Part shown: in pieces, positions 1 through 64,000 of the stretch | Layout of the letters: each line of letters opens with the position of its first letter | Numbering within the stretch: position 1 is the first letter of the stretch | NCBI RefSeq assembly: GCF_030373185.1 | Contig: NZ_JAUCZH010000007.1 | Coordinates: 186,001-250,000 of the forward strand | DNA from: Tabrizicola sp. | GTDB taxonomy: Bacteria > Pseudomonadota > Alphaproteobacteria > Rhodobacterales > Rhodobacteraceae | Length of the DNA: 64,000 nt | Direction: 5' to 3' | The notes under the pieces: generated by a model | What the model was told of the DNA's origin: nothing | The model's database searches: none | Seen by the model: the letters and a program-made list of their open reading frames with translations, nothing else | Position numbers and translations under genes: made by a program

Positions 1-276
1 CCAGGCACCTTCCTGGGGTGGGCGTCCGGGTGTGCCCAGCGGGTGGCTGGTCGCGATGTCCGTCAGGAACTTGGCCGCGCTTTCGCTGGCTATCTCTGGC
101 AGAGCCGTTTCCCAGACGACAAACGCCTTCTGCACGGGCTTTGGACCATAGTCTGGATGCGTGAAGTTGGCGGCGATCTCAAAGGCCTGCCAGATCTCAT
201 CGGAAAAGCGCGCGCGGAAGGCGTGCCATGTGGGGCGGGGCGGATCAGGCTGACGGCGGGAAAAGGGGAAGTTCAT
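1..276 (-). CDS. Hypothetical protein, N-terminal part only (runs off the window edge)
   Basis: An open minus-strand frame of 92 codons begins with ATG at 276 and continues without a stop to base 1, so the C-terminus lies outside the window. The visible protein starts MNFPFSRRQPDPPRPTWHAF and is soluble and rich in Trp, Phe and Pro. I see no signal peptide, membrane segment or family motif that I recognise. Codon use is typical of its neighbours, and the plus-strand frames across the same bases look like shadows. It lies 79 bp downstream of the exonuclease-fusion gene on the same strand, so it may be the last member of the acetate operon. Function unknown. Confidence 0.55.
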   Translation of the reverse strand, partial: MNFPFSRRQPDPPRPTWHAFRARFSDEIWQAFEIAANFTHPDYGPKPVQKAFVVWETALPEIASESAAKFLTDIATSHPLGTPGRPPQEGAW

Positions 277-355
277 GTGCGCATTGATCCGGAACCCCCC
301 CTGCCCGGCAAGTGGTTTAGCAGGGATCCTTCCCAGCAACGTCAGACGGCTGCGG

Positions 356-2425
356 TCAGTTCAGATCTTTCAGCAGCCGCCCGTGCTTGCGCACTTCGGT
401 CAGGACGGCCCCGAATGTCTCAAGCCCCCGGCCCGACAGCATCGGCATCAGCTTGAGAAAGGCATCCGCCGTGGCGATGGTGTCGCCGATGGCGGTGTGG
501 CGGTCTTCCTCGGGGATGGTGATCCCAAGGCGATGCGACAGCGCGTCAAGGCTGTGAACCTCATGCTGGCCATAGACCACGGCAGAGAGCAGCACGGTAT
601 CAAGCACCGGCATATCGAAGGTCAGGCCCAGTTGCCCCTCGACCCGGCGCAGGAATTCCATGTCGAAAGGCGCGTTATGGGCGATCAGCACGGCGCCTTC
701 GGCAAATTTGTGAAAGCGGCGTACCACGTCCGGCACGGGTGGCGCGTCGGCAACCATCGCGTCAGTGATCCCGTGGACCTCGGTCGAAACGGGCGGGATC
801 AGGCGACCGGGGTTGACCAGCGTGTCGAAAACCTCACCCTCCACCCGGCGGCCATTGACGATGCGGACGGCGGCAAGCTGCACGATCTCGTCACCCTGCC
901 GGGGGTTGAGGCCGGTCGTTTCACTGTCAAAGACCACATAGGTCAGCCGGTCCAGCCGGGCGTCTGCCAGCTTGTCGGTGCGAGCGGGCGACAGAAGGTC
1001 AAAGTCATAGACCACCTTGCGCGCGATCGGCTTCGGGCGAGCCACGGCACGGCGGGCCTGCCGGATCGGCAGGCAAAGCGCGTTCTGCCCCCCGGCCAGC
1101 GCCTCGGGCCAGATCTCGGTCGCATGCGCGGCCAGCACCGCCCGAGCCGGGCGGTCGGGGGCATCGTCGCCAAGCGGCAGACCAAGCCAGCCGTCCAGTT
1201 CGCCCACGCCGACGCGAGGGCCTTGCCAGGACAGGCGGATCGCGGCCCCGGTGTCTTCTTCTTCGATGGCCAGATGCAGCGCGCCTTCGGCCCGGTCCGA
1301 CAGGTGGCGGGCCAGAGCCTCCAGCAGGGTGATGATCTCGAACCCGTTGCAGCGCAGGATCAGATCGGCGGCTTCGGCCGTGACGGTCTGGCCCTGGGTT
1401 TCAAGACGCGCGACCAGACCCTCGGCTAGGTCCGAGGCGCGGGTCTGCGGCAGGGCGGCGGTTTCGGCCTGGCCTTCCTCACGCGCGGTGCCAAAGCGGG
1501 TGACCGCCCGGGCCAGCCGCGCGACCTCATCTTTCAGCGCCGCCTGCATCGGGGCTGGCAAGGCATCCTCCGGCATCACGCCGACCAGCGTCGAGAGCGC
1601 GGCCGAGGGGCGGCGCAGGCTGTCAAGCGCGGCTTCCAGCATCGCCTCGCGCCGGGCATCGGCCGCCATGTCGCCGGTGATGTCTCGCAGCGTCAGCACA
1701 TAGCCTGAACCGTCATCGCCAAGGATCCGCATCCTTGCCGCCAGGACGCGGGCGTCGGCGGTGGTGGTGCAGAGAAGGTCGGACACCGCGTCCGGGTCAC
1801 CTGTGGCCAGAAGCCGGTCATAGGCATGGCGCAGGGGCGCAGCGTGAAGGTAGTCGAAGAGTTTTCGGTCAAGCCCGGCTTCCAGCCCCCCGGCGCGACC
1901 GGTGCCGATGATGTCGGCAGCGGGGCCGTTGTAGAAGACCAGCGCATGATCGGCAGAACACAGGATCACACCCACCGGCACATCTGACAACAGCGCCTCC
2001 AGCCGGGCCTTTTCGGACCCCAGCCGCAAGGTTTCGCGGGCCACGGCTTCGGCAAGGGCGCTGCGGGTTTCCGAAAGGCTTTGCGCGGCGGCCCGGGCGG
2101 CAGGCGCAAGATCACCAAGGTAGCGGGCAATGGCGCTGTCCATCTCGGCGGTCACGTCAGAATGGGCGCGGGCGCGCAACGCGCCGGACAGGGTCTCGAT
2201 CGGTTTGGCGACGTTCAGATCGAACAGATACCAGACCCCGGCCACCAGCCCCAGCGCCGCGAAACCGGCAAGGACGCCGGCCTGCACAAAGCCCTGCAAC
2301 GCCTCAGGATAGCCAAGCCTTTGATAGCCCAACCAAAGCCCCGCGGCCGTTGCCAGGATCACCGCCGCCGCAAGACCGGCGAAGATGAGGAAGACCCTCA
2401 GCCGCAGCGACAGGTGCGTCAACAT
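356..2425 (-). CDS. Membrane-anchored PAS/degenerate histidine-kinase protein fused to a DnaQ-like 3'-5' exonuclease
   Basis: This is a 689-residue protein. Two membrane helices (about 8-33 and 45-67) precede a linker and a PAS-like domain (about 145-250). Next comes a helical segment where a HisKA dimerisation domain would sit (about 262-312), but the usual His is absent (AALDSLRRPSAAL). A poorly conserved ATPase-like region follows (about 350-455). The C-terminus (about 496-660) is a full DEDDh exonuclease domain: FDSETTGL gives D500 and E502, AHNAPFDMEF gives D588, and HTAIGDT gives H643 and D648. The start lies 3 bp after the response-regulator stop, which suggests coupled translation. 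Family knowledge: DEDDh domains remove nucleotides from 3' ends of DNA or RNA. My inference is that a dead kinase body now positions or controls a nuclease at the membrane. Fusions of this kind exist in relatives, but the role is not known to me. Confidence 0.85.
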   Translation of the reverse strand: MLTHLSLRLRVFLIFAGLAAAVILATAAGLWLGYQRLGYPEALQGFVQAGVLAGFAALGLVAGVWYLFDLNVAKPIETLSGALRARAHSDVTAEMDSAIARYLGDLAPAARAAAQSLSETRSALAEAVARETLRLGSEKARLEALLSDVPVGVILCSADHALVFYNGPAADIIGTGRAGGLEAGLDRKLFDYLHAAPLRHAYDRLLATGDPDAVSDLLCTTTADARVLAARMRILGDDGSGYVLTLRDITGDMAADARREAMLEAALDSLRRPSAALSTLVGVMPEDALPAPMQAALKDEVARLARAVTRFGTAREEGQAETAALPQTRASDLAEGLVARLETQGQTVTAEAADLILRCNGFEIITLLEALARHLSDRAEGALHLAIEEEDTGAAIRLSWQGPRVGVGELDGWLGLPLGDDAPDRPARAVLAAHATEIWPEALAGGQNALCLPIRQARRAVARPKPIARKVVYDFDLLSPARTDKLADARLDRLTYVVFDSETTGLNPRQGDEIVQLAAVRIVNGRRVEGEVFDTLVNPGRLIPPVSTEVHGITDAMVADAPPVPDVVRRFHKFAEGAVLIAHNAPFDMEFLRRVEGQLGLTFDMPVLDTVLLSAVVYGQHEVHSLDALSHRLGITIPEEDRHTAIGDTIATADAFLKLMPMLSGRGLETFGAVLTEVRKHGRLLKDLN

Positions 2426-2428
2426 CGG

Positions 2429-2809
2429 TCAGGCCCCCGCTGACAACAGGCGCCGGACTTCTTCGCGCAGATCCTTCAATTCGAACGGCTTGGAGATGAA
2501 GCCGTCAGCCCCAAGCGCCAGACCCTTCCGGCGTTCGATGGCTGATCCGCGCGCGGTCATCATCAGCACCTTTACATCGGCAAGCGTAGGGTCCATGCGA
2601 ATGCCCTCGCAGATTTCATAGCCCGAAACCTCGGGCAGCATCACGTCCAGCAGCACCAGATCGGGATGGGTGCTGCGGATGCGCGGCAGCGCGTCGGCCC
2701 CCGAGGCCACACGGTCATGATCATAGCCTTCGCGGGTCATCAGATAGTCCAGCGCAACGGCAATGTTGTCTTCATCCTCGACCACAAGGATCCGCGGCCT
2801 TCGCTCCAT
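2429..2809 (-). CDS. Single-domain response regulator
   Basis: This 126-residue stand-alone receiver domain has the full phosphorylation set: an acidic pocket EDED at 11-14, the phospho-acceptor Asp55 in VLLDVMLPE, Thr in LMMTARG, and the switch Lys in ISKPF. There is no output domain, so it probably works by protein-protein contact, like CheY-type or DivK-type regulators. It sits between a small membrane protein gene and the exonuclease-fusion gene with 3 bp on each side. Its natural partner is probably in this operon, but the neighbouring sensor-like protein lacks a phosphorylatable His, so the phosphodonor is unclear. Confidence 0.92.
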   Translation of the reverse strand: MERRPRILVVEDEDNIAVALDYLMTREGYDHDRVASGADALPRIRSTHPDLVLLDVMLPEVSGYEICEGIRMDPTLADVKVLMMTARGSAIERRKGLALGADGFISKPFELKDLREEVRRLLSAGA

Positions 2810-2812
2810 GGC

Positions 2813-3331
2813 TTATCCCCCCCTGCATGCGGCTTCTTGCAGCCGGTCTTCGTTTGCCGACATCTCCCATTCGGCGCCGTTCAGTTCCCCTTCCGCCGTG
2901 AAGGACACCCCCTCGGTCAGCGGCACCCGGCGCCCGGCGGCACAGTCGACAGCCATCAGCCGGCTTTCCACCGGACGCCAGCGCGCGAACTTGTAAAGCG
3001 TCACCACTCTCAGGTCCGGAATTTGCGGGTGGGCAAGTGTTCTGCCCTGATCCAGCGCCCAGAAGCGCATCTTGATCGGCTTCAGATAGGTCCAGGGCCG
3101 CAGCGGCATGGCCTCTTCTTCAACCTCGACCACCTCGATACCCGGTGGCAGTTCGTCCACCACGCGGCCATACCAGGTGTATTCCAGCACCAGCGTCGCC
3201 ACGACCAGACCGACGGCCGCGGAAAAAGGCACCGACCATTGCGGCATGCCGGTAAAGCGGCGGCGCAGCGCCCAGGCCAGAAGGCCCAGAGCAGCGGCGG
3301 CAATGAGCGCGGCGATCAGTTCAAGGGCCAT
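2813..3331 (-). CDS. Small membrane protein of unknown function (two predicted helices)
   Basis: This 172-residue protein begins MALELIAALIAAAALGLLAW, a clear first membrane helix. A second hydrophobic helix follows at about 31-52 (WSVPFSAAVGLVVATLVLEY), then a soluble C-terminal part with a basic KPIKMRFWALDQG stretch and two Cys near the end. No enzyme motif is visible. It lies 12 bp downstream of the cNMP/CBS protein and 3 bp upstream of the response regulator, firmly inside the acetate operon. It may be an accessory or assembly protein for the symporter or the signalling proteins, but this is inference from position only. Confidence 0.75.
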   Translation of the reverse strand: MALELIAALIAAAALGLLAWALRRRFTGMPQWSVPFSAAVGLVVATLVLEYTWYGRVVDELPPGIEVVEVEEEAMPLRPWTYLKPIKMRFWALDQGRTLAHPQIPDLRVVTLYKFARWRPVESRLMAVDCAAGRRVPLTEGVSFTAEGELNGAEWEMSANEDRLQEAACRGG

Positions 3332-3343
3332 TCAGGCACGTCC

Positions 3344-5167
3344 TCAGCTTCTTGCGCCACGGGCGTTGCCCAGGGCGGATTGCATGGTGCGGACGACGAC
3401 AAAGGCGTCGCGCAAGTGGCTTCGTTCGAAATCGGAAAGTTCGGACGGGGCAATGAAGTTGTCGGGCTTTTCACCCGCCTTCACCCGCCGGGCCTGATGT
3501 TCCAGCCGGGTCTGGGCGATCAGGTCATAGGCCTCGATCAGATCACGCGCACCGCTGGGGCTGATCACACCGGCCTCGGCTGCCGCTTCCAGCCGGGCGC
3601 GGGTGTTGACGGCCGTCGCTTCACCGATCAGCGCGTAGACGCGGCCAAGGTCGGCCACCGGAACCACGCCATTGTGCTTGAGATCGATGTGGTTCTTGTA
3701 TTCCCCCGACCGGATCGTCGCAAAGCCGCGCAACAGGCCAAGGGGCGGCGTGTGCTTGAGGCTGTTGCTGATCATATGTGCCACGAAGATCGAGTTCTTT
3801 GCGGCCATCTTCAGGACTTCGGTCTGAAGGTCGGCGTAAAGGCTGGCGGTGCCGCCGATCGGGCGCAGGTCGAACATGACGCTGGCCAGCATCTGCGCCA
3901 TCGGATCGGGCGTGTTCACCCATTTGCGGAAATAGCCGCGCCAGACCTGCACCCGCTGGCACCATTGCGGGTTGGTGGCCATCATGTCACCGGGGCAATA
4001 GACATAGCCGCAGGTGTGCAGACCGTCGCTTACGATCTTCGCCAGCTTCGCAAAATACGCCATGTCGGCATCGGTCGCGGCGTCGTCGATCATCAGGCAG
4101 TTGTCCTGATCGGAAACGCCGGTCTGTTCCTGCCGCCCCTGACTGCCGCAGGCCAGCCAGAGATACGGCACGGGCGCCGGGCCAAGCTCGGCCTCGGCCA
4201 TGGCCAGAAGGCGTCGGGTCACGGTGTCGGCAATATCGGTGATCAGCCGGGTGACCACCTCGTGCGCGGTGCCGCCACCGACAAGCTGCACCAGAAGACG
4301 CGGGATGCGGGCGGTATTTTCTGCCAGTTCCGCCACGGTCTGCGCAGTCGCCGCATCGCGGACCAGAAGCGCCGACGAGACCGCCTGAAACCGGGTCAGG
4401 TCGGTCTGGGTGATCATTCCGACCAGCTTGCCGTCTTCCACCACCGGCAGATGACCGATCCGGTGTTCAAGCATCCGGTTCAGCACGTCTGATCCAAGGC
4501 TGTCGGGCGTCAGCACCATCGGATCCCGCGCCATGACCGCGCTGACCGGCGAGGCAGGGTCCAGCCCTTCGGCCAGCACCTTGTTGGTGAAATCGCGCGC
4601 GGTGACGATGCCGATCAACCGGTCATCCGTGGTGATGGCAAGGCACGAGATATGCGCGTCGCGCATCATTTCCGCCGCAGCGCGGATGGTGGTTTCGGGG
4701 GCAACGGCGATCGGCGCGCGGGCGATCAGGTCGCCGACCTTGCGGGTCGAGATGTCGGCCTCGCGGGTTTCCTGATGGCGGCCGCGGTGGAAGAAACGCT
4801 CGAATGCCGGGTAGGTCGCGATCAGTCGGCGGAACTCGGCCTCGGGCAGGGTCAGGATCTCGGCACCTTCGGTGGCGCGCGCGATGGTCACCGCCACACC
4901 GTCGCGCATCAGCCCACGTTCACCAAAGCTGTTGCGGGGGCCAAGCAGCGACACAAGACCGCCCGAAGGTTCCAGCACCTCCACCGACCCTTCAAGTATC
5001 AGGAAAATGCCGGTCAGCGGCTCGCCGGCCGTATAGATGACGGCCGAGTCATCGTAATGCCTGCGGCTGAAAGAGGCGGCGACACGCGCCATCTCGTCCC
5101 GCGGCAGGCTGTCGTAGGGGTGGACCGTCTCCAGGAACGCCAGAAGACCGGTTTCGTCCTGTTCCAT
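3344..5167 (-). CDS. cNMP-binding/CBS/DUF294 nucleotidyltransferase-like signalling protein
   Basis: From ATG 5167 the protein is 607 residues. An open frame continues upstream, but MEQDETGLLAFLE is the natural start and the upstream part only shadows the symporter gene. Domains in order are a cyclic-nucleotide-binding fold (about 20-130, with GPRNSFGERGLM), two CBS motifs (about 150-265), then a GlnD-like nucleotidyltransferase domain with GSQGRQEQ at 341-348 and the acidic pair D353/D355, and a C-terminal DUF294 helical region. Proteins of this architecture usually lie next to DUF4212/acetate-type symporters, as here (62 bp downstream of the symporter). Its likely job is to sense adenylates or a cyclic nucleotide and modify or control the transporter or regulator. 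The modified target is unknown. Confidence 0.88.
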   Translation of the reverse strand: MEQDETGLLAFLETVHPYDSLPRDEMARVAASFSRRHYDDSAVIYTAGEPLTGIFLILEGSVEVLEPSGGLVSLLGPRNSFGERGLMRDGVAVTIARATEGAEILTLPEAEFRRLIATYPAFERFFHRGRHQETREADISTRKVGDLIARAPIAVAPETTIRAAAEMMRDAHISCLAITTDDRLIGIVTARDFTNKVLAEGLDPASPVSAVMARDPMVLTPDSLGSDVLNRMLEHRIGHLPVVEDGKLVGMITQTDLTRFQAVSSALLVRDAATAQTVAELAENTARIPRLLVQLVGGGTAHEVVTRLITDIADTVTRRLLAMAEAELGPAPVPYLWLACGSQGRQEQTGVSDQDNCLMIDDAATDADMAYFAKLAKIVSDGLHTCGYVYCPGDMMATNPQWCQRVQVWRGYFRKWVNTPDPMAQMLASVMFDLRPIGGTASLYADLQTEVLKMAAKNSIFVAHMISNSLKHTPPLGLLRGFATIRSGEYKNHIDLKHNGVVPVADLGRVYALIGEATAVNTRARLEAAAEAGVISPSGARDLIEAYDLIAQTRLEHQARRVKAGEKPDNFIAPSELSDFERSHLRDAFVVVRTMQSALGNARGARS

Positions 5168-5229
5168 GTCGGTCCCGTTCGCCTTCAAAGGGGGTGCGCC
5201 CCCGGGTTGCCCCGGAGGCGCGGGAAGCT

Positions 5230-7185
5230 TTAGTGGGCCTGAGCCTTGCCGGCACCTTTCGGCACGCGGATCGACTCGATCAACTCGACGACATGGGCCG
5301 GCGGTGCCTTGGTGACCATCGACACGCCATAGGCGACAGCGAAGTTCACCACGGCTCCGACGGTCCCGATCGACAGCGGCGAGATGCCGAAGAAGTGGTT
5401 CGCCGGGGTGTTGGCATAGACTGCGGTACCCGGAACGAAGAACCAGCCGAGGTAGAGGAAGATGTAGACGGCGGTGAAGATCAGACCGGCCAGCATCCCG
5501 GCAATCGCCCCGGCGGAGTTTACCCGCTTGGAGAAAATGCCCATCATCAGGACCGGGAAGATCGTCGCAGCAGCCAGACCGAAGGCCAGTGCCACCACCT
5601 GCGCGGCAAAGCCGGGCGGGTTGAGACCAAGCCAGGTTGCCACCACGATGGCAAAGCCCATCGAGATACGCGCTGCCAGAAGTTCGCCCTTTTCCGAGAT
5701 GTTCGGATTGATGGCGCCCTTGATCAGGTCGTGGCTGACGGCCGAGGAAATGGCCAGCAGAAGACCCGCAGCGGTGGACAGAGCCGCTGCAAGACCGCCA
5801 GCGGCGACCAGTGCAATGACCCAACCGGGCAGAGCAGCGATCTCAGGGTTCGCAAGAACCATGATGTCGTTGTCGACCTTGGTCACTTCGTTCGCCGAGA
5901 AACCAAGTTCGGCAAACGTCTTGTCGCCAAGCGTGGCGGTCCCCAGAACCGTGGTCAAAGCCGTTTCGGCTTCGGTCACGGCAGCTTCAAGCGGTGCCTT
6001 GTCCGCATCGGCAGCAGCATCGGCCAGCGCCTTCTTCGCAGCGGCCACGGCCTTGTTGGCATCAGCCAGCGCCTTCGGCTCGTTGAAGTACTGGATCATG
6101 CCGTCGCCGTTCTTGTCCTCGAACGCCAGAAGGCCGGTAGCCTTCCAGGTATTGATCCAGGCCAGTTCAGGCTTGCTCTCGATATCAGCGACCGAAAGCG
6201 CGGGCATCGAGAAGGCAGAGCCTTCCTTTGCACCCGGCCAGAAGGTCGTGGACAGGTTCAGACGGGCCATCGCACCAACGGCCGGAGCGACCGTGTAGAG
6301 AAGCGCGATGAACACCAGCGCCCAGCCAGCCGACGAACGCGCGTCAGCCACTTTCGGCACGGTGAAGAAGCGGATGATGACGTGCGGCAGACCCGCGGTA
6401 CCGATCATCAGCGACATCGTGAACAGGAACATGTTGAACATGTTCGTGGTGTCGGCGGTGTAGGCGGTGAAGCCCAGCTCCGTAACAACCGAGTCCAGCT
6501 TCGCCAGCATGGACACTTCGCCCCCGGTCGGTGCGTAGGAACCGATCAGGCCAAGCTGCGGCAGGAAGCTGCCGGTCAGCGACAGCGAGATGAAGATCGC
6601 CGGGATCGTATAGGCGATGATCAGCACGACGTACTGCGCTACCTGGGTGTAGGTGATACCCTTCATGCCGCCAAGCACGGCATAAGCGAACACGACCGTC
6701 GCCCCGATATAGAGGCCGGTGTCGGTCGTGACTTCAAGGAAACGCGAGAAGGTCACACCCACGCCGCGCATCTGGCCGATAACATAGGTGACCGAGATCA
6801 CGATCAGGCACAGCACACCCACCAGACGGGCCGTCTTGGAGTAGAAACGGTCGCCGATGAATTCCGGCACGGTGAATTTGCCGAACTTGCGCAGGTAGGG
6901 CGCAAGCAGCATGGCCAGAAGCACATAGCCGCCGGTCCAGCCCATCAGGAAGGCCGACTGCTGGTAACCACCTGCAGGCGCCAGCGCGATGATGCCCGCC
7001 ATCGAAATGAACGAGGCCGCCGACATCCAGTCCGCGCCCGTCGCCATGCCGTTCATGACCGGGTTCACACCCTGTCCGGCTGCATAGAATTCCGCGGTCG
7101 TGCCAGCACGGGCCCAGATCGCGATCCCGATGTAGATGGCAAAGGTAAAGCCAACCACAATCAGGTTAAGGGTAAACTGATCCAT
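5230..7185 (-). CDS. Sodium:solute symporter, acetate-permease-like (VC_2705 type)
   Basis: This 651-residue member of the SSS family is predicted to import a small carboxylate, probably acetate, with Na+ or H+. It has about 13 membrane helices beginning FTLNLIVVGFTFAIYIGIAIW. The family-typical core is visible (ADWMSAASFISMAG at about 51-64). Residues about 310-450 form a large hydrophilic insertion between helices that contains an EF-hand-like loop, DKNGDGMIQYFN at 357-368, followed by an Ala/Lys/Asp-rich helical stretch. It is preceded by the small DUF4212 gene (15 bp) and lies in the same operon as acs, which supports acetate uptake coupled to activation. Acetate itself is inferred from context; other short-chain acids are possible. 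Confidence 0.9.
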   Translation of the reverse strand: MDQFTLNLIVVGFTFAIYIGIAIWARAGTTAEFYAAGQGVNPVMNGMATGADWMSAASFISMAGIIALAPAGGYQQSAFLMGWTGGYVLLAMLLAPYLRKFGKFTVPEFIGDRFYSKTARLVGVLCLIVISVTYVIGQMRGVGVTFSRFLEVTTDTGLYIGATVVFAYAVLGGMKGITYTQVAQYVVLIIAYTIPAIFISLSLTGSFLPQLGLIGSYAPTGGEVSMLAKLDSVVTELGFTAYTADTTNMFNMFLFTMSLMIGTAGLPHVIIRFFTVPKVADARSSAGWALVFIALLYTVAPAVGAMARLNLSTTFWPGAKEGSAFSMPALSVADIESKPELAWINTWKATGLLAFEDKNGDGMIQYFNEPKALADANKAVAAAKKALADAAADADKAPLEAAVTEAETALTTVLGTATLGDKTFAELGFSANEVTKVDNDIMVLANPEIAALPGWVIALVAAGGLAAALSTAAGLLLAISSAVSHDLIKGAINPNISEKGELLAARISMGFAIVVATWLGLNPPGFAAQVVALAFGLAAATIFPVLMMGIFSKRVNSAGAIAGMLAGLIFTAVYIFLYLGWFFVPGTAVYANTPANHFFGISPLSIGTVGAVVNFAVAYGVSMVTKAPPAHVVELIESIRVPKGAGKAQAH

Positions 7186-7200
7186 TTTTCCTGTTCCCCT

Positions 7201-7458
7201 TTACTCTTCCACGCCGTGTTCGGCGTCGACCTTGCCCATCATCTTCGCGTAGACGAAGATCAGGACGATGAAGACATAGATCGACCCGTTCTGCGCGAAC
7301 CAGAAACCAAGATCGGCACCGCCGACCATGATCCCCGACAATGCAGGCCGAAGCAGAATACCAAGCCCGAATGAGCATGCGAACCAGATCGCCAGAGAAA
7401 TCAGGATGATCCGGACGTTTGCCGCCCAATAGGCATTGGCAGATGATTTGTCCGCCAT
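7201..7458 (-). CDS. DUF4212 small membrane subunit of the symporter
   Basis: This 85-residue protein with two membrane helices (about 17-38 and 57-75) is of the DUF4212 type, which is almost always encoded just before VC_2705-like sodium:solute symporters. A longer frame is open upstream, but the start at 7458 is fixed by an AAGGGAG ribosome site eight bases before the ATG. It ends 15 bp before the symporter start. The likely role is a partner subunit of the transporter in the inner membrane; the exact function of the family is not established. Confidence 0.9.
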   Translation of the reverse strand: MADKSSANAYWAANVRIILISLAIWFACSFGLGILLRPALSGIMVGGADLGFWFAQNGSIYVFIVLIFVYAKMMGKVDAEHGVEE

Positions 7459-7519
7459 GAGTGCAACTCCCTTGTTTTCGTTTTCCATCCCCCCGCAAGC
7501 GGGGAAACAGCCCCTCCCG

Positions 7520-8191
7520 TCAGGCCGAGACGCGCCCCACGATGTCCGCCAGCATGGCGCGGATGCCGTCGATGGAACCCATCGCCGGAACCCGTTCCAG
7601 AACTGACTGACTTTCATAATGCGCGATCAGCGGTGCCGTCTGGGCGTGATAGGCCGCAAGCCTTTCGCGCACCGTCTCGGCGTTGTCGTCGGCCCGGCGC
7701 TTGAACGCCGTGCCGCCGCATTTGTCACAAACACCCGCCGTGGCGGGTTGCTTGAATTCGTCATGGTAGCCTTCACCGCAGGTGCCGCAGGTATAGCGGC
7801 CCGATACGCGGGCCACCATCGCTTCGTCGTCAACCTCAAGGCTGACGGCGGCGGTGACGCGCTGGCCTGCCTCGGCCAGAAGCCTGTCCAGCGCGGCGGC
7901 CTGCCCGGCGGTGCGGGGAAAGCCGTCAAGGATGATGCCCTTTTGCACATCGGGCTGGGCCATGCGGTCCTTCAGGATGGCAAGCACGATGTCATCACTG
8001 ACCAGCTGCCCCGCCTCCATCACAGCCCTGGCCTGCTTGCCAGCCTCGGTTCCCGCAGCGACGGCGGCGCGCAGAAGGTCACCGGTCGAAAGCTGGACCA
8101 GACCGAAGTCTTCCTCCAGCATCCGGGCCTGCGTGCCTTTGCCGGCCCCGGGGGGGCCAAGCAGGATCAGAACGGGGGGCGAACCAGCCAT
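7520..8191 (-). CDS. adk: Adenylate kinase
   Basis: This 223-residue cytoplasmic enzyme catalyses ATP + AMP = 2 ADP. The P-loop GPPGAGKGT is at 12-20, the AMP-binding STGDLLR at 35-41 and DGFPRT at 89-94. The lid carries a four-Cys zinc site (C135, C138, C155, C158), as in the long zinc-type kinases. It lies 5 bp downstream of acs. This makes metabolic sense because acetyl-CoA synthetase releases AMP and adenylate kinase recycles it. Rhodobacteraceae usually carry a further adk in the ribosomal-protein cluster, so this may be an operon-dedicated copy; that other copy is outside the window and is my assumption. Confidence 0.95.
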   Translation of the reverse strand: MAGSPPVLILLGPPGAGKGTQARMLEEDFGLVQLSTGDLLRAAVAAGTEAGKQARAVMEAGQLVSDDIVLAILKDRMAQPDVQKGIILDGFPRTAGQAAALDRLLAEAGQRVTAAVSLEVDDEAMVARVSGRYTCGTCGEGYHDEFKQPATAGVCDKCGGTAFKRRADDNAETVRERLAAYHAQTAPLIAHYESQSVLERVPAMGSIDGIRAMLADIVGRVSA

Positions 8192-8196
8192 CCGCG

Positions 8197-10158
8197 TCAG
8201 ACCTTGTTCATCCGGTTGGCGATCAGGTCGTCAACCACGGAAGGATCGGCCAGCGTCGAGGTGTCACCCAGCGCGCCAAAGTCGTTCTCGGCAATCTTGC
8301 GCAGGATGCGGCGCATGATCTTGCCGGACCGGGTTTTCGGCAGACCGGGCGCCCATTGGATAAGATCCGGCTTGGCAATCGGGCCGATCTCGGTGCGGAC
8401 CCAAGCCTCAAGCTGCTTGCGCAGGGCATCGGTCGGCTCATGGCCCTTCATCAGGGTGACATAGGCATAGATGCCCTGCCCCTTGATGTCATGCGGGTAT
8501 CCCACGACGGCGGCTTCCGCGACCGCCTCATGCGCGACCAGCGCACTTTCAACCTCGGCAGTTCCCATCCGGTGACCACTGACGTTGATCACGTCATCCA
8601 CGCGGCCGGTGATCCAGTAATAGCCGTCCGCATCGCGGCGGCAGCCGTCACCGGTGAAGTAATAGCCTTTGTACTGGCTGAAATACGCCTCTTCGAACCG
8701 GGCATGGTCGCCCCAAAGCGTACGCATCTGGCCGGGCCAGCTGTCACTGATGCACAGCACGCCGTCGGTTTCCGTCGCGGTCTGAACCGTGCCGCTGGCA
8801 GGGTCCAGCACTTCCAGCTTGACACCGAAGAAGGGCTTGGTGGCCGACCCCGGCTTTTGCGGGATCGCCCCCGGCAACGGCGTCACGATATGCCCACCGG
8901 TTTCGGTCTGCCAGAAGGTGTCGACGATCGGGCATTTGCCTTTGCCGACATGGGTATTGTACCAGCTCCACGCCTCGGGGTTGATCGGCTCACCGACCGA
9001 ACCCAACAGCTTCAGCGACGACAGATCGTGCTTTTCGACCCACTCCGGCCCAAGGCCCATCAGGCTGCGAATGGCCGTTGGCGCGGTGTAGAACTGGTTG
9101 ACCTTGTGCTTGGCGCAAACCTCCCAGAAGCGGCCCGCGTCAGGGTAGGTCGGCACGCCTTCGAACATCACCGTGGTCGCGCCATTGGCCAAGGGGCCAT
9201 AGACGATATAGCTGTGGCCGGTCACCCAGCCCACATCCGCCGTACACCAGAACACATCGCCATCATGGTAATCAAAGGTCAGCTGATGCGTCATCGCGGC
9301 ATAGACCAGATAGCCGCCGGTGGTGTGGACCACGCCCTTCGGCTTGCCCGTCGACCCCGAGGTGTAAAGGATGAACATCGGGTCTTCGGCGCCAACCTCG
9401 ACATAGGGGCAATAGGGCTTGGCCGCCGCCATTTCCGCCGTCAGGTCAAAGTCGCGGCCTTCGGTCCACGAGGTCTGGTCGCCAGTGCGCTTGACGACCA
9501 GCACCTTCACCCGATCATCGACATGCAGCATCGCCTTGTCGGTGTTGTCCTTGAGGCCGGTCTTCTTGCCACCACGCGGCGCCCAGTCCGCGGTGATGAC
9601 GATCTTCGCCTCGGAATCGTTGACCCGGTTGGCCAGCGCATCCGGGGAAAAGCCCCCAAAGACTATCGAATGGATCGCCCCGATCCGGGTGCAGGCCAGC
9701 ATCGCATAGGCCGCCTCGGGGATCATCGGCATGTAGAGGACAACGCGGTCGCCCTTCACCACGCCATGCGCCTTCAGCACGTTGGCCAGACGGCAGGTCT
9801 GCTCCAGCAGCTGTGCATAGGTGATGTGCTGCGCCGGTTCCTTCGGATCATCGGGTTCCCAGATGATCGCGGTCTGGTTGGCGCGGGTCAGCATGTGACG
9901 GTCGATGCAGTTGGCGCTGACGTTCAAAAGCCCGTCCTCGAACCACTTGATCGAGATGTTGCCCGGCGCGAACGAGGTATTCTTGACCCGCGTGTAAGGC
10001 TTGATCCAGTCCAGCCGCAATCCCTCCTCGGCCCAGAAGGCCTCAGGGTCACTGACCGAGGCCGCATAGCGCGCCTCATAGGTGGCCGCATCGACATGGG
10101 CCTTGGCCACAAAGTCGGCAGGTGCCGGATAAACGGATTTCAGGGCGTGATCAGTCAT
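8197..10158 (-). CDS. acs: Acetyl-CoA synthetase, AMP-forming
   Basis: This 653-residue enzyme makes acetyl-CoA from acetate, ATP and CoA, with AMP and PPi released. The start at 10158 has a GGAGAG ribosome site; a longer open frame upstream has no support. Visible motifs are the adenylate-forming core [20 protein letters not shown], the hinge [20 protein letters not shown], and the C-terminal [11 protein letters not shown]. Its Lys is the residue acetylated in Acs enzymes to switch activity off. Length matches the family norm of about 650. It heads the minus-strand operon with adk, DUF4212, symporter and signalling genes, so acetate capture, activation and control are encoded together. Confidence 0.97.
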
Positions 10159-10455
10159 TGCGGCTCTCCTCCCCGCAAGGCCCGGCCAAGGGCCATGCGG
10201 CGCTACGCGTCCCAAGGCGGAACGGCTCTCTCCCTTCTGGAAGGTAACACTTCGTAAATAAAAACGTAAGCCCCTAATTAGTATGCATAATTCTGTAAAT
10301 TATTTGACTTATTTCTGGTCAATCATGAAAATTCAGAAAATCGGAGCTGCGAATGCTGTTGGATATCAACCGGCTGGCCTTCACGCGGTCGTGAAGATCA
10401 GCTTCTGCAATCGTGAAGACGGCCTGCTGCGGCGCATTCGGGCAAGAAACCGCAC
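10159..10455. promoter_or_regulatory. AT-rich control region upstream of the acs operon
   Basis: This gap of about 300 bp has a sharply AT-rich core (about 10245-10340) in an otherwise GC-rich window. It contains two small inverted repeats: AATTA/TAATT arms at 10276-10280 and 10288-10292 around an ATGCAT centre, and TTGAC/GTCAA arms at 10304-10308 and 10318-10322. On the minus strand TTGACC is followed 17 bases later by TTTACA, a weak sigma-70-like pair reading towards acs. This is the only promoter-sized gap for the acs operon. The sulP gene ends at its right edge. I see no convincing gene inside it. Confidence 0.5.
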
Positions 10456-12198
10456 TCAGGTCGATTCGTCTTCTGATCGGGGTGTGTCGAGCAGCCGGTC
10501 CACCGCAGCGATATCGGGCAGATACCGCACTTCGGGCGCACGCACGCCTTGCGCCTCCAACTGCCGGCGCAAAGGGGCGCTCAGGCCCACAAGGTAAAGC
10601 TGCCCGCCCCGTCGCTGCGCCCGCCCCGCCAGCATGTGAAAGCTGCGCGCGCCGGAACTGTCGATCAGCGGCACCTCCGTCATATCCAGAACGAAAGCCC
10701 GTGGTGCCTCGGCGATGCGTTCAAGAACGCCCCCCATCTGGGCAGCGGCCCCAAAGAAATAAGGGCCACGCAAGGTATAGACCACGCGATCCTCACGCGG
10801 GGCTTCCTCATCGGGGGCTTCTTCGGGCCCGTCCTTGGGGAGCCCGTCTTTGGGGGGCCCGTCTTTGGGGGTCGCATCTTCGGGCCGCGTCTTCCTGACT
10901 GCCTTTGGCTGCATCTCGACGGATTCCGACATCCGCCGGATGAAGACCAGACCCGCCAGCGCAAAGCCCACGATGATACCTTCGGTGAGGTCGCGAAACA
11001 CGACCAGAAGGAAGGTCACGCTGACCACCATCGCATCCCCGCGCGAGGATTTGACCAAGGACACGAACTCATGCCGCTCGGCCATTCCCCAGGCGACAAC
11101 GCCCAGCACGCCCGCCAGCGCGGCCAGCGGGATATAGGCTGCAAGCGGGGCCGCAACCATCATGAAGGCCAGAAGGAACAGCGCATGCAGCATCCCCGAC
11201 ACCGGCCCCCGGCTGCCGGCGCGCACATTGGTTGCCGTTCGCGCAATCGTTCCTGTGACGCAAAAACCGCCAAAGACGGCCGAGCCCATGTTCGCCACCC
11301 CCTGCGCCACCAGCTCGGCGTTTGACCGGTGGCGCGTGCCGCTCATCCCGTCGGCCACCACGGCTGAAAGAAGCGATTCAATCGCCCCAAGCAAAGCAAA
11401 GGACAGCGCCCAAGGCAGCGCCGCCTGCAACTGCGCAAGGCCGAAGCCGGGCAAAGCCGGGGCGGGAAGCAGGTTTGGCAAGGCCCCGAACCGGCTGCCG
11501 ATCGTATCCACCGACAGCCCGGCCAGGGCCGCGACCACCGAAGCGACGCTGATGGCGATCAGCATCCCCGGCCAATGCGGCCGCGTCTTGCGCAAACCAA
11601 GGATCAGCCCCGCCATCAACGCCGCCACCGCCACCGCCGCCGGACTGAAGGTGCCGCGCGCCGCCCACAAGGCGTGCAGTTTCTCGAAAATCTCGGCCGG
11701 TTCGGCCCCGGGCAGGGTCAGACCGAACATCTCGCGGATCTGGCTGGCAAAGATGATCACCGCGATCCCTGCGGTAAATCCCACTGTCACGGGATAGGGA
11801 ATGTAACGAATGTAGGTGCCAAAGCGCAGCGCACCCGCCGCGACCAGAAAGACGCCTGACAGGAAGGTGGCAAGGATCAGCCCCTCAAGCCCGACGGCCA
11901 TCACGCAGGCCGAGACCAGCACGATGAACGCCCCCGCCGGCCCCCCCACCTGATAGCGCGACCCGCCAAGGGCCGACACAAGGAACCCTCCGACAATCGC
12001 CGTGTAAAGCCCGCGCTCCGGCCCGACCCCGCTGGCGATTGCAATGGCCATGGACAGCGGCAAGGCCACGATTGCCACGGTAAGCCCCGCAAGGGCATCC
12101 GCCCGCAGATCATGCAGGCCATAGCCCTCACGCCAGACGGTCAGGATCTTCGGCAGGAATTCGGTCAGGCCATTGTGGCCCCGCGAGGTGTCGGTCAT
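10456..12198 (-). CDS. SulP-family anion transporter with STAS domain
   Basis: This 580-residue inner-membrane protein has about ten to twelve hydrophobic helices (GLTVAIVALPLSMAIAIASG, YQVGGPAGAF, and others) and a C-terminal cytosolic STAS domain (about 475-570) with the hallmark DMTEVPLIDSSGA. SulP proteins carry sulfate, bicarbonate or dicarboxylates; the substrate cannot be told here. Between the membrane part and STAS is an acidic linker with imperfect PKDG repeats (about 445-475). I chose ATG 12198 (MTDTSRGHNG); a longer frame to 12288 exists but the extra 30 residues look non-native. It is transcribed on its own, towards the acs control region. Confidence 0.9.
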   Translation of the reverse strand: MTDTSRGHNGLTEFLPKILTVWREGYGLHDLRADALAGLTVAIVALPLSMAIAIASGVGPERGLYTAIVGGFLVSALGGSRYQVGGPAGAFIVLVSACVMAVGLEGLILATFLSGVFLVAAGALRFGTYIRYIPYPVTVGFTAGIAVIIFASQIREMFGLTLPGAEPAEIFEKLHALWAARGTFSPAAVAVAALMAGLILGLRKTRPHWPGMLIAISVASVVAALAGLSVDTIGSRFGALPNLLPAPALPGFGLAQLQAALPWALSFALLGAIESLLSAVVADGMSGTRHRSNAELVAQGVANMGSAVFGGFCVTGTIARTATNVRAGSRGPVSGMLHALFLLAFMMVAAPLAAYIPLAALAGVLGVVAWGMAERHEFVSLVKSSRGDAMVVSVTFLLVVFRDLTEGIIVGFALAGLVFIRRMSESVEMQPKAVRKTRPEDATPKDGPPKDGLPKDGPEEAPDEEAPREDRVVYTLRGPYFFGAAAQMGGVLERIAEAPRAFVLDMTEVPLIDSSGARSFHMLAGRAQRRGGQLYLVGLSAPLRRQLEAQGVRAPEVRYLPDIAAVDRLLDTPRSEDEST

Positions 12199-12303
12199 GA
12201 TACCGTCCAGCAAGGGGTGTCTGGCCAGTAATCGCTGGCATGTCAGTCTGAATGACGCCAGATGACCTTCTGACCAAGCCCGTGTCAATCGCGATCAAGA
12301 CCC

Positions 12304-12789
12304 ATGTCCCGCCGCCCCGATCCTGTCCAGCCCGCCGATGACGCCGCCCGCACGCTGACGCGTGATCTTCTGTCGCTTGGCCATGCCGCCCTTGCCTGGA
12401 CCGACCCCGACACCGGAACCCCCGGCATCAGCCGCATCAGCTTTGCCCGTGACCCCGAGGCGGGGCTTCTGACGCTGATCTCCGGCCTTGCCCCACATTT
12501 CCGCGCCCTGTCCAGCCACCCCGATTGCGCGCTGATGCTGGGCGAGGTGGGCGAAAAGGGTGATCCTCTGACCCACCCCCGCCTGATGATCCGCGCAAAG
12601 GCCGCTTTTGTGGCGCCAGACGACCCAAGCCGTGCTGGTCTGCGTGTCCGCTGGCTGGAACGGAACCCAAAGGCGCTGGTCTATATCGATCTGCCGGACT
12701 TTGCCTTTGTTCGGCTGATCCCGAAGTCAGCCCTCCTGAACGGGGGCTTTGCACGGGCCTTCCGTCTTTTGCCCGAAGACCTGATGTAA
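12304..12789 (+). CDS. HugZ/pyridoxamine-phosphate-oxidase-like flavin-binding protein
   Basis: This 161-residue split-barrel protein has the pattern RDLLSLGHAALAWTDPDTGTPGISRISFA and LISGLAPHFRALSSHPDCALMLGE, typical of the PNPOx/HugZ superfamily. These proteins bind FMN or heme and act in heme utilisation or in stress-linked reduction. It lacks the C-terminal DUF2470 extension of full HugZ, so its substrate is uncertain. The gene diverges from sulP (about 100 bp between starts) and is followed by a strong hairpin shared with the convergent beta-helix gene. No heme-uptake genes are adjacent. Confidence 0.82.
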   Translation: MSRRPDPVQPADDAARTLTRDLLSLGHAALAWTDPDTGTPGISRISFARDPEAGLLTLISGLAPHFRALSSHPDCALMLGEVGEKGDPLTHPRLMIRAKAAFVAPDDPSRAGLRVRWLERNPKALVYIDLPDFAFVRLIPKSALLNGGFARAFRLLPEDLM

Positions 12790-12792
12790 CAA

Positions 12793-12817
12793 GGGGCGGC
12801 CCACACCGGACCGCCCC
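12793..12817. terminator. Bidirectional hairpin between convergent genes
   Basis: Perfect 7-bp arms GGGGCGG (12793-12799) and CCGCCCC (12811-12817) enclose an 11-base loop. They are flanked by AA on the left and CCTTT on the right, so a short U-run follows in the plus direction. It lies between the HugZ-like gene and the convergent beta-helix gene and would stop both transcripts. Confidence 0.7.
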
Positions 12818-12842
12818 CCTTTGACTGCATGCTCGCTCCAGA

Positions 12843-15131
12843 TCAGGTCGGCAGATCCATCCGCATGGTGACGACGGCCTTGCCCTTCAGCGCCTCGCCC
12901 CATTTCAACTGCGCCTCGTTTGATTGCGCCCCGGTCCCCACCAGCGCATGCGGGAAAGCATAGCGGGTGGCGTTCGATGCCGTGGTGACCGGCCCTTCCG
13001 GTGCCACGCTTTCCAGCAGCCGGATCCGCCCGCCAAACGGAATGAACCCACCCGCACTGATATTCCAGGTATCGGCGGCCGTGTTCTGGGTATGGGTCAC
13101 GATCACCGGGTTCATGATCGCCTGGCTGACCTGATTGAAGCTGTTACCGTCCACCCGCACGTTCCGTGACCGACTGAAATCCAGCGTGGAGATCGACGTA
13201 TCCACCATCTCCACCCGGTCAATCGTCGCATTGAACACCCGGAAACTGTTCCCGGTCATCGAAAACCCGTTCAGGAAATGGTCTGGCCCGTAGGGCTTGA
13301 CCACCACCCACCGAAACGCCGACGTCGTACTGGAGGCAATGAACACATTGCCCACGATGTTGAGCCCGCCAAATGAGAACTCGTTGTTGAACTCGGGCGA
13401 GGAGTCATGCTCGTTCCCCCATTCGATGAAGCAATTGTCGACGTAATTTCCGGTCACCACGGTCGAGACGTTGGTCTGCGTGAAGATCAGCCCCGCGCGC
13501 CGCACCCCGGCGGGCTGGTCATCGCCCTGAAAGAAGTGGTTGGCGTGGATCAGGTGGCCCGTCCCGTTCACCACCGCGAAATGGGCAAAACGCACAACCC
13601 GGTTGTTGCGCAGCTTGACGTCATTGGCTTGCACGTTCATCGCAATCGACGTGCGGTCTCCGGCGGGCAGCGACTGCTCGTTCGACAGGAACTGGCACAT
13701 GTCGACAAACATCCCCTGACACCCCGTCCCCGCCGAAGAAATGCCCCGGTCCAGCGGAAAGTTGAAAGTGCAGGACAGGAAGCGCTTGGTCGCCCCCGCC
13801 ATTGCCAGAATCACGCCGGAACATTGGCCCAGACAGTTGAACTCGACATCCTCGATCTCGAACCGGGACAACAGGCTGAACCCGCTGAAATCCAGCATGT
13901 ATTTGAACCGGCGAAAGGTATAGGGCCGGGTGCCGACCGCGCCCCAGAGCGGCTGGCTCAGTTCCACCGTGCCTGCCCCGACGTTTTTCGACCGGACATA
14001 GACCTCGCGGCCCACCCCGGTGCCGATAACCAGTGCGCCGACGGGAATATTGGCCACATTCGCCACCCCTGTCAGCGTGGTTGGCGCAGAAATCGCGTAG
14101 GTGGCCACCGAAGCAACCTCATCCGTCGCCCAACCCGGCCCCGCCACCGCATTCAGCGACCCGTTGCGGATCACCCGGCGGGTCGAGAAACTTGTCAGCC
14201 CGGCAACTGCCGCAACGTCAATCGGCTCGCTCAGGTCCACCCGGCGGCCCGACAGATCAAGCGTCACATGGTCGGTATAGTAGAACAGAGCCTGAAGCGC
14301 GCGGCGGAAACCCTCGATCTCGGTGCCAAAAGCCTGGCCATAGGTATCCAGATCGAAATTCCGCGTCAGCGTCAGCTTGCGGTTGGAAGGCATCGACACC
14401 GTGCCTTCAAACCGGATGCGGCTGTTGATCGTCACGTCACTCGTCAGCCGGAACACGCCCGACGGCACCAGGATTGCCCGGCCCTGCGCATCGGTATCGG
14501 CGGCGAGGAACGCGGCGCTGTCATTGGTCGTGCCATTGCCCAGCGCGCCATAATCGCGCACATCCACCCAATCCATCAGCTTGCGGATGAAGATGTTGGT
14601 GACGTCCTCGACCACGATATCGTCGATCCGCACCACCCCGCCATTCGCGCCGGTCAGGTCAAGCCCGACATGGGCATAGACCGGCTCGGTTCCCCATGGC
14701 AGGTCCACGCCCTGTCGCGACCCGCGGGCAATGATGGCGCTGACCGTGACCACCTCGCCAAATGTGGTCAGGGCGACCGATGCCCCGCTTTGCGGCACCC
14801 CAGCCACATTCACCCCGGCCAGATCGCCTGCCCATGCCGCAATCCGCACCGAAGGCAGGTTACCCGACACCGCCTTCACCCGTGCCGTCACCCGCAGGTA
14901 AAGCCCGGCCTCGATCGGCGTCTGCGCATAGGACCGCAGCATTTGCGTGGCTTCGGTCTTCTGCAACTCCAGACAACCCGCGAAATCCTGATCATTCGTG
15001 ACCAGCGCCGCATTCGCCTGCCCCTCATAAGACCCCGATCCCGGCGTCCCGTCCTCACGCGACCAAAGGTTCAAACCGGCCGAAAACGGCGGCGGCATCA
15101 GGACCAGCCCGTCAGTGATTGCCTTGTTCAT
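12843..15131 (-). CDS. Pectate-lyase-like beta-helix protein (glycosyl hydrolase 28-related fold)
   Basis: From ATG 15131 the protein is 762 residues. The open frame extends further, but that part overlaps an intergenic repeat. The N-terminal half (about 40-200) looks like a carbohydrate-binding jelly-roll. DVRDYGALGNGTTNDSAAFLAADTDAQG is the typical entry strand of right-handed beta-helix proteins of the phage tailspike/pectate-lyase-3 class, followed by repeated N-rich coils (VVTGNYVDNC, GLNIVGNVFI, SMTGNSFRVF). There is no signal peptide, so it may be exported by another route or work in the cytoplasm. Catalytic residues cannot be assigned. Similar proteins are common in Rhodobacteraceae; a role in surface polysaccharide processing is inference. 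Confidence 0.75.
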   Translation of the reverse strand: MNKAITDGLVLMPPPFSAGLNLWSREDGTPGSGSYEGQANAALVTNDQDFAGCLELQKTEATQMLRSYAQTPIEAGLYLRVTARVKAVSGNLPSVRIAAWAGDLAGVNVAGVPQSGASVALTTFGEVVTVSAIIARGSRQGVDLPWGTEPVYAHVGLDLTGANGGVVRIDDIVVEDVTNIFIRKLMDWVDVRDYGALGNGTTNDSAAFLAADTDAQGRAILVPSGVFRLTSDVTINSRIRFEGTVSMPSNRKLTLTRNFDLDTYGQAFGTEIEGFRRALQALFYYTDHVTLDLSGRRVDLSEPIDVAAVAGLTSFSTRRVIRNGSLNAVAGPGWATDEVASVATYAISAPTTLTGVANVANIPVGALVIGTGVGREVYVRSKNVGAGTVELSQPLWGAVGTRPYTFRRFKYMLDFSGFSLLSRFEIEDVEFNCLGQCSGVILAMAGATKRFLSCTFNFPLDRGISSAGTGCQGMFVDMCQFLSNEQSLPAGDRTSIAMNVQANDVKLRNNRVVRFAHFAVVNGTGHLIHANHFFQGDDQPAGVRRAGLIFTQTNVSTVVTGNYVDNCFIEWGNEHDSSPEFNNEFSFGGLNIVGNVFIASSTTSAFRWVVVKPYGPDHFLNGFSMTGNSFRVFNATIDRVEMVDTSISTLDFSRSRNVRVDGNSFNQVSQAIMNPVIVTHTQNTAADTWNISAGGFIPFGGRIRLLESVAPEGPVTTASNATRYAFPHALVGTGAQSNEAQLKWGEALKGKAVVTMRMDLPT

Positions 15132-15498
15132 CTCAGAAATACCCTCGCCTCGCTGCGTGCCATAGCCACGGGCGAAGCGGGAAGGAATGCACCCCAAAGC
15201 CCGCGCCGCCTTGGGGCAACTGGGTAGCAAGCAAGGCTTAACCAGACCTCCGCAGACCGTGCGGACCAACACCACATCACGCAACAGAGCCGACCTGAAA
15301 ACCGGCATGCGCCTGCTCTTTTCGCAAACACTCCCAGGGGGTGTGGGGGCGGGACGCCCCCGCCGCCTTCGCCGGTTGGCCGCAGGCCAGAGGCGAAGCA
15401 CGATCAAGCGCGCAAGGCGCTCCGCCGGGTAACCTGCGGGATCAATCGCAGGAACGGTTCAGAACCTGCGCGGCCAAACAGACTCGGCCAAACGGGTC
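15132..15498. other. Intergenic region upstream of the beta-helix gene
   Basis: This gap of about 370 bp has no credible gene. Its left part should hold the promoter of the minus-strand beta-helix gene. Its centre (15316-15364) carries a member of the dispersed palindromic repeat family, followed by a GC-rich stretch with further short inverted repeats. Open frames crossing it are extensions of the neighbouring gene or shadows. Confidence 0.6.
15316..15364 (+). repeat. Dispersed palindromic repeat, copy 1
   Basis: The copy reads CTCTTTTCGCAAACACTCCC, then a G-run, GTGTGGGGGCGGGA and CGCCCCC. It shares the order CTCTTTT - AAAnACTC - GGGGGTGTGGGGG - loop - CCCCC with copies at 46876 and 57295. 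The G- and C-runs can form a hairpin. Other copies in the window carry AAATATCC in place of AAATACTC. Confidence 0.7.
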
Positions 15499-15900
15499 TC
15501 AGACCCCGATATCGGGCGCCGGAAGAAGTTGGACTGCGTTGATCTGCCACCCCTCCGGCGTCTCGATCATCATGTAATCCAAAAGATGCCCGCGCCCGGC
15601 CTGATCAATGATCTTCACGCGCTGCCACAGGTTCCCGGCCACCTCCCGAAGTTCGCCCATCTGCACTTCGGCAGGCCGGTGAACCATCGGATACCCGTTC
15701 TTCACCATGGCGCCGAAATTTTCGGCCGTGCCGAAGATGCCCTTGATGTTGGGGCTGGCAAAGGTGAAAGCCCGTGCAAAATCATCGGCTTGAAAGGCAT
15801 CCAACTGGCTCTGGATCGTCTTTCGGATCGGCTCCTCCTGCGCGGTGGCAGGCAAGGCAAGAAAAGCGGCGGTAAGCAGTCCATATAGACCAATGCGCAT
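15499..15900 (-). CDS. Secreted DUF4864 protein
   Basis: This 133-residue protein has a cleavable signal peptide (MRIGLYGLLTAAFLALPATA, cut after about residue 20). The mature part, starting QEEPIRKTIQSQLDAFQADDFARAFTFASP, has the NTF2-like cone-fold pattern of DUF4864: a helix, then a strand-rich half ending IETPEGWQINAVQLLP. It is predicted to be periplasmic. The start at 15900 fits the signal peptide; a longer frame upstream would bury it. It lies 67 bp downstream of lysK on the same strand. The molecular function of the family is unknown. Confidence 0.85.
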   Translation of the reverse strand: MRIGLYGLLTAAFLALPATAQEEPIRKTIQSQLDAFQADDFARAFTFASPNIKGIFGTAENFGAMVKNGYPMVHRPAEVQMGELREVAGNLWQRVKIIDQAGRGHLLDYMMIETPEGWQINAVQLLPAPDIGV

Positions 15901-15967
15901 TGGCGTGGCTCCCGGTCGTGACGTCCCCGTCCGGAAGGATAGACCGGGGTTGCCCCCGGTCAATGGA

Positions 15968-17548
15968 TCACGCCACCAACTCGCCCCGCAACGCGCGTTC
16001 AATCAGCGCGACGGTCTCGTCGATGCCGTAAAGTGCGATAAACCCGCCAAAGCGCGGCCCGTCACTTGCACCCAGCAACACCTCGTAAAGCGCCTTGAAC
16101 CAGTCGCGCAGCGGCTCGAACCCATGCGCCTTGCCAACGGCAAAGACCATGGACTGCAAGGCCTCGTCGTCCAGCCCCCCGTCCCAGACCCGCAGCCGGG
16201 CCACCAGATCCTCCATCGCGGCCCGTTCAACATCGGTCGGCAGCCGGAACACCCGCGTCGGTGCGATCCTGTCGGCAAAATAGCGGACCGCATAGCCGGC
16301 GGCGGCGTCCAGGTCCGGATTGGTCTCGGGCGAAGCATCCGGCGCATAGCGCTTGATGAACCCCCAAAGCCCCTTGGCGTCCTTGGCCCCCGACACCGAG
16401 GCCAGGTTCAGCAGCATCCCGAAGCTGACCACCATTTTCGACTCGGGCGGCTTGCCGTTGTGGATGTGCCAGACCGGGTTGTTGACCTGCTGCTCGATCG
16501 GCTGCTCGGGGAACGCCCGCAACTGCTGGTGATACTCATCCACCGCCCGCGGGATCACATCGAAATGCATCCGTTTTGCCGTCTTGGGCTTTTGATACAT
16601 GAAGTAGGACAGGCTTTCGGTCGCCGCATAGGTCAGCCATTCGTCGATGGTCAGCCCGTTGCCCTTCGACTTTGAAATCTTCTGCCCCTGATCATCCAAA
16701 AACAGCTCATAAGTCATGTGGTGCGGCGCCCGCCCGCCCAGAACCTTGCAGATTCCGTCATAGATCGGCGTGTTGGTCGAATGGTCCTTGCCATACATCT
16801 CGAAATCGACATCCAGCGCCGCCCAACGCGCGCCGAAATCCGGCTTCCACTGCAACTTCACATTGCCGCCCGTGACCGGCAGCGTCCATTCACGCCCGGT
16901 CTCGTCGTCAAAGGTGATCGTGCCGTCCTTGGCGTTCACCTCTTTCATCGGCACATAAAGAACCCGGCCAGTCTCGGGATGGATCGGCAGGAAGCAGCTG
17001 TAGGTCTGCTGCCGCTCCTCGCGCAGACTCGCCAGCATGATCGCCATGATCGCGTCATAGCGTTCAGCACAGAGCCGCAAGGTCGCATCGAACTGGCCGC
17101 TCTTGTAGAACTCCGTCGCGCTGATGAACTCATACTCAAACCCGAACGTATCCAGAAACCGCCGCAACATCGCGTTGTTGTGGTGGCCAAAGCTTTCATA
17201 TTCTCCGTAGGGGTCCGGCACAGAGGTCAACGGCTTCTGCATATGCTGGCGCAGCATCTCTTGCTGCGGCACGTTCTCCGGCACCTTGCGCATCCCGTCC
17301 ACATCGTCGGAAAAGCAGATCAACCGCGTCGGGATATCCGAAATGATCTCGAACGCCCGCCGGATCATCGTGGTCCGCGCCACTTCGCCAAACGTCCCGA
17401 TATGCGGCAGCCCCGACGGCCCATAGCCCGTCTCGAACAGCACATGGCCCTTTGCCGGATCCTTGCCGCCATAGCGTTTCAGGACCGCGCGTGCCTCTTC
17501 AAAGGGCCAGGCCTTCGAATTCATCGCCGCATCGCGCAGGGACACCAT
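15968..17548 (-). CDS. lysK: Lysyl-tRNA synthetase, class I
   Basis: This 526-residue cytoplasmic enzyme charges tRNA-Lys. It is the class I form found in archaea and alphaproteobacteria, not the class II LysS. The HIGH-type motif is [10 protein letters not shown] near the N-terminus and the KMSKS-type motif is KISKSKG. The N-terminal catalytic Rossmann part is followed by an alpha-helical anticodon-binding region. The start at 17548 ([16 protein letters not shown]) has a GGGAGAG ribosome site; the longer frame upstream is unsupported. The gene is transcribed away from the divergent terB. Confidence 0.96.
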
Positions 17549-17656
17549 GGTCAACTCTCCCGATCCGCCCGTGACACCATGCCCCAAGCCTGCCGTCCTC
17601 TATTGCCCCCCCCGCCCGGCGTCAATAATCTCTGCCCGATCAGATAGGAGCCCTTG

Positions 17657-18076
17657 ATGTCCGACACTTCCCCCATGTCCCCGCAAGACGCCCTCGTCGC
17701 GGTGATGGTCGCCTGCTCTGCCGCCGACCAGGACGTCCGCACCGCCGAGCTGGTGGCGATCACCCGCATGGTCAACCACATGCCGATCTTCGCCGCCTAC
17801 GACGCCGACCGCGTCAGCCGCGTCAGCCGCATTGTCTTTGACCTCTTTGAGGAGGAAGACGGCCTCGACGCCCTCTTCGGCCTCATCCGCGAGGCCCTGC
17901 CCGAGCGCCTGTTCGAGACCGCCTATGCGCTGGCCTGCGACGTCGTCACAGCCGACGGTCGCCATTCACAGGTAGAACTCCGGATGCTGGAAGAAGTCCG
18001 CGAGGAGCTGAAGGTCGACCGCCTCCACGCCGCCGCCATCGAATGGGGCGCAAGGGTCCGGCATATGGGGGTGTGA
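17657..18076 (+). CDS. TerB-family protein
   Basis: This 139-residue, mostly helical protein has the TerB pattern: MSPQDALVAVMVACSAADQDVRTAELVAI and ACDVVTADGRHSQVELRMLEEV, two acidic repeats that could bind a divalent metal. Members are linked to tellurite or phage resistance and membrane stress, but solitary copies like this have no proven role. The start at 17657 has an AGGAG site six bases upstream; an in-frame TTG three bases earlier is less likely. The last 15 codons are almost repeated as a loose copy at 20142-20187. Confidence 0.85.
   Translation: MSDTSPMSPQDALVAVMVACSAADQDVRTAELVAITRMVNHMPIFAAYDADRVSRVSRIVFDLFEEEDGLDALFGLIREALPERLFETAYALACDVVTADGRHSQVELRMLEEVREELKVDRLHAAAIEWGARVRHMGV
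18031..18076 (+). repeat. terB 3'-end repeat, copy A
   Basis: These 46 bases, encoding the last residues of TerB plus its stop, match 20142-20187 at 43 of 46 positions by my alignment. The two copies are in the same direction and bracket the IS element and the small secreted protein gene, which suggests the stretch between them was inserted or duplicated. Confidence 0.75.
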
Positions 18077-18086
18077 GGCGGCACCC

Positions 18087-18107
18087 GCCCCGGACCTGAT
18101 CCGGGGC
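18087..18107 (+). terminator. Hairpin after terB
   Basis: Perfect 8-bp arms GCCCCGGA (18087-18094) and TCCGGGGC (18100-18107) surround a CCTGA loop, starting 11 bp after the terB stop. No U-run follows, so it may act as a transcript-end stabiliser. The CCGGACCTGATCCGG core is of a kind often scattered in alphaproteobacterial intergenic DNA. Confidence 0.55.
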
Positions 18108-18607
18108 CTCCCTGCCCGCATCCGCCACCGATCACGAAATGGCCAGGGCCATATTGGCCATCACAGCCCGCATCACCGCTGCCAACTCAGGCAACGCGGA
18201 GCTACTTACTGCCTGCGATTCGGCCTTATCTCCCGCCCCACCGCGTTTGGCCTTCGAAAGAGCGGCCAACCAGGACAAAAATGCCAGGACAAATCCGGGT
18301 ATACTGGCGGAACAACCGGCGCACGCTGAACCCTCTCACTTTGCGTCATGTGTAAGGCGAAAACGTGGTCTGCCCCATCCCAATCCACGACGCCCCGCTT
18401 CTGGAAACAGCGCAGGATGACGAAATTGCCGGTGGAAGACTACAATCTGGTGAGACACTATCGATCAGTGAATTACAGCTTTATTGCGCCACAAATGCGC
18501 CGCGCCTGATACTCTTCAGCCAGATATTTCAGCACTCAGCTATGGTAAGCATGCGCCAAGAATTCCTCTCCAGCCATAAAACGCATGACCCGTCGCAAGC
18601 TCTACTA
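18108..18607. other. Gene-poor stretch left of the IS element
   Basis: These 500 bp have lower GC and irregular codon use. The best small frame is 18348-18509 on the plus strand (53 codons, starting MCKAKTWSAP), with no clear ribosome site and no recognised family. A longer frame at 18365-18634 runs into the IS end and looks like chance. I see no supportable gene. It may be the remains of DNA that arrived with the element. Confidence 0.5.
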
Positions 18608-19460
18608 GGGTCAGGACTCGTTCTTGTTTCATAGCCAGAACATGACGGTTGCGGCGAGCGCGACGGCGGAGAGGAAGACCTTCGGGCACCGGTCGTAGCG
18701 GGTGGCAACCCGCCGCCAATCCTTGAGCCGCCCGAACATGATCTCGATCCGGTTGCGGCGTTTGTAGCGGCGCTTGTCGTGCTTGATGGGCTTGCCGCGT
18801 GACTTCCGGCCAGGGATGCAGGGCTTTATCCCCTTGTCTTTCAACGCTTCTCTGAACCAGTCGGCGTCATAGCCGCGGTCGGCCAGCAGCCAATCCGCCT
18901 TTGGCAGACTGTCCAGAAGGGCCGCCGCACCCGTGTAGTCGCTGATCTGGCCTGCCGTCATGAAGAAGCGGATCGGGCGACCCTCGGCATCGGTGACGGC
19001 ATGCAGCTTTGTGTTCATGCCGCCCTTGGTCCGGCCGATCAGGCGGCCCTTTTGATCGTCAGCACCCCCTTTTTCGACCGCAGGCTGGTCGCCGTGCGGT
19101 GTGCCTTCAGATAGGTGGCATCGATCATCACTGTCTTCGGAACGGCCGCCTCTGCCGCCAGACCTTCCATCATCCGGGCGAAGACGCCCTTGTCGCCCCA
19201 TCGCTTCCAACGGTTGTAGAGGGTCTTCGGCGGGCCATACTCCCGGGGTGCATCGCACCAGCGCAAGCCATTGCGATTGATAAAGATAATGCCACTCAGC
19301 ACGCGACGGTCATCGACGCGTGGCTTGCCATGGCTCTTGGGAAAGAAGGGTTCCAGACGCGCCATCTGTGCGTCCGTCAGCCAGAAAAGGTTGCTCATTG
19401 ATCGGTCTCCTTGCGGAGCCTGAATCATGCCGCAAGCGCAAGTTCAATGGGTCCTGACCC
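18608..19460 (-). mobile_element. IS5-family (IS427-like) insertion sequence, 853 bp
   Basis: The ends are near-perfect inverted repeats: GGGTCAGGACTCGTT at 18608 and, on the other strand from 19460, GGGTCAGGACCCATT. Both are flanked by TA (18606-18607 and 19461-19462), a 2-bp target duplication usual for the IS427 group. One transposase gene in two overlapping frames fills it. Both ends and the DDE residues are present, so it may be active. Confidence 0.92.
18629..19398 (-). CDS. IS5/IS427-type transposase, made by -1 frameshift
   Basis: The N-terminal frame (start 19398, MSNLFWLTDAQMARLEPFFP, with an AAGGAG site) runs to a stop at 19039. The C-terminal frame (ending 18629) lies -1 to it. 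The switch is at a run of five A and five G on the coding strand (about 19068-19077), after HRTATSLRSKK, giving GGADDQKGRLIGRTKGG. The fused product is about 255 residues. DDE residues are Asp in MIDATYLKAH, Asp in LLADRGYDADWF, and Glu in RNRIEIMFGRLKDW. The two-frame layout with a slippery run is normal in this IS group, so it should not be called a pseudogene. It catalyses cut-and-paste of the element. Confidence 0.9.
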
Positions 19461-19585
19461 TACAGTTATGAATGCGATATTTCAGTGTCGTACCCGTACA
19501 CTGGCTGATCTTGCCGACCAAAGCGCTGTCTGGGCGGGATTGGTCGGTCCCGCTACCTGATTAAGACCCAACCGGAGGTATTTGA

Positions 19586-19993
19586 ATGAAGTTCGTTATC
19601 GCAATATTGGCTCTTGCTTTTGCTCCGTCGATTGTAGCCGCACAGAATTCATCAGGAAACACAGGTGACGTTGCATCGCATTGCGTTGATATTCAGATTG
19701 AACAATCTCAATATGATGACACTGAATATTTCAACATCATGAATACATGCAATGGCGATATTTTTGTGATCTATTGCGGTGATGTCGTGGGATCGAACAA
19801 TGTCTGTGGGGGTGGAAACAATTCCGTTTACTACACCCATTCAAAAGTATTGCGGTCGGGAACTTCGTCAGAGGCTGCCATTCGTGGTAATGGAATGTTT
19901 GTCTGGGGCGCCTGCACGGGCCGGATCAGCTTCGGCAATGATGGCCACTTTGAAGACTACCCTGACGGCAGCTACAGGTGCCTTCCGCGCTGA
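19586..19993 (+). CDS. Small secreted Cys-rich protein of unknown function
   Basis: This 135-residue protein has a clean signal peptide (MKFVIAILALAFAPSIVAAQ) and a GGAGG site eight bases before the ATG. The mature part, about 115 residues, has six Cys (SHC, NTC, IYC, NVC, GAC, YRC), probably forming three disulfides in the periplasm or outside. It is rich in Asn, Gly, Tyr and Asp and lacks Lys-rich or helical stretches, suggesting a compact beta fold. GC and codon choice (AAT, ATT, GAT, CAA) differ from the rest of the window, pointing to recent transfer. It lies 125 bp from the IS end. I do not recognise the family. Confidence 0.7.
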   Translation: MKFVIAILALAFAPSIVAAQNSSGNTGDVASHCVDIQIEQSQYDDTEYFNIMNTCNGDIFVIYCGDVVGSNNVCGGGNNSVYYTHSKVLRSGTSSEAAIRGNGMFVWGACTGRISFGNDGHFEDYPDGSYRCLPR

Positions 19994-20423
19994 TCTTCCC
20001 GAACTCTGGTTGGGGCGGACTGGTCGCTACCGTCGTGGCGCTCCGGCGATGTCGGGGCGCTCCGGCGATTTGGTCAGCACATATGGGACGGGTGCCGCCA
20101 TCCCCCGATCCATCCCCATTTTTGACGCCCCCTCTCCCCGCCGTCGCCATCGAGTGGGGCGCAAGGGTGCGGCATATGGGGGTGTGACGGGACGCTTGGT
20201 GTCGGTAAGGGGCCAGCCCATCTCTTCCAGTAGAGCATTCAGTCTGGCACCTTCCGCGAAGGAAGCGATCGGAAGATCTCGACCAGACCATTGACCCGCT
20301 CAAGATCCTGACCGAGAGGTTCACCCTTTGAGGGCCTGCCTGCAACGGAGAGATGAAGCCTCATCAGGGCCTCGGGCCAATTTCCCCCTGCCGACCGTGG
20401 GCCAGGAGCGGACACCCATGAGG
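19994..20423. other. Gene-poor stretch with terB repeat copy and a possible coding scrap
   Basis: These 430 bp have no intact gene. They hold a tandem GCGCTCCGGCGAT pair near 20038-20069 and the second terB-end repeat at 20142-20187. On the minus strand, frames at 20239-20345 (ending RVNGLVEIFRSLPSRKVPD) and at about 20190-20295 (DLPIASFAEGARLNALLEEM, in another frame) look protein-like but are broken, so a decayed gene is possible. No family could be named. Confidence 0.45.
20142..20187 (+). repeat. terB 3'-end repeat, copy B
   Basis: This is the second copy of the 46-base sequence at 18031-18076, with three differences, in the same orientation. Here it is not attached to a terB gene. The DNA on either side does not match the terB region, so only the tail was copied or left behind. 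Confidence 0.75.
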
Positions 20424-21137
20424 CTATCTTTCGGTGTCTTCGAGCTGAAGAACCTCGCTTGGGTCTTCTTTGGCGCGACGGTATAGCCAATTGCCCATCG
20501 TGCGATCAAGCAATGCGTCGCCGCTCACAAATAGGCGGCCTTTCTCTTTTTCGCGTTCGATAGTCGTTCGGTTCAAGAGCACCGAGGCGAGAGAAATGCG
20601 GTCTGTTTCGATGAACAGATCGATTTCGAAACCAGGTATCTCTGTGCAGATTTCCGTGGGACATCCGGGCCGCGTGAGCAGCCAGTATGTGTCGTAGGCC
20701 AGCCCCGGATCGCTGAAACGGAACTGCATGACGATCTGCCGCTTCGGCAACTCATCAGAGAATACCAACCCGCGCATCTGCCACATCAGTGTGGAGACAT
20801 CTGTATTAAGTAAGGCGTTGCGAGCCTTGATGTTGCATTGGGCCCACTTGCCAAGCGCATTGAGCGCAGGCTCGAGCTCGATGGCGCGCTGTGTGCGGAC
20901 ATAGTCGATCTGGTCGGTCGCTGGGCCCTCGATGCGTTCGATCAGTCCGTGTGCCTCAAGATCCTTCAATCGCTTGGACAAGAGTGCCGTCGAGATGTTC
21001 CCGACACCACGCCGGATCTCGTTGAAGCGGGTCGATCCCCCCCACATTTCACACAGGATGGGGATCGTCCATCGTGGCTCGAGAATATTGCAGGCATGGG
21101 TGATCGGGCAGACGATTCCGTAGGGTGCTCCGCTCAT
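20424..21137 (-). CDS. HxlR-family winged-helix regulator with C-terminal sensory domain
   Basis: This 237-residue protein starts at 21137 behind an AAAGGAG site. The N-terminal 100 residues are an HxlR winged helix: CPITHACNILEPRWTIPILCEMWGGSTRFNEIRRGVGNISTALLSKRLKDLEAHGLIER. The C-terminal half (about 115-220) resembles the SCP2/alkyl-binding type domain seen in some HxlR proteins and probably binds a ligand. Two Cys (in IVCPITHAC) are near the start, as in redox-sensing members. It is divergent from the DUF4242 gene with about 170 bp between starts, so it most likely controls that gene and itself. The ligand is unknown. Confidence 0.88.
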   Translation of the reverse strand: MSGAPYGIVCPITHACNILEPRWTIPILCEMWGGSTRFNEIRRGVGNISTALLSKRLKDLEAHGLIERIEGPATDQIDYVRTQRAIELEPALNALGKWAQCNIKARNALLNTDVSTLMWQMRGLVFSDELPKRQIVMQFRFSDPGLAYDTYWLLTRPGCPTEICTEIPGFEIDLFIETDRISLASVLLNRTTIEREKEKGRLFVSGDALLDRTMGNWLYRRAKEDPSEVLQLEDTER

Positions 21138-21200
21138 GACCGTGTCTCCTTTCGGTGTGAGCCTAGGCGAAGAGCCCATGACCAAGCCAGTTCACATTCT

Positions 21201-21216
21201 GAAGCGGGGGCGCTTC
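21201..21216. promoter_or_regulatory. Candidate operator between hxlR-like gene and DUF4242 gene
   Basis: An inverted repeat, GAAGCG-GGGG-CGCTTC, lies midway in the divergent intergenic region, and a partial echo (CGCTGAAGCG) occurs about 20 bp to its right. The placement suits an HxlR dimer site. It is inferred from symmetry and position only. Confidence 0.4.
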
Positions 21217-21310
21217 ACTTTCAAATCTACTTTCGCTGAAGCGTTCGGGCATCTTAGGGGAACCGGTGCGAAGCCGTGTGCGACCACGACCAAAAACGAG
21301 GAGACGAGCC

Positions 21311-21583
21311 ATGCATCGATTTGTGATAGAACGGGATATTCCTTCTGTAGGGTCTTTTGACTGCAACCAGCTTCGGGAAGCGTCGAAGGCCTCGAACACC
21401 GCTCTTTCCGAGCTCGCCCCGAGGGTTCAGTGGGAGCATTCCTACGTCGCGAATGACAAGACGTTCTGCGTCTATCTGGCAGAGGACGAGGCCGCGATCC
21501 AAGACCACGCAAAGTTGAGCGGTTTTCCAGCCAATCGGATCACGCGAATATCTTCGATGATAGATCCGACGACAGCAAACTGA
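21311..21583 (+). CDS. DUF4242 (nickel-binding-protein-like) small protein
   Basis: This 90-residue cytoplasmic protein, MHRFVIERDIPSVGSFDCNQLREASKASNTALSELAP..., matches the DUF4242/SCO4226 ferredoxin-like fold, whose studied Streptomyces member binds nickel. It has a His-Ser-Tyr strand (WEHSYVANDKTFCVYLAEDE), two Cys, and ends in DPTTAN. The start at 21311 follows GAGGAG at nine bases. It is divergent from the HxlR-type regulator, which probably controls it. Its physiological role is unknown; in other genomes DUF4242 genes often sit beside oxidoreductases or regulators. Confidence 0.82.
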   Translation: MHRFVIERDIPSVGSFDCNQLREASKASNTALSELAPRVQWEHSYVANDKTFCVYLAEDEAAIQDHAKLSGFPANRITRISSMIDPTTAN

Positions 21584-21963
21584 ATCGGCTCGATCGGCAG
21601 CCTTTATGGGCCGACCGGTCGTTCCGTCAGCAAGCGTAGGGTGGGTGCCAATCCACCAATCACACTCGCCCAACCCCTCAAAGAACTCCTTGCCCAAATG
21701 TCCCACTGTGGGACACCCCAGAGGAGTCTCTCGCGGCTCCCACCCTCTCCGCCCACCCGACTCCCCAGATGGTTAACACCCGGTCACCTCCACGCGCGTA
21801 GAGACGGAAGGAAGACGCAAGAAGGACGGGAAAACGACGGCACTTCCGGCCTGAAATCATCGGGTAAATGCAGCGGTCTCAATGGCTTGCCAGCCGCCCC
21901 CGGCCGTTGCCTGCCCCCCGAAAATATCCCGCGCACCCTTTTTCTGACAGCCCCACGGGGGCC
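21584..21963. other. Intergenic stretch after the DUF4242 gene
   Basis: These 380 bp have no credible gene on either strand. They contain a perfect hairpin, TGTCCCA-CTG-TGGGACA (21699-21715), about 115 bp after the stop, and a GAAAATATCCCGCGC piece of the dispersed repeat family near 21919. At the right edge, arms GGGGGCCT (21957-21964) and AGGCCCCC (21972-21979) form a hairpin over the end of the dacB-type gene. Confidence 0.55.
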
Positions 21964-23433
21964 TCACCCATAGGCCCCCGCCCAGCGGTTTATCAGTTGC
22001 CCCTGAAGCCGCCGCGCCCGCCCGTTCCATGCCTTGGCACCCGCCGGGTCTTCCCGCTGGCCCACCGGCACCGCATCCCGCCGTTCCGGATCGCCGGAAA
22101 AGATAGCAAAAACAAGCTCTCTGCCGCCGGGTGGACTGATATGCCCCGCAAGCCCGGATACAAAGTTCAGCGTCCCCGACTTGGCAAGCACCTTGACCGG
22201 GTGCTTTTCGATGACCTTGCCCTGGTCGTCCTTCATCCCGACATCGCGCAGGATCGGGCGCAGGCCACGCCCCTCGGCCTGCGCCGCCACCAGGATCCGC
22301 GCCATGCCTGCCGTCGTGATCCGCGAGGCCCCGCCCAGACCGGAATGGTCGCGCAGCGCCGCCTCGGCCCCGAACGCCTGCCGCAACCAGTCGTTCATCG
22401 CCCCGGCCGAAGCCGCCAGCCCCCCGGCCCCCGATGCGGCAAGCCCCACACATTCCGCCGTCAGATTGGTGGAAAACCGCAGCATGCCGCGCAAAACCTC
22501 GGGCAAGGGGGCGCTTTCCACCCGGCCAAGCTCGGTGCCATCGAGTCTTGCCTGCATCCGTTCCGGCGCGGCCAATGTGATGCCCTGCGCCCGGGCCAAG
22601 GTGCGAAAGACCTCGGCGACATAGCGGCCCGGATCGCGCACCGGGAGCCAGCGGCTCCCGCCCTTGCCCAGCGCGGAAGTGGCGACAGTCCATTCCTCGA
22701 TCCGCCCGGGATCATAGGTGAAGACGGGTGTCTCACGCCGGGCAAGGGCCACGCGGACCATATCCACCTTCGGGGCAAAGCGTTCGCCGCGCGCGTCGAC
22801 GGCAAACTGCCAGTCTTCGCCGCCGCGCTTCCATTCGAAATGGACCCGGTTGAAGTTCAGGTTCAGCCCGCAAATCGCGGCATTATAGCCGACATGCACC
22901 GGCTGATCGTCGGCAATCGCCGTCAGGCGGGGCAAGGCGCCGTCCCAGTAAAGGAACCGCCCCGTCGCCCCCTTGATCCCCGACTTGGCAAGCCGTGCCA
23001 CCAGATCGCCCAGCTGATCGGTCTGCAAGGTCGGATCCCCACCGCCCGCAAGGATCAGATCGCCCTGCACAACCCCGCCCTGAACCGGCCCGCCAGCCAA
23101 CACCCGCGTTGCAAAGCGATGCCCGGCCCCCAGCCGGTCCAGCGCGTAAAGCGCCGTCACCGCCTTGGCGACGCTGGCGGGCGGCAAGGCCAGATCCGGC
23201 TGGCGCGCGGCCAGAACCGCTCCGGTCCTTGCGTCCGCAACCACAAAGCTGACTACCCCACCCAGCTTCGCCGCCTCGACCAGTGACGAAAAATCCCCCG
23301 CGGCAGAGGCTGACCGCGACGCCGCAGCCCCTTTGCGGGCCATTGGCCGGGGCGAAGTTTCCATGACCTCGGCCAGCGTCGGCAATGCCACACCGGCCAG
23401 AAGCCCACCAAGAACAAAGCGCCGTGTGATCAC
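21964..23433 (-). CDS. dacB: D-alanyl-D-alanine carboxypeptidase/endopeptidase, S13 family
   Basis: This 489-residue exported enzyme trims peptidoglycan side chains in the periplasm. The N-terminus MITRRFVLGGLLAGVALPTLA is a Tat-like signal with a twin Arg. Penicillin-binding motifs are present: SVAK (Ser87-Lys90), STN in LRFSTNLTAECVG, and KSG in VLAKSGTLNFVSG (the usual KTG is KSG). The long insertion between SxxK and SxN is typical of S13 (PBP4-like) proteins. The gene is monocistronic or leads nothing visible; nadD lies upstream on the same strand, 152 bp away. Confidence 0.93.
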   Translation of the reverse strand: MITRRFVLGGLLAGVALPTLAEVMETSPRPMARKGAAASRSASAAGDFSSLVEAAKLGGVVSFVVADARTGAVLAARQPDLALPPASVAKAVTALYALDRLGAGHRFATRVLAGGPVQGGVVQGDLILAGGGDPTLQTDQLGDLVARLAKSGIKGATGRFLYWDGALPRLTAIADDQPVHVGYNAAICGLNLNFNRVHFEWKRGGEDWQFAVDARGERFAPKVDMVRVALARRETPVFTYDPGRIEEWTVATSALGKGGSRWLPVRDPGRYVAEVFRTLARAQGITLAAPERMQARLDGTELGRVESAPLPEVLRGMLRFSTNLTAECVGLAASGAGGLAASAGAMNDWLRQAFGAEAALRDHSGLGGASRITTAGMARILVAAQAEGRGLRPILRDVGMKDDQGKVIEKHPVKVLAKSGTLNFVSGLAGHISPPGGRELVFAIFSGDPERRDAVPVGQREDPAGAKAWNGRARRLQGQLINRWAGAYG

Positions 23434-23585
23434 CGGTCAGCCTCCCGCTGCCAAAGGTAATACCCGATCAATCCGATTCCGACAGCCCGGGAATTGCCAC
23501 GACTGCTCACAACCCGCTCAGCGACAAACACCCGAGACGTGCCGTTCCTGACAGCGCAAGAAACTGGCCGCAGGACTTGCCCCCT

Positions 23586-24191
23586 TCAGCCCCGCCCGGA
23601 TTGCCACCCCCCCTTTGCCCGGATCGCACTGGACGAGGCATTGTTCAGCGGCAGATTGACAAAGGCCCAGACCGGGGGCTGCCGCCCCCGCAATGTCTCC
23701 CCCCGGGCGACCCGATGGACCCGGAACGCCCGCGCCGCGACTGACATCCGCGCCGCGACCCCAGACCCCGGACGCGCCAGAACCCCGACCGCCACGCGGC
23801 GCAGAATATCGCGCCAACGCCCCCAGCGATGAAACTGCACCAGATTGTCCGCCCCCATGAGCCAGACAAAGGTAACCCCGGGGTAAAGCCGGGTCAGCCG
23901 GTCAACCGTATCCGCCGTCGCCCGGGTGCCAAGCGCGGCCTCCAGCGCGGTGATCTTCACCTTCGGGTGCTGCATCACCGCCTTTGCGCGCGCCATCCGC
24001 TCGGCCATCGGGGCGGGCTGCCGCGCCTTCAATGGGTTGCCGGGCGACACCAGCCACCAGACCTGATCCAGCCCCATCCGCTTTATCGCCTCACGCGTGA
24101 TATGGACATGTCCCGCATGTGCCGGATCAAACGACCCGCCGAGAAGCCCGACCACCATGCCCCGGCTTGCCGGAGGAAACCCCTGCCGCAT
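23586..24191 (-). CDS. nadD: Nicotinate-nucleotide adenylyltransferase
   Basis: This 201-residue enzyme makes nicotinate adenine dinucleotide from NaMN and ATP in NAD synthesis. The nucleotidyl-transferase signature is [17 protein letters not shown] (H-x-G-H), with [12 protein letters not shown] and the C-terminal ISSTAIR-like [10 protein letters not shown]. The start at 24191 ([15 protein letters not shown]) matches relatives; the long upstream extension of the frame is a shadow of ettA. It is divergent from ettA with 126 bp between starts. Confidence 0.94.
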
Positions 24192-24317
24192 ACGCGCCTT
24201 CCTTGTCCACGGCGGCCAATTGACCCGAAGACCAGGCTTTAGACAATGCCCCCTCTCCCCGTTGCAGCGCAGCCCCATCGTCGCTACATACGCGCCAACC
24301 CCAGATGGAGCGCGACC

Positions 24318-25973
24318 ATGGCCAGCTATCAATACGTCTACCACATGGAGAACGTCTCCAAGACCTACCCCGGCGGCAAGAAGTGCTTTGAGAACATCCA
24401 CCTCAACTTCCTGCCCGGCGTGAAGATCGGCGTTGTCGGCGTCAACGGCGCGGGCAAGTCCACCCTGCTCAAGATCATTGCGGGCATCGACAAGGACTTC
24501 AAAGGCGAAGCCTGGGCCGCCAAAGGCGCCAAGGTCGGCTACCTTGCGCAGGAACCGCACCTTGACCCCAAGCTTACCGCCAAGGAAAACGTGATGCTCG
24601 GCGTGGCCGCGCAGACTGCGATCCTCGAACGCTACAACGAACTGGCAATGAACTACTCGGACGAGACCGCCGAGGAGATGGCCACGCTGCAAGACCAGAT
24701 CGACGCGCAGAATCTTTGGGAACTGGAAGCCACCGTCGGCGTCGCGATGGATGCACTGCGCTGCCCACCGGACGACGCCGATGTCGAAACGCTTTCCGGT
24801 GGCGAACGCCGCCGGGTGGCGCTTTGCCGGCTACTCCTTGAAAAGCCCGACATGCTGCTCTTGGACGAACCGACCAACCACCTTGACGCGGAGTCCATCG
24901 CCTGGCTGCAAAAGCACCTGATCAACTACAAAGGCACCATCCTGATCGTCACCCACGACCGCTATTTTCTGGATGACATCACCGGCTGGATCCTTGAACT
25001 CGACCGCGGCCGCGGCATCCCTTACGAGGGCAACTATTCCGCATGGCTGGACCAGAAGGCCAAGCGCATGGCGCAGGAAGCGCGCGAGGACAAATCGAAG
25101 CAGAAGGCGCTGGAAAAGGAACTGGAGTGGATCCGTTCCGGTGCCAAGGCGCGGCAAGCCAAGGGCAAGGCCCGTCTGTCGCGCTATAACGAGATGGCCA
25201 ACCAGACCGTCACCGAACGCGCCACTCAAGCACAGATCATCATCCCGAACGGCGAACGTCTGGGCAACAAGGTGATCGAGGTTGAAGGCCTGAAAAAGCA
25301 CATGGGCGACAAGCTTCTGATCGAGAACCTTTCGTTCACCGTCCCCCCCGGTGCCATCGTCGGCGTCATCGGCCCGAACGGTGCCGGCAAGTCCACCCTC
25401 TTCCGCATGATCATCGGGCAGGAAGCACCCGATGAAGGCACGATCAAGCTGGGCGAAACCGTGAAACTGGCCTTCGTCGACCAGTCCCGCGACGCGCTCG
25501 ACCCGAACAAGAACGTCTGGGAAGAAATCTCTGGCGGGGCCGAGGTGATCCACCTTGGCGACATGCAGATGAACAGCCGCGTCTATACCGGGGCCTTCAA
25601 CTTCAAAGGCACTGACCAGCAAAAGAAGGTCGGCCTTCTGTCGGGAGGTGAGCGCAACCGCGTCCACATGGCCAAGCTGTTGAAATCGGGCGGCAACGTG
25701 CTTCTACTTGACGAACCGACCAACGACCTTGACGTCGAAACCCTGCAAGCGCTGGAAGCTGCAATCGAGGATTTCGCGGGCTGCGCCATCATCATCAGCC
25801 ACGACCGCTTCTTCCTTGACCGGCTCTGCACTCACATCCTTGCCTTTGAAGGCGACGCGCATGTGGAGTGGTTTGAAGGCAACTTTCAGGCCTATGAGGA
25901 AGACAAGGTTCGCCGATTGGGACCGGATGCGCTGGAGCCAAAGCGGGTGAAATACAAGCGCTTCGCCCGCTGA
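24318..25973 (+). CDS. ettA: Energy-dependent translational throttle protein EttA (ABC-F)
   Basis: This 551-residue cytoplasmic ABC-F ATPase acts on the ribosomal E site and gates the first peptide bond according to ADP/ATP. It has two ABC domains. The first has GVNGAGKST and [32 protein letters not shown]; the second has GPNGAGKST and [32 protein letters not shown]. Between the first Walker A and signature is the EttA arm-type insertion (about 85-160), and the linker is Lys/Arg-rich. The start at 24318 ([22 protein letters not shown]) is the conserved one. No membrane domain is encoded nearby, as expected. Confidence 0.96.
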
Positions 25974-26004
25974 TCCCGGCCCGGGCGGACGCAATCTCTG
26001 GCTA

Positions 26005-26026
26005 GCCCCCCAGTCCTATGGGGGGC
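26005..26026. terminator. Bidirectional hairpin between ettA and parA-like gene
   Basis: Perfect arms GCCCCCC (26005-26011) and GGGGGGC (26020-26026) enclose an 8-base loop, 31 bp after the ettA stop. The next bases are CTTC, so the U-run is poor. It separates two convergent genes. Confidence 0.6.
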
Positions 26027-26191
26027 CTTCAGGTCCGGATCCGATGGCAGGAAGCCCGACAAGGGCGCGGGCTCGGGTTCAAACGACCGCAAATCTGACG
26101 GACCAGGCCTCTGGCCTGACGCGCATCCGTACATGCTGCGCCCGGGCGATCGGCACCCCGATCCCCATCCGCCCGGCCTTGACGCCGTCAC

Positions 26192-26812
26192 CTAACCCAA
26201 CATGGCCAGCACCTCATCCGCCAGCCGGACGACCTCGGCTTGGGCAACGCCGCGCATCTCTCCGGCCCCAAGCCCCTGCCCAAGGGTTTCGGCATAGACC
26301 ACCCTTTGCCCAAGCGTCGCTGCGGCCACGCCGCCCACCTTGGCGGCAGCATCGGCCACCTCGCCGCCCAGTCTTGTGCCAGCCTTGACCCGGTTCAGCA
26401 CAATCACCGCGCGCCGCCCCTCGCGGCCGATCAGGTCAAAGACCCCGTCCGTCGCCCAAAGGTCCACCATTGACGCGGCCACCGGCACCAGCACCAGATC
26501 CGCCTCGCGCAGCGCGGGCCGCAGGTCTGCGTCCACCTTGGGCGGTGTGTCGATGATCACCACATCCGCCAGCTTCTTCAGCTTTTCGCACTCATAGCTG
26601 ACCCCCCATGCCGAGGCGGTCGAAAACTCCATCCCCGCCTCGCCAAGCCTTTCGCGGCGTGACAGGAACCAGCGGCCAAGACTGCCCTGCGGGTCCGTGT
26701 CCAGAAGCGCGACGCGCAAGCCCCTTTGCCGAAATTCGACGGCCAGATTGACGGCGAGGGTCGTCTTGCCCGACCCGCCCTTCTGCTGCGCCACGGTCAC
26801 GACCTTGCCCAT
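26192..26812 (-). CDS. Solitary ParA/MinD-type ATPase
   Basis: This 206-residue protein has the deviant Walker A KGGSGKTT (about 11-18), Walker A' LLDTDPQGS and Walker B VVIIDTPP, so it is a ParA-superfamily ATPase. There is no ParB gene and no parS-like TGTTTCACGTGAAAC nearby, so it is not a normal chromosome-partition pair. Orphan ParA proteins position other cargo: chemotaxis arrays, carboxysomes, PHB granules or plasmids. The start at 26812 has GGAGG at 8 bases. That ribosome site abuts a 21-bp palindrome containing CTGC-N3-GCAG, the form reported for the PHB regulator PhaR, so a link to storage granules is possible but unproven. Confidence 0.9.
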   Translation of the reverse strand: MGKVVTVAQQKGGSGKTTLAVNLAVEFRQRGLRVALLDTDPQGSLGRWFLSRRERLGEAGMEFSTASAWGVSYECEKLKKLADVVIIDTPPKVDADLRPALREADLVLVPVAASMVDLWATDGVFDLIGREGRRAVIVLNRVKAGTRLGGEVADAAAKVGGVAAATLGQRVVYAETLGQGLGAGEMRGVAQAEVVRLADEVLAMLG

Positions 26813-26824
26813 CGCGAATCCTCC

Positions 26825-26845
26825 ATATGCTGCATTGCAGCATAT
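26825..26845. promoter_or_regulatory. Perfect 10-bp-arm palindrome upstream of the parA-like gene
   Basis: Arms ATATGCTGCA (26825-26834) and TGCAGCATAT (26836-26845) are separated by one base. It begins 12 bp before the start codon and abuts the ribosome site, so a bound protein would block transcription or translation. The core CTGC-ATT-GCAG fits the CTGCN3-4GCAG pattern I recall for Paracoccus PhaR. Confidence 0.65.
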
Positions 26846-27057
26846 ATCCTTTCGCAACAGCGGCACAGCCCGAAACCGGCTTTCGGCTTGACAATGCCGG
26901 AACCCCTTGGAAACCCCGGCAGAATATGCAATTCTTTTGTTGCGACGTTATCTTTTCGACCACTGTCTCCGACCATCGGCCACAGCAATCGACTTCAAGC
27001 TGACGGGGCCAAGCCGCCGCAATCTCGCGGGCGGCAGACTAGACAGGAGACATCACG

Positions 27058-27264
27058 ATGGCCAAAGGCACCGTGAAATGGTTCAATGAAACCAAAGGCT
27101 ACGGCTTCATTGCCCCGGAAGGCGGCAAAAAGGACGTTTTCGTTCACATCACCGCGCTGGAACGCGCAGGCCTTCGCAGCCTGAAGGATGGCCAGCCGGT
27201 CACTTTCGACATTGAAGCTGGCCGCGACGGTCGCGAATCCGCGACGAACCTCGCGCTCGACTAA
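27058..27264 (+). CDS. Cold-shock protein (CspA family)
   Basis: This 68-residue single OB-fold protein binds single-stranded RNA and DNA. RNP1 is KGYGFIAP (13-20) and RNP2 is DVFVHI (26-31), both with the expected aromatic residues. The N-terminus MAKGTVKWFNETKGYGFI is typical. An AGGAG site lies nine bases before the ATG. The upstream region (26850-27057) is gene-free and could give a long structured leader, as is usual for csp mRNAs. A GC-rich hairpin follows the gene directly. It is divergent from the parA-like gene. Confidence 0.96.
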   Translation: MAKGTVKWFNETKGYGFIAPEGGKKDVFVHITALERAGLRSLKDGQPVTFDIEAGRDGRESATNLALD

Positions 27265-27273
27265 GGCGGAACA

Positions 27274-27300
27274 GCCGGGGGCGGCCTGCCGCCCCCCGGC
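27274..27300. terminator. Strong hairpin between csp and the pseudo-receiver gene
   Basis: The left arm GCCGGGGGCGG (27274-27284) pairs with CCGCCCCCCGGC (27289-27300) with a one-base bulge and a 4-base loop. It starts 10 bp after the csp stop and 7 bp before the end of the convergent gene, so it probably serves both. Confidence 0.7.
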
Positions 27301-27306
27301 ATCACA

Positions 27307-27738
27307 CTACATCATCGTGATTGCTGACCGGTCACGCAGGACGTGGTCAAAGCCACGGCGAAAGCCGGCCTCTGAAACCGGGTCTGGCAGACATACTGCC
27401 GTCCGAATTCCCATCGGATAGGCGGGAATGTCAAATTCCTGGCTGATCAGGATCACCCGCATCCGCGCATCTGCTGCAATCAATGTGGCGATCGCACGCT
27501 CTGCCGCGTCAATCCCGCCGAAGGCATCGCAATCCATCACGAAAAGATCGTATCCCATCGGGTCGTCCAGGATCGAGGCAAGTGCCGCATAGACCTCATC
27601 CTCGACATCAACCAGACAACCATACATCGCCAGCCGCTGCGCGCTTGGCCCTTCGGGACGGTCCGTAAGCAACACGACCCGCACCGCCAAGGAATGCTGC
27701 GCCAGAGAATGCCTGTTGGTCCTTGCGAATGTCTGCAC
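27307..27738 (-). CDS. Degenerate receiver-domain protein
   Basis: This protein of about 143 residues has a receiver-like alternation of strands and helices: VRVVLLTDRPE, DLFVMDCDAFGG, MRVILISQEF, GIRTAVCLPDPV. An Asp is present at the phospho-acceptor position (VMDCD), but the acidic pocket is reduced to one Asp and the switch Lys is replaced (CLPDP), so normal phosphorylation is unlikely. There is no output domain. The best start is GTG 27738, with GGAGG eight bases upstream; GTG 27756 is possible and would add six residues. The gene is convergent with csp. Function is unknown; I infer a protein-interaction role. Confidence 0.7.
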   Translation of the reverse strand: MQTFARTNRHSLAQHSLAVRVVLLTDRPEGPSAQRLAMYGCLVDVEDEVYAALASILDDPMGYDLFVMDCDAFGGIDAAERAIATLIAADARMRVILISQEFDIPAYPMGIRTAVCLPDPVSEAGFRRGFDHVLRDRSAITMM

Positions 27739-28004
27739 GCGCACTGCCTCCACCACCTCTTCTCTGTCTAGCCCGGCATTAAGGTAAGCATTCGTTAGAA
27801 AGAAGGAAACTTACAGGTAATTTTCAGCACCCACGCCACATTCAAGCAAAGGTTGACGGACCCTCCGGCGCACCCCTCGTCAAGGTTGCATGTCGCCTTC
27901 AACGGCGTGTTTAGGGTAGTTTCGAGCAACCTGTTAACCTATTCTTCATTGAAATGCAGCCCCAGATCCACCCCTTCGTGGATCGAATCAGCGGCGGAGC
28001 CGGG

Positions 28005-28751
28005 ATGAACCAACACGCGAATCTGACCCAATGGGACTTGCGACAAGATCTGGCTGCCGCTTTCCGCTGGACCGTGCGCCTCAACCTGCACGAGGCCGTC
28101 GCAAATCATTTTTCCGTCGCGGTCGATCCGGAAGGGACGCGGTTCCTGATCAATCCCAACGGGCGGCACTTTTCGCGGGTCACCGCATCGTCCCTGGTCG
28201 AGATTGATGCCAACGACCCGGCCACCCTGTCGCGCCCCGATGCGCCGGACCCGACGGCGTGGGGGTTGCACGGGTCCGTCCATCGCGCCTGCCCACATGC
28301 GCGCTGCGTGATGCATATCCATTCGATCCACGCCACCGTACTGGCCAGCCTTGCCGATTCGCGCCTTCCGGCGATCGACCAGAACACGGCAATGTTCCAC
28401 AACCGCCTGGTGGTAGACGAACATTTCGGCGGCATGGCCTTTGGTGACGAGGGCGCGCGCTGCGCCAACCTTCTGACCGACCCGAAGATCACCACCATGG
28501 TGATGGGCAATCACGGCGTTCTGGTGATCGGGGCCACGGTCGCCGAAACCTTCAACCGGCTCTACTACTTCGAACGGGCGGCCGAGACCTATATCCGCGC
28601 CTTGCAAACCGGCCGGCCCCTGCGCGTGCTGCCCGAAGAGATTGCCGAAAAGACCGCGCGGGAATGGGAAACCTACCCCGGCTTTGCCGAGGCCCATCTG
28701 CGCGAGCTGCGCGCGATCCTTGACAGCGAAGACCCCGGCTACGCCGGCTGA
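28005..28751 (+). CDS. Class II aldolase/adducin-family protein
   Basis: This 248-residue protein from ATG 28005 (GGAG nearby) has the zinc-dependent class II aldolase fold: a first Asn/Gly loop, HGSVHRACPHARCVMHIHSIHATVLA with the metal-binding H-x-H, and a third His in MVMGNHGVLVIG. Relatives cleave or epimerise phosphosugars such as fuculose- or ribulose-phosphate, or act on small hydroxy acids. The usual catalytic Glu is not obvious, so the activity is open. A frame start at 27954 is possible but lacks a ribosome site. It is convergent with the CocE-type hydrolase. Confidence 0.85.
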   Translation: MNQHANLTQWDLRQDLAAAFRWTVRLNLHEAVANHFSVAVDPEGTRFLINPNGRHFSRVTASSLVEIDANDPATLSRPDAPDPTAWGLHGSVHRACPHARCVMHIHSIHATVLASLADSRLPAIDQNTAMFHNRLVVDEHFGGMAFGDEGARCANLLTDPKITTMVMGNHGVLVIGATVAETFNRLYYFERAAETYIRALQTGRPLRVLPEEIAEKTAREWETYPGFAEAHLRELRAILDSEDPGYAG

Positions 28752-28762
28752 ACGCCCCGGCA

Positions 28763-30727
28763 TCAGACAAACCGTCGCGGCACCAGTTCATCCCATTCGC
28801 GGGAAAAAAGCTGCACGTCCCCCTCCCATGCTGTCAGGCGGGCAGTCATCCGCAGGTCTGACGCGCTGCCGGTCATCTGTGTCTCGGTCAGGGTGCGAAC
28901 CCGCCAATTCCCGCGCGACAGGCGTTGTTCCCAAGTGATCGTGGCGCGGGCCGACAAGGGATCATCGGGCGCGATTTCCCAGATTTCCTGCACGGTTTCG
29001 CCATGGGTCAGGCCATGTGGTTCAGTGGTATCGCCGGTATCGTCACGGATGATCAGCGTCTGGTGGCCGGTCTTGGGATCGGTCTCGGTCCGGCGCGACC
29101 AGCCACCCGGGCGCGTGGTCTGCTGGCGGGGCGCGGGCAGGGGTTCGGGTGGCGGTGGGTGCCAATCTGCCGCCGCCATGGTCAGGACGGGCAGATCAAT
29201 CGCCCCACCGCTCAGCGTCAGCCCCCCCGCGACGGGCGAGGGCCACAAGAAGGGCCAATAGCTGTTTGACAGCGCCAGCCGCAACCGATGCCCCTGCGGC
29301 AGGCGGTGGGCCATGTCATCCAGCACCAGCGTCACCTCCACTGGCTGGCCCGGCGTCATCGGCTGCGGATCAGCGCTTCCGTCCCGATGGCACAGGTTCA
29401 ACGTCCCATGCGCGATCCGGCTGGAGGTGCCGTCGGGCGCCACATCACACAACCGCGCAACGACAAAGCCAAGCGGCTGATCCGAAGCCAGCACCATCCG
29501 CAGCACCTCCCGCCCCACAAGCGCAAGCGGCGCATCCAGAACCGGGCCATCAAGACACAAAGACATTGCATCATCCGCCGCTTGGTCCCCGGCCATCTCG
29601 CCATGATCGCCGGTGGGGAAATATTCGCCTGAGGCCGCCCCAAGGATCTGAGGCGACGCAATCAAGGCCGGAAGGGCGGTTTCCGGGCCAAGGCCACCAG
29701 CGCCCAGCGGCAAGGTGACCGTCACAGCCGCGCTTTTCGCAGGCAGGCTGATCCATTGGCCGGGGCGGTCCTGGGCTGCGGGGTCAGGCATGGCCCAGTC
29801 CTGAAGGTAAAGGCGCAGGTCCGGATCAGCCTCCACCCCGGTGGGGATGCCCTTCAACCAATGGTCCCACCAGCGCAAAGCCTCGGTCAGAAAGCCGATC
29901 CGGGGGCGGGGGACTGCCATATGGGGGTATAGATGGACCCAAGGGCCGATGATGCCCTTGACCGGACCCAAGGCATTGCCCGCAAGCGCCCGAACCATGT
30001 TCATGTAGCCATCCGCCCAGCCGCCAATCGCAAGGATCGGCACCGTCAGACGCGCCCAGTCTTCACAGACCGACCCATGCCGCCAATAGGCGTCACGCGT
30101 CTGATGCCCGGCCCAGCGCGGGGCAAGCCACGGGTTCGCTTCAAGTCGTCGCAGCCAGTCTTCCCGCCAATCCCTGCGCAAGGCAGGGTCAGCGGGGCGT
30201 GAGGAATAAGACAGCATCACCGAAGCCCAACCGAAGTTTTCAGCCAGCAGGCAGCCGCCCTTGAAGTGGATGTCATCGGCAAAACGGTCGGTCGTGCCGC
30301 AAACCGCAATCACCGCCTTCAGCGCCGGGGGTTGCAGCGCCGCCACCTGAAGCGCGTTGAAGGCCCCCCAGCTTTTGCCCATCATCCCGACCGCGCCGCT
30401 GCACCACGGCTGCGCTGCGGCCCAGGCGATGACCGCGCAGGCATCGGCCAGTTCCTCGGCGGTGTATTCGTCGGTCAGGATGCCTTCGCTTTCTCCCGAG
30501 CCACGCAGATCGACGCGCAGACAGGCATAGCCATGCGCAGCAATGCAAGGGTGGATTGCCTCGTCCCGCACAGCGGTTCCGTCGCGCTTGCGGTAGGGGA
30601 TCATCTCCAGAATGGCCGGCACAGGCGCATCCGCACTGGGCCGCCAAAGCCGGGCCGACAGATGCACCCCGTCGGGCATCGCAATGCGCTGATCTTCCTG
30701 CTCTGTCACCTGATACGACGCATCCAT
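28763..30727 (-). CDS. CocE/NonD-family serine hydrolase
   Basis: This 654-residue alpha/beta hydrolase is of the X-Pro dipeptidyl-peptidase/cocaine-esterase type. The nucleophile elbow is GMMGKSWGAF (Ser), with a preceding oxyanion region RVDLRGSGESEG. The cap domain and C-terminal jelly-roll (from about 370) are family-typical. No signal peptide is seen, so it is probably cytoplasmic. The substrate is unknown; family members cleave esters and amides, and its position beside choline-sulfate and carnitine genes makes acyl esters of quaternary amines a reasonable guess. I chose ATG 30727; upstream codons run into non-coding DNA. Confidence 0.87.
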   Translation of the reverse strand: MDASYQVTEQEDQRIAMPDGVHLSARLWRPSADAPVPAILEMIPYRKRDGTAVRDEAIHPCIAAHGYACLRVDLRGSGESEGILTDEYTAEELADACAVIAWAAAQPWCSGAVGMMGKSWGAFNALQVAALQPPALKAVIAVCGTTDRFADDIHFKGGCLLAENFGWASVMLSYSSRPADPALRRDWREDWLRRLEANPWLAPRWAGHQTRDAYWRHGSVCEDWARLTVPILAIGGWADGYMNMVRALAGNALGPVKGIIGPWVHLYPHMAVPRPRIGFLTEALRWWDHWLKGIPTGVEADPDLRLYLQDWAMPDPAAQDRPGQWISLPAKSAAVTVTLPLGAGGLGPETALPALIASPQILGAASGEYFPTGDHGEMAGDQAADDAMSLCLDGPVLDAPLALVGREVLRMVLASDQPLGFVVARLCDVAPDGTSSRIAHGTLNLCHRDGSADPQPMTPGQPVEVTLVLDDMAHRLPQGHRLRLALSNSYWPFLWPSPVAGGLTLSGGAIDLPVLTMAAADWHPPPPEPLPAPRQQTTRPGGWSRRTETDPKTGHQTLIIRDDTGDTTEPHGLTHGETVQEIWEIAPDDPLSARATITWEQRLSRGNWRVRTLTETQMTGSASDLRMTARLTAWEGDVQLFSREWDELVPRRFV

Positions 30728-30859
30728 CCCGCTTTCCCGTCCCCCTTTGCAGACGCCCAACTTGGCGCGCGACCGCCCAATTTGGCAACCCGCCCCGTGC
30801 GGATGTGGCGCACCCCGATCAGATCGGCCAGACTTTCCGAACCGAAACAGAGTCGCCCA

Positions 30860-31031
30860 ATGGCCAACCCAACCGACCGGATCGAGGTGCGCAACATCAC
30901 CTCGCCGCACCATGTCAACCATGTCGACCGTGCAAATCACATGGCGATGCGTGCAGCTTGATCTTGAGGCGCGCGGCACCATCGCCCGCGCTCCGAAAGC
31001 CCCGATCAGGCTTTGCCGGTTGCCGGGCTGA
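30860..31031 (+). pseudogene. DUF6958-like remnant with internal deletion and frameshift
   Basis: In the divergent gap between the CocE-type hydrolase and the choline-sulfatase gene, a 33-codon frame (MANPTDRIEVRNITSPHHVN...AMRAA, 30860-30961) overlaps a second frame from 30951 (VQLDLEARGTIARAPKAPIR, ending 31031). Joined, these look like the first and last parts of a DUF6958-type protein of about 100 residues. The middle part, expected to contain an FPGGAKAGWW-like segment, is missing at AMR/VQLDL. I place it from memory of the family, so identity is moderate. It is not likely to make a working protein. Confidence 0.55.
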
Positions 31032-31152
31032 TCACTCGCAACCGACGCGGTCCAGCTTCAAGAACCTGCGCTTTGCCTTCAAACCGAATTCAATGGCTGT
31101 TCCCGTCGCGATTTCTGGGGTTTGAATGGCGCAAATCGAAAGGACCGCCGCA

Positions 31153-32658
31153 ATGGCTCAAAAGCCCAATATCCTTGTCATCATGGTCGATCAATTGAAC
31201 GGCACGCTGTTTCCCGACGGTCCGGCTGATTTTCTGCACGCCCCGAACCTGAAGCGCCTTGCCGCCCGTTCGGCACGCTTTGCCAATTGCTACACCGCGT
31301 CGCCCCTTTGCGCCCCGGCGCGCGCCTCGTTCATGTCGGGCCAACTGCCCAGCCGCACCCGCGTCTACGACAACGCCGCCGAGTTTGCCTCGGACATCCC
31401 GACCTACGCCCACCACCTGCGCCGCGCAGGGTATCATACTGCCCTGTCAGGCAAGATGCATTTCGTCGGCCCCGACCAGATGCACGGGTTCGAGGAACGC
31501 CTGACCACTGACATCTACCCCGCCGATTTTGGCTGGACGCCGGATTACCGCAAACCGGGCGAAAGGATCGACTGGTGGTATCACAACCTTGGGTCCGTGA
31601 CCGGGGCCGGAGTGGCCGAGATCACCAACCAGCTGGAATATGACGATGACGTGGCGTTTCAGGCGATCCAGAAGCTTTACGACCTGTCGCGCGGTCAGGA
31701 TCAGCGGCCATGGTGCCTGACCGTCAGCTTCACCCATCCGCATGACCCCTTCGTCGCCCGGCGCAAGTATTGGGATCTTTACGAAGGCGTGCCAGAGCTG
31801 GAACCGCCAACGCCCATTGCCTATGCCGATCAGGATCCCCATTCCCGGCGCCTGATGGATGCCTGCGACTGGCGCGCCTTCGACATCTCGCCCGACCAGA
31901 TCCGCCGCGCCCGGCAAGGCTACTTCGCCAACATCAGCTATGTGGATGACAAGATCGGCGAGGTTCTCGCCGTGTTGGAGGCCACCCGGCAAGACGCCGA
32001 GGTGGTCTTCCTGTCAGACCATGGCGAGATGCTGGGCGATCGGGGCCTGTGGTTCAAGATGAACTTCTTCGAAGGTTCGGCCCGGGTGCCACTGATGCTG
32101 GCAGGACGAGAAGTCGCACCCGGGCGGGTGGAAACGCCGGTGTCTTCGATCGACCTTGCCCCGACAATCGCGGCCCTCGCCGGGATCTCGATGGATGAGG
32201 TCGCCCCCTGGACGGAAGGCGTGAACCTGCTACCCGTCGCGGCAGGCGCACAGCGCCCGGCTGTGGCGATGGAATACGCCGCCGAAGGCACGATCACCCC
32301 AATGGTCGCCCTGCGCGAAGGGGCGTGGAAATATGTACACTGCCCGGCTGACCCGGACCTGCTGTTCGACCTTGCAAACGATCCCGAAGAACGGACCAAC
32401 CTTGCTCCCGATCCCCGCGCTGCCGAAATCCTTGCGCATTTCCGCGCGCTGACTGACCAACGCTGGGATCTGCCCGCCTATGACGCTGCGGTCCGCGAAA
32501 GCCAGGCCCGGCGCTGGGTGGTCTATGAGGCGCTGCGGAACGGGGCCTATTTCCCATGGGATCATCAGCCCCTGCGCGCCGCCTCGGAACGCTACATGCG
32601 CAACCATATGGATCTGAACGTGCTGGAAGAAAACAAGCGCTTTCCCAGAGGGGAATAA
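31153..32658 (+). CDS. betC: Choline-sulfatase
   Basis: This 501-residue type I sulfatase cleaves choline-O-sulfate to choline and sulfate in the cytoplasm. The sulfatase signature LCAPARASFMSG contains Cys53, to be oxidised to formylglycine (C-x-P-x-R). Other active-site parts are DQLNG (Asp13), HPHDPF, and SDHGEMLGD. The C-terminal tail NHMDLNVLEENKRFPRG is characteristic of BetC. The start at 31153 has AAAGGA about nine bases upstream; an earlier in-frame ATG at 31126 is less likely. A formylglycine-generating enzyme is not in the window. A GMC dehydrogenase follows, convergent, and could oxidise the choline. Confidence 0.93.
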   Translation: MAQKPNILVIMVDQLNGTLFPDGPADFLHAPNLKRLAARSARFANCYTASPLCAPARASFMSGQLPSRTRVYDNAAEFASDIPTYAHHLRRAGYHTALSGKMHFVGPDQMHGFEERLTTDIYPADFGWTPDYRKPGERIDWWYHNLGSVTGAGVAEITNQLEYDDDVAFQAIQKLYDLSRGQDQRPWCLTVSFTHPHDPFVARRKYWDLYEGVPELEPPTPIAYADQDPHSRRLMDACDWRAFDISPDQIRRARQGYFANISYVDDKIGEVLAVLEATRQDAEVVFLSDHGEMLGDRGLWFKMNFFEGSARVPLMLAGREVAPGRVETPVSSIDLAPTIAALAGISMDEVAPWTEGVNLLPVAAGAQRPAVAMEYAAEGTITPMVALREGAWKYVHCPADPDLLFDLANDPEERTNLAPDPRAAEILAHFRALTDQRWDLPAYDAAVRESQARRWVVYEALRNGAYFPWDHQPLRAASERYMRNHMDLNVLEENKRFPRGE

Positions 32659-32769
32659 GCCCGGCGCGTGATCCTGCGGAGCGGGGAAAGCTCGCAAGCC
32701 AAACACCAAGCTCAGGGGGCGCCCGCGACGCTGAACAGGGGCGACCGGCAAGAGCCTGCGATGGCAATG

Positions 32770-32802
32770 CCGCTGGCGGGGGCTCGATGCCCCCGGTAGC
32801 GG
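32770..32802. terminator. Hairpin between betC and the GMC oxidoreductase gene
   Basis: Inner arms CGGGGGC (32777-32783) and GCCCCCG (32789-32795) around a TCGAT loop are extended by outer arms CCGCT and AGCGG across a 2-base mismatch. It sits 14 bp before the end of the convergent gene, suited to stop both transcripts. Confidence 0.6.
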
Positions 32803-32816
32803 CGCCGGTGCAGAGT

Positions 32817-34430
32817 TCAGCGAGCGTCCGCCAGCACCAGATCGGCGCCCTTCCAGCCCATCAGCATCGCGGGGGCATTCGTGTTGCCGGCAATGATCGA
32901 TGGAAAGGCGCTTGCATCGATCACCCTCAGGGCCGCCACCCCATGCACCCTCAGCCGCGCATCAACCACAGAGGTCGCCGCATCCGGTCCCATCCGGCAG
33001 GTGCAGCTTGGGTGGTAGACCGTTCCAGACCGCGCGCGGAAGTCGGCGATGAGGTCTTCGTCTGTCACCACCTTTGGCCCCGGGCGCAGCTCTTCCTTGA
33101 TCAGCCGGGCCATTGCCGGCTGTGCCGCGATGTAGCGCAGGTATTTCACCGCAGCCAGCATTTCCTCGACATCGTGGTTGGTCGAAAACGCGTTCGCCGT
33201 GATCACCGGATGCGTCCCCGGATCCGCCGTGCGCAATCGGATATGCCCGCGGCTGGTCGGGCGGCAGTTTGAAAGCCCGATCGACATCCCCGACCATGGG
33301 TCGGGGTTCAGCACCGGCCGTTCGCCATCCCGCGGGATCAGGGTGGAAAACGCCTGCATGTAAAGCTGCATGTTCGGTCGGTCGAGATCCGGCCGCGTGC
33401 GAAAGAAGCCGCCCGCATGGTTGATCGACTTGGCCAGCGGGCCGCCCCGGGTCAAGAGATACTGCATCCCGGCGCGCATCTTGCCCCACCAGGGGCGCAA
33501 CTCGTCATTGTAGGTCGGCACGTTCATCGACCAGGTGTAATTGACCCCCTGATGGTCGCTGAGGTGGTCGCCCACGTTCGGATTGTCCCGCACCACCGGC
33601 AGGCCAAGCGATTGCAGCAGCCCCCCCGGCCCGATCCCCGACAGCTGCAGAAGCTGCGGCGAGTTGATGGCCCCCCCGGCAAGGATCACCTCACCCCTTG
33701 CCCGCAGCGTCCGCATCACACCGCCCTGCCGGTATTCGACTCCGACCGCCCGGCCATCCTCGACCAGCACTCGGCACACCAATGCCCCGGTGATCACCGC
33801 CAGGTTCGCCCGCCGCATCGCCGGGCGCAGAAAGGCCCGCGCGGCCGAGTTCCGCCGACCGCTCTTGATCGTCATCTGGTAGACGCCCGCGCCCTCTTGG
33901 CTGGCCCCATTGAAATCCGGCGTCGGGGGAAGCCCGCCCTGATCACAGGCCGCCACGAAATGCTCCACCAAGGGATGCAGCCCGCTTTTGTTGGCCGAAA
34001 CGAACAAGGGACCGCCCTGCCCGCGCCAGTCATCGCCACCGGCCTCGTTATCCTCCATCGCCTTGTAGGCGCTCAGGCAATCGTCCCAGCTCCAGCCCGG
34101 ATTGTAGCGCCCCCAGTCGTCGTAATCCGCCTTGTGGCCCCGGATGTAGACCATTGCGTTGATCGAGGATGACCCGCCCAGAACCTTGCCCCTTGGCCAA
34201 TGGTCCCGTGCGCCGGCCAGCCCCGGATCGGGTTCTGCCCTGTAAAGCCAGTTCACCTTCGGGTCATAGAACAGCTTGCCATAGCCAAGCGGCATCTGGA
34301 TGTAGAAGCGCCGGTCGCTGCCCCCGGCTTCCAGCACCGTGACCTTGTGGCGGCCATTGGCGGACAACCGATCCGCCAGCACGGATCCGGCGCTGCCAGC
34401 ACCTACGATGATGTAGTCGGTCTCGTCCAT
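32817..34430 (-). CDS. GMC-family FAD oxidoreductase, choline-dehydrogenase-like
   Basis: This 537-residue flavoprotein has the N-terminal FAD motif DYIIVGAGSAGSVLADRLS and E in VLEAGG, GMC signature 1 GKVLGGSSSINAMVYIRG, signature 2 GGAINSPQLLQLSGIGP, and catalytic His in TYHPSCTCRMG-type VYHPSCTCRMG plus Asn in GNTNAP. It is close in style to BetA (choline to betaine aldehyde) but also to other alcohol dehydrogenases of the family, and no betB or betI is beside it. Neighbouring betC favours choline, but this is inference. It is probably membrane-associated through electron transfer to quinone. Confidence 0.85.
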   Translation of the reverse strand: MDETDYIIVGAGSAGSVLADRLSANGRHKVTVLEAGGSDRRFYIQMPLGYGKLFYDPKVNWLYRAEPDPGLAGARDHWPRGKVLGGSSSINAMVYIRGHKADYDDWGRYNPGWSWDDCLSAYKAMEDNEAGGDDWRGQGGPLFVSANKSGLHPLVEHFVAACDQGGLPPTPDFNGASQEGAGVYQMTIKSGRRNSAARAFLRPAMRRANLAVITGALVCRVLVEDGRAVGVEYRQGGVMRTLRARGEVILAGGAINSPQLLQLSGIGPGGLLQSLGLPVVRDNPNVGDHLSDHQGVNYTWSMNVPTYNDELRPWWGKMRAGMQYLLTRGGPLAKSINHAGGFFRTRPDLDRPNMQLYMQAFSTLIPRDGERPVLNPDPWSGMSIGLSNCRPTSRGHIRLRTADPGTHPVITANAFSTNHDVEEMLAAVKYLRYIAAQPAMARLIKEELRPGPKVVTDEDLIADFRARSGTVYHPSCTCRMGPDAATSVVDARLRVHGVAALRVIDASAFPSIIAGNTNAPAMLMGWKGADLVLADAR

Positions 34431-34590
34431 ATGGCCCCCGGCAAGGCCGCCCCCGGCCCGGCTTCACCCTAGACGGCGGCAAGGGCCGGAACCGTCCACT
34501 TTCCGACACCCTATGTCGCAACCGAACCGCCAGCCCAAGGCGCCTCCCTTTCCCACCGGTGGGGAGGGGTTGGCGGTGGGGGGCAGCCGG

Positions 34591-35061
34591 TCAGCCCTCC
34601 ACGGAAAACGTCGGCGCATAGTCCACGGGAAAGTTCATCGACCGGGCGATGAAGCAAACCTCGTGGATGCGGTGATGGATCGCCTCGGCCTCCGCAATGT
34701 CAGTCCCCCGCGTAACCCCCACATGCGGCTGCAGGGTCACCTTGACGAACCGCCCCGCCGCGCCGCGCCCGACCTCACCCGCCCCAAGCGGGCTGTCGGA
34801 GTAAGAGGTCACCACGATCCCCGCATCGCTGGCATAGTGCAGATACCACAACATGTGACAGGCCGAGAGCGCCGATAGCAGCAGATCCTCGGGGTTCATC
34901 TTCGACGGATCGCCCCCCAGCAGCGGATCGTTGGAGCAATGCACCGGGGCTTTCCCCGGCACAGCGATATCCCAGGTCCGGTCATAGGCCTTGTAATGCG
35001 CAGTCCCCTCACCCCGGTTGCCGGTCCAGAGGATGCGGGTGGTGTAGTCGTGGGTGGGCAT
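34591..35061 (-). CDS. OsmC-family peroxiredoxin
   Basis: This 156-residue thiol peroxidase reduces organic hydroperoxides. The two catalytic Cys are in LLSALSACHMLWYLH (Cys about 68) and HEVCFIARSMNFPV (Cys about 135), with an Arg partner in the middle. The start MPTHDYTTRILWTGNRGEGT is usual. It is divergent from the DHFR-like gene with 139 bp between starts. It lies among osmolyte genes, which fits the osmotic or oxidative induction known for osmC, but it is not in the same operon as the carnitine genes. Confidence 0.93.
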   Translation of the reverse strand: MPTHDYTTRILWTGNRGEGTAHYKAYDRTWDIAVPGKAPVHCSNDPLLGGDPSKMNPEDLLLSALSACHMLWYLHYASDAGIVVTSYSDSPLGAGEVGRGAAGRFVKVTLQPHVGVTRGTDIAEAEAIHHRIHEVCFIARSMNFPVDYAPTFSVEG

Positions 35062-35200
35062 GGGGTCGGTCCTCCAGTTCCCGGCAGGCTACCCCGCTTC
35101 AGGTTGCGGGGCCATACTGGAACAAAATGGAAACCAGCGCTTTGCAAGCCGCGCGCGTCATGGCATCAAAAGCCCCCGGATTCGACACAGGAGACGCCCA

Positions 35201-35737
35201 ATGCCCACCGGACATGTCTTCATTGCCACCAGCCTTGACGGCTTCATCGCCCGCAAGGATGGCGGCCTCGACTGGTTGATCCTGCCCGAACATGACGGCG
35301 AGGATCACGGCTATGCCGCCTTCATCAAGGACATCGACGCCATCGTCATGGGCCGTGGCAGCTATGAGGCGGTGTCGGGTTTTGATACCTGGCCCTATGA
35401 CAAGCCCGTGCTTGTCCTTTCCCGCCAGCTGGCCGGGACCACGGCGCCTGAAGCGCTGTCCGGCAAGGTCAGCTTCGCCGACCTTTCCCCCCGCGCCGCG
35501 ATGGAGCATCTGGGCCGGCAAGGCGCGAAACGCGTCTATGTCGACGGCGGCCAGATCGTGCAGTCCTTCCTGCGCGAGGGGCTGATCGCCGACATGGTCC
35601 TGTCAACGATTCCCGTCCTGATCGGCGAGGGGCGAAGCCTCTTTGGTCCGACGGGCGGCGACATTCATTTCGTCCATGACAGGTTCCTCAGCTTCCCCTC
35701 GGGCCTAGTGCAGTCGCGCTATCTGCTGCGCCCCTAG
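35201..35737 (+). CDS. Dihydrofolate-reductase-like protein (RibD C-terminal type)
   Basis: This 178-residue NAD(P)H-binding protein has the pattern MPTGHVFIATSLDGFIARKDGGLDWL, IDAIVMGRGSYEAV, KRVYVDGGQIVQSFLREGLIADMVLSTIPVLIGEGRSLF, as in the DHFR/RibD-C family of predicted reductases. The substrate is unknown; true folate reduction is unlikely. The start at 35201 has AGGAG nine bases upstream. Its stop overlaps the convergent CaiD-like gene by four bases (CTAG shared), leaving no room for a terminator. Confidence 0.88.
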   Translation: MPTGHVFIATSLDGFIARKDGGLDWLILPEHDGEDHGYAAFIKDIDAIVMGRGSYEAVSGFDTWPYDKPVLVLSRQLAGTTAPEALSGKVSFADLSPRAAMEHLGRQGAKRVYVDGGQIVQSFLREGLIADMVLSTIPVLIGEGRSLFGPTGGDIHFVHDRFLSFPSGLVQSRYLLRP

Positions 35738-36531
35738 CGGCCCTTCCACATGGGATCGCGCTTTTCGGCGAAAGCCTTTGCGCCCTCCAGCTGGTCCTCG
35801 CTGGAATAAAGCCGGTCCACCGTGGGCAGCAGCCGCTTGGAAACCCGGTTCAGCGCGTCCTGAAAGCGCATGTTCTCGGCCTCACGCACCACTTCCTTGA
35901 TCGCTGCGTAAACAAGGGGCGGGCCGCTTTCCAGCAGGCGGGCAAGATCCCAGGCTTTGGCCAGCAACTCTTCGGGCGCGCAGACCTCCTTGATCAGGCC
36001 CCAGCGATGCGCTTCCTCGGCGTCGAACCAACGGCCCGTCAGCAGAAGGTCCATCGCCACATGATAGGGGATGCGCTTCGGCAGTTTGATCGACGCCGCA
36101 TCGGCCACCGTCCCCGACCGGATTTCCGGCAAGGCGAAGGTCGCATTGGTCGAACAGAGAATCAGGTCCGCAGACAAGGCCAGTTCCAGCCCCCCGCCGC
36201 AGCAGATGCCCTGCACGGCGGCAATGACCGGCTTGTTGAGGTTCGGCAGCTCCTGCAACCCGCCAAACCCGCCAATGCCATAGTCGCCATCCACCGCATC
36301 GCCTTCGGCCGCGGCCTTCAGATCCCAGCCGGGGCAGAAGAACTTCTCGCCCGCCGCGCGCAGGATGCAGACCCGCAGACTGTCGTCGTCCCGGAAATCC
36401 CGAAACACCAACCCCATCACCCGGCTGGTCTTCAGGCTGATCGCATTGGCCTTGGGAGCGTCCAGCGTGACCTCCAGGATCGCCCCCTCGCGTCGCGTCT
36501 TCACGGGGCCTTCAGTCCGCATTTCCATCAT
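35734..36531 (-). CDS. Enoyl-CoA hydratase, carnitinyl-CoA dehydratase-like (CaiD type)
   Basis: This 265-residue crotonase-fold enzyme has oxyanion-hole segments GWDLKAAAEG and GICCGGGLELALSADL, and catalytic Glu-region LPEIRSGTVADAASIKLP. This last stretch resembles CaiD, which interconverts crotonobetainyl-CoA and L-carnitinyl-CoA. Its start overlaps the ligase stop by four bases (ATGA), so the two are co-translated. In this operon it would hydrate crotonobetainyl-CoA on the way from gamma-butyrobetaine to carnitine. The substrate is inferred from context and likeness. Confidence 0.85.
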   Translation of the reverse strand: MMEMRTEGPVKTRREGAILEVTLDAPKANAISLKTSRVMGLVFRDFRDDDSLRVCILRAAGEKFFCPGWDLKAAAEGDAVDGDYGIGGFGGLQELPNLNKPVIAAVQGICCGGGLELALSADLILCSTNATFALPEIRSGTVADAASIKLPKRIPYHVAMDLLLTGRWFDAEEAHRWGLIKEVCAPEELLAKAWDLARLLESGPPLVYAAIKEVVREAENMRFQDALNRVSKRLLPTVDRLYSSEDQLEGAKAFAEKRDPMWKGR

Positions 36532-38516
36532 TCCACTCTCCTGACCAAAGCATCCACCGCCACGGCACCCTCAACGCGCACCATGACCGGGTTGATTTCA
36601 ATTTCTTCCAGGCTCTCATCGGCAAGCATCAGCGCCGCCAGCCGCACCGCGATGTCGGCGACCGCCGACATGTCCGCCCGCGGTCGCCCGCGATAGCCGT
36701 CAAGCAACGGCCAGAGCCGCAGGCCCCGCGCCGCCCCCAGCACCTCGGCTTCCGTGACCGGCAGGACGAGCGTGACCGTATCGGCCAGCACCTCGGCCGT
36801 CACGCCGCCCATGCCCAAAGTCAGCGTCACGCCATAGACCGGATCGCGCCTGAGGCCGAGCAGAACCTCTGCCACCGCGCCGGTCACCATCTCCTCGACC
36901 AGATAGCCCGAGGCCCCCGGCATCTCGGCCTGGCCCTCCAGAGAGGTCACCCCCAGCCGAACTGCCCCGGCTTCGGTCTTGTGCGCAAACCCCAGACCCT
37001 TCAGGGCATAGGGCGGCTTCAAACCCGCTACATCCAGCGCAGCCAAAGTCGTCCCCGTCACCGAGCGCGGCACCGCCACCCCCGCCGCCGCGATCCGCGC
37101 CTTTCCGTCCGCCTCCGACAGCAGCCGCGTCTCCCGCCCTGGCAAGGCCCGAATGGGCCGCCAGCGCGCAATGCCTGGTGCCGTCTGCGCCGCCTTGACC
37201 GCCGCCAGCGCCGTCTCCAGCCCAAGGAGGGCGCAGACCCCCTCCGCCATCATCGCCTGCACCCGACTTTCGCCAAGGTTCTCCGCCATGGAGGCGACAG
37301 GCAGAGCGATCTTCCCGGTCGCCTTCTGTGCCGCAATGATCGCGCGGAACGCCGGTTCATAGCCGGAAGGATCGCAGCGGTCCGCCCGGGGGCTATCAAT
37401 GATGTAGAGCCCCGCGTCATAGGCCTCCAGCATCGCCGAAAAGACTTCGGTCGTCTTCGGCCCATCGCCCCAGATGAAGGTGTGGTAATCCAGGGGGTTC
37501 GAGATGGTCGGAATTTCTCCCAGCACCGCGAACAGCCGGTCATGCGTAGACTTCGGTACCGGAGGAAAGTCGATCCCGTAAGGCGCTGCAAGGTCCGCCA
37601 CCAGCCCCGCCTCGCCACCCGAACAGGACAGCGAGCAGATCCGCGTCCCGATCTGAGGGCCGTGAACATGGAATATTTTCAAGGTCTCGATCAGTTCCGA
37701 AGGCGTGTTGACCTCCGCCACCCCGATCTGGCGCAGGAAGGCGCTTGACGCGGCCCCACCACCCGCAAGCGAGGCAGTGTGGCTGGCCGCCGCAATCCGG
37801 CTAAGCTCAGTCTTGCCGGACTTGATCGCCACCACACCCTTGCCCATCCTGCGCGCCTTTTCGGCCAAGTCGGCGAACGCCGAGGCATCGTCGATCCCTT
37901 CGATATAGAGGCCAACCGCCGTCACCCGGGCATCGTCCAGAAGCGCCCCGGTCAACTCGGCCAACCCGACGACGGCGGCATTGCCCAGACAGGCGACATA
38001 GGCCACCGGCAGACCGCGCTGCTGCATGCCCATGTTGATGACGATGTTGGAAGACTGGCTTACCAGCGCCACACCCGTGTCGACCCGGACGCCGCCGTGC
38101 TGGTCCGGCCAGAGCAGCGCCCCATCAAGGTAGTTGATGACCCCATAACAGTTCGGCCCAAGGATCGGCATGTCTCCCGCAGCAGATACCAACCGATCCT
38201 GCAGTCCTGCTTCGCCCGCCTCGGTCCAGCCCGAGGCAAAGCAGATCGCGCCGCCAGCGCCCATGGCGGCAAGCTCGGAGACCACGTCCAGCGTGGCATG
38301 TCGGTTCACCCCGATGAAGGTTGCATCCGGCGGCTCTGGCAAGTCGGCGAGGCTGGCATAGGCCTTCAGTCCGCCGATCTCGGGCTTCGTCGGATGCACC
38401 GGCCAGACCGGACCCGCGAACCCCATCTTCCGACACTGTTCTATGACATTCAGCCCCCATCCGGCCCCCAGAACGGCAATGTGGCGCGGACGCAGGAGAC
38501 GGTCGAGGCGGCTCAT
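36528..38516 (-). CDS. NDP-forming acyl-CoA ligase, two-domain ATP-grasp (likely betaine-type acyl substrate)
   Basis: This 662-residue single chain has the NDP-forming acetyl-CoA synthetase layout: a CoA-binding domain (1-130, IAVLGAGWGLNVIEQCRKMG), a succinyl-CoA-ligase-like domain with phospho-His region ASHTASLAGG (His about 240), and a C-terminal ATP-grasp (about 455-660, YALKGLGFAHKTEAGAVRLG). It makes an acyl-CoA from acid, CoA and ATP, giving ADP and phosphate, which is cheaper than the AMP route. Together with the CaiD-like hydratase and the acyl-CoA dehydrogenase it most likely activates gamma-butyrobetaine, crotonobetaine or carnitine. It stands downstream of a 256-bp gap filled by two repeats. 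Confidence 0.82.
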   Translation of the reverse strand: MSRLDRLLRPRHIAVLGAGWGLNVIEQCRKMGFAGPVWPVHPTKPEIGGLKAYASLADLPEPPDATFIGVNRHATLDVVSELAAMGAGGAICFASGWTEAGEAGLQDRLVSAAGDMPILGPNCYGVINYLDGALLWPDQHGGVRVDTGVALVSQSSNIVINMGMQQRGLPVAYVACLGNAAVVGLAELTGALLDDARVTAVGLYIEGIDDASAFADLAEKARRMGKGVVAIKSGKTELSRIAAASHTASLAGGGAASSAFLRQIGVAEVNTPSELIETLKIFHVHGPQIGTRICSLSCSGGEAGLVADLAAPYGIDFPPVPKSTHDRLFAVLGEIPTISNPLDYHTFIWGDGPKTTEVFSAMLEAYDAGLYIIDSPRADRCDPSGYEPAFRAIIAAQKATGKIALPVASMAENLGESRVQAMMAEGVCALLGLETALAAVKAAQTAPGIARWRPIRALPGRETRLLSEADGKARIAAAGVAVPRSVTGTTLAALDVAGLKPPYALKGLGFAHKTEAGAVRLGVTSLEGQAEMPGASGYLVEEMVTGAVAEVLLGLRRDPVYGVTLTLGMGGVTAEVLADTVTLVLPVTEAEVLGAARGLRLWPLLDGYRGRPRADMSAVADIAVRLAALMLADESLEEIEINPVMVRVEGAVAVDALVRRVE

Positions 38517-38772
38517 GCCCGACCTCTGCCAGTTGCATCGGCCCCCGGGGGCGCTTCGCCCCCCGGACCCCCAGAGGATATTTTCAGACAGATGAAATGG
38601 GAAGGGCGACGCCCTGCCCCGGCAGACCGAGGCAGGGTTTCACCTGTCGCGGTCATCGGCGTCCCCGCCTGTACCGCCCGATCACTGTTGCAGGCCAAGG
38701 TTAACGAATCCCTTCATCTGTCCTGAAATATCCCACGGGGGTCCGGGGGTGTGAAACCCCCGGTCCGACAGT
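38517..38772. repeat. Inverted pair of dispersed palindromic repeats (copies 2 and 3)
   Basis: The gap between the ligase and dehydrogenase genes holds one repeat on the minus strand (38541-38607) and one on the plus strand (38712-38766). Each contains TTCATCTGTC-TGAAAATATCC-like sequence followed by GGGGGTCCGGGGG and a CCCCC arm; copy 3 reads TGAAATATCCCACGGGGG. Facing each other they could fold into a long structure inside the operon mRNA, which may cut expression of the last two genes or protect RNA ends. Confidence 0.75.
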
Positions 38773-39936
38773 TCAACCCCCAACCGCCCTCAGCAGTTCT
38801 CGGCTGATGATGTGCCGCTGGATCTCGGACGTTCCCTCCCAGATCCGCTCCACCCGGCTGTCGCGCCAGATCCGCTCCAAAGGCAATTCGTCCATCAGCC
38901 CCATCCCACCATGGATCTGGATCGCCTCGTCCGCGACCATCGCCAGCACCTCGGTCGCCTTCAGCTTGGCCATGGCCATATCGGCCTCGGTCACCGAACC
39001 CTGATCATACTTCCAGGCAGCTTCCCGCGTCAGAAGCTCCGCCGCCTTCAGTTCCATCGCCATATCGGCCAGCTTGAAGCTGACCCCCTGAAACTTGCCA
39101 ATCTGCTGCCCAAACTGCTTGCGCTCTGCCGCGTAACTGATCGCATGTCCCAGCGCCCGCTCCGCCCGACCAAGGCAGGTGCTTGCAACCTGCAACCGGG
39201 TCGCCCCCAGCCAGCTGTTCGCCACCTCAAAGCCCTTATGCACTTCGCCCAGCACATTCGCTGCTGGCACCCGGCAGTCGTCGAACTCCAGCACCGCGTT
39301 GGTGTAGCCACGGTGACTGACGTTCCGATACCCCTCGCGCACCGTGAAGCCGGGCGTCCCTTTGTCGACGAAGAAGGCGGTGATCAGCTTCTTCGGTCCG
39401 CGCGGGGTGTCTTCCTCCCCGCTCGCCATGAAGACGATGGCAAAGCCCGCAAGGTCGGCGTGGCTGATGAAATGCTTTGTCCCGTTCAGCACCCAGTCGT
39501 CGCCATCCGGGCGCGCCGTGGCCTTCATCCCCCGCAGATCGGACCCGGCGCCCGGTTCGGTCATGGCGAGGCAATCCCAGGTCTCTCCGCGGATGCAGGG
39601 CATCAGGTAGCGTTCCCGCTGTTCCGCGTTCCCCGCCAGCAGGATGTTCGAGGGCCGCGCCACGCAGGTCCAGTGCAGGGCATAGTTCGCCCGCCCCAGT
39701 TCCTTTTCATAAAGGAGCCACGACAGGGTATCGAGGCCAGCCCCACCCACCTCGACCGGCATATTGGCCGCATAAAGCCCCGCCGCCATGGCCTTTTGCT
39801 GCAACTCGCGGATCACCTCCAGCGGCAGCACGCCCGAGCGTTCGACCGCTGCCTCATGCGGGTAAAGCTCCGTCTCGACAAAGGCGCGGGTCGTCTCGAC
39901 GATCATCCGCTGTTCTTCGGTCAGGCCAAAATCCAT
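38773..39936 (-). CDS. Acyl-CoA dehydrogenase, gamma-butyrobetainyl-CoA/crotonobetainyl-CoA type candidate
   Basis: This 387-residue FAD enzyme has the standard three-domain fold: an N-terminal helical part from MDFGLTEEQRMIVETTRAFVETELYP, a middle beta domain with AMTEPGAGSDLRGMKATA, and a C-terminal helical domain ending IHGGMGLMDELPLERIWRDSRVERIWEGTSEIQRHIISRELL. The catalytic base would be the Glu of WEGTSE, the usual short-chain position. The start at 39936 has GAGG at six bases. It follows the SDR gene by 7 bp. In this pathway it would make crotonobetainyl-CoA from gamma-butyrobetainyl-CoA; this is context-based. Confidence 0.88.
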   Translation of the reverse strand: MDFGLTEEQRMIVETTRAFVETELYPHEAAVERSGVLPLEVIRELQQKAMAAGLYAANMPVEVGGAGLDTLSWLLYEKELGRANYALHWTCVARPSNILLAGNAEQRERYLMPCIRGETWDCLAMTEPGAGSDLRGMKATARPDGDDWVLNGTKHFISHADLAGFAIVFMASGEEDTPRGPKKLITAFFVDKGTPGFTVREGYRNVSHRGYTNAVLEFDDCRVPAANVLGEVHKGFEVANSWLGATRLQVASTCLGRAERALGHAISYAAERKQFGQQIGKFQGVSFKLADMAMELKAAELLTREAAWKYDQGSVTEADMAMAKLKATEVLAMVADEAIQIHGGMGLMDELPLERIWRDSRVERIWEGTSEIQRHIISRELLRAVGG

Positions 39937-39943
39937 CGCATCC

Positions 39944-40696
39944 TCACGGGTCAACGTTGTAGGTCATGCCGTCCACAGCCAGCGCCTGGCCAGAGACCAT
40001 CCTTGCGGCTGCGGATGCGAGGAAGACGGCCATGTCGGCAACGTCCTCAGCATCCGTAAGCCGCTTCATCGCGGTGCCAGAGGCATAGCCCCGCCGCACA
40101 TCATCGGGCGACATCCCCTTGGCTGCCGCTTCCACTTCGATCACCCGGTCGATTCTGGGGCCATTGACCGACCCGGGGCAGATCGCGTTCGCCCGGATGC
40201 CATGCGGCCCCAGTTCCATCGCGACCGTCTTCATCAGCCCGATCACCCCCCATTTCGCCGCCACGTAAGGCGCGCGGAACGGCGTGCCGTAAAGGCCGCT
40301 GGTCGAGGAGATGAAGGTGATCACCCCCGCCCGCGCCGGTTTCATCAGCCGGGCAGCACCCCGCGCCAGCAGCATCGCGCCGTCAAGGTTCACCCCCAGG
40401 CACTGGCGCCAGGCTTCCAGCGGCATGTCCTCGATCGCCTCCGTCGGCCCCTTGATCCCAGCATTCGCAATGGCGACGTCAAGCCCGCCCCAATCCTGCG
40501 CGACTTCGGCGAACAGCGTCTCCATCCCCGGTTCCGATGCCGCATCGACGACCGAGCCGCGAATGCCCGCCGGCAACACAGCGATCAACCCTTCGTCGAC
40601 GTCAGTCACCCAGACGCGGTCCCCCGACGCGGCAAAGGCCTGCGCCATGACAAGGCCAATCCCGCCCGCGCCTGCCGTGATCAGAACCCGCCTCAT
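39944..40696 (-). CDS. Short-chain dehydrogenase/reductase
   Basis: This 250-residue Rossmann-fold oxidoreductase has the cofactor loop AGAGGIG (8-14), Asp in VTDVD suggesting NAD(H) preference, NAG in IANAGIKG, and the catalytic YVAAK. The preceding Ser is in ISSTSGLYG. It is coupled to the fused carnitine dehydrogenase by a 4-bp ATGA overlap and is followed at 7 bp by the acyl-CoA dehydrogenase. Its substrate in carnitine breakdown is not settled: it could handle D-carnitine, 3-hydroxybutyrate made from released acetoacetate, or another intermediate. Confidence 0.88.
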   Translation of the reverse strand: MRRVLITAGAGGIGLVMAQAFAASGDRVWVTDVDEGLIAVLPAGIRGSVVDAASEPGMETLFAEVAQDWGGLDVAIANAGIKGPTEAIEDMPLEAWRQCLGVNLDGAMLLARGAARLMKPARAGVITFISSTSGLYGTPFRAPYVAAKWGVIGLMKTVAMELGPHGIRANAICPGSVNGPRIDRVIEVEAAAKGMSPDDVRRGYASGTAMKRLTDAEDVADMAVFLASAAARMVSGQALAVDGMTYNVDP

Positions 40697-42150
40697 GCCC
40701 GCCGCGCACCAATCGCCCGCCCGACACCATCTGGCCGCGCCAGAACGGCGTGCGCCGTCGCAATTGGCATCAACCGTGCCAGCACCTCAGGCGCCGCCGC
40801 GCAGGTCTTGCCGGCTTTCATGTCGACGTGCAGGCACATCTGCTCGATCGTCGCGACGACCTCGTCGCCACGGGACAGAGTGATAAAGTGGTGCAGTCGC
40901 TTGTCGTCGGCATGAATGACCTGCAGCGCCCCGGTCAGACGGTCGCCCAGCTTTGCCTCGCCCCGGTGCAGGATATGGGTTTCCGCCGTGTAGTAGCTGT
41001 GGCCGCCCGCGACATAGTCCATGTCCGCCCCGATCAACCGCAAGAAGGCATCCGCGACTTCCGAGGCGCAGAACAGATAGCGGCTTTCGGTCATGTGGCC
41101 GTTGTAGTCGATCCATGAGGGCAGCACCTGCAACTCTGCCATCTTCAGAGGCGTTCCGGTCAACTCGCCTGCGTGGAAAGCCTCTCGGCGCCGCTCGTCA
41201 TGGTCCCGCAACACCTTGCCCGCGCCCCAATTGCGGTCCTTCAGGGACCGCAGGAACCCCACAAGGTTCTGGTCCCGGATCCGCTCCAATTCGCGGATGG
41301 TGTGATGCCCCGACTGCGCGTCCGACTGGTCCGCCACCAGATCCACCAACGCGTCGTTGAATTCCGGTACATCCATCAATTTGGTCCATGGCCATTTCAG
41401 CGCCGGTCCGAACTGCGCCATGAAATGCCGCATCCCGGCCTCGCCACCCGCCACGCGGTAGGTCTCGAAAAGGCCCATCTGGCCCCAGCGCAGGCCAAAG
41501 CCCATGCGGATCGCGTCGTCGATCTCTTCGGTCGTGGCGACGCCATCGACCAGCATCCACAGGGCCTCGCGCCAGACCGCCTCTAGGAAACGGTTGCCGA
41601 TGAAGGCGTCGATCTCCTTGCGCAGAACCAGCGGGAACATCCCGATGTCCTTCATGATCTGCACCGTCCGCTCGACCACCTCGGGCGGGTTCGCCGGGCT
41701 GCCGGAAATCTCGGACAGGGGCAGCAGATAGACCGGGTTGAACGGATGGGCGACGATGATGTTTTCAGGTGCCGAGCTGGATTTCTGCAGGTCCGACGCC
41801 TTGAAGCCGCTGGTCGAGGACCCGATCAGCACCCCGGGGTTCGATTGCTGCAACTGGGCATAGACCTTGTGCTTCAGCTCGATCCGTTCCGAGACACTTT
41901 CCTGGACATACTCCGCCCCCTCGACCGCCTCGGCCATTGTGCCGGCAAAACTCAGCCGTCCCTCTGCGGGCATCGGCACGTCCGACAGTGCCGGAAGGGC
42001 GGCCCGGGCATTGGCAAGAACTTCATTTATCTTGCGCTCCGCCTCGGGGTCGGGATCGAACACCGCCACGTCCCAGCCGTTCAGCAAGAACCGAGCGGTC
42101 CAGCCGCCGCCGATCACCCCACCGCCAATGATTGCCGCCTTGCGCGCCAT
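40693..42150 (-). CDS. lcdH: L-carnitine dehydrogenase fused to betainyl-CoA thioesterase
   Basis: This 485-residue protein has two parts. Residues 1-325 are a 3-hydroxyacyl-CoA-dehydrogenase-type Rossmann enzyme (GGGVIGGGW at 9-17; catalytic His in AHPFNPVYLLPL; ETYRVAGGEAGMRHFM) that oxidises L-carnitine to 3-dehydrocarnitine with NAD+. Residues about 336-470 form a hot-dog thioesterase (VLPSWIDYNGHMTESRYL with Asp348 and His352; YTAETHILHRGEAKLGD). Such fusions are known in Rhizobium-type carnitine pathways (CdhA plus CdhB). The start at 42150 has GAGGGGA. The two activities flank the cleavage step of the nearby BKACE, so glycine betaine is the expected end product. Confidence 0.92.
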   Translation of the reverse strand: MARKAAIIGGGVIGGGWTARFLLNGWDVAVFDPDPEAERKINEVLANARAALPALSDVPMPAEGRLSFAGTMAEAVEGAEYVQESVSERIELKHKVYAQLQQSNPGVLIGSSTSGFKASDLQKSSSAPENIIVAHPFNPVYLLPLSEISGSPANPPEVVERTVQIMKDIGMFPLVLRKEIDAFIGNRFLEAVWREALWMLVDGVATTEEIDDAIRMGFGLRWGQMGLFETYRVAGGEAGMRHFMAQFGPALKWPWTKLMDVPEFNDALVDLVADQSDAQSGHHTIRELERIRDQNLVGFLRSLKDRNWGAGKVLRDHDERRREAFHAGELTGTPLKMAELQVLPSWIDYNGHMTESRYLFCASEVADAFLRLIGADMDYVAGGHSYYTAETHILHRGEAKLGDRLTGALQVIHADDKRLHHFITLSRGDEVVATIEQMCLHVDMKAGKTCAAAPEVLARLMPIATAHAVLARPDGVGRAIGARRA

Positions 42151-42175
42151 CACGCTTCCCCTCACGTCTTGCTTT

Positions 42176-42799
42176 TCATTGTGCCGCCCGCGCCGTTGCA
42201 AGGGTAGCATCGGTCAACGGGACGCGCTCACCCGCCCGGATCACCGCAGGGTCATAGGCCTTGCGCGCAAACACCTCGCGCACAAGGTCCGCGAAATCCT
42301 CGACCTGCATCGTCGGATATGCCGGATCGAAACTCGACTGGTCCCACTGCTCGCAGAAGGCATCGCAGTCGTCGAAATAGGCGTGACCCTTGAAACGGTC
42401 CCGCGCATGGCGATTGCCGCCAGTGTGGTGCGCATAATACAGCCGCTGGAAATCACCGTGCTTTTCCACCACCCATGTGACCTGCTCGCGCACGAAGGGC
42501 TTCAGGATCGCTGCGGCGTATTCATCGTGATTGTAGGGCGCGAAGATGTCGCCGATGTCATGCAGCAATGCAGCCACCACCCAGTCTGTATCCGCCCCCG
42601 CCCGCCAGGCCCGCGTCGCCGCCTGCAACGAATGACCCAGCCGCGTCACCTGATAACCCGACAGGCTTTCATCCAGCGCCACCAAGGCGCCCAACAAACG
42701 ATCCGCCGTCCCCGCCGCATACTCCCGCTCATGCACATCCAGCATTGCGTAATCGCTCGCATCGCCTTCCTTCATCGCGGTGAATTTGACCTTGTCCAT
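42176..42799 (-). CDS. HD-domain protein, possible PhnZ/TmpB-like diiron oxygenase
   Basis: This 207-residue protein has His56 (GHSLQAA), the HD pair His80-Asp81 (LLHDIGD), His91 (NHDEY), His114 (EKHGDF) and Asp residues near 153-158. The 24-residue gap between the first His and HD equals that in PhnZ, and a Tyr/Glu-rich N-terminal helix (HEREYAAG) is in the place of the PhnZ lid. This layout fits HD-domain diiron enzymes of the PhnZ, TmpB and MIOX type better than nucleotide phosphohydrolases. It sits 1 bp after the BKACE stop and 25 bp before the carnitine dehydrogenase. Function unknown; an oxygenase acting on a trimethylammonium intermediate is a testable inference. Confidence 0.75.
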   Translation of the reverse strand: MDKVKFTAMKEGDASDYAMLDVHEREYAAGTADRLLGALVALDESLSGYQVTRLGHSLQAATRAWRAGADTDWVVAALLHDIGDIFAPYNHDEYAAAILKPFVREQVTWVVEKHGDFQRLYYAHHTGGNRHARDRFKGHAYFDDCDAFCEQWDQSSFDPAYPTMQVEDFADLVREVFARKAYDPAVIRAGERVPLTDATLATARAAQ

Positions 42800-42800
42800 G

Positions 42801-43715
42801 TCAGCACCCCACCGGCGCGCGCTTTTCCAGCTTCAGCCGGGCGCGCACTTCCGCCGGGGTGATCACCCGTGCGCCCATGCTTTCCACGATGGTGCAGGCC
42901 CGCTCCACCAGTTGCGCGTTGGTTGCCAGAACGCCCTTGTCCAGCCAGAGGTTGTCTTCCAGCCCGACGCGCACATTGCCACCACCCAGCACCGCCGCCG
43001 CCACATAAGCCATCTGGTTCCGTCCAAGGCCGAATGCCGACCAGTGCCAGCCCTGCGGCACGTTGTTGACCATCGCCATGTAGGTGTTCAGATCATCCGG
43101 CGCGCCCCACGGCACGCCCATACACAGTTGCACCAGCACCGGGTCGGGGATCACACCCTCACGCACCAGTTCCTTGGCAAGCCACAGATGCCCGGTGTCG
43201 AACGCCTCGATCTCGATCCGCACCCCCGCCGCCGTCATCCGCCTGGCCATGTCGCGCAGCATGCCCGGCGTGTTGACCATCACATAATCGGCCTCGTTGA
43301 AGTTCATCGTGCCGCAGTCGAGCGTGCAGATCTCCGGCCGGCATTCCACCACATGTGCAACCCGCTCTTCGGCCCCCGCCATATCGGACCGCGGGCCAAT
43401 GCGCCCCATGTCCTCGGTGCCTTCAAAGTAGATGTCGCCGCCCATGCCAGCGGTCAGGTTCAGCACCACGTCTGTATCGCTGTCGCGGATGCGCTCGGTC
43501 ACCTCGCGGTAATATTCCAGGCGACGAGAGGGCTTGCCCGTCTCGGGGTCGCGCACATGGCAATGCACCACAGCCGCCCCCGCCTTGGCGGCCGCGATGG
43601 CGCTATCTGCGATCTGCTTTGGCGACCGAGGCACATGCGAGCTGCGGTCCTGCGTGCCGCCCGATCCGGTCACGGCACAGGTGATGAAGACTTCGCGGTT
43701 CATGGTCAGCGGCAT
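42801..43715 (-). CDS. Beta-keto acid cleavage enzyme (BKACE, DUF849), likely 3-dehydrocarnitine:acetyl-CoA trimethylamine transferase
   Basis: This 304-residue TIM-barrel enzyme has the zinc-binding pair in AAVVHCHVRDPETG (His51, His53), a third ligand area CTLDCGTMNF, and E in EIEAFDTGHLWLA. In carnitine catabolism the enzyme (CdhC in Pseudomonas) uses acetyl-CoA to split 3-dehydrocarnitine into betainyl-CoA and acetoacetate. The neighbouring fused dehydrogenase-thioesterase supplies the steps before and after, which makes this assignment strong. The start at 43715 has GGGAGGG. It heads the operon, divergent from the regulator gene. Confidence 0.9.
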   Translation of the reverse strand: MPLTMNREVFITCAVTGSGGTQDRSSHVPRSPKQIADSAIAAAKAGAAVVHCHVRDPETGKPSRRLEYYREVTERIRDSDTDVVLNLTAGMGGDIYFEGTEDMGRIGPRSDMAGAEERVAHVVECRPEICTLDCGTMNFNEADYVMVNTPGMLRDMARRMTAAGVRIEIEAFDTGHLWLAKELVREGVIPDPVLVQLCMGVPWGAPDDLNTYMAMVNNVPQGWHWSAFGLGRNQMAYVAAAVLGGGNVRVGLEDNLWLDKGVLATNAQLVERACTIVESMGARVITPAEVRARLKLEKRAPVGC

Positions 43716-43785
43716 GGCACCCTCCCTTGTTGAGACCCAGCATAGCCCGCTTGCGCGCCCACGCTTTGCACTTTACGAAATCTTC

Positions 43786-44793
43786 ATGACGCAAAACGCA
43801 ATCTTCACTCGCGCGACCAGTCCCCTGACGATCGCTCTTTTCGTTCTTCCACAAGCCTCGATCCTTGAGGTCGCGTCGGCACTCGATCCCCTTCGCAACG
43901 CCAACCGCCATCTTGGGCATGAAGCCTACCGCTGGCGCGTCGTCACACCCGATGGCCAACCCGTACCGCTGACCTGCGGTATCGAACTCCCCTCCTCCGG
44001 AAATCTCGCAGACGCCAGCGGAGCCGACGCTCTTGTCGTCATTGCGGGCTATCGGCTGGCCGAGGTCGCCACCCGCCCCCTGATCCGCGACCTGCGACGC
44101 ATCGCCCCGCGCTTTCAGCTGGTAGGAGGTGTCGACGCCGCCCCCTGGGTCATGGCGCGCGCAGGGCTGCTGGACGGCCACCGTGCCACCGTGCATTGGG
44201 AAGACCTCGAAGATCTCGCCGCCGCCCATCCCGAAATCGACGTGGTTCCCGACCGCTACGTGATCGACCGCAACCGCGCCACCATCGGCGGTGCCGCGGC
44301 CGCATCGGATTTCATGCTGCACCTGATCCACGCCCGCCATGGGGCGGCGCTGGCCCGCCAGGTCGCCGCCAGCTTTCTTGCAACCGTCCGCAAGGGAACC
44401 GAGCCTCAGATCGCCCCAACAAGACAGGACCCCGCCCTTGACCCCCGGGTCGCCCGCGCCGTGGCGCAGATGGAGGCAGCATTGGACGCCCCCGCACCTA
44501 TCCCGATCATCGCGGCAAGCCTCGGCCTGTCCCCCCGCCGCCTTGAAACCCTGTTCCGGCAGAACCTCGGCCTCACACCCGGCGCCTACGCCCTTGGCCT
44601 GCGCCTCGCCGCCGCCCGCCGCATGCTGACCGACACCAGACACCCCCTGTCCGAAATCGCGCTCCGCACAGGCTTTTCAAGCCCGGCGACCCTGTCCCGC
44701 GCCTTCCGGGCAAGGTTTGGCCAGCCCCCGGGATCACTTCGACCAGCAGGCTTCCTCTCTGCCCAAATATCCCACGGGGGTGCGGGGGTGTGA
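43786..44793 (+). CDS. GlxA/CdhR-type AraC-family regulator of carnitine genes
   Basis: This 335-residue protein has an N-terminal DJ-1/PfpI-like ligand domain (about 12-195, IALFVLPQASILEVASALDPLRNANR, LVVIAGYR, LVGGVDAAPWVMARAG) and a C-terminal AraC double helix-turn-helix (about 235-325, IIAASLGLSPRRLETLFRQNLG and ALRTGFSSPATLSRAFRARFGQPP). CdhR and GbdR-class activators of carnitine and betaine breakdown share this build. It is divergent from the BKACE operon with 70 bp between starts, the classical place for its binding site. The last residues (SAQISHGGAGV) are encoded by a dispersed repeat that supplies the stop codon. Confidence 0.88.
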   Translation: MTQNAIFTRATSPLTIALFVLPQASILEVASALDPLRNANRHLGHEAYRWRVVTPDGQPVPLTCGIELPSSGNLADASGADALVVIAGYRLAEVATRPLIRDLRRIAPRFQLVGGVDAAPWVMARAGLLDGHRATVHWEDLEDLAAAHPEIDVVPDRYVIDRNRATIGGAAAASDFMLHLIHARHGAALARQVAASFLATVRKGTEPQIAPTRQDPALDPRVARAVAQMEAALDAPAPIPIIAASLGLSPRRLETLFRQNLGLTPGAYALGLRLAAARRMLTDTRHPLSEIALRTGFSSPATLSRAFRARFGQPPGSLRPAGFLSAQISHGGAGV

Positions 44794-44802
44794 AACCCCC
44801 CC
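44761..44802 (+). repeat. Dispersed palindromic repeat, copy 4
   Basis: AAATATCCCACGGGGG then TGCGGGGGTGTGAAACCCCCCC. It overlaps the end of the CdhR-type gene, whose TGA stop is inside the repeat, and abuts the convergent peptidase gene. The G and C runs form a hairpin and may end both transcripts. Confidence 0.75.
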
Positions 44803-46812
44803 TTACGCCGCGTCCAGCAAGCCCCGGCCTTTCAGCAATGCCTCTACCCCCGGCATCCGGCCCCGGAATTGCAGGTAAAGCGCTTCGGGGTCTTCCGACC
44901 CGCCCGCCGACAGGATGAACCGCTCCAACCGCGCCGCCACCTCCGGATCAAACGGATCGCATGTCTCCTCGAATGCGGCAAAGGCATCGGCGTCCATCAC
45001 CTCCGACCACATGTAGCTGTAGTAGCCGGCCGAATAGCCGTCGCCGCTGAAGACATGCGCGAAATGCGGCGTGGCGTGGCGCATCCGGATGGCGCGCGGC
45101 ATGCCCAAGGCCTCCAGCACCTCGGCCTGCTTCTGCATCGGGTCCGCAGGTGCCGCCCCGGTGTGAAACTCCAGATCCACCAGCGCCGAGCTTACAAACT
45201 CCATCGTCGCAAAGCCCTGATCATAGGTTCCGGCCGCCAGCAGCCGCTCCAGCATGTCACCGGGCATCGGCTCGCCTGTCTCATGATGCCGCGCGTGCGC
45301 CTCGAGCACGGCTGGCACCTCCAGCCAATGCTCATACAATTGGCTCGGCAGTTCCACGAAATCCCGCGCCACCGAGGTGCCGGAAATGAAGCCATAGGTC
45401 ACATCCGACAACATCTGGTGCAGCGCATGGCCGAACTCGTGAAACAGCGTCCGCGCGTCGTCATAGGACAAAAGCGCCGGGTCGCCCTTGGCAAAGTTGC
45501 AGACGTTCACCACGATCGGCCGTACATCACCGCCCAACTTGCGCTGCGACCGCATCGCCGAACACCAGGCGCCCGACCGCTTGGACGCCCGCGCGAAGTA
45601 ATCACCCAGAAACACCGCCACATGATTACCCGCCCGGGTAACCTCCCACCCCCGCACATCCGGGTGATAGAACGGGCGCTCGATCTCGCGGAACTCCAGC
45701 CCGAACAATCGGTTGGCACAGTCAAACTGCGCCCCCAGCATTGCGTCCAGTGACAGGTAAGGCTTCAGCGCCGCCTCATCCAGATCATGCTCGGCCTTGC
45801 GGCGCTTCTCGCTGTAATAGCGCCAGTCCCATGCTTCCAGCTGTGCGGGAAACCCATCGGCCACCATCATCGCCTCCAGCACCGCCGCATCAGCCTCGGC
45901 CTTGCGCTTGGCGGGCTCCCAGACCCGCATCAACAGATCGCGCACTGCGCCCGGCGTCTTTGCCATCTCCGGCTCAAGCTTGAAGGCCGCGAAATCAGCA
46001 TAGCCCAAAAGCCCCGCCCGCTCCGCCCGCAGCGCCAGAATCTCCGCCGCCACAGCCCGGTTGTCCGTCTCGCCCCCATTGGCCCCACGCGCCACCCAAG
46101 CCTCATAGGCCTTCTGCCGAAGCGCACGATCCGGTGAAAACTGCAGGAACGGCACGATCAGGCTGCGGTTCAACGTCACCACCGCACCAAGCCCGAGCTC
46201 TGCCCCCGCCGCCCGGGCGGCGTCCTGCACAAAGCCCGGCAGCGCGGCCAGATCGGCCTCGGCCAGTTCCATGAACCAACTGCGCTCGTCCGCCAGAAGG
46301 TTCTGCCCGAACGCCGTCCCCAAGACCGCCAGCCGGGATTTCACCGCCGTCAACCGCTCCGCCGCCGCCCCCTCCAGCGCCGCGCCAGACCGGACGAACA
46401 TCTGCCGGTAAAGCGTCAGCACCCGCATCTGCTCACCCGTCAGCCCCAACCCCTCACGCCCCTGCCAAAGCGCCTCGACCTTGCCCCACAATGCCTTGTT
46501 GTTGGTCACTTCACTGGAAAACGCACTCATCTTCGGCGCAAGATCCCGCATCAACGCTTCTCGAGCCTCGGTGCTGTCGGCCCCGGCAAGGTTGTAAAAC
46601 AACCCCGCCACCCGATCCAGATCCCCTTCCGCCAGTTCCAGCGCTTCGATCACCTCGGAGAATGATCTCCCCGGCCCCTCGGCAATCGCCCGGATGTTCG
46701 CCCGCGCCCGCCCAAGGGCCTCATCGAACGCCGGTCCGAAATCCTCATCCCGCACTTGCGCAAAGGGCGGCAAGCCGAACGGCGTTTCCCAAGCCTGAAG
46801 CAGAACATTCAT
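44803..46812 (-). CDS. M3-family oligopeptidase
   Basis: This 669-residue zinc metallopeptidase has the site HEFGHALHQML (HExxH with downstream Glu). It is related to oligopeptidase A and peptidyl-dipeptidase Dcp (N-terminus MNVLLQAWETPFGLPPFAQVRDEDFGPAFDEAL). It degrades short peptides, including cleaved signal peptides, in the cytoplasm; no signal sequence is seen. Conserved substrate elements GYSAGYYSYMWSEVMDADAFAAFEE are near the C-terminus. It is a single-gene unit bounded by two repeat copies. Confidence 0.94.
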   Translation of the reverse strand: MNVLLQAWETPFGLPPFAQVRDEDFGPAFDEALGRARANIRAIAEGPGRSFSEVIEALELAEGDLDRVAGLFYNLAGADSTEAREALMRDLAPKMSAFSSEVTNNKALWGKVEALWQGREGLGLTGEQMRVLTLYRQMFVRSGAALEGAAAERLTAVKSRLAVLGTAFGQNLLADERSWFMELAEADLAALPGFVQDAARAAGAELGLGAVVTLNRSLIVPFLQFSPDRALRQKAYEAWVARGANGGETDNRAVAAEILALRAERAGLLGYADFAAFKLEPEMAKTPGAVRDLLMRVWEPAKRKAEADAAVLEAMMVADGFPAQLEAWDWRYYSEKRRKAEHDLDEAALKPYLSLDAMLGAQFDCANRLFGLEFREIERPFYHPDVRGWEVTRAGNHVAVFLGDYFARASKRSGAWCSAMRSQRKLGGDVRPIVVNVCNFAKGDPALLSYDDARTLFHEFGHALHQMLSDVTYGFISGTSVARDFVELPSQLYEHWLEVPAVLEAHARHHETGEPMPGDMLERLLAAGTYDQGFATMEFVSSALVDLEFHTGAAPADPMQKQAEVLEALGMPRAIRMRHATPHFAHVFSGDGYSAGYYSYMWSEVMDADAFAAFEETCDPFDPEVAARLERFILSAGGSEDPEALYLQFRGRMPGVEALLKGRGLLDAA

Positions 46813-46875
46813 GGCAACTCTCCTTTGCCCGAAAACCTAGGCGCGCCCACCTCCAAGGTCCACCCTTCGCCCTTG

Positions 46876-46924
46876 CTCTTTTTTGGAAATACTCTCTGGG
46901 GGATTGGGGGGCGAAGCGCCCCCG
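46876..46924 (+). repeat. Dispersed palindromic repeat, copy 5
   Basis: CTCTTTTTTGGAAATACTC, then TCTGGGGGATTGGGGGGCGA and AGCGCCCCCG. It lies in the 180-bp gap between the peptidase gene and the ABC permease gene, upstream of the peptidase start. A second inverted element (GCGCGCTTGCGCGC) follows it. Confidence 0.7.
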
Positions 46925-46994
46925 ACGTCGAAGCCGGTTGCGCGCTTGCGCGCGGAGGCAAGAAAGAGGAATGCGCGGAACGCGCTCAATATGC

Positions 46995-47792
46995 TTACCG
47001 CCGGTCCCGCCCGCGCAACCGCGCCTCCAGCCGCCGCAACACCAGACTGAGGCCGATCGTCATCGTCAGATAGATCAGCGCCGCCACGTTATAGGTTTCG
47101 AAATATCGAAAATTTCCCGCCGCCGTGACCTTGGCCAGTTGGGTGATGTCCGTCACCCCCAGCACGCTGACCAATGACGAATCCTTCACCATCGCCACGA
47201 AATCATTGCCAAGGGGTGGCAGCACCATCCGGAACGCCTGCGGAAAGACGATATGGCGGAAACGCTGCCAGCCGTTCAGGCCCAAGGCCTTGGCCGCCTC
47301 GATCTGGCCCTTGTCCACGGCCTGCAAACCGGCGCGGAAGATTTCGGCCAGAAAGGCCGAATAGGCCAGCATCAGCGCAATCACCGCGCGCCACAAAAGC
47401 GGAAAATCCCGCCCCCGCACCTCATCAAGGCCCAAAGGCACCGCCAGCCAGTTCCACCCGGCCACCAGCCCCGGCGCCACCACGAAAGCCACATAAAGCA
47501 GCAAGACGATGATCGGGATGCCCCGCATCACCTCGATATAAAGCCGGGCCGCCTGCCGCAGTACGATGAAGCGCGACATCCCCGCCAGCGCCAGCCCAAG
47601 GCCGATCAGGCAGGCCCCGAAATAGGCCACCAGCGTCACCAGAACCGTGATCCAGATACCCTTGGACAGCGTGTTCAGTGCAGCGGAATAGACGTCGCTC
47701 GCCCAGACCTCATAAAACAGCCAAAGGCCGGTGACCGTCACGATCACCAGCCACCATGGAAAGTCCTTGTCGGGTTCGGGGTTCGGGGTCAT
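46995..47792 (-). CDS. Polar amino-acid ABC transporter permease
   Basis: This 265-residue membrane protein has about six helices and the HisM/GlnP-type signature, including YIEVMRGIPIIVLLLYVAF and the EAA loop EIFRAGLQAVDKGQIEAAKALGLNGWQRFRHIVFPQA. The start at 47792 (MTPNPEPDKDFPWW) is preferred over a TTG six bases before. It forms a unit with the binding-protein gene 38 bp upstream. Only one permease and no ATPase gene is present here, so it probably makes a homodimer and borrows an ATPase, or the partner is elsewhere. Confidence 0.93.
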   Translation of the reverse strand: MTPNPEPDKDFPWWLVIVTVTGLWLFYEVWASDVYSAALNTLSKGIWITVLVTLVAYFGACLIGLGLALAGMSRFIVLRQAARLYIEVMRGIPIIVLLLYVAFVVAPGLVAGWNWLAVPLGLDEVRGRDFPLLWRAVIALMLAYSAFLAEIFRAGLQAVDKGQIEAAKALGLNGWQRFRHIVFPQAFRMVLPPLGNDFVAMVKDSSLVSVLGVTDITQLAKVTAAGNFRYFETYNVAALIYLTMTIGLSLVLRRLEARLRGRDRR

Positions 47793-47830
47793 CGACAAGG
47801 CCCGGACGTCACCGCCCGGGCCATCTGGCC

Positions 47831-48616
47831 TTACTCGCCCATCTTGTAGTCAAGGAACCATTTGGTGTTCAGCGCATCGATCGTGCCGTCCGCACGCATC
47901 GCGGCAATCGCGGCATTCATCGGTGCCACAAGGTCGCTGCCCTTGGGGAAGATGAAGCCGAAATCCTCGGTCCCCAGCTTTTCGCCCACGATCTTCAGAC
48001 CACCGGCGCTGGCTTCGACATAGCCCGCCCCTGCCGTCCCATCGGTCAGCACCAGATCGACGTCACCGGATTTCAGCGCCTCGACCGTTGCGCCGAAGGT
48101 CTCGAACAGCTTGATCCGCGGGTTGGCCTCATTGCCATCCAGCACATCATAGACGCCAACATAGAACGGAGTGGTCCCCGGCTGCGCCGCCATCAACAGA
48201 TCGGCATCTGCGGCAAAGCTGACGGCATCGCTGAAGCGTTCCTCATCGCCGCGCACCATCATCACCATTTCGCTGGTCATGTAGCTGTCAGAAAAATCCA
48301 CCTGCTCCCTGCGGTCATCGCGGATGGTGATCCCGGTCATCCCCAGATCGAACTGGCCTTCCGACACCGCCGGGATCATCGCATCCCAGGAGATGTTCTC
48401 ATATTTCACCGCAATGTTCAGCCGATTGGCGATTTCAGCCATCGCGTCATATTCCCAGCCCACAGCCGCGCCCGAGGCATCAAGGAACTGAAGCGGTGGA
48501 TAGGCATTTTCGGTCACCACAACCACCTCGCGCCCGGCCAGATCAGGCAAGCTCTGGGCGAAGGCAGGTGCGGCAAGCAGGCCAAGGCCCAAAAGGGCGG
48601 CAGCGGTCAGTTTCAT
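47831..48616 (-). CDS. Periplasmic amino-acid-binding protein (SBP family 3)
   Basis: This 261-residue protein has a signal peptide ([20 protein letters not shown]) and the family 3 pattern [60 protein letters not shown], and [36 protein letters not shown]. It delivers a polar amino acid or related ligand to the permease encoded just downstream. The ligand is not clear; glutamine, cystine-like and opine-like proteins share this form. Confidence 0.93.
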
Positions 48617-48773
48617 AAGTCAGGCTCCCCATGATGATTGTTTTGCGCAACCATGCCGCGCGCCCGACCTAAGCACAAGATGCCCGGTCGACCTTGTACC
48701 AAGACCGCCCTGTGCCAAGTCCCTTGACCGCACCAGCCGGATGACCGACCCTCTGGCCAGGAGGGCCTGCCCA

Positions 48774-49469
48774 ATGTCCCATCCCACGCCCCGCGCCATG
48801 TCACTTTCGGCAGCCCATATCGCCCGCGTTCACCGAGATGTGCCAGACACTGGCCCGCCGCCGGGGATGGACTTGCACAACGACGCCGACTATGCCGATT
48901 GGGTTTCCCGCATGTCGCAAGATGCGCCGCCCGGCCCGCTGCGCCTTTTCGCCTATGGCTCACTGATCTGGAAGCCCGAGATCGACCATACCGCCGAGAC
49001 GCCCGCCATTGCCCATGGCTGGCACCGAAGCTTCTGCCTCCGGATGATCCGCTTTCGCGCCACGCCAGACTGCCCCGGCCTGATGATGGCGCTTGATCGG
49101 GGCGGCAGTTGCAGGGGTGTTCTTTACGACCTGCCAAATGGCGCACTTGCCCCGACGCTTGACCGGCTTTTCCGGCGTGAATTCACGGTCAAGCCGATAA
49201 ATTCGATGCCCCAGTGGATCACCGTCGGCACCCCGCAAGGCCCGGCAACCGCACTTGCCTTTGCGATGAACCGCGCCTCACCCGCCTATACCGGCCGGAT
49301 GTCCCCGGGCGATCAGGCAAAAATGCTGTCACGCGCCTGCGGGCATTGGGGCAGCGGGGCGGAATACCTGCTGAACACCGTGACCCACCTTGAAGCGCGC
49401 GGCATCCACGACCGCACCTTGTGGACCTTGCAGCGTCTTGTCGCGGCGCAAATCGATGCGCTGCAATAG
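48774..49469 (+). CDS. ChaC-type gamma-glutamylcyclotransferase
   Basis: This 231-residue protein of the ChaC/GCG family releases 5-oxoproline from glutathione. The phosphate-loop-like FAYGSLIWKPEI is near 69-80, a conserved Arg is in HRSFCLRMIRFRATPDCPGLMMALDRGGSCRGVLYDLP, and the catalytic Glu is expected in the LFRREFTVKPI area. The start at 48774 (MSHPTPRAMSLSAAHI) has AGGAGGG; an earlier ATG at 48741 has none. It is divergent from the amino-acid ABC unit. Role: cytosolic glutathione turnover. Confidence 0.9.
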   Translation: MSHPTPRAMSLSAAHIARVHRDVPDTGPPPGMDLHNDADYADWVSRMSQDAPPGPLRLFAYGSLIWKPEIDHTAETPAIAHGWHRSFCLRMIRFRATPDCPGLMMALDRGGSCRGVLYDLPNGALAPTLDRLFRREFTVKPINSMPQWITVGTPQGPATALAFAMNRASPAYTGRMSPGDQAKMLSRACGHWGSGAEYLLNTVTHLEARGIHDRTLWTLQRLVAAQIDALQ

Positions 49470-49516
49470 CGGCCCATGCGTTTGCGATGCCGCGCTTCGA
49501 TCGGCTGCGCGACGGC

Positions 49517-50572
49517 TCAGCCCGCTGCTGCCCCCGCCCGCTTGCCGGCACAAATCGCACAATCTTCCCGGCGCTTCACCCCGATCACCCGGGTCTCGGC
49601 ATAAAGCGCGTCATGGATCAACAGCCGCCCCATGAGGGTTTCGCCTGCCCCTGTCAGGTGCTTCACCGCCTCCATCGCCATCGTCGCCCCGATGACCCCC
49701 GGCAAGGGGGCCGCCACCCCCGCCTCAGCACAACTCGGCACCAGCTCCGCCGCAGGCCGCACCGGAAAGACGCAAGCATAGCAAGGCCCACCCTTCGCCG
49801 GATCGAAAAGGCTCACCTGCCCCTCCCACTGCGTCAGCGCGCCCGAGATCAGCGGCACCCCGGCTGCCACGCAAACCCGGTTGACCAGATAGCGGGTGTC
49901 GAAATCATCCGTTCCATCCAGCACCAGATCATATTCCGCCGCCAGCGCGGCGGCGTTTTCTTCCGACAGTTTGCGATGATAGGGGCGCACCTCGATGAAC
50001 GGATTAAGCGCCCGCATCGCGATTTCGGCGGAAAAGACCTTGGGCATCCCGATCCGCTGATCGGCATGGATCACCTGCCGTTGCAGGTTCGACCCTTCGA
50101 CCACATCGGCATCAATCACCCCGATCGTCCCGACCCCGGCTGCTGCCAGATACAACAGCGCCGGCGACCCAAGGCCCCCCGCCCCAACAACCAGTACCTT
50201 CGCCGCCTTCAACCGCTTCTGCCCCGCCCCACCGATCTCGCGCAGAAGGATATGGCGGGCGTAACGCTCCAGTTCCGCCTCGCGGAAGGTGCCGGCGACC
50301 GGGGCAGCTGCCACCGGGTCCGCCGCTTTCCGGCGCCGCACTGCCCGCAACAGGCTGCGATACCCAAGGCCCAGCGCGGCCAACAGACCAAAGACCAGCC
50401 AGCCGCCGAAATCCCCGCCAACCACCCGGGCCAATGGGTTTTCCACCTGCATCGGCATATGCGCGACCATCAGGATCACCCACCAGCCCACCGCAAGCAC
50501 GAACCACCTGTCGCCCCAGCCGCGCCAGCGGCCCAACGCCCACAGGCCAACAAAGCCCAGAAGCCCGATCAT
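49517..50572 (-). CDS. Membrane-anchored ThiF/MoeB/HesA-type adenylyltransferase
   Basis: This 351-residue protein begins with three hydrophobic stretches (about 1-70: MIGLLGFVGLWALGRW, WFVLAVGWWVILMVAH, WLVFGLLAALGLGY). A ThiF-type E1-like domain follows (about 95-345): RYARHILLREIGGAGQKRLKAAKVLVVGAGGLGSPALLYLA, then DGTDDFDTRYLVN, and two Cys pairs CYAC and CAIC for zinc. The enzyme class adenylates the C-terminus of a small sulfur-carrier protein (ThiS or MoaD) for cofactor synthesis. It starts 10 bp after dut, inside the same unit as coaBC. The membrane part is unusual compared with plain MoeB. Confidence 0.9.
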   Translation of the reverse strand: MIGLLGFVGLWALGRWRGWGDRWFVLAVGWWVILMVAHMPMQVENPLARVVGGDFGGWLVFGLLAALGLGYRSLLRAVRRRKAADPVAAAPVAGTFREAELERYARHILLREIGGAGQKRLKAAKVLVVGAGGLGSPALLYLAAAGVGTIGVIDADVVEGSNLQRQVIHADQRIGMPKVFSAEIAMRALNPFIEVRPYHRKLSEENAAALAAEYDLVLDGTDDFDTRYLVNRVCVAAGVPLISGALTQWEGQVSLFDPAKGGPCYACVFPVRPAAELVPSCAEAGVAAPLPGVIGATMAMEAVKHLTGAGETLMGRLLIHDALYAETRVIGVKRREDCAICAGKRAGAAAG

Positions 50573-50582
50573 GCCCGCGCCC

Positions 50583-51065
50583 TCACGCCCGTCCGGTAGA
50601 GCCAAAGCCCCCCGTCCCCCGCGCGGTTTCGTCCAGCGCCTCGACCACCGCAAAACCCGCCTGCACCACGGGTGCCACCACAACCTGCGCCACCCGGTCG
50701 CCATGCCGGATCGTATACGGCTCAGGCCCCAGATTGATCAGCGATACACCCAGCGGCCCGCGGTAATCGCTGTCGATGGTGCCGGGGGTGTTCGGCAGGG
50801 TGATCCCATGCTTTGACGCCAGCCCCGACCGGGGCCGAACCTGCATCTCATACCCGACCGGGATTGCCACCCTGATCCCGGTGGGACAGATCGCCCGCCC
50901 CATCGGCGCCAGCACCAGCCCACTTTCCCGCGCCTCGGGCGGAAAGTTCGCACAGAGGTCCGCCCCCGCCGCCCCTGCCGTCTGATAGGCGGGCAACGGC
51001 AGCGACCGGTCGGCCCAGCTTTCCCAAACCACACTCACCAGAGGCCGCATCGGATGTCCATTCAT
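50583..51065 (-). CDS. dut: dUTP diphosphatase
   Basis: This 160-residue trimeric enzyme hydrolyses dUTP to dUMP and PPi, keeping uracil out of DNA and feeding dTMP synthesis. Motifs in order: [47 protein letters not shown], and the P-loop-like [11 protein letters not shown] at the end. The start at 51065 ([14 protein letters not shown]) has GGAG just upstream, and both lie inside a dispersed repeat; ATG 51050 would give the usual N-terminus too but has no ribosome site. It stands between coaBC (37 bp upstream) and the ThiF-type gene. Confidence 0.95.
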
Positions 51066-51091
51066 CTGTCTCCAAATATCCCCGCCGGAGG
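51060..51091 (+). repeat. Dispersed palindromic repeat, short copy at the dut start
   Basis: TTCATCTGTC-TCC-AAATATCCCC-GCCGGAGG. It shares the TTCATCTGTC and AAATATCC parts of copies 2 and 3 but lacks the long G/C hairpin. On the minus strand it reads ...GGAGACAGATG, which is the ribosome site and start codon of dut. Confidence 0.65.
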
Positions 51092-51102
51092 CTTCCACCG
51101 CC

Positions 51103-52311
51103 TCAACCCGCCAAGGCGTCGGCAATTCGCAAAGCCAACTGCCGCGCCACAGCGTCCTTGCCCATCCGGGGCCATGTCTCGGCCCCCGCCCCGGTGATCA
51201 GGGTGACCGCGTTTTCGGCGCCGCCCATGATGCCGGTGCCGGGCGACACGTCATTCGCGACGATCCAGTCACAGCCCTTGCGCGCTCGCTTGGCGGTAGC
51301 ATGGGCCACCACATCGGTCGTTTCCGCCGCAAACCCCACCACCAGCCGCGGGCGCTGCGCGCTTTGCGACAGCTGCGCCAGAATGTCCGGGTTCTCGGCA
51401 AACTCCAGCGCGGGGCCGATGCCCGCCGCACCCTTCTTCAGCTTCTCGCCCGCCGCATTGGCCACCCGCCAATCCGCCACCGCCGCCGCCATCACCGCCG
51501 CATCCGCCGGCAAGGCCGCCGCCACCGCCGCAGCCATTTCCGCTGCGGTCTCGACCGCCACCACCGTCACCCCTGACGGGGCCGGCACGGCGGCAGGTCC
51601 GGTCACAAAGGTCACCCGCGCGCCCAGATCGCGCAGCGCCGCACCAATCGCCGCCCCCTGCGCGCCCGAGGATCGGTTGGCGATATAGCGCACCGGATCA
51701 ATCGGTTCATGCGTCGGACCCGAGGTGACAAGCACATGCCGCCCCGCCAAAGGTCCACTTCCGTCACCCGGCCCCAGCGCCGCACCGATCGCCGCGACAA
51801 TCGCGGGCGGTTCCGCCATCCGCCCCGGCCCGAATTCGCCGCAGGCCATCTCACCCTCATCCGGGCCGACCACCAGCACGCCGTCACCTCGCAGAGCCGC
51901 CAGGTTGCGCCGCGTCGCCGGATGATCCCACATCCGCACATTCATCGCCGGGGCCACCAGCGTCCGCTTGTCCGTCGCCAGAAGCAGGGTCGAGGCCAGA
52001 TCATCCGCCCGCCCCCCCGCCATCTTGGCCAGAAGGTCCGCCGTCGCCGGGGCCACCACCACCAGATCGGCGGCTCGGCTCAGCTGGATATGGCCCATCT
52101 CGGCCTCATCGGTCAGATCGAACAGGTCTTGATAGACCTTCGCCCCCGCCAATGCGCCCACGCTCAGGGGTGTCACGAACTGCGATCCCGCACGGGTCAG
52201 CACCGGCACGACCGACCCACCGGCCTTCTGAACCAGCCGGATCAGCTCCAGCGCCTTGTAGGCCGCGATCCCGCCGCCGATGATCAGAAGAATACGCTTG
52301 CCTGACAGCAT
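51103..52311 (-). CDS. coaBC: Bifunctional phosphopantothenoylcysteine decarboxylase/phosphopantothenate-cysteine ligase
   Basis: This 402-residue enzyme performs two steps of CoA synthesis in the cytoplasm. The N-terminal flavoprotein decarboxylase part (1-185) has [25 protein letters not shown], the catalytic His in [29 protein letters not shown], and [13 protein letters not shown]. The C-terminal ligase part (from about 190) has [38 protein letters not shown] and VANDVS. Length is usual (about 400). It probably heads a unit with dut and the ThiF-type gene. Upstream is a gap of 212 bp to rpoH with a partial repeat. Confidence 0.96.
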
Positions 52312-52523
52312 GGTCCGGCCCCCCTTGGTGTGAATTCAAGGTGTAGGGGCCAAGTGACGCAAACTCAACACCCGCCCTGCCTGCGCGACCCCCGGCCTTC
52401 CCTTCGCCAGATATCCCCGCCCAAGGCACCGAAGCCGAAGCGCGCCCGCGCGCAGGCGACCGAAAAAAACTTGCGGGCGCCCCTTGGCGCCCGCTCTGCT
52501 GGATCTCCACTGGCAAAGAAAGC

Positions 52524-53402
52524 CTACACCAGAAAGTGACGCACTTCGCGCGACTGGCCCTCAAGGCTCTTGCGCATCTTGGCAAAGGCCGCAGCTTCCA
52601 GCTGACGCACCCGCTCCTTGGAAAGCCCCAACTCCTCGCCCAGCGATTCCAGGGTCCGGCCCTCTTCCTTCAGCTTGCGCTCGGCCACGATGTAGCGTTC
52701 GCGCGCGTTCAGCGACTGCATCGCATTGACCAGCCAGCCGCGCAGCCGTCCGGTGTCATGTTCGCCTTCCACCGCTTCGGCGGCCTGCACGCCGTCATCT
52801 TCCAGCGCATCAATCCATTCGCGCCCGTCCTCATCCGAAGACTGCGTGGCGTTCAGTGAATAGTCGGACCCCGAAAGCCGCCCTTCCATCATCTCGACAT
52901 CGTGCAGCGGCACACCAACCTCTGCCGCGACCATCTGGCGCAGCTGGTGCTGATCCAGCGTTTCGCCGCGCTGCGACGCCTCACGCTCCAGCTTGGCCTG
53001 AACCCGGCGCAGGTTGAAAAACAGCGCCTTCTGGCTGGAGGTGGACCCGGTCCGCACCATCGACCAGTTGCGCATGACGTAATCCTGAATCGACGCCTTG
53101 ATCCACCAGACCGCATAGGTCGAGAAGCGCACGCCACGATCCGGATCGAACTTGTCAGCGGCCTTCATCAGGCCCAGAGAGGCCTCTTGAATAAGGTCAT
53201 TCATCGGCGCGCCGTAGCGACGGAACTTTGACGCCATGCTGATCGCCAGCCGCATATAGGCGGTGATCAGCCGGTGCAGCGCCTGTTCGTCGCGCTGGTC
53301 ACGCCACGCATAGGCCAGCCGCAATTCGGTTTCTGCGTCCAGCAATTCAGCTTTCATCGCTTTGCGCGACATCGTCTGGTCAGTATATCCGTCAAATGCC
53401 AT
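52524..53402 (-). CDS. rpoH: Heat-shock/stress sigma factor RpoH (RpoHII-like)
   Basis: This 292-residue sigma-32-family factor has region 2 LITAYMRLAISMASKFRRYGAPMNDLIQEASLGLMKAADKFDPDRGVRFSTYAVWWIKASIQDYVMRNWSMVR, the RpoH-box-like QKALFFNLRR, and region 4 with helix-turn-helix TLESLGEELGLSKERVRQLE. The N-terminal NRYLQEIRKFPLL-type segment of RpoHI is absent, and the start MAFDGYTDQTMSRKAM is like RpoHII of phototrophic relatives, which acts in the singlet-oxygen response under RpoE. A TGATCC box upstream fits that. The start has GGAGG at 8 bases. It directs RNA polymerase to heat-shock and oxidative-stress promoters. Confidence 0.93.
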   Translation of the reverse strand: MAFDGYTDQTMSRKAMKAELLDAETELRLAYAWRDQRDEQALHRLITAYMRLAISMASKFRRYGAPMNDLIQEASLGLMKAADKFDPDRGVRFSTYAVWWIKASIQDYVMRNWSMVRTGSTSSQKALFFNLRRVQAKLEREASQRGETLDQHQLRQMVAAEVGVPLHDVEMMEGRLSGSDYSLNATQSSDEDGREWIDALEDDGVQAAEAVEGEHDTGRLRGWLVNAMQSLNARERYIVAERKLKEEGRTLESLGEELGLSKERVRQLEAAAFAKMRKSLEGQSREVRHFLV

Positions 53403-53450
53403 GATGACCTCCAGATCGGTTAACTGCAGCGCTTTTGCCTGCCCTTTCCC

Positions 53451-53480
53451 ATAATACGAGGCCTGAGCATGTCCGGATCA
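53451..53480 (-). promoter_or_regulatory. Candidate RpoE-type promoter of rpoH
   Basis: On the minus strand TGATCC (53480-53475) is followed after 18 bases by TATTAT (53456-53451), 48 bp before the rpoH start codon. TGATCC-N18 is the -35 and spacing known for Rhodobacter RpoE promoters; the -10 differs from TAAGA and looks sigma-70-like. The -35 overlaps the first codons of the divergent cobU. Confidence 0.5.
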
Positions 53481-54035
53481 CTTCACCGCACCGAATTGCC
53501 ACAACTTACGCTTGTCGTCGGCGGCGCGCGGTCAGGCAAATCCGCCTTCGCCGAGCGGCTGATCTTTTCCACAACCCGCCCCCGGCGCTACATCGCCACC
53601 GCCGAGGCGTGGGATGAAGAAATGCGCGCCCGCATTGCCCAGCACCAAGAGGATCGCGGCGCTGACTGGGTGACGGTCGAAGCCCCACTCGACCTGCCCG
53701 TGGCACTTGGCTCTGCCAGCAAAGACGAAGTAGTGTTGATCGACTGCGCCACCCTGTGGTTGACCAATCATCTCTTGGCCAACCACGACCTTGCGGCTGA
53801 AACCGAAGACCTCGTCACCGCATTCGCCGCCTGTCCCGCGCCTGTGGTCATCGTCTCGAACGAAACCGGCTGGGGCATCGTTCCCGACAATGCCCTCGTC
53901 CGGCGTTTCCGCGATGCACAAGGCCAACTGAACCAGCGCCTCGCCGCCGAAGCGTCGCTTGTCGTCACCGTGATCGCGGGCCTGCCGCTGGCGCTGAAGG
54001 GCAGCATCCCGCCGCTGCCAAAGGCCCCGACGTGA
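53469..54035 (+). CDS. cobU: Adenosylcobinamide kinase/adenosylcobinamide-phosphate guanylyltransferase
   Basis: This 188-residue enzyme phosphorylates adenosylcobinamide and adds GMP from GTP, a late step of vitamin B12 assembly. The P-loop is VVGGARSGKSAFAERL (17-32). RYIATAEAWDEEMRARIAQHQEDRGADWVTVEAP holds the active-site His, and VLIDCATLWLTNHL and VSNETGWGIVPDNALVRRFRD are also conserved. It is divergent from rpoH and overlaps the next gene by four bases (GTGA). Confidence 0.95.
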   Translation: MSGSLHRTELPQLTLVVGGARSGKSAFAERLIFSTTRPRRYIATAEAWDEEMRARIAQHQEDRGADWVTVEAPLDLPVALGSASKDEVVLIDCATLWLTNHLLANHDLAAETEDLVTAFAACPAPVVIVSNETGWGIVPDNALVRRFRDAQGQLNQRLAAEASLVVTVIAGLPLALKGSIPPLPKAPT

Positions 54036-54610
54036 CCCGGCTCTGGTGGGTTCGCCACGGCCCGACGCATGAAAAGGCCATGACAGGATGGCGCGACGTG
54101 CCGGCTGATCTGTCCGACACCGCAGCCATTGCCCGCCTTGACGCCCACCTGCCACGGGCGGCGATCGTTACATCGTCAGACCTGCTTCGCGCCACCGCCA
54201 CCGCCGAAGTGCTTGCCCAGGGGCGCAGCCGCCTTTCCCCAGACTCATCCTTGCGCGAAATCCATTTTGGCGACTGGGACGGCCGCCATTGGTCTGACAT
54301 CGCCACGACCGACCCCGACCTGTCCCGCCTGTTCTGGGAACAGCCCGGTTCCCACCGCGCACCCAATGGGGAAAGCTGGGATGACGCCGCCGCCCGCGCC
54401 AGCACTGCCACCGACCGGCTTGTCGCCCGCCACCATGGCCAGGACCTGATCATCGTGGCGCATTTCGGCATCATCCTGACCCAGCTTGCCCGCGCAACCG
54501 GACAGACGCCCCATCAGGTGCTGGCCCAGACGATCGATCCGCTGTCGGTCACCTGCCTTGCCCATGACGCGGGCCAGTGGCAGGCGCTGTCGATCAATCA
54601 CCGCCCGTGA
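54032..54610 (+). CDS. Histidine phosphatase, alpha-ribazole phosphatase-like
   Basis: This 192-residue phosphoglycerate-mutase-fold protein starts at GTG 54032 inside the cobU stop (coupled). The catalytic RHG is in LWWVRHGPTHEKAMTGW, with the second His in IIVAHFGIILTQLA. Translational coupling with cobU suggests CobC-type removal of phosphate from alpha-ribazole-phosphate or adenosylcobalamin-phosphate in B12 synthesis. General phosphatase activity is possible. Confidence 0.85.
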   Translation: MTRLWWVRHGPTHEKAMTGWRDVPADLSDTAAIARLDAHLPRAAIVTSSDLLRATATAEVLAQGRSRLSPDSSLREIHFGDWDGRHWSDIATTDPDLSRLFWEQPGSHRAPNGESWDDAAARASTATDRLVARHHGQDLIIVAHFGIILTQLARATGQTPHQVLAQTIDPLSVTCLAHDAGQWQALSINHRP

Positions 54611-54685
54611 TCAAGACCCGCACAATTCAGCGTTTCCCTTTGCAGCCCTGCCTAGGTCAGATGCAGCCAGCGGAAAGGAAACACC

Positions 54686-55573
54686 ATGCCCTATGACCTT
54701 GTGATCGGCGACCGCGCCTATTCCAGCTGGAGCCTGCGCGGCTGGCTCTTGTTCGACGCCTTTGGCATCCCGGTCAACTGCCACCGCGCCCGGCTTTACA
54801 GCGACGAGTTGCCAAAGCTGCTGCAAGGCTACTTCCCGGCCAGAACCGCCCCCACCATGCGCACCCCCGAAGGCTCGGTCGTCCCCGAGACCATCGCCAT
54901 CGCCGAGGAACTGGCCAGCCGCCACCCCGACGCAGGCCTGTGGCCATCAGACCCCCACGCCCGCGCCACGGCGCGCGTGCTCGCGGCGGAAATGCACGCA
55001 GGTTTCACCGCGCTGCGCAGCCATTGCCCGATGAACCTGCGCGTCAGCTATACCGATTGCCAGCCCCCCGAGGCGGTGCTTGCCGACCTTTCCCGACTTG
55101 AAACCCTCTGGGCCTGGGCGCGGCAGACCACCGGCTCTGTCACCCCATGGCTGTGCGGTGACTATTGCGCAGCCGATGCTTTCTTCGCCCCCGTCGCCGC
55201 CCGCATCGCCGGTTACAACCTGCCGGTCAACCCCGACGCGATGGCCTATGTGAACGCCCATCTTTCCCACCCCGGCTTTCGCCGCTGGCGCGCGATGGGC
55301 ATGGCCGACGGCCCCGATCAGGATTTCTACCGCCGCGACTACCCCCGGCGCGACTGGCCCGGCCCCACCCCGCTTTCCGCCCTCGCGGTTGACGGGACCA
55401 AGATTGACGGGACCAAGGCTGAAAATACCACTTGCCCGTACTCCGGCGCCCCCGTGACCCATTTCCTGGACCTGAATGGTCGCCGCTTCGGCTTTTGCAA
55501 TGCCTTTTGCCGCGACAAGACCGCCGCCGATCCCGAGGCATGGCCGAAATTCATGGCTCTTTACCAATCGTAA
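54686..55573 (+). CDS. Glutathione S-transferase with an extra Cys-rich C-terminal tail
   Basis: This 295-residue protein has a thioredoxin-like N-terminal domain (DLVIGDRAYSSWSLRGWLLFDAFGIP, with Ser in the active-site position), the GSH-binding PEGSVVPETIAIAEELA, and an all-helical C-terminal domain to about residue 225. An added tail (about 240-295) follows, with a VDGTKIDGTK repeat and a CPYSGAP...FGFCNAFCRDK motif: three Cys and a short helix, like a TRASH or YHS-type metal site. The tail is the unusual part. Substrates are unknown. It is not in an operon with yifB. Confidence 0.86.
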   Translation: MPYDLVIGDRAYSSWSLRGWLLFDAFGIPVNCHRARLYSDELPKLLQGYFPARTAPTMRTPEGSVVPETIAIAEELASRHPDAGLWPSDPHARATARVLAAEMHAGFTALRSHCPMNLRVSYTDCQPPEAVLADLSRLETLWAWARQTTGSVTPWLCGDYCAADAFFAPVAARIAGYNLPVNPDAMAYVNAHLSHPGFRRWRAMGMADGPDQDFYRRDYPRRDWPGPTPLSALAVDGTKIDGTKAENTTCPYSGAPVTHFLDLNGRRFGFCNAFCRDKTAADPEAWPKFMALYQS

Positions 55574-55599
55574 ACCATTCAGCCCTACCCGTTAACCAA

Positions 55600-55725
55600 T
55601 GTGAACGTGGGGCATGTGAATGTGGGGCGGCGGGCCAGAATGATCAGACAACACACCCCCCGGCCCAGTCTCTGGCCCAGTCGCTGGCCCAGTCGCTGGC
55701 TCAGTCGCTGGCTCAGTCGCTGGCC
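55600..55725 (+). repeat. Two short tandem repeats in the leader of yifB
   Basis: A 15-base unit occurs twice at 55600-55629 (TGTGAACGTGGGGCA and TGTGAATGTGGGGCG). A 12-base unit, CAGTCGCTGGCC or close, occurs five times at 55666-55725. The 12-base array is in frame with yifB and would read as SLAQ repeats if an upstream start were used. Confidence 0.85.
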
Positions 55726-55743
55726 CCATCGCAGGCATCCTGC

Positions 55744-57261
55744 ATGACAGCCCGCGCCTATACCGTCGCCTTCGAGGGGGTAGAGGCCCGGCTGGTCGAG
55801 GTGCAATGCGCCCTCTCTCCCGGCTCACCCGCGTTCAACCTTGTGGGCCTGCCCGACAAGGCGGTGTCCGAGGCAAAAGAACGTGTCCGCGCCGCCCTTC
55901 AGGCGCTGTCGATTGCCCTTCCCGCCAAGCGGATCACGGTGAACCTGTCGCCTGCCGATCTGCCCAAGGAGGGCTCACACTTCGACCTGCCGATCGCCGT
56001 CGCCCTTCTCGCCGCACTCGACATCATTCCCCGCGACGAGGTTGAACGCATCGTCGCCTTGGGCGAACTTTCGCTTGACGGTCGGTTGATCCCAGTCGCT
56101 GGCGCCCTGCCCGCCGCCATGGCCGCCGCCGTTGAGGACCGCGCGCTTCTTTGCCCAAAGGCCTGCGGTGCCGAGGCGGCATGGGTCGGCGCGACTCAGG
56201 TTCTTGCCGCCGCTTCTCTTGAAGAGGTGCTGCACCACTATACCGGCCGCGCCCCGATCATCCCCGCCGAAGCGGGTGAGGTTACCCGAACCCGGAACCC
56301 CCGCGACTTTTGCGAGGTGAAAGGTCAGGAACGCGCCAAGCGCGCATTGGAAATCGCCGCTGCCGGACGGCATCACCTGTTCATGGTCGGCACACCGGGG
56401 TCTGGCAAATCCATGCTCGCCGCCCGCTTGCCCAGCATCCTGCCGCCTCTTTCGGCGGTCGAGGCGCTGGAAACATCGATGATCCATTCCCTCGCGGGCC
56501 TCCTCACCGAAGGCGGCATCTCCCGTGACCGTCCGTTCCGCGAACCGCACCACACCGCCTCCATGGCCGCCATCGTCGGCGGCGGGCGCGGCGCCAAACC
56601 GGGCGAGATCAGTCTTGCCCACAACGGCGTCCTTTTCCTTGACGAATTTCCCGAGTTTCCCCGCACCGTGCTTGATACCCTCCGCCAGCCGATAGAGACG
56701 GGAACCGTCATGGTGGCCCGCGCCAATGCACATATCCGCTATCCCTGCCGGTTCCTGCTGATCGCCGCCGCCAACCCCTGCAAATGCGGCTACCTCTCGG
56801 ATCCATCGCGTGCCTGTGGCCGCGCCCCGATCTGTGGCGAAGACTACCTCGGCCGCATCTCCGGCCCCTTGATGGACCGCTTCGATCTCCGCGTCGAAGT
56901 TCCCCCCGTGGCTTTCGCAGATTTGGACCTGCCGGCCTCTGGCGACCCCTCGGCCACCATCGCCGCCCGGGTCGCCACAGCACGAGCCGTCCAGACCCGA
57001 CGCTTTGCCAACCACCCCGAAGCCCGGGTGAACGCAGACCTGGAAGGCGCCACGCTTGAAACCTTCGCCACCCCCGATGCCGAAGGCAAATCGCTGATCT
57101 CTCGCGTAGCCGAACGGATGGGGCTCTCGGCCCGAGGCTACCACCGCGTCCTCAGGGTCGCCCGCACGATCGCCGACCTCGACGGAAGCGATCAGGTCCG
57201 CAAACCCCACATCGCCGAAGCGATCAGCTTCCGGCTGTCCTCGGCCACAGGCGGCCTTTGA
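55744..57261 (+). CDS. YifB/ComM-like AAA+ Mg-chelatase-type ATPase
   Basis: This 505-residue protein has an N-terminal LonC-like domain (MTARAYTVAFEGVEARLVEVQCALSPGSPAFNLVGLPDKAVSEAKERVRAAL) and a central AAA+ module with Walker A VGTPGSGKSMLAARLPSILPPL, Walker B NGVLFLDEFPEF, and zinc-like CKCGYLSDPSRACGRAPICGEDY before the second half. The C-terminal helical part ends SRVAERMGLSARGYHRVLRVARTIADLDG. ComM-type members drive branch migration in natural transformation. The start at 55744 fits the usual length of about 505; the open frame upstream includes the 12-base repeats. Confidence 0.94.
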   Translation: MTARAYTVAFEGVEARLVEVQCALSPGSPAFNLVGLPDKAVSEAKERVRAALQALSIALPAKRITVNLSPADLPKEGSHFDLPIAVALLAALDIIPRDEVERIVALGELSLDGRLIPVAGALPAAMAAAVEDRALLCPKACGAEAAWVGATQVLAAASLEEVLHHYTGRAPIIPAEAGEVTRTRNPRDFCEVKGQERAKRALEIAAAGRHHLFMVGTPGSGKSMLAARLPSILPPLSAVEALETSMIHSLAGLLTEGGISRDRPFREPHHTASMAAIVGGGRGAKPGEISLAHNGVLFLDEFPEFPRTVLDTLRQPIETGTVMVARANAHIRYPCRFLLIAAANPCKCGYLSDPSRACGRAPICGEDYLGRISGPLMDRFDLRVEVPPVAFADLDLPASGDPSATIAARVATARAVQTRRFANHPEARVNADLEGATLETFATPDAEGKSLISRVAERMGLSARGYHRVLRVARTIADLDGSDQVRKPHIAEAISFRLSSATGGL

Positions 57262-57294
57262 GGGCGGCGCACACTGTGTTGAAAGCCTGACCTG

Positions 57295-57342
57295 CTCTTT
57301 TCAGAAATACTCTGCAAGGGTGTGGGGGTGCAAAACCCCCAC
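57295..57342 (+). repeat. Dispersed palindromic repeat, copy 6
   Basis: CTCTTTTCAGAAATACTC, then TGCAAGGGTGTGGGGGTG and CAAAACCCCCACC. It lies between convergent yifB and gshB and may end both transcripts. It belongs to the CTCTTTT subgroup with copies at 15316 and 46876. Confidence 0.75.
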
Positions 57343-57395
57343 CTGCAACCGTTCAGCACACGCATCATTCGCGGGCTGCGACCCTGCGGCAAGGC

Positions 57396-58340
57396 TCAGC
57401 CCGCGCGCTTGGCCTCGATCACTTCCCAGATCCGCGCGGCGGCGTTCGTTCCGTCAAAACGCTCCAACTCCTGAATCCCGGTGGGCGAGGTCACGTTGAT
57501 CTCGGTCAGCCAATCGCCGATCACGTCGATCCCAACGAAAACCTGCCCCTTCTCACGCAAGACTGGACCGATGGCGGCGCAGATCTCCAGATCCCGCGCG
57601 GTCAGCCCCACCTTCTCGGGACGACCGCCAGCATGCATGTTCGATCGGGTCTCTCCGGCCTGCGGCACCCGGTTGATCGCCCCCACCGGCTCGCCATCAA
57701 CAAGGATCACCCGCTTGTCGCCTTTCGATACATCCGGCAGAAACTTTTGCACGATCAAAGGCTCACGGTTGATGCCCATGAACAATTCATGCAGCGACGA
57801 CAGATTGCGATCATTCGGATCCAGCCGGAACACCCCCGCTCCGCCATTGCCATAAAGCGGCTTCAGGATGATGTCGCCATGCCGCGCCTTGAACGCCCGG
57901 ATCGTGCCAAGGTCGCGCGCAATGGCGGTTGGCGGGGTCAGGGTCGGGAACCGCAGCACCAAAAGTTTTTCGGGGCTGTTGCGCACCCAGAACGGGTCGT
58001 TCACCACCAGCGTGCGGGGGTGAATCATCTCCAGCAGATGGGTCGTGGTGATATAGCCCATGTCAAACGGCGGATCCTGTCGCAGCCAGACAACATCCAT
58101 CTCGCCAAGATCGACTTCGGTCTCTTCGCCATAGCTGACATGATTGCCAACCTCACGCCGCAACTCGACCGGCCAACCCGTCGCTATCACACGACCTTCG
58201 ACATAGGCCAGACGGTCGGGCGAATAGTAGAACAGCGAATGTCCCCGGGCCTGCGCTTCAACCGCAATACGAAAGGTCGAATCGGCATTGATATTGACCG
58301 ATCCGATCGGATCCATCTGCAAGGCTACCTTGAGCGGCAT
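57396..58340 (-). CDS. gshB: Glutathione synthetase
   Basis: This 314-residue ATP-grasp enzyme joins glycine to gamma-glutamylcysteine. The N-terminal [34 protein letters not shown], the central [20 protein letters not shown], the ATP loop [17 protein letters not shown] and the metal site [15 protein letters not shown] are all conserved. The start at 58340 has GGAGAG; the longer frame upstream is not native. It lies 56 bp downstream of yraN and may share its transcript with yraN and rsmI. Confidence 0.96.
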
Positions 58341-58396
58341 GACTCTCTCCACCATGTTCGGACAGAGTGATGACCCAAGGCAGGGAAAGATGCAAT

Positions 58397-58795
58397 TCAA
58401 CCCGCGAAAGCGTTTTCCACAACTTCGATCCGGCCCTGCCCGTCAACAAGGGCAAGATCAATGCGAACATCGGTCAGAAGGCCATTCGGTTCCCCTGCGA
58501 GAAATTCATCCACCGTCGCAAAGATGCGTCCGATCTGGCGCGATGAAATATGCGACGCGGCCATGTCATGACTGCGGCTTTGCTTCACCTCGACAAAGAT
58601 TACCGCGCCGTCATGCCGACCGATCAGGTCAATTTCGCCAGTGATCCCCCGCCAGTTCTGTGCGCAGATCCGAACGCCCATCGCTTCATAATACCGCGCG
58701 ACCGAGGCTTCTGCCGCATGACCGGCGTGATAATTCATCCGACCACGCGTGGACCGGCTACGACGCACGGGATCAGAGACAAAGTCGAAGGGCAT
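58397..58795 (-). CDS. YraN/UPF0102-family endonuclease-like protein
   Basis: This 132-residue PD-(D/E)XK-fold protein has the pattern [53 protein letters not shown], with the nuclease-like acids Glu/Asp/Glu-x-Lys. Family role is unsettled, perhaps in recombination or cell division; the position next to rsmI and the PBP activator is conserved from E. coli (yraN, rsmI, lpoA). GAGG precedes the start at 58795. Confidence 0.92.
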
Positions 58796-58821
58796 GGCAG
58801 CCTCATTGCAGCTCGGGCGGA

Positions 58822-59712
58822 TCAGTCGCGGTCAAGATCAATCGCAATCCGGTAGACAATCTTGCGCGATACACCCAGAGTTTGCGACACAAACGTTGCT
58901 GCATCCTTAACGCTCATCGTGGCCAGCGCAGCACCCAGCGCAGCTGCTATGCTTTCGGCACTGGCCTCGGGTGGCGGGGCGCGGTCGACCAGCACCACGA
59001 TCTCGCCTTTGACATCCCGGTCCGCGAAATCTGCCGCAAGTTGTCCGACAGTACCGCGCGAAACTTCTTCAAAGCGCTTGGTCAGTTCGCGGCAGACAGC
59101 CCCCTGCCGGCCTTCCCCAAGTGTTTCGACCATGTCTGCAAGCAGCTGACGCAGCCGCTTCGGGCTTTCGTAGAAGATCAGCGTTGCCTGAACGCCCGCA
59201 AGTTCCGCCAGAAACGACCGGCGCGCGCCTCGGGCTGCAGGCGGGAACCCGGCGAACAGGAACCGGTCCGATGGCAGGCCCGACAGGGTCAGCGCACAGA
59301 TGGCGGCGCAGGGGCCGGGGGCGGCGGTCATCGGCAGGTCCGCCGCAGCAACCGCCCGCGCCAGTTCAAACCCGGGGTCCGAGATCAGCGGCGTCCCCGC
59401 CTCGGAGGCATAGGCAACACTCTTGCCCTCGCCGATCAGTGCCAGCAGGCGGGCAAGCGCACCTTCTCCGCTGTGGTCATGATAGGCAATGACCTGACGG
59501 CCTCCAAGCGGCACACCGTGGATTTCCATCAGGTGCCGCAGCGTGCGGGTGTCTTCGGCAACCAGCACATCCGCCCCCGCCAGCACATCCAGCGCCCGCA
59601 AGGTGATATCGCGGGCAGCCCCAATCGGTGTGGCGATGAAGTGCAGCCCCGGCGGAATGGCGCGCAGGGCCGGTTTATGGGCCGCATCGGGGGCGTCAGG
59701 TGACTGCCTCAC
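58822..59712 (-). CDS. rsmI: 16S rRNA (cytidine1402-2'-O)-methyltransferase
   Basis: This 296-residue SAM enzyme methylates the ribose of C1402 in the decoding centre. Conserved parts are LHFIATPIGAARDITLRALDVLAGADVLVAEDTRTLRHLM, YHDHSG, SEAGTPLISDPGF, and the C-terminal FYESPKRL and EVSRGTV. I place the start at GTG 59712 (VRQSPDAPDAAHKP), with a GGGAAG-type site; longer frames reach past it into the intergenic region. It is divergent from the PBP activator gene, as in E. coli. Confidence 0.94.
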   Translation of the reverse strand: MRQSPDAPDAAHKPALRAIPPGLHFIATPIGAARDITLRALDVLAGADVLVAEDTRTLRHLMEIHGVPLGGRQVIAYHDHSGEGALARLLALIGEGKSVAYASEAGTPLISDPGFELARAVAAADLPMTAAPGPCAAICALTLSGLPSDRFLFAGFPPAARGARRSFLAELAGVQATLIFYESPKRLRQLLADMVETLGEGRQGAVCRELTKRFEEVSRGTVGQLAADFADRDVKGEIVVLVDRAPPPEASAESIAAALGAALATMSVKDAATFVSQTLGVSRKIVYRIAIDLDRD

Positions 59713-59737
59713 AAGTTTACTTCCCTTCCCGAACCAA

Positions 59738-59769
59738 TTACCTTGACCCGTGTTTACCTTGGCCCGTGT
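59738..59769. repeat. Direct repeat in the rsmI/PBP-activator promoter gap
   Basis: Two adjacent 16-base copies, TTACCTTGACCCGTGT and TTACCTTGGCCCGTGT (one difference), lie in the 88-bp divergent gap. They could be paired regulator sites or duplicated promoter elements (TTGACC is -35-like). Confidence 0.7.
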
Positions 59770-59800
59770 TCGGCGTGCCGCTGCAGAGTGAGGAACCTTC

Positions 59801-60976
59801 ATGTTGTCCGCAATTCGCCGGACCCGCAAGTCGCTGGGTCAGTCTTTCCTTGTTCTCTGCGCTGCTTTGCTTTCGGCTTGCGTACCCGGTGGTGGGCCAT
59901 CGACCGGCCCGGCAACTGGCGCCGGAGGTGCGGTTCAGGTGGCGCTGCTGATCCCCTCCGGTTCCGGTCAGGCGCAGGACGAGCTTTTCGGCCAGAACCT
60001 CGAGAATGCCGCGCGCCTTGCCATGGCAGACCTTTCGGGCGTGAAGATCGATCTCAAGGTCTACCGCACCGGCGGCAATCCGGCGCAGGCCAGCGCACAG
60101 GCCAAGCAGGCGGTGGATGAGGGCGCGCAGGTGATCCTCGGGCCGTTCTATTCGGAAGAGGCGAACGCCGCAGGCGCAGCCGCCGCAGGCTCCGGGGTGA
60201 ACGTTCTGGCCTTTTCCAACAATGCCGCGATTGCGGGGGGGAACGTCTTTGTTCTGGGCCAGACCTTCGACAATACCGCCCGGCGGTTGGCAGGTTATGC
60301 GGTCCGAAATGGCAAGTCCAAGATCCTGATCGTCCATGACCGCAATGTCGCCGGCAATGTCGGCAAGTCGGCAATCGAACGCGGCGTCGCTGGTGCTGGC
60401 GGATCGGTGGTCGGTGTCACGTCCTACGAATTCTCGCAAAACGGGATTGTGCAGGCGGCGCAGGGCATTGTTGCAACCGCGCGGTCTTCCGGTGCCACAG
60501 CGCTTTTTCTGACAGCCGACACAGCCGGGGCGCTGCCGCTTCTGAGCCAACTTCTGGTCGATAACGGCATCGACCGGGCCAGCACCCAGTTCATCGGCCT
60601 GACCCGTTGGGATATCCCACCCGCCACGCTGGCCCTGCCCGGCGTGCAGGGCGGCTGGTTTGCGATGCCGGACCCGGGGCTTCAGGCACAGTTCCAGTCG
60701 CGCTATCAGGCGGCCTATGGGTCGGCTCCGGTTGCGGTTGCCGGGCTTGCCTACGACGGGATTGCCGCGATCGGCGCCTTGGCGCGGACTTCAAAGGGCG
60801 CTCCGCTCTCTCGTGAGGCGCTGACCCAGGGCGCCGGATTTGCCGGCGTTTCGGGCATCTTCCGCCTGTTGCCCAATGGCACGAACGAGCGTGGCCTTGC
60901 GGTCGCCGCGATCCGCGGCAATCAGGTCGTGGTGATCGACGCGGCACCGCGCAGCTTTGCCGGCTCCGGGTTCTGA
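59801..60976 (+). CDS. Penicillin-binding protein activator, LpoA-like lipoprotein
   Basis: This 391-residue protein has a lipoprotein signal (SFLVLCAALLSAC, with lipid-bearing Cys at about residue 27) followed by a Gly/Pro/Thr-rich linker and a type I periplasmic-binding-protein fold (from about 45: VQVALLIPSGSGQAQDELFGQNLENAARLAMADL). E. coli LpoA activates PBP1a from the outer membrane, and the neighbourhood rsmI-LpoA-yraN matches. Ligand-binding residues for amino acids are not clear. It is divergent from rsmI and followed by glnD at 4 bp. Confidence 0.9.
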   Translation: MLSAIRRTRKSLGQSFLVLCAALLSACVPGGGPSTGPATGAGGAVQVALLIPSGSGQAQDELFGQNLENAARLAMADLSGVKIDLKVYRTGGNPAQASAQAKQAVDEGAQVILGPFYSEEANAAGAAAAGSGVNVLAFSNNAAIAGGNVFVLGQTFDNTARRLAGYAVRNGKSKILIVHDRNVAGNVGKSAIERGVAGAGGSVVGVTSYEFSQNGIVQAAQGIVATARSSGATALFLTADTAGALPLLSQLLVDNGIDRASTQFIGLTRWDIPPATLALPGVQGGWFAMPDPGLQAQFQSRYQAAYGSAPVAVAGLAYDGIAAIGALARTSKGAPLSREALTQGAGFAGVSGIFRLLPNGTNERGLAVAAIRGNQVVVIDAAPRSFAGSGF

Positions 60977-60980
60977 GACC

Positions 60981-63755
60981 ATGACCAAGGCGGCAACGGC
61001 CGCAGCGGACCCATCGGGTGCGGCACTTTACACGGTGCCGGACGCCACAACCCTGACAGAAGCTGTTCTGGCTGATCTTGGCGATGCAGCAGACGCCCGC
61101 GAGGCACGGTCCGTGGTGGTCGGGCATCTGCAAGCGGCCAAGATCACGGCCAATGCCGGTTTTGAGGCGGCCTTCCTTGCCGCCCCCCGATCTGCCCGCG
61201 CCTTGGTGACGGCTCAGGCCGCACTGACCGATGTGCTGGTGCAGGTGACACTTTCCGCCGCCCTCAAGCTGCACCCGGTCCCGAACCCGACCGAGGCGGA
61301 ACGGATCGCCGTTCTGGGCGTCGGCGGCTATGGGCGGGCCGAAATGGCGCCGCAATCGGATGTGGACCTGTTGTTCCTGACCCCGTGGAAGATCACCCCA
61401 TGGGCCGAAAGCGTCATCGAGACGATGCTTTACATGCTTTGGGATCTGAAACTGAAGGTCGGCCATTCAAGTCGGACGGTCAAGGATTGCGTGCGACTGG
61501 GGCGCGAGGATGTAACGATCCGCACCGCCCTTCTGGAGAATCGATTCATCTGCGGCTATGCGCCCCTTGCGACCGATCTTGCCGACAGGCTCTGGTCGGA
61601 GCTGTTCAAGAACTCCGGCCCGGAATTCATCGAGGCAAAGCTGGCCGAGCGGGCCGAGCGCCACAGACGGCAAGGCGGCCAGCGCTATGTGCTGGAACCG
61701 AACGTCAAAGAAGGCAAGGGGGGCTTGCGCGACCTCCAGACACTTTACTGGATCGGCAAGTATCTGCACCGGGTGCCGTCGGCCGAAGGGCTGGTGGCCG
61801 CCGGACTTCTGAGCCGGGACGAATTTGACAGCTTTGCGCAGGCCGAAGATTTCCTGTGGGCCGTGCGCTGCCACCTGCACTATGTCACCGGACGTCCGAC
61901 CGATACCCTGACCTTTGACTTGCAGGTCGAGGTAGCAGCCCGAATGGGTTACCGCGATGCCGGCGGGCGCCGTGCGGTGGAACATTTCATGCAGCACTAT
62001 TTCCGGCTGGCCACCCGGGTGGGTGAACTGACCCGCATATTCCTGACCGAACTGGAAGCCCGCCACGCCAAGCGTGAAGCCAGCCTTTTCGGCATCTTCA
62101 AGCGCACCAAGCAGGTCAGGGCCGGCTTCAAGCTGGTGCAGGGCCGGATCGACGTGGCCGATCCGAATACCTTTCTGTCAGACAAGCTGAACCTGCTGCG
62201 CGTGTTTGAAGAAGCGCTGCGCACCGGCTATCTCCTTCACCCAAATGTCATGCGCCTTCTGGCCGCAAACCTTGACCTTATCGACGAAGACATGCGCGAC
62301 GACCCCGAGGCGCGGCGCATCTTCCTTGATCTCCTTCTTAAACACGGCAACCCCGAACGCAGCCTGCGCCGGATGAACGAACTTGGCGTCCTTTCAGCCT
62401 TCATCCCGGAATTCGAACCCATCGTCGCGATGATGCAGTTCAACCTTTACCACCACTACACGGTGGATGAGCACATCATCCAGACCATCAGCTGCCTTGC
62501 CCAGATTGAACGGGGGGAACTGGTCGAAGAGCTTCCCGTCGCCTCGGGCATCCTGAAAGAAGGCGTGAACCGCAAGGTGCTTTATGTGGCGCTCCTCCTG
62601 CATGACATCGGCAAGGGGCGGCCCGAGGATCACTCGATCCTTGGCGCGCAGCTGGCGCGGCGCATCGCCCCGCGGCTGGGGCTGGAGCCGGAGGAATGTG
62701 AAACCGTCGAATGGCTGGTGCGCTATCATCTTCTGATGTCCGACATGGCGCAAAAACGCGATATCGGCGACCCGCGCACACTGCGTGACTTTGCCAAGGC
62801 GGTGAAGACAAGGAAACGCCTGGACCTTCTGACCGTTCTGACCGTCTGCGACATTCGCGGCGTTGGCCCGGGGACATGGAACAACTGGAAGGCCATGCTG
62901 CTGCGCCAGCTTTACAAGCAGACAGCCGAGGCGCTTGAGGGTGGGCTGGAAAACGTCAACCGGGAAAACCGCAAGGATGATGCGACCAGCGCCCTGCGCG
63001 CCCGATTGAAAGACTGGGACAAGGCGGCGCTGGATCACGAGGTCAGCCGCCATTACGCCCCCTACTGGCAGGGCCTGTCGACCGACACGCATCTGGTCTT
63101 TGCCCGCCTTCTGCAAGGCCTTGCCGATGACGAGATCCGCATCGACCTGCACCCCGACCCCGACCGCGACGCCACCCGCGCCTGCTTTGCCTTGGCCGAT
63201 CACCCGGGCATCTTCAGCCGACTGGCCGGCGCTCTTGCACTGGTCGGTGCCAATGTCGTGGACGCACGGACCTACACGTCGAAGGACGGTTACGCGACCG
63301 CCGTCTTCTGGGTGCAGGACATCGAAGGCAAGCCCTATGAGGTATCGCGCCTGCCCCGTCTGCGGGGAATGATCGAAAAGACCCTGCGCGGTGAGGTTGT
63401 GGCGCGCGAAGCCCTGAAGGACCGCGACAAACTCAAGAAACGCGACCGCGAATTCCGGTTCCCGACCCACATCACCTTCGACAACGAAGGGTCTGAAATC
63501 TACACGATCATCGAGGTTGACACCCGAGACCGTCCGGGCCTGCTTTACGATCTTACCCGGACGCTTGCCGCCAACAACATCTACATCGCAAGTGCCGTCA
63601 TCGCGACCTACGGGGCGCAGGTGGTAGATACCTTCTATGTCAAGGACATGTTCGGCCTGAAGCTGCACCAGAAGCACAAGCAGGAGGCGCTTGACCGCAA
63701 GCTCCGCGCCGCCATCGCCGAAGGCGCGGAACGCGCGCAGGGCGCGCCTGCATGA
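60981..63755 (+). CDS. glnD: [Protein-PII] uridylyltransferase/uridylyl-removing enzyme
   Basis: This 924-residue nitrogen sensor modifies PII proteins (GlnB/GlnK) with UMP when glutamine is low and removes it when high. The nucleotidyltransferase site is VGGYGRAEMAPQSDVDLLFL (about 114-133, two Asp). A central HD domain has LLLHDIGKGRPEDHSILG, and two C-terminal ACT domains (about 720-800 and 840-910) bind glutamine. The 4-bp gap after the PBP activator indicates co-transcription. The stop overlaps murJ by four bases. The start at 60981 (MTKAATAAADPSG) gives a normal length. Confidence 0.97.
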   Translation: MTKAATAAADPSGAALYTVPDATTLTEAVLADLGDAADAREARSVVVGHLQAAKITANAGFEAAFLAAPRSARALVTAQAALTDVLVQVTLSAALKLHPVPNPTEAERIAVLGVGGYGRAEMAPQSDVDLLFLTPWKITPWAESVIETMLYMLWDLKLKVGHSSRTVKDCVRLGREDVTIRTALLENRFICGYAPLATDLADRLWSELFKNSGPEFIEAKLAERAERHRRQGGQRYVLEPNVKEGKGGLRDLQTLYWIGKYLHRVPSAEGLVAAGLLSRDEFDSFAQAEDFLWAVRCHLHYVTGRPTDTLTFDLQVEVAARMGYRDAGGRRAVEHFMQHYFRLATRVGELTRIFLTELEARHAKREASLFGIFKRTKQVRAGFKLVQGRIDVADPNTFLSDKLNLLRVFEEALRTGYLLHPNVMRLLAANLDLIDEDMRDDPEARRIFLDLLLKHGNPERSLRRMNELGVLSAFIPEFEPIVAMMQFNLYHHYTVDEHIIQTISCLAQIERGELVEELPVASGILKEGVNRKVLYVALLLHDIGKGRPEDHSILGAQLARRIAPRLGLEPEECETVEWLVRYHLLMSDMAQKRDIGDPRTLRDFAKAVKTRKRLDLLTVLTVCDIRGVGPGTWNNWKAMLLRQLYKQTAEALEGGLENVNRENRKDDATSALRARLKDWDKAALDHEVSRHYAPYWQGLSTDTHLVFARLLQGLADDEIRIDLHPDPDRDATRACFALADHPGIFSRLAGALALVGANVVDARTYTSKDGYATAVFWVQDIEGKPYEVSRLPRLRGMIEKTLRGEVVAREALKDRDKLKKRDREFRFPTHITFDNEGSEIYTIIEVDTRDRPGLLYDLTRTLAANNIYIASAVIATYGAQVVDTFYVKDMFGLKLHQKHKQEALDRKLRAAIAEGAERAQGAPA

Positions 63756-64000
63756 AACCCGTCCGCATCGTCAAGGGCTTCCTGACCGTCGGCTTCTGGA
63801 CGCTGGTCAGCCGCTTCGCGGGCCTTGTGCGTGACATCTTCCTTGCGAAGTATCTGGGCGACGGCCCCGTCGCGCAGGCCTTCGTCATCGCCCAATCCCT
63901 GCCCAACATGTTCCGCCGTTTCTTTGCCGAGGGGGCCTTCAACTTCGCCTTCATCCCGATGTTCGCCAAGAAGGTCGAGGCGGGTGAGGGCGCCGAGGCC
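63752..64000 (+). CDS. murJ: Lipid II flippase MurJ, N-terminal part (runs off the window)
   Basis: The first 83 codons of a MurJ/MviN protein: MKPVRIVKGFLTVGFWTLVSRFAGLVRDIFLAKYLGDGPVAQAFVIAQSLPNMFRRFFAEGAFNFAFIPMFAKK. The SRxxGxxRD and RRxxAEGAFxxAFxP patterns are diagnostic. It flips lipid II across the inner membrane. Its ATG lies in the glnD stop (ATGA), so it is translated by coupling. The rest is beyond base 64000. Confidence 0.95.
   Translation, partial: MKPVRIVKGFLTVGFWTLVSRFAGLVRDIFLAKYLGDGPVAQAFVIAQSLPNMFRRFFAEGAFNFAFIPMFAKKVEAGEGAEA

Follow-up and report, generated by a model that had tools for sequence, protein, structure and literature searches.

A putative HD-domain oxygenase related to PhnZ and TmpB in a carnitine operon of Tabrizicola sp.

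The operon and its HD gene

The window, i.e., the whole stretch of 64,000 nucleotides that was analysed, contains a minus-strand operon read in the order BKACE, HD protein, carnitine dehydrogenase-thioesterase, SDR, acyl-CoA dehydrogenase, ADP-forming acyl-CoA synthetase and enoyl-CoA hydratase. A regulatory gene diverges from it on the plus strand.

43720..44793, plus strand: divergent DJ-1/PfpI plus AraC-type regulator (Pfam; start codon uncertain)
42801..43715, minus strand: BKACE, beta-keto acid cleavage enzyme (Pfam BKACE 336.8 bits, cut-off 24.8)
42176..42799, minus strand: HD-domain protein of 207 amino acids, proposed dinuclear-iron oxygenase (Pfam, NCBIfam, PDB, alignments)
40693..42153, minus strand: carnitine 3-dehydrogenase-thioesterase fusion (NF005716, PRK07531, 744.6 bits, cut-off 592; 4HBT_2)
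39944..40696, minus strand: SDR, FabG/3-hydroxybutyrate-dehydrogenase-like (below the curated NCBIfam cut-offs shown)
38773..39954, minus strand: acyl-CoA dehydrogenase (Pfam; NCBIfam matches under cut-offs)
36528..38516, minus strand: ADP-forming acyl-CoA synthetase (Pfam; NCBIfam matches under cut-offs)
35734..36531, minus strand: enoyl-CoA hydratase, best match crotonobetainyl-CoA hydratase (NCBIfam 300.4 bits, cut-off 500)

An earlier note on this DNA had placed the HD gene in a carnitine operon. The open reading frame is real, and its start codon is separated by one base from the end of the upstream BKACE gene. The operon label is borne out by the scores of BKACE and of the carnitine dehydrogenase (CDH), the latter being the only one among the gamma-butyrobetaine (GBB)/carnitine-type enzymes of the operon to exceed its NCBIfam cut-off; its start codon was set at 42153 within a frame open from 42210. 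As judged from these assignments, the gene set resembles the one leading from GBB via carnitine to glycine betaine. It shares synthetase, acyl-CoA dehydrogenase, hydratase, dehydrogenase-thioesterase and BKACE with the aerobic GBB/L-carnitine operon of the Sinorhizobium meliloti type. For S. meliloti, Bazire et al. reportedly described in 2019 a five-enzyme route of carnitine metabolism without an HD enzyme step. Pfam and NCBIfam scans of the operon genes returned no nucleotide-related gene. The SDR was considered as an obligate partner and rejected, as it occupies its operon place in only 4 of the 80 closest loci (best 80 of 449). Elsewhere in the window, at 46995-48616, two ORFs resemble, as judged by eye, the permease and the binding protein of an amino-acid ABC transporter.

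Relation to the known HD oxygenases

Kinship to PhnZ and TmpB, as implied by the earlier note, was supported by PDB searches, NCBIfam matches below cut-offs and a profile alignment. The Pfam scan gave 29.8 bits for HD and 20.1 bits for MIOX (myo-inositol oxygenase, PF05153; gathering cut-off 25). The NCBIfam matches were TIGR03276 (38.1 bits, cut-off 214.6), NF049941 for TmpB (30.1, cut-off 300) and NF052439 for PhnZ1 (29.8, cut-off 300); weak TIGR03276 matches are not specific, because 5 of 14 control genomes also match below the cut-off. In the PDB, searched with the single sequence up to E 10, PhnZ (1.9e-5) and TmpB (0.0023) were followed by a Cas10 chain (0.055) and MIOX (0.15 and 0.18). 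The family profile retrieved, up to the same limit, PhnZ (2.3e-9), TmpB (1.6e-6), the Cas10 chain (0.38) and no others; PhnZ and TmpB were its only matches under E 0.1. No metabolic HD phosphohydrolase appeared up to E 10 in either search. Alignment of a profile of 84 homologues with one of six TmpB/PhnZ-like proteins reached a probability of 98.7 and an E value of 1.4e-16 over 134 columns. Four of these six reference proteins were scanned: three exceeded the TmpB cut-off (341.9, 308.9 and 324.8 vs 300), and the fourth, L230, is PhnZ-like with 211.7 bits for TIGR03276 (cut-off 214.6). With PhnZ and TmpB ranking first, the HD protein is at the sequence level closer to the known oxygenases than to HD hydrolases.

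Six residues are candidate metal ligands, with the TmpB residues on which they fall in the profile alignment given in brackets.

42632..42634, minus strand: codon of His56, candidate ligand 1 (TmpB His41)
42557..42562, minus strand: codons of His80-Asp81, candidate ligands 2 and 3 (TmpB His65-Asp66)
42527..42529, minus strand: codon of His91, candidate ligand 4 (TmpB His87)
42458..42460, minus strand: codon of His114, candidate ligand 5 (TmpB His110)
42341..42343, minus strand: codon of Asp153, candidate ligand 6 (TmpB Asp167)

All six are identical in 104/104 aligned family sequences, comprising the query, 92 of 100 class loci and 11 database proteins; eight class loci were left out, the reason being ORF length in all but the one that had no clean ORF. 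The six are likewise invariant in 79/79 carnitine-operon loci, and judged on the alignment their conservation is more than chance. The histidines and the HD pair had been read correctly before, and the "later Asp" of that reading is D153 in a WDQ motif. The PhnZ/TmpB-like layout proposed then thus stands for all six ligands, including the 24-residue step from H56 to H80, which equals PhnZ H34 to H58 and TmpB H41 to H65 (TmpB numbers being those of sequence L221, PhnZ numbers those of the PDB alignment). Further along, the chain is more compact than in TmpB, with 11 vs 22 residues from the HD pair to the third His and 39 vs 57 from the fourth His to the last Asp.

The Tyr/Glu lid, which had been named as a feature to look for, is absent. 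The YxxE motif reads LxxY, PhnZ Y24 and E27 aligning to L46 and Y49, and the YLGE of TmpB is replaced by LSGY, of which the GY is conserved in the relatives of the HD protein. HDxGH becomes HDIGD with Asp84 at the +4 His, the Lys of AKRY is Gln118, and the LSxAS...LQGG loop is missing; HDxGH, AKRY and the loop are invariant in the six reference proteins. In PhnZ or MIOX, the +4 residue and the Lys of AKRY are in contact with the substrate. D84 and Q118 occur in 79/79 loci of the carnitine-operon type and in 30/31 core loci (here those at >=185 tblastn bits; the remaining row is a gap), and in 81% and 99%, respectively, of the wider 104-sequence set. Based on lid, loop and score cut-offs, membership in PhnZ, TmpB or MIOX was rejected.

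Compared with the characterised enzymes one by one, TmpB (6NPA; NF049941), the (R)-1-hydroxy-2-trimethylaminoethylphosphonate oxygenase, shares the HD core with its six ligands and the trimethylammonium context, relatives of the HD protein being paired with a TmpA-like dioxygenase; it differs in lid, HDxGH motif, Lys/Gln118 and loop as well as by the wide gap to its model's cut-off. At least one genome of Mesorhizobium (L045/L234) encodes TmpA and TmpB, both over their cut-offs, in addition to this HD protein. PhnZ (4MLM, 4N6W, 4N71), the 2-amino-1-hydroxyethylphosphonate oxygenase, is the best PDB sequence match with the same first step, and PhyH-type neighbours of the HD relatives resemble the phnY-phnZ arrangement, PhnY being a PhyH-family member. 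The HD protein departs from PhnZ in having no YxxE lid, 11 residues fewer before the third His and no dioxygenase partner found in the window's genome. MIOX has the same six-ligand order, cleaves C-C bonds and is also without the YxxE loop (PMC8177086), and it is set apart by the sub-threshold Pfam score and the PDB E value of 0.15.

Linkage to carnitine genes and to 2-oxoglutarate dioxygenases

The HD gene is flanked by BKACE on one side and CDH on the other in 78/80 of the closest loci (best 80 of 449 confirmed, mostly Mesorhizobium). One exception, L008, begins at a contig edge. The other, L042 (7293-8621, Mesorhizobium sp. CA8), holds a second, intact HD copy with a second, apparently shortened BKACE fragment, next to two FAD/GcvT-type dehydrogenase-like proteins and one ferredoxin-reductase-like protein. 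In a tree that took in 55 of 115 sequences, the carnitine-operon sequences group with the PhyH-paired L113 and the stand-alone L111 (UFBoot 100), deeper nodes being weak (46, 56) before one of 97.

Extension of the survey to the class showed 109 of 385 genomes to match the HD protein at 1e-10. Among 100 class neighbourhoods, BKACE and a CDH-like gene adjoin it in L134 only, with a CDH of 334 bits (model cut-off 592) and an HD sequence branching with those of SAR11 type, a label derived from a single near match with the name Pelagibacteraceae. Weaker CDH-like matches lie near HD genes without BKACE in L147, L160 and L209. The co-occurrence of HD and carnitine dehydrogenase genes was examined on genome level, all p values being raw Fisher tests uncorrected for phylogeny. 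Within the window's taxonomic family (149 genomes), 49 carry the HD protein at 1e-50 and 111 a carnitine dehydrogenase at 1e-150: both are found in 44, HD only in 5, CDH only in 67 and neither in 33 (44/49 vs 67/100, p 0.0025). Across the class, a carnitine dehydrogenase at 1e-80 is present in 25/33 core-HD genomes (here, and in the TauD counts below, the 33 best genomes at >=208 bits) vs 39/352 others (p 1.8e-15), the latter splitting into 22/76 for the rest of the HD family and 17/276 for genomes without HD; at the CDH model's own cut-off, the ratio is 11/33 vs 15/352 (p 1.1e-6).

The linkage to BKACE and carnitine dehydrogenase, for which a neighbourhood survey had been suggested, holds for the closest loci but not across the taxonomic family, where the HD gene lies inside a carnitine operon in only 3 of the 49 HD-bearing genomes, i.e., the window's own, G414 (L242) and G416 (L243), as counted from a by-eye comparison of gene positions with two of the three loci (L242, L243) read. 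Since 67 of the 111 family genomes with carnitine dehydrogenase are without HD and only three have it in the operon, the HD protein is no obligatory component of carnitine breakdown, although the two do occur together; its association with carnitine genes is genuine without being universal. In HD-less relatives of the operon, other ORFs lie between BKACE and CDH (L225:5972-6511 and L229:6149-6715). In L245, homologues of the acyl-CoA dehydrogenase (50%) and the synthetase (38%) of the operon are followed some 2 kb downstream by an HD relative (70% identical), without CDH or BKACE.

The earlier note had drawn attention to the partnership of TmpB with a homologue of GBB hydroxylase (GBBH). Pairing with 2-oxoglutarate (2OG) dioxygenases, as known from tmpA-tmpB and phnY-phnZ, was indeed found among the relatives, and a TmpA/GBBH partner was not found in the window's genome. 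Among the 49 family genomes with HD, 22 have a PhyH-family dioxygenase (assigned to PF05721 in the four scanned) directly upstream on the same strand with 5-65 bp between the matches. Counted by family genome, PhyH and HD occur together in 29, HD only in 20, PhyH only in 3 and neither in 97 (p 1.3e-14, uncorrected). Of the 33 best-matching genomes of the class, eight have a TmpA/GBBH-like TauD dioxygenase directly preceding HD on the same strand, at 35-97 bp. This adjacency was computed for 35 HD places (the best places of 32 of the 33 core genomes, the own genome being without TauD, plus G064 and G281) against 32 of 75 TauD matches; by eye, no further adjacent pair was seen in the remaining HD places and TauD matches. 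Looser arrangements are a divergent one in G148, a TauD gene one gene away in G064 and one next to an HD fragment in G281. The five HD-paired TauD enzymes scanned are closer to TmpA than to GBBH (334-358 vs 250-278 bits), and one searched in the PDB matched TmpA at 3.2e-58 and GBBH at 6e-36. A TmpA-model match at 1e-80 is present in 24/33 core-HD genomes vs 30/352 others.

The roles of the anion-binding residues in GBBH and TmpA are given in PMC9296572. At the anion-binding Asn, 11/11 enzymes carry Asp, namely L222, the eight encoded directly upstream of HD and two of SAR11 type that have no linkage to HD; these may be viewed as a TmpA/GBBH-like subfamily (L116, L118, L126, L130, L133, L214, L215, L216, L217, L218, L222). 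The looser TauD neighbours L119 (G148) and L169 (G064) keep Asn. The second Asn of TmpA is Pro, Ser or Thr in the Asp-type enzymes, at a position that varies (Asn, Ser, Ala) among five aligned TmpA-type proteins. Because Asp replaces the anion-binding Asn, the eight paired enzymes are probably not GBB hydroxylases, and this weakens the case for carnitine as a common substrate. That two different 2OG families serve as partners suggests more than one origin of the pairing and speaks for an action of the HD enzyme on a hydroxylated product.

The window's genome (96% complete) encodes one HD protein of this family, has no TauD-type dioxygenase match at 1e-5 and gave a weak best match of 24.7 bits to the PhyH partner. 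With no TauD match at that threshold, the idea of a TmpA- or GBBH-type partner here was dropped. A phosphonate pathway, considered as an explanation of why the HD gene sits in this operon, was set aside as well, there being no TauD match and a sole TIGR03276 match at E 0.01, the HD protein itself, below cut-off. Among 22 other operon genomes, TmpA over its cut-off is found in 12, weaker members only in 4 and none at 1e-40 in 6. The TauD matches listed for these genomes score either >=544.8 or <=276.7 bits, none falling in the HD-paired range of ~334-358.

Proposed function and competing explanations

HD oxygenases are listed in a 2020 review as three, MIOX, PhnZ and TmpB (PMC8177086), and a 2023 review extends the list by variants of PhnZ, each of them acting on phosphonates (PMC10574752). 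Listings and abstract openings of the open-licence literature contained no description of the present HD protein, and its relatives are numerous, with 6815 database matches at E 0.001 and at least 7999 in a second search. We propose that it belongs to a distinct, apparently undescribed subfamily of HD dinuclear-iron oxygenases, akin to PhnZ, TmpB and MIOX and acting likeliest on carnitine-series substrates, a reading that in our judgement has about the same chance of holding as of failing. The HD protein itself is probably an oxygenase that acts on carnitine-like compounds and has so far gone unrecognised, and the claim that it works like PhnZ and TmpB is moderately supported. Iron, O2 chemistry, substrate and product are here inferred by analogy. 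The oxidation of a quaternary-ammonium compound, suggested previously, is plausible.

According to PMC8177086, MIOX, PhnZ and TmpB have a mixed-valent diiron site at which Fe1 takes up the substrate and Fe2 the O2; a hydrogen is then abstracted and a C-C or C-P bond broken with no external reductant. By analogy, H56, H80, D81, H91, H114 and D153 would hold such a diiron pair, with a hydroxyl-bearing substrate bound to one iron and O2 to the other. Abstraction of the hydrogen of the carbinol carbon would be followed by cleavage of the neighbouring bond without a reductase, overall R-CHOH-R' + O2 -> R-COOH + R'-OH. In many relatives, the hydroxylated substrate would probably be supplied by the next-door 2OG dioxygenase; in the window's genome, the hydroxyl is presumably already present. 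As no dioxygenase partner was found there, the substrate must arrive hydroxylated or via the CoA-dependent route of the operon, which makes carnitine-series compounds the first choice. The substrate class is probably a hydroxylated quaternary-ammonium acid, here of the carnitine series. L- or D-carnitine or a hydroxylated by-product would be the likeliest substrates, with glycine betaine as a plausible product. Alpha-hydroxyphosphonate cleavage is (R)-specific and TmpB forms glycine betaine, as stated in PMC10574752.

TmpB-type chemistry transferred to the operon would give carnitine + O2 -> glycine betaine + glycolate. Such a one-step O2 split of carnitine between C2 and C3, with a large sister family, SAR11-type members included, doing the same on 2OG-hydroxylated betaines, is a bold reading that we consider unlikely. 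If true, it would be the C-C analogue of C-P cleavage by TmpB and would bypass NAD, CoA and BKACE, perhaps serving D-carnitine. In PMC12482172, trimethylaminoacetone is reported to be higher on carnitine, and older cell extracts cited there turned it into glycine betaine, which leaves room for further enzymes in this area of metabolism.

A hydrolytic function, as phosphohydrolase or phosphodiesterase with a dinuclear site, is suggested by the JGI name of relatives, 'predicted HD phosphohydrolase', and by Cas10 as the one non-oxygenase PDB match, the HD domain of which belongs to the nucleases. Dinuclear HD hydrolases such as YqeK and HD-GYP have closely similar ligand sets, as described in PMC8177086, and the six-ligand motif is found in dinuclear hydrolases as well. 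We nevertheless regard hydrolysis as quite improbable, as PhnZ and TmpB outrank all other PDB chains, metabolic HD phosphohydrolases are missing up to E 10, relatives pair with two Fe/2OG dioxygenase families and no nucleotide-related gene was seen among the operon genes scanned. It is somewhat easier to imagine, though still unlikely, that the protein is an HD oxygenase with another substrate, e.g., a general clean-up or osmolyte enzyme, and that its carnitine-operon place is opportunistic. Many family members stand alone or near unrelated genes such as valS, rho or purF-gshA, other homologues have sarcosine oxidase genes and a GbdR-like regulator in their vicinity, and 8/33 core-HD genomes, SAR11-type among them, are without a carnitine dehydrogenase at 1e-80. 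Against this count the flanking by BKACE and CDH in nearly all of the closest loci, the separate association in L134 and the genome-wide co-occurrence with carnitine dehydrogenase, uncorrected for phylogeny as it is.

The Asp-type TauD partners bring in a further candidate, since the human trimethyllysine hydroxylase likewise has Asp at the anion-binding Asn position of GBBH and TmpA, as do 8/8 TauD enzymes directly upstream of relatives. The HD protein might accordingly act as a 3-hydroxy-trimethyllysine oxygenase, cleaving C2-C3 to GBB, glyoxylate and ammonia and so feeding the GBB-to-carnitine enzymes of the operon, the other genes of which fit a start from GBB. We give this only a slim probability: no substrate-making hydroxylase was found in the own genome (no TauD, PhyH match weak), 0/22 carnitine-operon genomes have a listed TauD in the HD-paired score range, and the looser TauD neighbours keep Asn. 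Our preferred reading stays with an oxygenase for carnitine-series substrates. A family that combines the ligands of MIOX, PhnZ and TmpB with repeated 2OG pairing, and is without the phosphonate signature, could carry HD oxygenase chemistry over to the C-C cleavage of common osmolytes; the turnover of carnitine and betaine would then gain a step that depends on O2.

Several loci of the wider family were recorded in parallel. In L121 (6078-6638) and L122, both SAR11-type, an HD relative (52-57% identical) lies between purF and gshA/gshB for glutathione synthesis, and a TauD dioxygenase like the HD-paired ones is encoded at another place in these genomes. Distant HD homologues in L137, L153, L158 and L163 are found near sarcosine-oxidase-type genes and a GATase/AraC regulator; among those scanned, one soxB and one soxA exceeded their cut-offs, and one GbdR-like regulator scored below. 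In G030 (L222:6865-8013), an enolase-superfamily MR_MLE protein takes the place where L216, with a neighbourhood matched by ORF sizes only, and L130 have the HD gene. It is accompanied by DMSP-demethylase-like, MFS, YjgF/RidA-like and TauD genes and possibly represents a functional replacement of the HD protein.
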